This document shows positions 1 to 19,989 of a stretch of DNA of 19,989 bases, piece after piece. Position numbers and translations under genes: made by a program. Position 1 is the stretch's first letter. Each line of letters starts with the position of its first letter. The notes under the pieces were generated by a model that saw only the letters and a program-made list of their open reading frames with translations, was not told the DNA's origin and searched no databases. The DNA is from Bacteroidaceae bacterium (GTDB lineage: Bacteria > Bacteroidota > Bacteroidia > Bacteroidales > Bacteroidaceae): assembly GCA_902362595.1 (NCBI GenBank), contig CABIXF010000057.1, positions 1 through 19,989 on the forward strand, read 5' to 3'.

Positions 1-90
1 TGAAAAATCTGACATGGCAAAATCCTGAGCAACTTTTTGTTGCTCAGGTACTTAAAAAGTTATATTTGTAATAGTGTTGCGGAATTAAGG
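1..90. other. Non-IS66 sequence abutting the broken transposase
   Basis: Transposase homology stops at about position 91, and what lies to the left does not read as IS66. It contains a perfect 10-bp inverted repeat (CCTGAGCAAC at 24-33, its complement at 39-48) with a five-T loop. This could be a terminator, or a subterminal hairpin of another mobile element that interrupted IS66. I cannot identify the element. The left edge of the window cuts it. Confidence 0.5.
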
Positions 91-1252
91 ATATAGATCC
101 CATAAAATGATCAAGGAAGGTCTTTGCCACATCAGATGCTCTGCTGCCGTTATTGTAATGATAATAAACCAACTTGACATGCTTTGCAAAGAAAGCCCAT
201 AAGTACTTTCTCCTGTAAGCCTTACCTTCCGGTGTTTCAACTCCAACGAGTTCGGTAGTCTCATCAACCATAAGGTATTTTGCCTGTTGTACAAACTTCT
301 TGAAGACATCTTCCATAAACTCCCTAAGCCTGGAGATTCCGTTGTGGATATAGCTGTTCAGCGTGGTATTGCTTATATGGATGCCTTCTCTTGCAAGCAG
401 TCTTATCTGTCTGTTCTCAGGCATGCTGAAGTCATATTTCAGACAAAGCAGACGGGCAAGCAGTTCAGGAGAGAAGATTCCTCCAAGGTTTTTCAAGGGA
501 TGCTCCATCGTGTTAGTGAAAGTGCCGTCTGCAAGCTTTACCCTTGCCACCTTGTACACATGTTCCACGTTATGGGCACGCACATGTTCTATAAACCTGT
601 ATTCCCACACATCAGCCATTCCGTTGCGGTTCATAAGCCTTGCACCATCCGGGAGTTGGTAATAGTCTTCTATTTCATGTACCACTACCTTGTCCACCTT
701 CAGCCTGGTCTTTTCCGCACGTGGTGCGGTTTCCTTTCTTCTTGAAGGCTTGCTGTTCTGTGCTGTTGCGTTATCGGAAGAGGTATTGCCACCAGCTTCG
801 TTACCATTGGCCTTATTATCATCATCACCTTTCTTGTCAGAACCGTCATATTCGGACTTCTCCATTGCAGACTTGTCAATGTTACGGTTGTTCAACAGCC
901 TTCTTTGCTCAGATGTACGGCCGAAACGGTGTTTCCTGCTGTCTTCAAGCTGAAGTCTGAGATTGGATATCTCGTTTGCAAGCATCATGTTCACCTCGTC
1001 TTTTGCTTCAAGCTGCTTCCTCATAAGTTCCATTTCTTTCCTGTAATGTTCAACCGTGGTTGATTGCTTTTCGAGGGATTCTTTGAGGTCATTGATTGTA
1101 TCAATCAGAGTTTTTGAGTTCTCCTTGTTGGATTTTTCAATAGACTCAAGCCTCGCAATCAGTTCTTTATTCTGTTTGCGAAGCCCTGCTTTTTCCTCAT
1201 TCGCCAGACCCAGCTGGCAGCAAAGTAACTCGTATGCTCTTTCATCAATCAT
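44..1252 (-). pseudogene. IS66-family transposase, C-terminally truncated
   Basis: This is the IS66 DDE transposase. The visible protein has a long N-terminal coiled coil (about residues 20-105), a charged Asp/Asn-rich linker (130-180), a zinc-binding-like/central region with the family signature HPLKNLGGIFSPELLARLL (251-269), and the start of the catalytic core with VDET, where D330 is the likely first catalytic Asp. The sequence then runs through FLDHFMGSI (to residue 387), where the family normally continues into a second catalytic Asp (TDGY-like). Here it changes to about 15 unrelated residues and a stop. At 402 codons it is well short of the usual 500 or more. The second Asp and the catalytic Glu are absent, so the product should not transpose. 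It follows tnpB in the same orientation. Confidence 0.9.
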
Positions 1253-1340
1253 GATATAAAGGTACGAAAAATCAGGCAGTTACGCAAACTTTTTATCGAT
1301 TATTTTTGTATTATTCCATTGTAAATCAACGCCTTATTAT

Positions 1341-1685
1341 TCATTCTTTAGGAGTTACATACATTCTGTCGACTACGATACTTTCCGTCAGGTAAGCCAT
1401 GTCAGACCACTGTATCCGGTAGCATTTTGACACCTCGTCAAACACAGGTTTCTTGAACTTTCCCATGACAGGACGTTTCTCGTAAAGCACATAAAAACCG
1501 CGTTCGTAATGAAGTATCTTGACGACCTTCCGGTTACGGGACATGAACATATATACATTGGACGCATCACTAGGGTCAAGTGACATCTCTTGCCTTATAC
1601 TTTCACACAAACGGAAGATGCCTTTCCGTAAATCCACATTACCGTTGAACAGGTAATAGTTCAGGTTAGCACTCAGTCCAAGCAT
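1341..1685 (-). CDS. tnpB: IS66 accessory protein TnpB (Orf2)
   Basis: This is the small accessory protein found in IS66 elements and needed with the transposase for efficient transposition. The 114-aa product shows the family hallmarks in order: NVDLRKGIFRLCESI near the N-terminus (residues 16-30), the VYMFMSRNRKVVKILHYE block (44-61), then RGFYVLYEKRPVMGKF (62-77). The length is normal for the family. It starts one base after the upstream tnpA-like gene ends, which suggests translational coupling, and is followed by about 88 non-coding bases before the transposase start. It looks intact. Confidence 0.92.
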   Translation of the reverse strand: MLGLSANLNYYLFNGNVDLRKGIFRLCESIRQEMSLDPSDASNVYMFMSRNRKVVKILHYERGFYVLYEKRPVMGKFKKPVFDEVSKCYRIQWSDMAYLTESIVVDRMYVTPKE

Positions 1686-1686
1686 A

Positions 1687-2055
1687 TCATCCTATCATTT
1701 TATTAAGCAACAGACTCAGATCAAGAACGCTGGTGTTTCTCAGAAACAGTGTCGCTCCAGACGCCAGTTGTAACTTAACCCATTTTATTGGTGGTTCGCC
1801 TTCAGGCTGTTTCACCTCCATCTTTACAGTCGGACTGTTGCAAGGCTTGCCGGTTATCTGGACTTTAGCAACCTTGGGCTGATCAACCAGAACTGTCTTG
1901 CCTAACTTCTCGCTCCAAAGCTGATGACGTTGCCAGTTCATGAACTTGTCGTAGTTTACTCCATAATCCGCACAGAACTCGCGAAGATCCTTGGTCTCGC
2001 TGCATAACTGGTAGAGGTCATATACCTCCTGATAGTTTACTTTTTCTTTCGCCAT
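1687..2055 (-). CDS. IS66 TnpA-like (Orf1) protein
   Basis: First gene of the IS66 element. The product, about 122 aa from MAKEKVNYQEVYDLYQLC, has an N-terminal segment with helix-turn-helix character (roughly residues 8-45, including FCADYGVNYDKFMNWQRHQ) and a C-terminal part ending in SLLLNKMIG. The corresponding protein in IS66 elements is a DNA-binding accessory factor. An upstream in-frame ATG at 2085 would add ten residues (MRHNQITTMI). I prefer the inner ATG because the next residues read as normal family sequence, but the bases before it do not decide the matter. It is adjacent to tnpB with no gap. Confidence 0.8.
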   Translation of the reverse strand: MAKEKVNYQEVYDLYQLCSETKDLREFCADYGVNYDKFMNWQRHQLWSEKLGKTVLVDQPKVAKVQITGKPCNSPTVKMEVKQPEGEPPIKWVKLQLASGATLFLRNTSVLDLSLLLNKMIG

Positions 2056-2113
2056 AATCATTGTTGTTATTTGGTTATGGCGCAAAGGTAGGTTTGTGAA
2101 TAATGTGCGTCAA

Positions 2114-2134
2114 GGCGGAAAATAGAATGCTTAC
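2114..2134 (-). repeat. IS66 terminal inverted repeat (upstream end)
   Basis: Read on the minus strand the sequence begins GTAAGCATTCTATTTTCCGC, with the GTAAGC terminus typical of IS66-family ends. It lies about 80 bases before the tnpA-like start. The partner repeat is not in the window. Confidence 0.7.
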
Positions 2135-2168
2135 GATGGAGCATACACACCTGAAGATAAAATCCTAC

Positions 2169-2206
2169 AAAGCCCATTTACCCCGGTAAATGAGAAAATG
2201 GGCTTT
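2169..2206 (-). terminator. Intrinsic terminator of the abiE operon
   Basis: An 11-bp perfect inverted repeat (AAAGCCCATTT at 2169-2179 and its complement at 2196-2206) encloses a second, mutually exclusive 8-bp stem (CATTTACC / GGTAAATG). It begins three bases after the toxin stop codon on the minus strand. Two overlapping stems sharing the CATTT segment is a compact arrangement for a terminator. Confidence 0.75.
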
Positions 2207-2208
2207 CA

Positions 2209-3003
2209 TCACTTTTGTAACCTGTCTAACAGGAGCGTTCGTACCACCTCATAGCCTTCCTGCGGATTGAACTCTTCATCCGGCCGAAGCAACTGCATGG
2301 TATCACCCAAGAACTCATCATCCTGCATTTTGTCTTCCATATTGATAATAAATTCTTTGTAAGTAGGAATGTGGTCAACCACAAATTCCATATACTTCTG
2401 ATAGCAAGCCAGCACGTTGTCTATGTTGATGTCTGATGTGGTCAAGGCCTTGTACAAATCATACAAATCACGTCCTTTTCTCCGTTGGTACAAGGCACGC
2501 AGTTTTGTACCTACCAGTTCATCCAACTGGTAAGTCAGGACATCGCATTTTCCGTTATACCATTTGTTGACCACTGAAAATGGCATACGTTGCATAGGCA
2601 GTACACTGAAATGTTCCTTGCAGTTGATTTCCACTTTCAGATGAATCGGGACCACTGGTATGGATTCTGATTCCAGCCTGAAAATCAAAGTGTTGTTGTG
2701 CTTTTTCTGCTTCACTTTCGGCTCCCCGAGAAAAGCGAGTGTATCTCTTATATGGTCATAGGTCTCTTTGATCGGTTCTGCATTAATCTGTACCAAGTCA
2801 ATATCTTCACTGTACCTGGGTTGGGGCGAGAGAAACAACTTGTGTAATGCGGTCCCTCCGCGAAAAGCCAGATGGGAAGCAAGATATTCATCCTTGTATA
2901 TCTCAGTCAAGGCTCTGCATATCAGCAGATCCTGTTCGACCTGTTCGGACTCTGTCCATGGAACATGTTCGCTCCATTCTCTGATTGCAAATTCCGGTAT
3001 CAT
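2209..3003 (-). CDS. abiEii: AbiEii/AbiGii-family nucleotidyltransferase toxin
   Basis: Toxin half of an AbiE-type abortive-infection/toxin-antitoxin system. The family belongs to the DNA polymerase beta-like nucleotidyltransferases, which act in the cytoplasm; characterised relatives modify RNA, including tRNA acceptor ends. The visible motifs are FRGGTALHKLF (47-57), SEDIDLV with D67 and D69 as likely metal ligands (65-71), LKVEIN with E125 as the third acidic residue (122-127), and KLRALYQRRKGRDLYDLYK (167-185), the family's fourth motif. The length of 264 aa is normal and no catalytic motif is missing. It overlaps the antitoxin gene by four bases (ATGA), the usual coupling in these pairs. 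Base composition is more AT-rich than the element core to the right, which fits separate acquisition. Confidence 0.95.
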   Translation of the reverse strand: MIPEFAIREWSEHVPWTESEQVEQDLLICRALTEIYKDEYLASHLAFRGGTALHKLFLSPQPRYSEDIDLVQINAEPIKETYDHIRDTLAFLGEPKVKQKKHNNTLIFRLESESIPVVPIHLKVEINCKEHFSVLPMQRMPFSVVNKWYNGKCDVLTYQLDELVGTKLRALYQRRKGRDLYDLYKALTTSDINIDNVLACYQKYMEFVVDHIPTYKEFIINMEDKMQDDEFLGDTMQLLRPDEEFNPQEGYEVVRTLLLDRLQK

Positions 3004-3815
3004 TCGTCTATTTCTATTTCCTGGTTAATGATTACTTTCCATTTCTTGTCAACCTCACAACCCTCTGTCGGTTTGTTTATCTTAAACGGTATCTTTCTAA
3101 ATCTCAGTCCTGCAACCTCCATTTTGGAATATAAGGTTTCCGCCAAATCCGCTCTTTCCAATACATGTTCCAGAATATAACCCAGACGTTGAAAGACCGG
3201 TATGGCCGATGTCTTGAAAAAGGAATCATCGAGGCTGTCCAGATTCATTGTCTCAGCCAATTCATTCAACACGGTGCAGACGCGATTCAGACCACCTACA
3301 CTTTTTTCGTTTTCCACCAGGTCAACAGCTGTCAGTTCAGGACAAGAAACATTGATGTAACCTGTCTGCGTCTTGTGCTTCCTTACAAATTCCATACTTA
3401 TTTCCTTCTTGGAAAAGAACAATATGGATGTTCCGCTCTTTGAAGTATTCCTCATGCTCGGTTGTTCCACCATGAGGGAAAATGTCTGTACTCTTTGATG
3501 TGACGCGCCATAAAATGAAGCCGCATTCAAAAGAGCAACATAATATCTTTTCCCAAGATAGGACATCAGCTGATCCATATAGAAAACAGGCGGAATTACG
3601 CCTTTTAACGAATATTCCACAGGCATAATGACATAAAAATTACGCCAGGGAGAAACAATCTTCGCTTTGGCGGCCAAACGGTACAATGCGGTTTTGATAT
3701 ATACCTTACCCGCTGAAGGGAATTGCTTTTCTATATCCTCTTTAGTGAAGGTGTAATATCCCCTTACTTCCCGGCTTTCAATCCAATCTGACAAAGTTTC
3801 TATATGCTTCTTCAT
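3000..3815 (-). CDS. abiEi: AbiEi-family antitoxin and autorepressor
   Basis: Antitoxin partner of the downstream nucleotidyltransferase. In the characterised type IV AbiE systems AbiEi counteracts the toxin and also represses its own promoter through an N-terminal winged helix. Here residues 1-70 (including YYTFTKEDIEKQFP and KTALYRLAAKAKIV) read as such a winged helix. The following YSLKGVIPP-x-FYMDQLMSYL-x-YYVALLNAASFYGASHQ block (88-128) is the AbiEi signature. The C-terminal half (170-271) is the remaining antitoxin domain, ending in a charged tail. The length of 271 aa is typical. The gene precedes the toxin and overlaps it by four bases. Two adjacent inverted repeats immediately upstream of the start are candidate binding sites for the protein itself. 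Confidence 0.92.
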   Translation of the reverse strand: MKKHIETLSDWIESREVRGYYTFTKEDIEKQFPSAGKVYIKTALYRLAAKAKIVSPWRNFYVIMPVEYSLKGVIPPVFYMDQLMSYLGKRYYVALLNAASFYGASHQRVQTFSLMVEQPSMRNTSKSGTSILFFSKKEISMEFVRKHKTQTGYINVSCPELTAVDLVENEKSVGGLNRVCTVLNELAETMNLDSLDDSFFKTSAIPVFQRLGYILEHVLERADLAETLYSKMEVAGLRFRKIPFKINKPTEGCEVDKKWKVIINQEIEIDE

Positions 3816-3822
3816 AACTTAG

Positions 3823-3862
3823 TTGCAATGACATTGCAAAAGTAGTCATTTTTTGACTACTT
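3823..3862 (-). promoter_or_regulatory. abiE promoter with two adjacent palindromic operators
   Basis: Directly upstream of abiEi lie two perfect inverted repeats back to back: TTGCAATG-A-CATTGCAA (3823-3839) and AAGTAGTCA-TTTTT-TGACTACTT (3840-3862). On the minus strand a Bacteroides -7 box TACTTTTG (3837-3844) spans the junction between them; no good -33 TTTG is visible. Binding at either palindrome would block the promoter. AbiEi repressors are known to bind paired inverted repeats, so assignment as the autoregulatory operator is a reasonable inference. Confidence 0.65.
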
Positions 3863-3923
3863 ACGCAGATTTATTGCATTTTTTGTGTTGAAAGGGAATT
3901 TTTCTCCATATTTCTATAAAATG

Positions 3924-4119
3924 GCATCATAAGCCACGCTTCACTTGATAAGTCCCTTCAGAGAAGTTAACTCGGAGGGCGAATACCTCCACGTTCAAGC
4001 CTCCGGTTTTCGGGACACAAAATTCCCTGCGGTAATTTTCCGCCCAAAAAAACGCTCCGGTATTGCCGTCCGAGTTAGGGAAAGGACCGGGACTTAGCAA
4101 GCGAAGCGACCTACGACGC
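3924..4119 (-). repeat. Long hairpin element A
   Basis: The left part (3937-3956, CGCTTCACTTGATAAGTCCC) pairs with the right part (4089-4108, GGGACTTAGCAAGCGAAGCG). Complementarity continues inward (TTAACTCGGAGGGCGAATACC against the complement of GGTATTGCCGTCCGAGTTA) and outward, giving a stem of about 60 bp around a structured loop at about 3990-4052. Several mismatches (A opposite C on the plus strand) become G-U pairs on the minus strand, so a minus-strand transcript would fold best. A 64-codon minus-strand reading frame covers the element but looks like a by-product of the repeat. It shares the string GCTCCGGTATT with elements B and C. Confidence 0.7.
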
Positions 4120-4511
4120 ATAGATACAGGTCAAAATAAAAAAGAATCCGACGGGAGAACCATGCTCCCGTATGCCATCCCAATGGATTACGCCATCCGG
4201 TTATTCCCGTAAACAGAATTCCGCTTCCTGTCACAAAAGGACACATCAAGGGGGACAAAAGCAGCTCGCTCCCAACTCTGCATAATTACAGTTTTTCCTT
4301 TTCTTCCGTGCGGCTGCGTGTACCGCCATACCCTTGTCTGTCCGGCCTGTTCCACCCTTTCCTTTGCCGTCTTTCGTTTTTTCTCCTTTTCCTGCCATTT
4401 TACCCCGTTTTTTCACTCCGTTTTCTCCGGCCTGCGGTGTAATGTGATGACACATGGTGTAATATATATCCTAACACATTGCAAATCAATTATTTATCAA
4501 TTTTTCTCCTA
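4120..4511. other. Intergenic stretch without a supported gene
   Basis: About 390 bases with little recognisable content. A 6-bp GC-rich hairpin (CGGGAG / CTCCCG) lies at 4152-4170. From about 4290 to 4430 the plus strand is strongly pyrimidine-rich. A lysine/glycine-rich 69-codon minus-strand frame (4246-4455) exists, but it is compositionally explained by that pyrimidine tract. The last part becomes AT-rich and leads into the promoter of the next gene. Confidence 0.6.
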
Positions 4512-4519
4512 TATATTTG
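4512..4519 (+). promoter_or_regulatory. Bacteroides-type -7 box for the DUF3945 gene
   Basis: TATATTTG matches the Bacteroides TAnnTTTG -7 consensus and lies 40 bases before the start codon in an AT-rich stretch. No convincing -33 TTTG lies at the expected distance, so the assignment rests on the -7 box and its position. Confidence 0.5.
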
Positions 4520-4559
4520 CGGTGACAACATGAGTTATCAACACTAAAAATCAAAAATT

Positions 4560-6332
4560 ATGGCAAAGAAAAATGCAAGGGAAGAACCCCCGAAACCGCA
4601 GGTCTCCGAAAACGAGCAGATGAGTGACATCGTGTTCATCCTCGACAAGATGGAACTGATTCTGGAAGCGGTGTCGCAAATCGGACAGGACGGAAAATTC
4701 AACACGGTAGCCGCCGACAGGCAGAACCGGAACTCCTTCCTGAAGATTGACCGCTATGCAGACGCCTTCGAGAACTTCATTAAGAACTTCTGGAGCCAGC
4801 TGAAAGACCCGACACGTTTCGGAATCCTCTCCGTCAAGGAAGACAGGCTGGACGACCCTGCCGTACAGCAGGCCATCGAGGACATCGCCGCAGGAAAAAA
4901 GACAAAAGCCGTGGAGGAATTTCTCAAGCAGTACGAGATTGTTCCGCGCAACAAGGAAAACCAAAGTATCAACCAAAAAAATCAAGAAGAAATGGCAAAG
5001 AAAAATGAAACCCAGCAGCAGGCTGCCGCAGCTGACAGCCAGCCGCAGACCCAGTCCCCACAGTACCGTTACAACGAGTCCATGATCAACTGGGAACAGC
5101 TCAAGAATTTTGGAATCTCCCGTGAATACCTCCAGGAACGCGGACTGCTCGAACAGATGCTCAAGGGATACAAGACCAACCAGGTAGTACCCATCAGCAT
5201 GAACTTCGGCTCGGCCGTACTGAGAACGGACGCACGTCTGTCATTCCAGCAGTCCATGGCAGGCGAAGTGGTGCTCGGCATCCACGGTATCCGGCAGAAA
5301 CCCGACCTTGACCGACCGTATTTCGGACATATCTTCTCCGACGAGGACAAGAAGAACCTGCTCGAAACGGGCAACATGGGACGTGTCGTGGAACTGAAAG
5401 GACGCAACGGGGAATATATCCCTTCCTTCATCAGCATCGACAAGCTGACCAACGAGGTGGTCGCCATGAAAGCGGAGAATGCCTTCATCCCGAGGGAAAT
5501 CAAGGGCGTGGAACTGACAGAGCAGGAGCAGAATGACCTGCGTGAAGGCAAGAAGGTCTATGTCGAGGGCATGATCGCCAAGTCCGGCAACGAGTTCAAC
5601 GCCTTCATTCAGGTAAATGCCGAACGCAGGGGTGTCGAGTTCATTTTCGAGAACGACAAGCTCTTCAACCGCCAGACACTCGGGGGCGTGGAACTGACAC
5701 AGAAACAGATTGAAGACCTGAACGCCGGGAAAGCCATCTTCGTGGAGGGCATGCAGCGCAAGGACGGCGAGGTGTTCTCCTCCTACGTGAAGCTGGACGA
5801 GGCGACAGGCCGTCCGTCATACACCCGCTACAACCCGGACTCCCCGGAGGGCGCACGTGAAATCTATATCCCCAACGAAATCAACGGGGTGAAGATTACG
5901 GCGGAGGAACAGCAGCAGCTCCGTGACGGCAAGGTGATTTTCCTCAACGACATGGTGAATCGCAAGGGAGAGGAATTCTCCTCCTTCATCAAGGCCGATT
6001 TGGAAACGGGACGCCTGAGCTACTCCCGTACGCCGGACGGTTTCGAGCAGCGCGAGGATTTCAAGATTCCAACCAAGGTATGGGACGTGGAACTGACCAG
6101 ACAGCAGCGTGCGGACCTGCAGAGCGGAAAGGCCGTGCTGGTGGAAGGCATAAAGGGATATGACGGGAAGACCATCTCGCAGTACGTCAAGGCGAACTTC
6201 AACCAGGGGCGTCTGGACTTCTACAACGAGAATCCTGACCGCAAGCGTGACGCCTCGCAGCGAAACGTGGTGGCCAACAGCCAGCGACAGGAACAGGGAA
6301 ACCGCAAGTCAAAAGGTGCGAGCATTGCCTGA
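4560..6332 (+). CDS. DUF4099/DUF3945 repeat protein of a conjugative element
   Basis: A 590-aa protein of a family common in Bacteroidales mobile elements and often next to topB; its biochemical role is not established. Three regions can be seen. Residues 15-130 form an alpha/beta N-terminal region (IVFILDKMELILEAVSQIG onward). A low-complexity Gln-rich linker (130-170) follows, then a DUF4099-like domain (about 173-250, MINWEQLKNFGISREYLQ...). The rest is about five DUF3945-type repeats (roughly 253-310, 315-370, 375-430, 441-495, 507-560), each with a GVELTxxQxxDLxxGKxxxVEGM-like core. The C-terminus is basic. An internal ATG (M145, 4992) repeats the 16 bases around the true start exactly and is preceded by an A-rich segment, suggesting an old gene fusion. 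It is soluble by sequence, with no signal peptide. Confidence 0.85.
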   Translation: MAKKNAREEPPKPQVSENEQMSDIVFILDKMELILEAVSQIGQDGKFNTVAADRQNRNSFLKIDRYADAFENFIKNFWSQLKDPTRFGILSVKEDRLDDPAVQQAIEDIAAGKKTKAVEEFLKQYEIVPRNKENQSINQKNQEEMAKKNETQQQAAAADSQPQTQSPQYRYNESMINWEQLKNFGISREYLQERGLLEQMLKGYKTNQVVPISMNFGSAVLRTDARLSFQQSMAGEVVLGIHGIRQKPDLDRPYFGHIFSDEDKKNLLETGNMGRVVELKGRNGEYIPSFISIDKLTNEVVAMKAENAFIPREIKGVELTEQEQNDLREGKKVYVEGMIAKSGNEFNAFIQVNAERRGVEFIFENDKLFNRQTLGGVELTQKQIEDLNAGKAIFVEGMQRKDGEVFSSYVKLDEATGRPSYTRYNPDSPEGAREIYIPNEINGVKITAEEQQQLRDGKVIFLNDMVNRKGEEFSSFIKADLETGRLSYSRTPDGFEQREDFKIPTKVWDVELTRQQRADLQSGKAVLVEGIKGYDGKTISQYVKANFNQGRLDFYNENPDRKRDASQRNVVANSQRQEQGNRKSKGASIA

Positions 6333-6379
6333 TGGCAGGTTACTGAAAAATGAATGTTGAATCAAAAAAAGAAAGAAAT

Positions 6380-6643
6380 ATGAAAAAGGAAAACGGAAAC
6401 GACATGCCTTTCAAGGCTGATGAAGTGAACTGGGACGAACTCTCCGGTATCGGTATCATGAAGGACGAGCTGGAACTCTCCGGCGAAATGGACACCCTCC
6501 TCAGGGGAGAGAAAACGAAAGTGATGTCCCTGAGCCTCGTGCTCCTCGGCGTGGACGTGGTGATGGACGCCACCCTGCAGCTGGTCCGCAAGGGCGAGGC
6601 ACCGCTGCTGGAAATCCAGGGAGTGACACCGCTGGGCAGATAG
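6380..6643 (+). CDS. Stand-alone DUF4099-domain protein
   Basis: A small acidic protein of about 87 aa that is essentially one DUF4099-like domain. Its core, VNWDELSGIGIMKDELELSG followed by MDTLLRGEKTKVMSLSLVL, aligns with MINWEQLKNFGISREYLQERG and LEQMLKGYKTNQVVPISMNF in the preceding gene. The two look like paralogues and may bind the same partner. I chose the ATG at 6380 because an AG-rich segment (AAAGAAAGAAAT) precedes it; an in-frame ATG at 6350 would add ten residues. The gene lies shortly after the DUF3945 gene, and a strong hairpin follows it before topB. Confidence 0.75.
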   Translation: MKKENGNDMPFKADEVNWDELSGIGIMKDELELSGEMDTLLRGEKTKVMSLSLVLLGVDVVMDATLQLVRKGEAPLLEIQGVTPLGR

Positions 6644-6679
6644 CCTGAGAGCAATTATCAAGTAAACCGATGTCTTACC

Positions 6680-6717
6680 GCCGTTTCCTGTCTTCCGCAC
6701 GGAAAACGGGAAACGGC
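6680..6717 (+). terminator. 17-bp hairpin just upstream of topB
   Basis: GCCGTTTCCTGTCTTCC (6680-6696) pairs with GGAAAACGGGAAACGGC (6701-6717) around a GCAC tetraloop, with one mismatch and one G-U. TTAATTTTT follows. It could end the DUF4099 transcript or attenuate topB, whose start codon is 20 bases further on. Confidence 0.65.
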
Positions 6718-6737
6718 TTAATTTTTATCCTAACAAT

Positions 6738-8837
6738 ATGATAGCAATCATCGCAGAAAAGCCGAGTGTAGGCATGGACATAGCCCGTGTAGTCGGGGCT
6801 GATACAAGAAATGACGGCTACTGTTCCGGCAACGGATATATGGTAACATGGGCACTGGGACACCTCGTGTCGCTGGCCATGCCGGACACTTACGGTTACA
6901 CGAAAACAGCGGCGGAGGACCTGCCGATGCTGCCGGACCCGTTCCGCCTGGTCTCCCGACAGGTGCGCACGGACAGGGGAATGGTCACGGACATCGCCGC
7001 CTCGAAACAGCTGAAAGTCATAGAAAGCGTGTTCAACCGCTGTGACAGCATCATCGTGGCTACCGATGCCGGTCGCGAAGGGGAACTTATCTTCCGCTGG
7101 ATATATGCCCTCCTGGACTGCAAGAAACCGTTCCGCCGCCTGTGGATCTCCTCGCTGACCGACGAGGCCATACGGAAAGGTCTGGAGGAACTGAAGGACG
7201 GCTCGGAATACGACAGCCTGTACGCCGCAGCGGACAGCCGCGCCAAGGCGGACTGGCTGGTGGGCATGAACGCCAGCCGGGCCCTGGCCATCGTCTCCGG
7301 CTCGTCCAACAACTCAATCGGCCGTGTGCAGACGCCGACGCTCGCCATGATATGCAGCCGCTACAAGGAGAACCGCAGTTTCGTATCCACACCATACTGG
7401 CAGCTGCATGTCACCCTCAATGGAGGCACGTCACACCGCCGCTTCTTCCATCCCGCGACCTTTGACGACAGGCAGAAGGCGGAAGCCGCCTACCGCAGTC
7501 TCTCTCCCGATTCTTCGGCGACGGTCACGAAGGTGGAGCGCAGGAAAACCCTGCAACAGCCGCCGTTGCTCTACGACCTGACGGCACTCCAGAAGGACTG
7601 CAACGTGCACCTCGACCTGCCCGCGGCAAAGACGCTGGACATCGCCCAGTCGCTCTACGAGAAGAAGCTCATTTCCTACCCGAGAACGGGAAGCCGCTAC
7701 ATCCCGCACGACGTGATGGCCTGTGTGCCCGGTCTGCTGGAAAGGATTATGGCCATGCCCGGATTCGCCACAAGTGCCGGAATCCTTGACTTTGCGCGTC
7801 TCAACACCCGCAGCGTGGACGACAGGAAAGTGACGGACCACCATGCCCTCATCACGACCGGCATCGCACCCGAAGGGCTTTCCGAGGCGGAGGAGGCCGT
7901 CTATACGCTGATAGCCGGACGTATGCTGGAGGCGTTCTCGCCCTACTGCGAGAAGGAAATGCTGCTCATGGAGTGCCGTCTGGAGGGGATGGACTTCCGC
8001 TCGAAGGGTTCTACCGTGGTCAGCCCGGGATGGCGCGGCATCTTTGGCCGGAAAGAGGACCGGGAGGATGACGAGCCGGAAACCGACGAGGGTACGGCCG
8101 TATTTGCCGAAGGGGACACGGTTCCGGTTTCAGGATTCGGACTGGCCCAGAAGAAGACCGTGCCCAGACCGCTCTATACCGAAGCCACGCTGCTGGCGGC
8201 CATGGAGACCTGCGGCAGGGAGATAGCCGACGAACAGGCACGCGAGGCCGTGAAGGAGCTGGGCATCGGCACGCCCGCCACAAGAGCCGCCATCATCACC
8301 ACACTGTTCAAACGTGACTATATCGCCCGCTCCGGCAAGAGCATCGTCCCCACGGAAAAGGGACTCCATATCTACGATGCGGTGAAGGACATGCTCGTGG
8401 CGGATGTTTCCCTGACAGGAAGCTGGGAGAAAACCCTGCTCCAGATAGAGCGGCACACGCTCGGACCGGACACGTTCATGGCATCCATCACGGACTACAC
8501 CCGCAAGGCTACCCGTGAAATCCTGAACCTCAGCCTTCCGGCAGCAGCCGCCCGCACATTCACCTGTCCCAAATGCAAGACCGGACACATCATCGTCAGG
8601 GAGAAGAGTGCCCGCTGTGACAATAAAGGGTGCGGACTGACCGTGTACCGCAGATTCCTGAACAAGGAACTGACGGACCAGCATCTGGAACAGCTTTTCT
8701 CTTCCGGTTCCACACGGCTCATCAAGGGATTCAAGGGAAAGAAGGGTGTGGCCTTCGACGCTTCGGTCACCTTTGACGCCGGGTTCACCCTGACACTCTC
8801 GTTCCCCAAAAACGGGAACGGCAGGAAAAGGAAATGA
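6738..8837 (+). CDS. topB: DNA topoisomerase III (type IA)
   Basis: A type IA topoisomerase that cleaves one strand through a 5'-phosphotyrosine link and relaxes or decatenates single-strand-containing DNA. The N-terminal Toprim domain shows AEKPS (E7) and ATDAGREGE (108-116), in which the second Asp of the usual DxD is Gly, a variant I recall in other TopB proteins. SIGRVQTPT (193-201) and the active site LISYPRTGSRY (Y314 the likely nucleophile) follow. Near the C-terminus is a four-cysteine zinc ribbon (CPKCKTGHI...CDNKGCG, about 609-635). At 699 aa it is full length. Homologues are standard cargo of Bacteroidales conjugative transposons; the CTnDOT exc gene encodes such an enzyme. A role in excision or transfer intermediates is plausible but inferred. 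The start is preceded by an AT-rich run. Confidence 0.97.
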   Translation: MIAIIAEKPSVGMDIARVVGADTRNDGYCSGNGYMVTWALGHLVSLAMPDTYGYTKTAAEDLPMLPDPFRLVSRQVRTDRGMVTDIAASKQLKVIESVFNRCDSIIVATDAGREGELIFRWIYALLDCKKPFRRLWISSLTDEAIRKGLEELKDGSEYDSLYAAADSRAKADWLVGMNASRALAIVSGSSNNSIGRVQTPTLAMICSRYKENRSFVSTPYWQLHVTLNGGTSHRRFFHPATFDDRQKAEAAYRSLSPDSSATVTKVERRKTLQQPPLLYDLTALQKDCNVHLDLPAAKTLDIAQSLYEKKLISYPRTGSRYIPHDVMACVPGLLERIMAMPGFATSAGILDFARLNTRSVDDRKVTDHHALITTGIAPEGLSEAEEAVYTLIAGRMLEAFSPYCEKEMLLMECRLEGMDFRSKGSTVVSPGWRGIFGRKEDREDDEPETDEGTAVFAEGDTVPVSGFGLAQKKTVPRPLYTEATLLAAMETCGREIADEQAREAVKELGIGTPATRAAIITTLFKRDYIARSGKSIVPTEKGLHIYDAVKDMLVADVSLTGSWEKTLLQIERHTLGPDTFMASITDYTRKATREILNLSLPAAAARTFTCPKCKTGHIIVREKSARCDNKGCGLTVYRRFLNKELTDQHLEQLFSSGSTRLIKGFKGKKGVAFDASVTFDAGFTLTLSFPKNGNGRKRK

Positions 8838-8841
8838 TGAA

Positions 8842-9008
8842 GCCATCCCGATTCGCGGGGCAAAGGTCGCAGCCCGCCCGTTTCCACCGGCAAGGTCGGG
8901 CCTGACGGTTTCTGGGAAAAATCATCCTCGCCCGAGGCTCCGGTATTTTTCCCGAAAACCTTGCCTGTGGAGGCGGACTGCAAGAAAGCCCCTGAAACCG
9001 GGAATGGC
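8842..9008 (-). repeat. Long hairpin element B
   Basis: An imperfect inverted repeat of about 167 bases just after topB. From the outside in, GCCATCCCG (8842-8850) pairs with CGGGAATGGC (8999-9008), GCAGCCCGCC with GGCGGACTGC, CCACCGGCAAGGT with ACCTTGCCTGTGG, and GGGAAAAAT with ATTTTTCCC. Several non-matches (C-A, A-C) become G-U on the minus strand. The tip shares ATCATCCTCG and GCTCCGGTATTTTTCCCG with element C. No coding capacity is convincing. Confidence 0.8.
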
Positions 9009-9032
9009 ATTCCCGCCAAACAAATGAAGATT

Positions 9033-9269
9033 ATGAAAGCAAAAGAACGTATCAGAAAGATAGCGGACAGCAGATGGGCAAGGACACTCGCGCTGGCCGT
9101 AACAGCAGCCATCATATTCAGCTGGCTCTATTCCCACGGCATATCGCCTGTATGGACCGCCGTGGCCATCATCTGTTTCAGGGGACTCTTCAGGTTCCTC
9201 TACCGTGTAGCCTGTTTTCTCGTGGCACTGGCCATCATTCTGTGCATACTGAGTTTTCTGGTCTTCTGA
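9033..9269 (+). CDS. Small hydrophobic membrane protein, unknown function
   Basis: A predicted 78-aa protein with a short basic N-terminus (MKAKERIRKIADSRWAR) followed by two to three hydrophobic stretches (about 18-35, 39-55 and 58-77). It is almost certainly an inner-membrane protein. I do not recognise the family. Upstream in-frame ATGs at 9024 and 8961 exist; the latter lies inside hairpin element B, so I prefer 9033. The gene sits alone between two related long hairpins and is followed by an intrinsic terminator. Position after topB in a conjugative element suggests a transfer-associated role, but nothing in the sequence proves it. Confidence 0.6.
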   Translation: MKAKERIRKIADSRWARTLALAVTAAIIFSWLYSHGISPVWTAVAIICFRGLFRFLYRVACFLVALAIILCILSFLVF

Positions 9270-9317
9270 AATCTGACGATATGGAACATGCACGGAATTT
9301 ATCATTGCAGCATAAGG

Positions 9318-9346
9318 GAGCTGTCCGGGAGCGGGCGGCTCTTTTT
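9318..9346 (+). terminator. Intrinsic terminator after the small membrane protein gene
   Basis: GAGCTGTCC (9318-9326) pairs with GGGCGGCTC (9333-9341), nine pairs with two G-U, around a six-base loop. TTTTT follows immediately. This is a canonical plus-strand terminator and separates the topB region from the PRTRC operon. Confidence 0.8.
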
Positions 9347-9405
9347 GTATCCGTCACAACCGGAAATGACACGGGAAGAAAAGGAAATGGACTAAAACAC
9401 AGACA

Positions 9406-9581
9406 TTGGCAAACCGAGAACTACAGGGCAAAGTTGGCAAACGCTTCTTGTCGGACGGCAAGGTCAGGCCGCAAGCGGTTTCGGAAAAAATCATCCTCGC
9501 TGCGCTCCGGTATTTTTCCCGAAAACCCTGCCTTTCCGGAAGCATTTGCCGTTGGGCCCTTGTAGTTCAACGGGCTGCCAA
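9406..9581. repeat. Long hairpin element C
   Basis: An imperfect inverted repeat of about 176 bases between the terminator and the PRTRC operon. Outer arms: TTGGC (9406-9410) with GCCAA (9577-9581), and GAACTACAGGGC with GGGCCCTTGTAGTTC. Then GGCAAACGCTTC pairs with GGAAGCATTTGCC, CGGCAAGGT weakly with ACCCTGCC, and CGGAAAAAAT with ATTTTTCCCG. The tip is nearly identical to that of element B while the outer arms are different sequences. Wobble-compatible mismatches occur on both strands, so the transcribed strand is unclear. Confidence 0.8.
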
Positions 9582-9614
9582 AGCCCTGGTATTCACAGTT
9601 AAAAATTAAAGAAT

Positions 9615-9830
9615 ATGCAACAAGCGATCATCACAAGACAGTCACCAGCCCCGATAGGGATGCCCGTGACAAGAAGACCGAAAGTACACGTCCCGCAACC
9701 GGCAATCAAGCTGCCACCGAGAGGGACCACCGGTCCGGTTCACATCTCAAAGCTGCTGAACCCCGTTCTGGAAATATGCAGGCATCCTGACAGGGACAGG
9801 CTGCTGGCAGAATTTTTCAGCGAATATTGA
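9615..9830 (+). CDS. 71-aa unknown protein heading the PRTRC operon
   Basis: A small protein that I do not recognise. The N-terminal half is rich in proline and basic residues (MPVTRRPKVHVPQPAIKLPP) and probably unstructured; the C-terminal half (ISKLLNPVLEICRHPDRDRLLAEFFSEY) looks like two helices. There is no signal peptide or membrane segment. An AT-rich segment (AAAAATTAAAGAAT) precedes the ATG, as is usual for translated Bacteroidales genes. It lies about 30 bases before PRTRC-E in the same direction, so it probably belongs to that operon. A short-motif protein that docks on a partner would fit, but this is inference. Confidence 0.6.
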   Translation: MQQAIITRQSPAPIGMPVTRRPKVHVPQPAIKLPPRGTTGPVHISKLLNPVLEICRHPDRDRLLAEFFSEY

Positions 9831-9863
9831 AATTTATCGTCTAATCATTTAATATCTGAAACT

Positions 9864-10874
9864 ATGTTTTTTACAGCAATCCACCAGATGATGACGGAAA
9901 GCGTGGACCTCACGATCGTCATCCGCAAGACAAACGGACAACTGACCGTTTCCACATTGCCCAAATCGAACGGACTCAAGGACGAGGCCCAGAACCACAT
10001 CGTGCCGCTGACAGTTACGGGAACGCCGCAGGAACTTGACACCGGATTCCTGCAGGCAGTCACAAGACCGATACAGAAAGCCTGCGGGCTGATCTCCAAC
10101 ATGGCACAGTTCGAGGCTCAGGCGGACAAAGCCGCCGCAAGCAGCAAGGCCGCCAAGGATGCCAAATCCAAGGAAACGAAGGAGGAGCGCGAGAAACGGG
10201 AAAAGTACGAGAAACTGATGAAGAAGGCGGAAGAACTGACTGCCGCCAGAAACCACCGGGAAGCCGTCAGCGTGTTTACACAGGCGAAAGCACACGCGAA
10301 TGCCGCCCAGCTGAAGGAAATCGAGGAGAAGATAAAGGCGGCCGACACGGAAATGAACCGGGGAAGCCTCTTCGACCTGATGGAACAGGAAGCACAGCCG
10401 GAACCTTCTGTACAGCAGCAACAGCCGGCATACACACAGGCAACGGAACAGAGAAATCCGCAACCGCAACGTCCGCAACAGCCGGCACCGCAGCAGACAT
10501 ACACGCGGAGACCGTCACAACCGATGCCGGGACAGGCTCAGCCCGCACCGCAGAGACCACAACAGGCATACACGCAGCATCCGCAACAGCCAGGAATATG
10601 GCCGTCGCAACAACAGCCGCAGGCAAGACCGCAGATACAGCCGCACGCGCAATATGTCCAGCGGACAGGAGGACAGCAGTCTTCCCAACCTCAATATCCG
10701 CCGCAGCCTGAAATTCAGGACTGGCAGGAAGAACGGTTCATGCAGGAGGACGAACAGCAACCGTACCTCTCCGATCAGGAACACCCCGCATACAGTGAGA
10801 AGGACTACGAGGAATACATCGATTTCCCGCAGTCCATGCTGGAACCCAAGTATTCACCTTATCAGACAGTTTAA
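9864..10874 (+). CDS. PRTRC system protein E, with Gln/Pro-rich tail
   Basis: First recognisable member of a PRTRC (ParB-related, ThiF-related cassette) operon. The N-terminal 75 residues (MFFTAIHQMMTESVDLTIVI..., LTVSTLPKSNG) match the family E N-terminus as I know it; its function is unknown. Residues 81-161 are a very charged, probably helical/coiled-coil segment rich in Ala, Lys and Glu. Residues about 176-290 are a low-complexity Gln/Pro tract with recurring QQPxYTQ-like units. The end (293-336) is acidic and tyrosine-rich. The 336-aa length is largely this tail, which looks disordered and may be a scaffold. It is followed three bases later by PRTRC-C. Cytoplasmic by sequence. Confidence 0.85.
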   Translation: MFFTAIHQMMTESVDLTIVIRKTNGQLTVSTLPKSNGLKDEAQNHIVPLTVTGTPQELDTGFLQAVTRPIQKACGLISNMAQFEAQADKAAASSKAAKDAKSKETKEEREKREKYEKLMKKAEELTAARNHREAVSVFTQAKAHANAAQLKEIEEKIKAADTEMNRGSLFDLMEQEAQPEPSVQQQQPAYTQATEQRNPQPQRPQQPAPQQTYTRRPSQPMPGQAQPAPQRPQQAYTQHPQQPGIWPSQQQPQARPQIQPHAQYVQRTGGQQSSQPQYPPQPEIQDWQEERFMQEDEQQPYLSDQEHPAYSEKDYEEYIDFPQSMLEPKYSPYQTV

Positions 10875-10877
10875 GAC

Positions 10878-11099
10878 ATGGCACTCGAAATCAAAGGAAT
10901 GACACGCTCATTCAAATTCAAGAAAGGAACGGAGTATATAACCCTTCAGGACCCGGATCCGAACATCTCGCCGGACATGGTCATGAGCTACTATTCGAAC
11001 ATGTACCCGGAACTGACGACGGCTACCGTTCACGGACCGGTCATCAGGGAGGACATGACAGAATATGAGTTCAAGACTACTATCGGAACAAAAGGATAA
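10878..11099 (+). CDS. PRTRC system protein C (ubiquitin-like)
   Basis: A 73-aa protein of the PRTRC-C family, which domain databases group with prokaryotic ubiquitin-like (beta-grasp) proteins. The conserved features are FKFKKGTEYITLQDPDPNIS (12-31), the helix SPDMVMSYYSNMYPELTTA (31-49) and a C-terminal strand ending YEFKTTIGTKG. The chain ends in GTKG, so a C-terminal glycine is exposed without processing, as a conjugatable or adenylatable ubiquitin-like protein would need. Its E2-like and E1-like partners by family (PRTRC-B and ThiF) lie downstream in the same operon. That it is actually conjugated to anything is not shown for this family as far as I know. Confidence 0.9.
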   Translation: MALEIKGMTRSFKFKKGTEYITLQDPDPNISPDMVMSYYSNMYPELTTATVHGPVIREDMTEYEFKTTIGTKG

Positions 11100-11104
11100 A
11101 GGAT

Positions 11105-11272
11105 ATGGCAAAGGACAACAGAAAAAAGAAGAAATCATGTGTACCATTGGACGGATATCAGGCGGAACAGCTCGCGAGACTTATCATTGCGGAAACAGAA
11201 AGGAAGGTGCATTACGGCACGGAAAGAAAGAAACGGATTGCGGCACCCAGCGGTGCCGTAATTCTTTTCTGA
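11105..11272 (+). CDS. 55-aa basic ORF, possible N-terminus of PRTRC-F
   Basis: A short frame starting six bases after the PRTRC-C stop: MAKDNRKKKKSC, then a helical segment (DGYQAEQLARLIIAETERKV) and an end of RIAAPSGAVILF. Amino-acid usage is sensible here, whereas the overlapping frame of the next gene is Cys- and Gly-rich over the same bases, so this frame is the likely coding one. It stops at TGA (11270-11272) exactly where credible PRTRC-F sequence begins in the -1 frame. One extra T in the TTTT run at 11265-11268 would join them as AVILF-LNATFLPIS. It is either a separate coupled gene or the displaced N-terminus of PRTRC-F. Confidence 0.6.
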   Translation: MAKDNRKKKKSCVPLDGYQAEQLARLIIAETERKVHYGTERKKRIAAPSGAVILF

Positions 11273-12219
11273 ACGCTACGTTCTTGCCGATATCCCCATC
11301 GGAACTGTTCACGGACGGTACTGACGGGAAGCCGCACAATCTTATCACGCAGGAAAACTATGAGTACCTGCGTGATTCCTTTTTCAGATATGCACTCCTC
11401 ATGAAGAAGGAGGCGGTACATACACCGGGACGAACGCCCGGCGAAAGCATTGCCAGACTGCACGAAGAGATGTGTAACCTTGTAGGCAATGACATGAATG
11501 TCAACATTGAGCAGGACGAAGAAAGACTCCTGTTCCGTCTCTGGAAATGTCATGAATGGGGAGAACTCACGTTGTATTACTTCCCGACGAAGTTCATGGA
11601 AAGGCTCGGACCGGAACTGAGACGCATATCCGTCACCTTCATCCACAACCTGATGCAGGCGAACGGGATAAACACCATACTGGACGAGGATGACATGGAC
11701 TATGCCCTGACACTGATGTCTGAGGATGATTCGGGTGAAACGGCATCTGACCGGAAAAAGAGGCGGCGGCTCCTGCACTCCTATGAGGAAGGCAGGATAC
11801 ATGCCCTGTTACGCCGGGTGGAACGCAAATCCTATTACAAGAATCTGCCGAAGGCAATCGACCGATATAAGCCGAAGGACGGGTACGAACAGTCACTGCT
11901 CTCTGTCATGAAGGAGGGGCTGGAGTTCCTTACACCTGAACACGGCATCATGGAATACGGCTACGATCCCTTCTACGAGGAAGAACCGGACTTTTTGCCC
12001 ATGTATCTCAGCAAGCAGATCCGGGTCATCTATAACTGCACCGACATGATAACGGAATATCTCACCGACTATTACAACTCCTACAGCCAGGAGACATACG
12101 ACATCATTCCGGTCACTACCTGTGACTTGTCTCCGGAAACGGAGGAACTGTTCCGCATGGACGACTATCCGGAACGTTTCTTCAAATGGGCGGAAAAATT
12201 CATCAACATCACAGTATAA
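11269..12219 (+). CDS. PRTRC system protein F
   Basis: Family PRTRC-F, of unknown function and always found with the other PRTRC genes. The credible protein begins near LNATFLPISPSELFTDG and continues about 316 aa, through a region with REEMCNL-like and WGELTLYYFPTKFMERLGP segments, a charged middle (SEDDSGETASDRKKRRRLL) and an aromatic C-terminal half (YNCTDMITEYLTDYYNSYSQ). No enzyme motif is visible. The start is uncertain. There is no ATG at the right place; candidates are CTG at 11269 (overlapping the previous stop as CTGA), TTG at 11284, or a frame join with the 55-aa ORF. In-frame ATGs at 11137 and 11065 lie inside other reading frames and give implausible N-termini. I placed the start at the CTG provisionally. 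Confidence 0.75.
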   Translation: MNATFLPISPSELFTDGTDGKPHNLITQENYEYLRDSFFRYALLMKKEAVHTPGRTPGESIARLHEEMCNLVGNDMNVNIEQDEERLLFRLWKCHEWGELTLYYFPTKFMERLGPELRRISVTFIHNLMQANGINTILDEDDMDYALTLMSEDDSGETASDRKKRRRLLHSYEEGRIHALLRRVERKSYYKNLPKAIDRYKPKDGYEQSLLSVMKEGLEFLTPEHGIMEYGYDPFYEEEPDFLPMYLSKQIRVIYNCTDMITEYLTDYYNSYSQETYDIIPVTTCDLSPETEELFRMDDYPERFFKWAEKFINITV

Positions 12220-12235
12220 ACCAATCTGAAAGCAT

Positions 12236-12937
12236 ATGATAGACAGCAACGAACTGACCAGAAAAATCAAGACGCCGCTCAACCCCAGGGCGGCACTGAT
12301 TGCCTATGCCTCGGAGAATGACAGGAACTTTTTCCTTGAAATCCGTGAAATTGACGACCGGGGAAACATGACGGAAGGAAGACCGGTAACCCTGGAATTC
12401 ATGAACACGCTCGTGAAGGGATATTCGGAAAGACACAGCACCACTCCATATGGAAAGATACCCGACAACCTGTTGTATTGCGACCCGCGCAAGGGCAGCG
12501 AGAGATACGTGTGGTACAACCCTCCGCACAAGAGGATGATGTTCTTCAGCCCCGCGCTCAAAATAGAAAACGCGGAATATTACCTGCCGGGAGTGATCTA
12601 TGAGGCCGGAGAACACGGAATGAGAATCTATGCCTACAAGGAAAATGTTCCCGGACCGGATACCGTGCTGTACGCCGCGCCCTTCTTCAACGTGACAGGT
12701 TCCAGCGTATGTCTGGGAAACGCCAGGATAGAGCTGCCGAAGGACCTGACCTATGAGAAGCTGCTGCAGTACTGGGAAAGGAAATTCTGGCTTACGGAAT
12801 TCACCCACCTGGGAGGGAACGGGAACCCGACAAGGTCAAACCTCGTGCTGGTGACAAAGGCGGCACGGGACAGGGACTTCAACCTCGACGAACTGAAGCA
12901 ACTGAACAACATGAAACTTAAAGACATACTGAAATGA
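12236..12937 (+). CDS. PRTRC system protein B (E2-like)
   Basis: A 233-aa PRTRC-B protein. Domain databases relate this family to prokaryotic E2/UBC-like proteins (Prok-E2_D). The conserved WYNPPHKRMMFFSPAL (93-108), LPGVIYE (117-123), AAPFFNVTGSSVCLGNARI (147-165) and FTHLGG (189-194) segments are all present. C159 in SSVCLGNA is the obvious candidate for an active-site cysteine. Two tryptophans (W180, W185) follow in the QYWERKFWLTEFTH helix. It begins 17 bases after PRTRC-F and overlaps the ThiF gene by four bases (ATGA), so B and ThiF are translationally coupled. Thioester chemistry has not been demonstrated for this protein; the role is inferred from family and neighbours. Confidence 0.9.
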   Translation: MIDSNELTRKIKTPLNPRAALIAYASENDRNFFLEIREIDDRGNMTEGRPVTLEFMNTLVKGYSERHSTTPYGKIPDNLLYCDPRKGSERYVWYNPPHKRMMFFSPALKIENAEYYLPGVIYEAGEHGMRIYAYKENVPGPDTVLYAAPFFNVTGSSVCLGNARIELPKDLTYEKLLQYWERKFWLTEFTHLGGNGNPTRSNLVLVTKAARDRDFNLDELKQLNNMKLKDILK

Positions 12938-13722
12938 AAAGAGTACATTACATCGACAACTATCTCATAAACCCGCAGCATCCGGTAACGGTAAACCTTA
13001 TCGGAGCGGGAGGAACAGGCTCGCAGGTACTTACCTGCCTGGCCAGACTTGACACGGCACTGAGGGGACTCGGACACCCCGGGCTGTTTATAACCGTGTA
13101 TGATTCCGACATCGTGACGGAGGCCAACATCGGGCGACAGCTCTTCAGCCCCTCGGACATCGGCCTGAACAAGGCACAGTGTCTTGTCACACGCATGAAC
13201 AACTTCTTCGGCAACGACTGGAAGGCGGTACCGGACATCTATCCGGCAGCCCTGAAGGACGCTAGACGGGATAATCTGGCCAACATAACGATCACCTGCA
13301 CGGACAACATAAAGTCACGTATCGACCTGTGGAACATACTGAAAGCCGTGCCGGTATCGGAATACAGAAGCCACGAGACGCCCCTGTACTGGATGGACTT
13401 TGGGAATACACAGGACACGGGACAGGTCGTCCTCGGAACCGTACCGAAAAAAATCAGGCAGCCGGAATCCAAGCTGTACGAAACGGTGGAGTCACTGAAA
13501 GTGATTACCCGCTACGTGAAATACGCGAAAGTAAAGGAGAAAGACTCGGGACCGAGCTGCTCACTGGCAGAGGCCCTGGAAAAGCAGGACCTGTTCATCA
13601 ACTCCACATTGGCACAGCTCGGCTGCAACATCCTGTGGAAAATGTTCCGCAACGGCATGATCGAGCATTACGGGCTGTACCTGAACCTTTCTACCTTGAA
13701 AATGAATCCGATACCTGTCTGA
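12934..13722 (+). CDS. PRTRC system ThiF-family (E1-like) enzyme
   Basis: A 262-aa E1/ThiF-fold adenylyltransferase. These enzymes use ATP to adenylate the C-terminal glycine of a ubiquitin-like protein. The nucleotide-binding loop is LIGAGGTGSQ (22-31). DSDIV (57-61) and EANIGRQLF (63-71) with K80 form the ATP/Mg site, and CTDNIKSR (122-129) is the usual second metal/nucleotide segment. C209 in GPSCSLAEALEKQDLF is a candidate catalytic cysteine. No zinc-binding Cys pairs of the kind seen in MoeB are evident. It closes the operon and overlaps PRTRC-B by four bases. The likely substrate is the PRTRC-C protein encoded upstream. The gene is complete, and about 490 non-coding bases follow. Confidence 0.93.
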   Translation: MKRVHYIDNYLINPQHPVTVNLIGAGGTGSQVLTCLARLDTALRGLGHPGLFITVYDSDIVTEANIGRQLFSPSDIGLNKAQCLVTRMNNFFGNDWKAVPDIYPAALKDARRDNLANITITCTDNIKSRIDLWNILKAVPVSEYRSHETPLYWMDFGNTQDTGQVVLGTVPKKIRQPESKLYETVESLKVITRYVKYAKVKEKDSGPSCSLAEALEKQDLFINSTLAQLGCNILWKMFRNGMIEHYGLYLNLSTLKMNPIPV

Positions 13723-13789
13723 ACGCGGCTTTATGACCTATAACATGTTAAAACTTGTTTGAAATCAAGACAAACATATATTAACTTCA

Positions 13790-13818
13790 TTGCAGTTAGG
13801 AACAAATGTATATATTTG
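13790..13818 (+). promoter_or_regulatory. Promoter of the rteA-rteB-like operon
   Basis: TTG (13790-13792) followed after 18 bases by TATATTTG (13811-13818) matches the Bacteroides -33/-7 promoter. Transcription would start near 13824, about 390 bases before the first gene, leaving an unusually long leader. A 10-bp palindrome TAACATGTTA lies upstream at 13741. Confidence 0.65.
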
Positions 13819-14161
13819 TATTTTGGAATATTATACAATAGGACAACGTATTGTCTTGCCGGAACTTCCATAATTCAGGCAAACGAAAACAGGGCCATCC
13901 ACATTTCCACACGGGACTATAACAGGGGGCCTTATTTTTTCCTGCATCGGAAAATACGGAGAAACAGAAATATGGACTGACTGTAAAAAAAAGAATATGG
14001 ACAAGATATTGGATACCCGAACCAGAGAATTTTCTGCCGACAGCTGCCGGCAGAAGGGAGAATCATGCGGGCAAACCGTCGCCCGCCAAGGTTATAAAAG
14101 GCCGGAGTGCATTCTGTGTACGACTGGATAGCGCATCGGGGTGACATCCAAATTACTCACG
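13819..14161 (+). promoter_or_regulatory. Structured leader of the rteA-rteB-like operon
   Basis: The transcript between promoter and terminator holds several stems: GACAA-CGTA-TTGTC (about 13842-13855), TCTGCCG / CGGCAGA near 14031-14053, and GCGGGC (14067-14072) with GCCCGC (14081-14086). No known riboswitch consensus is recognisable to me. With the terminator at its end, the layout is that of an attenuated leader. Confidence 0.5.
13997..14131 (+). CDS. Possible 44-aa leader peptide
   Basis: A short frame, MDKILDTRTREFSADSCRQ to ECILCTTG, with an A-rich segment (AAAAAAAAGAAT) before its ATG, as expected for a translated Bacteroidales start. It spans the two GC-rich stems of the leader, so ribosome movement through it would alter which stems form. 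Five Arg and four Cys codons are spread through it, with no obvious run of one amino acid. Composition is not strongly protein-like, and it may simply be chance. Confidence 0.3.
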   Translation: MDKILDTRTREFSADSCRQKGESCGQTVARQGYKRPECILCTTG

Positions 14162-14201
14162 TCCCGGAAGACTGCGCCCCACAACCTTTCGGGATTTTTT
14201 T
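14162..14201 (+). terminator. Intrinsic terminator just before the rteA-like start
   Basis: TCCCGGAAG (14162-14170) pairs with CTTTCGGGA (14186-14194), with one G-U, around a 15-base loop, and seven T follow. It ends 13 bases before the kinase start codon. No gene precedes it other than the short leader frame, so it more likely attenuates the downstream operon than ends an upstream one. Confidence 0.7.
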
Positions 14202-14213
14202 ATCATAAGGCGT

Positions 14214-16586
14214 ATGAGGAAGCTAAGTGGAATTTCATTGCAGACAAAAATCATAGCTGGTTATCTGATATTGCTGGCAGTCATCGGAAGCATGATTGCC
14301 ATACTGCTTCATGAGCGCAAAAAAATGCATGACATAGCAAACGGAACCGCAGAAATACGTGAGATCCGGAATGAAGTCAACGCCATACGCCGCCACATTG
14401 TCGGAATCGCATTGCTGGGGGAATCCGCCATCGGATGGGACAGCGAGGACTTCTCAGCATACCAGAACAGGCGCCTGCACATAGACAGCCTGCTGGAACG
14501 GATGAAAGACAACGGCCTGGATCTGGTAAGCCACGAACAGATAGACACATTGCGACGACTGTTGGAAGAGAAGGAAAGCCGCCTGTATCATCTTACAACG
14601 GTTTTTCAGGAGCAGAGGACATCAGACAGCCTGCTCTACAACCATCTCCCCGAGGTCATCGACAAGAGTACCCGTACACGCACGGTCACCCGCCGGAAAA
14701 ACGGCATAGCAGGTTTCTTTGGCAAGAAGGAAACCGTACAGGTGCCGGCTTCCACGACAGAACTGCGGCAGCTCAACCGCCAGTTGATAACCATGCAGGA
14801 AGAGCATGACAGACATATCGGACTCTATATTGACAGTCTGCGTTTGCAAAACCTGAAACTGAACAAAAGACTGAACTCCTTCATCACCGCCCTTGACGAA
14901 CAGGTCCAGGCCGCTTTCCAAAACCGGGAAACAAGGATTGCGGAGGCAAAGGCACTTTCATTCAAGCTGTTTGCGGCCACCATCATCGTTGCCATTGTCC
15001 TGCTGATCATATCCCATCTTGTCATACAGAGGGACATACGGCGCAAGGAACATGACCGCAGCAGACTGGTGGATACGCTCAAACAGAACCGGGAACTGTC
15101 CGAAATGAGAAAGCGTATCATCGTAACGCTTTCCCATGACATAAGGGGACCATTGAACGCCATCTGCGGCAGTGCGGAACTGGCCATTGACACCAGGGAA
15201 AGAAAACGCCGCAACACTTACCTTGACAACATCATCAAGTCCTCACGCCATATCACAAGGCTTGCCAACAGCCTGCTTGACCTCTCCAGACTGGACGAAG
15301 CGAAGGAATCACTGAACAGGATACCTTTCAACCTGAAAGCCTTCGTCGACGACATTAACGAGGAATACACCTGTGCGGCCAATGACAAGGGGCTGGTCTT
15401 CAAAACGGAAGCAGAAGGCACCGACATAGTGGTATACGGAGATGCGGACCGTATCCGTCAGGTGGCGGACAACCTGCTGACTAACGCTATCAAGTTCACC
15501 CGCAACGGAACAGTCTGTTTCCGGGTAAGCCACAAGGACGTGGTAATGACCATGGAGGTGGAGGACTCGGGCATCGGCATGGACAAGGAAACGATAGAAC
15601 GCATATTCAGACCGTTTGAACGGGCGGCGCCAGACATTTCGCCGGAAGGCTTCGGGCTCGGCCTTCCGATAACCAAGGGACTTGTGAACCTGCTCGGCGG
15701 CAGTATTTCCGTATCGAGCCATGTCGGGGAAGGCAGTCTGTTCCACACGGAAATCCCCCTCGCCATTTCCACTGAACCGGTAAAGAACCACGTCATGCCG
15801 ACCGTGAAAAGGCTCAGCCTTCCAAAGCGTATCATCCTTGTGGACGACGATCCGATACAACTGCGCATCGTCATGGAGATGCTGGAGCGCAACGGTGTAT
15901 CATGCCGTACCTGCATCGGGGCGAAGGACGTGGTGGGCGAACTGCGGAAAGAACCCTACGACTTACTGCTGACAGACATCCAGATGCACGGGACCAGCGG
16001 TTTTGACTTGCTATATCTCCTGCGTCATTCCAATATCGGAAATTCACGCACCATTCCGGTTGCCGCCATGACTGCCCGCAACGACGTGGACGAAAGCCGC
16101 TATACTGAAGCCGGCTTTTCCGGCTGCATACAGAAACCGTTCTCCATGAACGAGCTGCAGGCTTTCCTTTCCTCCATAATGGAAAGGTCGGGCCAGCGGC
16201 AGGAACAGAAGGCGGATTTCAATGCCTTAGCCGCAGAGACGGGGGATATGGAATGGATGCTCAATGCTTTCATTGAGGAATCGATCGACAACAGGACGGA
16301 ACTGAAAAAAGCCCTTGAAAGCATGAAAACGGACACGGAGCGGATGAAAAACACCCTGCACCGCATGTATCCCACCTGGGAACAGCTGGGAGTGGCCTGT
16401 GAACTGGAAACATACAGCAGAATCCTACATGACGATACTTCCGATGATCTGACCATCAGTACATATACAGAGACGGTCATCGGAAGAATAGACCGGCTGG
16501 TAGGCGATGCGAAGAACCTGCTTTCGGAAATCAGAAAACTTGACTTAAAGAACTATACGGATGAAACACAGAATACTCATAGTTGA
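14214..16586 (+). CDS. rteA: RteA-like hybrid sensor histidine kinase
   Basis: A membrane-bound hybrid kinase of 790 aa. Two transmembrane helices (about 13-32 and 252-271) flank a mostly helical sensor region of about 220 residues facing the periplasm. HisKA follows with VTLSHDIRGPLNAICGS (H308 the phosphoacceptor). The ATPase domain has DNLLTNAIKFTRNG (N424), DSGIGMD (451-457) and GFGLGLPITKG (479-489). A receiver domain (539-650) has D544-D546, phosphoacceptor D588, T620 and K641. A C-terminal HPt-like domain (668-770) has H716 in NTLHRMYPTWEQLG as the likely phosphotransfer histidine. A full H-D-H relay is thus in one chain. The next gene overlaps by 26 bases and encodes the response regulator. 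In CTnDOT, RteA senses the transfer-inducing signal; here the architecture and partner match, but the ligand is unknown and tetQ is not in the window. Confidence 0.85.
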   Translation: MRKLSGISLQTKIIAGYLILLAVIGSMIAILLHERKKMHDIANGTAEIREIRNEVNAIRRHIVGIALLGESAIGWDSEDFSAYQNRRLHIDSLLERMKDNGLDLVSHEQIDTLRRLLEEKESRLYHLTTVFQEQRTSDSLLYNHLPEVIDKSTRTRTVTRRKNGIAGFFGKKETVQVPASTTELRQLNRQLITMQEEHDRHIGLYIDSLRLQNLKLNKRLNSFITALDEQVQAAFQNRETRIAEAKALSFKLFAATIIVAIVLLIISHLVIQRDIRRKEHDRSRLVDTLKQNRELSEMRKRIIVTLSHDIRGPLNAICGSAELAIDTRERKRRNTYLDNIIKSSRHITRLANSLLDLSRLDEAKESLNRIPFNLKAFVDDINEEYTCAANDKGLVFKTEAEGTDIVVYGDADRIRQVADNLLTNAIKFTRNGTVCFRVSHKDVVMTMEVEDSGIGMDKETIERIFRPFERAAPDISPEGFGLGLPITKGLVNLLGGSISVSSHVGEGSLFHTEIPLAISTEPVKNHVMPTVKRLSLPKRIILVDDDPIQLRIVMEMLERNGVSCRTCIGAKDVVGELRKEPYDLLLTDIQMHGTSGFDLLYLLRHSNIGNSRTIPVAAMTARNDVDESRYTEAGFSGCIQKPFSMNELQAFLSSIMERSGQRQEQKADFNALAAETGDMEWMLNAFIEESIDNRTELKKALESMKTDTERMKNTLHRMYPTWEQLGVACELETYSRILHDDTSDDLTISTYTETVIGRIDRLVGDAKNLLSEIRKLDLKNYTDETQNTHS

Positions 16587-17868
16587 AGACAATATCCTGC
16601 TGGCCGGACAACAAAAGAAATGGTTTGAGAAATCCGGCTATGAAGCAGTGACGACGATAGACGAACCCGGTGCAAGGCGGCTTCTGAAAAAGGAGCCTTT
16701 CGATCTTGTCCTTTCCGATGTCCGTCTTCCGCAGGGGGACGGCATATCGCTGCTCGAATGGATGCAGAGAGAACGGATAGACGTTCCCTTCATCATCATG
16801 ACCGGATATGCCTCCGTGTCGGATGCCGTCCGTGCCATCAAGATGGGGGCAAAAGACTATCTGGCCAAGCCTGTTCAGATGGATGAACTGCAAAGTCTGA
16901 TAAAGAACATCCTGCATCCTCGCTCAGTCATATACGGAAAGGACAAGGGCATCCTTCCCAGGAACAGCCGACAGATGAAAGAAGTGGAAAATCTAGCTCG
17001 TACGGTCGCTCCATTTGACATTTCCGTACTGATTCTTGGTCCGAACGGTGCCGGCAAGGAATCCGTAGCGCAACGTATCCATTATTCCAGCGAGCGCAGG
17101 GAAAAGCCGTTCCTGGCAGTAAACTGCGGGGTCATTCCCAAAGAGCTTGCGCCCTCGCTCTTTTTCGGGCATGTGAAGGGGACGTTTACGGGGGCGGACA
17201 CAAACCGTGAAGGCTTCTTTGAAACGGCCCGTGGCGGGACCCTGTTCCTTGACGAAGTAGGAACATTGTCCATGGAGGTACAAAGCATGCTCCTGCGTAC
17301 CTTGCAGGAAGGCAGCTATATCCCTATAGGCAGCAACCGGGAGAAACACTCCGACGTAAGGATAGTGGCGGCAACCAACGAGGACCTTCAGCTGGCCATC
17401 AGGGAGAGACGCTTCCGGGAAGACCTCTACCACCGTCTGGGGGAATTTGAAATCGTCCTGCCGGCCCTGCATGAATGCCCGGAGGACATACTTCCGCTTG
17501 CCGAACATTTCAGGGAAAAGTTTTCCAGGGAACTCAAACGGCAGACCGACGGATTCAGCCGTGAGGCAGAGCAACAGCTGCTCTCATACGGCTGGCCGGG
17601 AAATGTACGGGAATTGCAGAACAAGATCAAACGAGCCGTCCTGCTGTCCAAACAGCCGATAATCGAAACGGCTTGTTTGAACATAAGAATCGAGGATGAG
17701 AAAGAGAAAATCTTCCTTTTTCCGGAAAATGAGACACAGGAAAAACAGTCCATCATCAGGGCCTTGAAAATATGCACGGGCAACCGGAAACGGACGGCGG
17801 AGATGCTGCACATTGATCCTTCTACGTTGTACAGAAAAATGAAGAAATACGGACTGAACGACAAATAA
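16561..17868 (+). CDS. rteB: RteB-like sigma-54-dependent response regulator
   Basis: An NtrC-type activator of 435 aa. The receiver domain (1-120) has D10, phosphoacceptor D53 (VLSDVRLPQGDG), T81 and K103. The AAA+ domain (about 135-365) has a variant Walker A GPNGAGKE (160-167, where GESGTGKE is common), the sigma-54 contact loop GTFTGA (207-212, with Thr in place of the usual Ala at the second position), Walker B GGTLFLDEVG (225-234), AATNEDL (270-276) and LSYGWPGNVRELQN (341-354). A Fis-type helix-turn-helix closes it (RKRTAEMLHIDPSTLYRKMK, 409-428). All activator parts are present, so it should need sigma-54 and drive -24/-12 promoters. CTnDOT RteB has this architecture and activates rteC. 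It is translationally coupled to the kinase. Confidence 0.88.
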   Translation: MKHRILIVEDNILLAGQQKKWFEKSGYEAVTTIDEPGARRLLKKEPFDLVLSDVRLPQGDGISLLEWMQRERIDVPFIIMTGYASVSDAVRAIKMGAKDYLAKPVQMDELQSLIKNILHPRSVIYGKDKGILPRNSRQMKEVENLARTVAPFDISVLILGPNGAGKESVAQRIHYSSERREKPFLAVNCGVIPKELAPSLFFGHVKGTFTGADTNREGFFETARGGTLFLDEVGTLSMEVQSMLLRTLQEGSYIPIGSNREKHSDVRIVAATNEDLQLAIRERRFREDLYHRLGEFEIVLPALHECPEDILPLAEHFREKFSRELKRQTDGFSREAEQQLLSYGWPGNVRELQNKIKRAVLLSKQPIIETACLNIRIEDEKEKIFLFPENETQEKQSIIRALKICTGNRKRTAEMLHIDPSTLYRKMKKYGLNDK

Positions 17869-17889
17869 AGGCAATATAGACCGGAGATG

Positions 17890-17921
17890 TTTTCCAGTCT
17901 GGAATAAAATGCCTACATTTG
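17890..17921 (+). promoter_or_regulatory. Promoter downstream of rteB-like gene
   Basis: TACATTTG (17914-17921) fits the Bacteroides -7 consensus, with a T-rich element (TTTT at about 17890) near the -33 position. Transcription would start near 17928 and produce the hairpin-containing leader described next. No -24/-12 sigma-54 site is evident to me here. Confidence 0.5.
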
Positions 17922-17928
17922 CATAAGT

Positions 17929-18168
17929 CTGGCAAAATATGGAATACATACTGCCAGCAGGAACATAAGAAAATACCGACAGGGCTGACAGCCTCGCCGG
18001 ATATTATACATAAGTCGCAAGACGTCTCGGATGGGAATCTGACAAATTCAAAAATACAGAGGCTTTTGCGTGCAGCTTATGCTATGCCTAATAGCGTGAG
18101 CTCATGCAAATTTCTGTATTGGGCTTTGTCAGAGCCTCCATCCGAAATAGCGTGAGCCTCACGCTTTT
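17929..18168 (+). ncRNA. Candidate small RNA or attenuated leader with long hairpin
   Basis: A short stem (CTGGCA at 17929 with TGCCAG at 17952) is followed by a long imperfect hairpin. TCGGATGG, TCTGACAAA and AATACAGA (18027-18060) pair with TCTGTATT, TTTGTCAGA and CCATCCGA (18114-18145). Inside it TTTGCGTGCAGCT pairs with AGCTCATGCAAA, and TGCTAT with ATAGCG. A 7-bp terminator stem follows. ATAGCGTGAGC occurs both in the hairpin (18091) and as the terminator's left arm (18147), so the terminator's right arm could pair with either copy. No family is recognised. Confidence 0.55.
18149..18168 (+). terminator. Terminator at the end of the hairpin leader
   Basis: AGCGTGA (18149-18155) and TCACGCT (18159-18165) form a perfect stem with a GCC loop, followed by TTTT. 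It lies 18 bases before the next start codon, so it either defines the 3' end of a small RNA or attenuates the RibD-C-like gene. Confidence 0.7.
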
Positions 18169-18186
18169 CATTTGGAGTATCAAGGT

Positions 18187-18603
18187 ATGGCAAAGTTACA
18201 GGTTCTGATAGCAATGACATTGAACGGTTTCGTCCCCGCACGGAACGATTCCCTGCTGCAATGGATACAAAACAGCGATGACGGTTTCCCTTACTGGCGG
18301 GGCCGGTCCACCCGCATGTTGTATCCGGGCTATCCGCTAGTCGACCTCATCTGTGACAAGGAACAGTCTGCACCCTCTGACATATATCTGGCTGAAATCT
18401 ATGACGACAGCGGCGCAGAACTGCTGCGGGGACTGTCCCTGTACCGCCTGATAGATGAGATGGTCATTTTTCTTCTTCCGGTAATCAGTTCCGAAACGGT
18501 TCCCGTATCAAAACATATCTCCACGGACAAATGGGAACTGGTCAGGACAAAAACATTCAGAAACGGGATCTGCCGCCTTACTTATCGCAAAACATTGCAA
18601 TAA
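18187..18603 (+). CDS. Short RibD-C/DHFR-fold-like protein
   Basis: A 138-aa protein resembling the bacterial RibD C-terminal/dihydrofolate-reductase-like family (reductases with an NADPH-binding DHFR fold). The N-terminal strand and loop IAMTLNGFVPARNDSLLQWI matches the ISLDGYIA-type start of that family. LIDEMVIFLLPVI corresponds to its LVDELxLxxxPV segment, and WELVRTKTFRNGICRLTYRK to the last two strands. The middle is short, and the usual GRxTYE and GGxxL segments are not clear, so cofactor binding is doubtful. I chose the ATG at 18187 (MAKLQVLIAM); a TTG five codons upstream is possible, and a GGAG lies nearby. It may be a degenerate or repurposed member. It follows a terminator-ended leader. 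Confidence 0.55.
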   Translation: MAKLQVLIAMTLNGFVPARNDSLLQWIQNSDDGFPYWRGRSTRMLYPGYPLVDLICDKEQSAPSDIYLAEIYDDSGAELLRGLSLYRLIDEMVIFLLPVISSETVPVSKHISTDKWELVRTKTFRNGICRLTYRKTLQ

Positions 18604-18809
18604 AAGATTGCACGCTCTTGCATTTGCAATACTTCCATCAGTCTCGTTTTTATGGGGCTGATTTTTTATTTCTCTATTATTCAGCGACTTGCCATGTTTT
18701 TATGTGGCAATATGCTCCATTGGTCCATGTTTTGGCCTATATCATAATGAAACCTGTTGCGCAACACGGTGTAAAAAATGGAATTATTACACTAAAAACA
18801 GAATTCATT
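18604..18809 (+). promoter_or_regulatory. AT-rich upstream region of the HTH gene cluster
   Basis: This stretch holds a perfect 12-bp palindrome TGTTGCGCAACA (18755-18766), a TTGCCA / TGGCAA repeat around 18692-18713, and GTGTAA / TTACAC (about 18770-18791) just before the first HTH start. Symmetric sites next to genes for DNA-binding proteins are candidate operators. No clear TAnnTTTG box is visible. Confidence 0.45.
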
Positions 18810-19133
18810 ATGATACAGATAGACAGGGAGACATTCCAGATGATGCTCCACCAGATAATGGAACGGTTTGACAGGATAGATGACAGACTGAACCGCATGA
18901 ACAGGCAGACGGCCGCCCTTGAGGGTGACAAGCTGCTCGACAACCAGGATATGTGCGAACTCCTTGGCGTTACGAAACGCACCCTTGCACGCTACCGCCA
19001 GAAGAAGCTCGTCACATACTACATGATTGACGGGCGTACCTACTACAAGGCTTCGGAAGTCCAGGACTTCCTGAACAGGAAGGGGAAGGTGCTGCCGGCG
19101 AGAATAAAAAAAGAACTCGGTCTTCAACCCTAA
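18810..19133 (+). CDS. Small helix-turn-helix protein 1 (excisionase-like)
   Basis: A 107-aa basic protein with an N-terminal helical segment (1-38, possibly coiled coil: FQMMLHQIMERFDRIDDRLNRMNRQ) and a MerR/excisionase-type winged helix-turn-helix (41-90: LLDNQDMCELLGVTKRTLARYRQKKLVTYYMIDGRTYYKASEVQDFL, given here by its parts LLDNQDMCELLG, TKRTLARYRQ and TYYKASEVQDFL). The frame stays open upstream, but the preceding stretch is hydrophobic nonsense, so the ATG in ATTATGATACAG is the likely start. It is the first of three paralogous genes. In CTnDOT, tandem small proteins of this kind (Xis2c, Xis2d, Orf3) control excision; the resemblance in size, fold and grouping suggests a similar job. 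Confidence 0.8.
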   Translation: MIQIDRETFQMMLHQIMERFDRIDDRLNRMNRQTAALEGDKLLDNQDMCELLGVTKRTLARYRQKKLVTYYMIDGRTYYKASEVQDFLNRKGKVLPARIKKELGLQP

Positions 19134-19145
19134 TAAAATGACGGT

Positions 19146-19439
19146 ATGGAAATTATATGTATGGAAAAACAGACCTTTGACGAATTGGTTGTCCGTCTCA
19201 GCATGATCGAGAAAAAAGTCACCGGTATATGTAGTCAGACCAAAGACGCGGCACTGAAAAAATGGATGGACAATCAGGAGGTATGCGGGATTCTCCGAAT
19301 ATCCAAGAGAACACTTCAGGTATATCGCGAGAAAGGACTGTTGCCTTTCACCCGGATCAAGAACAAGTTCTTCTATAAGCCGGAAGATGTACAAAGCCTG
19401 TTGGAATCAAGTTATCACCCACAAAAAAGAAAGCCATGA
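19146..19439 (+). CDS. Small helix-turn-helix protein 2
   Basis: A 97-aa protein with the same plan as its neighbours. The N-terminal helix (MEKQTFDELVVRLSMIEKKV) is followed by a helix-turn-helix in residues 40-88 (WMDNQEVCGILRISKRTLQVY, with recognition helix SKRTLQVYREKG and wing FFYKPEDVQSLL). The tail is basic (HPQKRKP). The start may be this ATG or the one five codons later (MEKQTF). It lies 12 bases after gene 1 and overlaps gene 3 by four bases (ATGA), so the three form one operon. Likely a DNA-binding architectural or excision protein; no partner or site is known from the sequence. Confidence 0.8.
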   Translation: MEIICMEKQTFDELVVRLSMIEKKVTGICSQTKDAALKKWMDNQEVCGILRISKRTLQVYREKGLLPFTRIKNKFFYKPEDVQSLLESSYHPQKRKP

Positions 19440-19747
19440 GTTACGATCTTATAAACAGAAAAGACCCGAGAATTGATACTATTTTCAAAGGGCTGGAAAA
19501 CATGGAGCGCATGATAGACGCAATACGGACGGCTCCAAGGCCCGCATTCCACGGTGATTATTTCCTCACGGACGAGGAACTTTCAAAACTGTTGAAAGTA
19601 AGCCGGCGTACCTTGCAGGAATACCGGACCCTCGGTATGATACCTTACTATCTTGTACAGGGAAAAGCCCTTTACAAAGAGTCAGACATACAAAAAGTTC
19701 TTGACGACGCATATAAAAGATGCAGGGAAGAACAGCGATGGGTATGA
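19436..19747 (+). CDS. Small helix-turn-helix protein 3
   Basis: A 103-aa paralogue of the two preceding proteins. The N-terminal helix is FKGLENMERMIDAIRT, a short linker (APRPAFHGDY) follows, and the helix-turn-helix spans residues 42-90 (FLTDEELSKLLKVSRRTLQEY, wing ALYKESDIQKVL). The family position in CTnDOT would be Orf3-like, an inference from order and size only. It overlaps gene 2 by four bases and is followed at once by a strong bidirectional terminator, so it closes the plus-strand operon. Confidence 0.8.
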   Translation: MSYDLINRKDPRIDTIFKGLENMERMIDAIRTAPRPAFHGDYFLTDEELSKLLKVSRRTLQEYRTLGMIPYYLVQGKALYKESDIQKVLDDAYKRCREEQRWV

Positions 19748-19757
19748 AGCAAAAGTA

Positions 19758-19790
19758 AAAGAAACGGCCTCTTTACAAGGTCGTTTCTTT
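19758..19790. terminator. Bidirectional terminator between converging genes
   Basis: AAAGAAACGGCCT (19758-19770) pairs with AGGTCGTTTCTTT (19778-19790), 13 pairs with one G-U, around a 7-base loop. A and T runs at both ends make it work on either strand. The stop codon of the minus-strand gene lies inside the loop/stem. Confidence 0.85.
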
Positions 19791-19989
19791 GTTGTCGGAC
19801 AATTGGTATCCGAATTTCCTTCTCCGTTTCTTGACAATAACCTCTTCTTCGTACAAACCAAAAGTTCGGTCCATTCCGGCTGCTTTCAGCCGTTTCATGT
19901 CCTCGTCCACTTTCCTGTCAGTCACTTGTAGGCTCGGCTGTCGGCGCCATGCCACCTTACGGTGGTAGGTTTCCGACAGCCTGCCTCCG
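19773..19989 (-). CDS. 3' end of an unidentified gene running off the right edge
   Basis: A minus-strand frame open from the window edge for 71 codons to a stop inside the bidirectional terminator. The readable end includes LSETYHRKVAWRRQPSLQV, then a charged helix (VDEDMKRLKAAGMDRTFGLY) and a basic tail (VKKRRRKFGYQLSD) ending in KETTL. I do not recognise the family. Its coding nature is supported by the open frame to the edge, the charged helical composition and a terminator exactly at its stop. There is an internal GTG, but the gene most likely starts outside the window. A short hairpin at 19936-19981 lies inside this coding part. Confidence 0.55.
   Translation of the reverse strand, partial: GGRLSETYHRKVAWRRQPSLQVTDRKVDEDMKRLKAAGMDRTFGLYEEEVIVKKRRRKFGYQLSDNKETTL

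What the first reader, a model, noticed from the sequence alone, without database searches (positions are those of the whole stretch)
10878..13722. Reduced ubiquitin-like conjugation module (PRTRC) on a conjugative element, lacking JAB protease and ParB
PRTRC-C (Ubl-like, ending GTKG), PRTRC-B (E2-like, C159) and ThiF (E1-like, GAGGTG loop and C209) stand in one coupled operon. PRTRC cassettes as named also include ParB-related and JAB/Mov34 (protein A) members; neither is visible here. The Ubl already ends in Gly, so a maturation protease would not be needed. A minimal E1-E2-Ubl relay that modifies a transfer or defence partner is possible. The Gln/Pro-rich PRTRC-E and the unknown PRTRC-F could be scaffold or target.
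Basis: partly seen in the sequence, partly recalled or inferred. Interest (0 to 1): 0.75.

Follow-up and report, generated by a model that had tools for sequence, protein, structure and literature searches.

The report
Protease-free bacterial ubiquitin-like operon with overlapping gene
A mobile DNA element in a gut-type bacterium carries the parts of a small ubiquitin-like tagging machine that lacks the usual trimming enzyme, as do its sampled relatives, and it also holds a small, mostly unnoticed gene folded into the start of its neighbour.

The parts
9864..10874 (+). PRTRC protein E, 336 aa, conserved N-terminal domain and Gln/Pro-rich C-terminal half
   Evidence: PF19556 193.8 bits; TIGR03741 73.1 bits, cut-off 37.95
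10878..11099 (+). PRTRC protein C, ubiquitin-like protein, 73 aa, ends GTKG
   Evidence: PF14454 94.8 bits; TIGR03738 68.3 bits, cut-off 45.95; AlphaFold beta-beta-helix-beta-beta, mean pLDDT 83.4; structural rows include ubiquitin, SUMO and a molybdopterin synthase chain
11105..11272 (+). Fa: small conserved gene, 55 aa, directly after C, overlapping the F-like gene out of frame; no match in Pfam (E <= 1) or NCBIfam (E <= 1)
11137..12219 (+). F-like gene, 360 aa from the conserved in-frame ATG; overlaps Fa by 136 nt (-1 frame)
   Evidence: an in-frame ATG at this distance in 32 of 55 loci and at -108 to -180 nt in 55 of 55; position of PRTRC_F but no match to TIGR03742
11241..11258 (+). possible RNA hairpin just before the Fa stop (7-bp stem, 4-nt loop) in Bacteroidales
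   Evidence: 101 of 112 cells paired against 41-61 of 112 in slid controls; 2 of the 16 rows (L065, L077) are not Bacteroidales and lack it
12236..12937 (+). PRTRC protein B, E2-like, 233 aa
12710..12712 (+). codon of B Cys159
   Evidence: 56 of 56 distinct homologues
12806..12808 (+). codon of B His191; fits the downstream His that Iyer 2006 describes for this E2 family
   Evidence: 54 of 56; PMC1779556 section 14
12934..13722 (+). PRTRC ThiF, E1-like, 262 aa; overlaps the B stop (ATGA)
   Evidence: TIGR03736 243.1 bits, cut-off 144.75
13558..13560 (+). codon of ThiF Cys209 in a P-S-C-S motif
   Evidence: 60 of 63 (2 gaps, 1 Ile)
6738..8837 (+). topoisomerase III-like gene upstream of the operon
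   Evidence: PF01131 370.8 bits; below the NCBIfam topoisomerase III cut-offs

Best explanation
The locus is a PRTRC cassette in the form that the sampled Bacteroidota carry: E, C, Fa, F-like, B, ThiF, without the JAB protein A and without the PRTRC ParB. Proposed mechanism: ThiF adenylates the C-terminal Gly of C and takes it over on Cys209 (inferred). C is passed to Cys159 of B (inferred) and from there to an amine on a partner protein (inferred). Because C is made ending in Gly, no processing is needed; without a JAB the tag is not removed by this cassette, so modification is one-way or short-lived for other reasons (inferred). Fa and F are the cassette's own partners, either substrates or adaptors (inferred). 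The adjoining genes here (topoisomerase III) and in relatives (ParB; dnaN in several) suggest a target among DNA replication or segregation proteins of the element (weak inference). Shown: the gene set, its conservation, the conserved Cys residues, no match for A and no PRTRC ParB over cut-off, and coding constraint on Fa together with an open overlapping F frame.
Confidence: 0.55

Rival explanations
1. A JAB-type protease acts in trans (RadC family or another host JAB), so the cassette is a normal reversible system.
For: Three RadC genes in the own genome, all over cut-off. PRTRC_A of Pelobacter lies apart from its cassette on the same plasmid.
Against: No PRTRC_A and no Prok-JAB match in the own genome. 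RadC also rings in 8 of 14 control genomes, so it is not tied to the cassette.
Confidence: 0.15
2. C is a sulfur carrier or an activated peptide for small-molecule chemistry, and no protein is conjugated.
For: ThiF and ThiS/MoaD kinship of such parts (PMC1779556, passages). No E3 was identified.
Against: A dedicated E2-like protein whose Cys is invariant in 56 of 56 and whose His is kept in 54 of 56 homologues. None of the 20 window proteins scanned against Pfam is a metabolic enzyme of that kind.
Confidence: 0.12
3. Fa is not a separate protein but the N-terminal part of F, joined by a programmed -1 frameshift at the TTY-TRA end of Fa.
For: Conservation passes from the Fa frame to the F frame at the Fa stop; the PRTRC_F model begins there, at residue 36 of the Cupriavidus protein; slippery-looking NTT TTY TRA in 53 of 55 loci, the exceptions being L076 and L102.
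Against: F frame open with an in-frame ATG in 55 of 55 loci, which a frameshift does not need. Burkholderia, Aromatoleum, Azospira, Piscinibacter and Tunicatimonas lack the slippery bases. Sphingopyxis and Novosphingobium have the other frame relation, judged by the annotated F.
Confidence: 0.12
4. The cassette is a decaying remnant of the full PRTRC set.
For: It lacks A and PRTRC ParB; some relatives have broken frames (L061, L062, L063 and L067) or only part of ThiF in the fetched stretch, and L092 has ThiF without C or B near by.
Against: Same gene set and order, conserved catalytic residues and two open overlapping frames from Bacteroidales to Flavobacterium and Pedobacter loci.
Confidence: 0.06

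Closest known systems
Iyer, Burroughs and Aravind 2006, operon type 6d (PMC1779556)
   Same: Small Ub-like protein with C-terminal Gly, E1-like protein, E2-like protein with a downstream His, extra helical protein; B. thetaiotaomicron (Bthe) is in its species list (passages and section 14 read)
   Different: That text says that a JAB gene was always fused or adjacent; here none was found in the genome. Fa is not mentioned in the parts that I read. I did not search the B. thetaiotaomicron genome itself.
PRTRC cassette of proteobacterial plasmids (Cupriavidus pMOL28, Piscinibacter, Burkholderia)
   Same: Order E-C-F-B-ThiF; the small Fa frame lies between C and F in Cupriavidus and Burkholderia
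   Different: They carry ParB before E and JAB protein A between B and ThiF
BilABCD (review PMC11354881, passages read)
   Same: Ubl, E2, JAB and E1 in one operon
   Different: BilA has two Ubl domains and is trimmed by the JAB BilC; here a single Ubl that ends in Gly and no JAB
Caldiarchaeum CsUb/CsRpn11 (PMC6043591, passages read)
   Same: A model for JAMM trimming of a Ubl precursor at Gly, as proposed here for PRTRC_A on tailed C
   Different: Archaeal; its system has a small-RING protein according to PMC5654768 (search listing and opening of the abstract only)
Bacteroides thetaiotaomicron BT2645-BT2649 (PMC10434189, two table passages read)
   Same: PRTRC E (BT2645), hypothetical (BT2647), E2 family D and ThiF (BT2648-49), with a DUF4099 gene (BT2643) near by
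   Different: Only listed in an iron-response table; no mechanism in the passages read; BT2646 is not in them

Membership tests
PRTRC cassette (NCBIfam TIGR03734-03742) | PRTRC ThiF over cut-off | tested here: met
   243.1 bits against 144.75
PRTRC cassette (NCBIfam TIGR03734-03742) | Ubl protein C and protein E over cut-off | tested here: met
   C 68.3 against 45.95, E 73.1 against 37.95
PRTRC cassette (NCBIfam TIGR03734-03742) | Protein B over cut-off | tested here: inconclusive
   87.1 against 131.45 in NCBIfam, so below; but Prok-E2_D of Pfam is met, 127.5 against 25
PRTRC cassette (NCBIfam TIGR03734-03742) | Protein F | tested here: inconclusive
   no NCBIfam match at E <= 1; same position; profile probability 11.7% to proteobacterial F
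PRTRC cassette (NCBIfam TIGR03734-03742) | JAB protein A | tested here: not met
   no match in the own genome; 0 of 43 Bacteroidota genomes
PRTRC cassette (NCBIfam TIGR03734-03742) | PRTRC ParB | tested here: not met
   own genome below cut-off only; over cut-off in 3 of 32 handles, the Pelobacter, Cupriavidus and Piscinibacter plasmids
PRTRC cassette (NCBIfam TIGR03734-03742) | PRTRC protein D (family name recalled) | not tested
   no search was made for it
Ubiquitin-like conjugation system | Ubl with beta-grasp fold and C-terminal Gly | tested here: met
Ubiquitin-like conjugation system | E2 with catalytic Cys | tested here: inconclusive
Ubiquitin-like conjugation system | Thioester transfer to a target | not testable with these tools
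   needs biochemistry
Conjugative element of CTnDOT type | Tra genes, relaxase, coupling protein, integrase on the same contig | tested here: met
   TraG, TraJ, TraM, DUF4138, relaxase, coupling protein and two integrases on contig C80; ends of the element not mapped

The most novel reading that the evidence does not exclude
Fa is a dedicated partner of the Ubl. In lineages with the JAB it can be made as a Ubl-Fa fusion that the JAB cuts at the Gly, like ubiquitin-ribosomal protein precursors. In lineages without the JAB the fusion is split into two coupled genes, so the protease became dispensable. Fa would then be the main acceptor or adaptor of the conjugation, and its gene has become locked into an out-of-frame overlap with F.
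Probability: 0.25. Interest if true: 0.8.

Novelty: new variant of a known kind. Interest (0 to 1): 0.5.

Why it matters
It gives a minimal Ubl-E1-E2 set, without protease and in one operon, that could be rebuilt in a laboratory strain. It yields a simple rule to test (JAB present: the Ubl may carry a tail; JAB absent: the Ubl ends in Gly) and points to an overlooked conserved gene that studies of PRTRC would otherwise leave out.

Tried and rejected
Programmed -1 frameshift as the first idea for Fa/F: weakened by the open F frame with ATG in 55 of 55 loci and by loci without slippery bases. Solved-structure search by sequence: ThiF gave only eukaryotic E1 matches at E 0.0024 and worse; B and C gave nothing credible. 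Fused tails as Fa, shuffles as good out of 2000: Rhodoferax 2 (beta profile) and 136 (gamma); Rhodanobacter 16 (gamma), not reported with the other two profiles; Xanthomonas 201 (gamma), 564 (beta), 37 (Bacteroidota profile); Polaromonas 926 (gamma), 1127 (beta); Azonexus 38 (gamma), although a separate Fa exists there; Manganitrophus 597 (Bacteroidota profile). So only Rhodoferax and, less so, Rhodanobacter are supported. Pairwise: Rhodanobacter tail against P. syringae Fa z 4.8, Xanthomonas tail against Rhodanobacter tail z 6.7, Rhodoferax tail against Aromatoleum Fa z 3.2, out of 253 pairs of which about one was expected at that level by chance. In one search the Rhodoferax tail was cut at the wrong KG; one search uses the right one. 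Homology of Fa between Bacteroidota and beta-proteobacteria is weak (hhalign 32%) and not seen for gamma (0.1%). The z values (also F frame, z 9-18) ignore shared ancestry. Dropped from the tail count: L080, L112, L119 and L123, where no C was identified beside ThiF. In one search one printed line (range of the open-frame chance) is void because the stored file lacked it; the range given here is. Paper search on PRTRC also matched plasmid names of Rhizobium tropici and gave nothing on the cassette there.
Full report
What is there. The window holds a PRTRC-type cassette on the plus strand: E 9864-10874, C 10878-11099, an F-like gene, B 12236-12937 and ThiF 12934-13722. B and ThiF overlap by ATGA.

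Absence of A and ParB. In the own genome PRTRC_A has no match and Prok-JAB has none. PRTRC ParB gives only a sub-cut-off match on another contig. RadC has three matches, none on the contig of the window. PRTRC_A has no match in 25 further Bacteroidota genomes and 3 Bacteroidota plasmid records and in 17 more genomes of the phylum: 0 of 43 genomes with the own one. In 38 of the 43 the fetched stretch showed C, B and ThiF together; L067, L069, L072 and L073 showed part of ThiF, and L092 ThiF alone. Species may be shared between the two sets. The same model finds A in 3 of 4 other plasmid records, 12 of 19 (three records repeated; one match below cut-off) and 4 of 6. In 395 genomes of the phylum, 16 carry PRTRC ThiF over cut-off. 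A has no match anywhere on the plasmid records of Alteromonas, Marinobacter, P. putida pWW53 and Aeromonas, nor on those of a P. aeruginosa and a P. syringae plasmid.

The tail rule. Outside Bacteroidota, in the 22 loci where a C was taken, C has residues beyond its KG end in 10 of 16 cassettes whose record has A: Cupriavidus, Burkholderia, Paraburkholderia, Polaromonas, Rhodanobacter, Xanthomonas, Azonexus, Rhodoferax, Manganitrophus, Pseudanabaena. No tail: Piscinibacter, Aromatoleum, Sphingopyxis, Novosphingobium, Azospira. Pelobacter ends in TKA and was counted as without a tail. Of 6 cassettes without A, none has a tail. In Bacteroidota-type loci 48 of 48 distinct C end in KG (counted, with the window and two loci in MAGs labelled as Firmicutes). 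The one-sided chance of 0 in 6 is 0.012, without correction for kinship; three of the six are Pseudomonas. The Alteromonas and Pseudanabaena proteins taken as C have no Prok_Ub match, and the Aeromonas one is below cut-off; without the first two the count is 9 of 15 against 0 of 5. Since 5 of 16 with A have a C that already ends in Gly, A must also have another task there, presumably deconjugation (inference).

Fa, a conserved small gene. Between C and the conserved part of F lies a 55-aa frame, 11105-11272. Comparable frames of 53-69 aa were found by rule in 55 of 58 loci that had C, B and ThiF hits. The three misses are L080, L081 and L101; L101 does have the frame, but further from C. Of the 55, 51 are from Bacteroidota, two from MAGs labelled as Firmicutes, and the others are Pelobacter and Cupriavidus; several are near-identical copies. 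The F-like frame is open through the overlap and has an in-frame ATG 108-180 nt before the Fa end in all 55, against 32 of 165, 274 of 1021 and 277 of 1153 control windows with an open -1 frame in C, B and ThiF. Under Fa-only coding the chance of an open F frame averages 0.22 (0.00-0.62; lowest in the Flavobacterium-like group, highest in the loci nearest the window). With F residues fixed, random recoding predicts far less Fa similarity (z 21-36 in groups of 15, 9 and 6 dereplicated loci); the reverse test gives z 9-18 for the F frame; neither corrects for ancestry. Differences by Fa codon position are 0.272, 0.221 and 0.398 for positions 1, 2 and 3, as for a coding frame. At four-fold sites the overlap differs as often as the C gene (605 of 1187 against 1234 of 2447), so the F-frame stretch is kept open but its residues are hardly constrained. 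Fa of the window has no Pfam or NCBIfam match; 75 protein clusters match it, without Pfam domain except one partial that also holds Prok_Ub, and where named they are called hypothetical. It is not annotated in the Parabacteroides plasmid L075 or in Cupriavidus, but frames at its place are annotated as hypothetical genes in Novosphingobium and Azospira.

Fa beyond Bacteroidota. Frames at the same place occur in Pelobacter, Cupriavidus, Burkholderia, Aromatoleum, Azospira, Sphingopyxis, Novosphingobium, Marinobacter and Pseudomonas plasmids. Sequence support links several of them within proteobacterial groups (z up to 30), but only weakly to Bacteroidota (hhalign 32% to beta, 0.1% to gamma). In Polaromonas, Manganitrophus, Rhodanobacter and Pseudanabaena I saw no convincing separate Fa (for the first three). 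In Rhodoferax and Rhodanobacter the space between C and F is closed and C carries a tail of 71 and 61 residues. The Rhodoferax tail matches the beta Fa profile better than all but 2 of 2000 shuffles, and the Rhodanobacter tail the gamma profile better than all but 16 of 2000. This hints at Ubl-Fa fusions in cassettes that have the JAB. Polaromonas and Xanthomonas tails did not pass that test.

Setting. The contig carries CTnDOT-type Tra genes, a relaxase, a coupling protein, a ParA-like gene and two integrases. The window itself has a topoisomerase III gene upstream and a hybrid kinase and a sigma-54 regulator downstream. In relatives, genes near the cassette include ParB, and dnaN in Azospira, Aeromonas, P. 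aeruginosa and P. syringae.

Mechanism and novelty. Best reading: ThiF activates C, B takes it over, and a partner is modified, without trimming and without removal by this cassette. Only the parts are shown; each transfer step is inferred. The operon type is in print (Iyer 2006), and B. thetaiotaomicron carries such genes by annotation (PMC10434189). In the listings of my searches of the open-access library I saw no description of a JAB-free PRTRC form, of the tail rule or of Fa; subscription papers are not covered. I therefore call it a new variant of a known kind.

Noticed in passing
window 11241-11258: Possible RNA hairpin just before the Fa stop in Bacteroidales; its central pair occurs as T-G (6), G-T (5), A-T (4) and once as C-T among 16 rows, of which 2 outside Bacteroidales lack the hairpin.
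   Followed up: partly
window 2209-3815, minus strand: AbiEi/AbiEii type IV toxin-antitoxin pair on the same element.
   Followed up: no
window 44-1685, minus strand: IS66 transposase fragment and IS66 Orf2-like gene at the edge of the window.
   Followed up: no
window 14214-17868: Hybrid histidine kinase and sigma-54 response regulator just after the operon, like RteA/RteB of CTnDOT (names recalled).
   Followed up: no
L120 628-1755; L121 796-1950; L131 9780-10892; L132 10011-11120: A dnaN (sliding clamp) gene close to the PRTRC cassette in four plasmids, in two of them just upstream of E or its presumed counterpart.
   Followed up: no
L033, L034: ThiF identical or nearly so (100% and 99.6%) to that of the window in Mediterranea and Parabacteroides genomes, a sign of recent transfer between genera.
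   Followed up: no
L052, L053: Bacteroidales-type cassettes in MAGs labelled Acetatifactor and Clostridium; perhaps misbinned contigs.
   Followed up: no
L076 15059-17259: A second Ubl-type operon (multiubiquitin, ThiF, DUF6527) on the same Tunicatimonas plasmid as its PRTRC cassette.
   Followed up: no
L092: A genome of the window's own genus (G351) has PRTRC ThiF over cut-off, but no C or B match in the 10-kb stretch around it.
   Followed up: no
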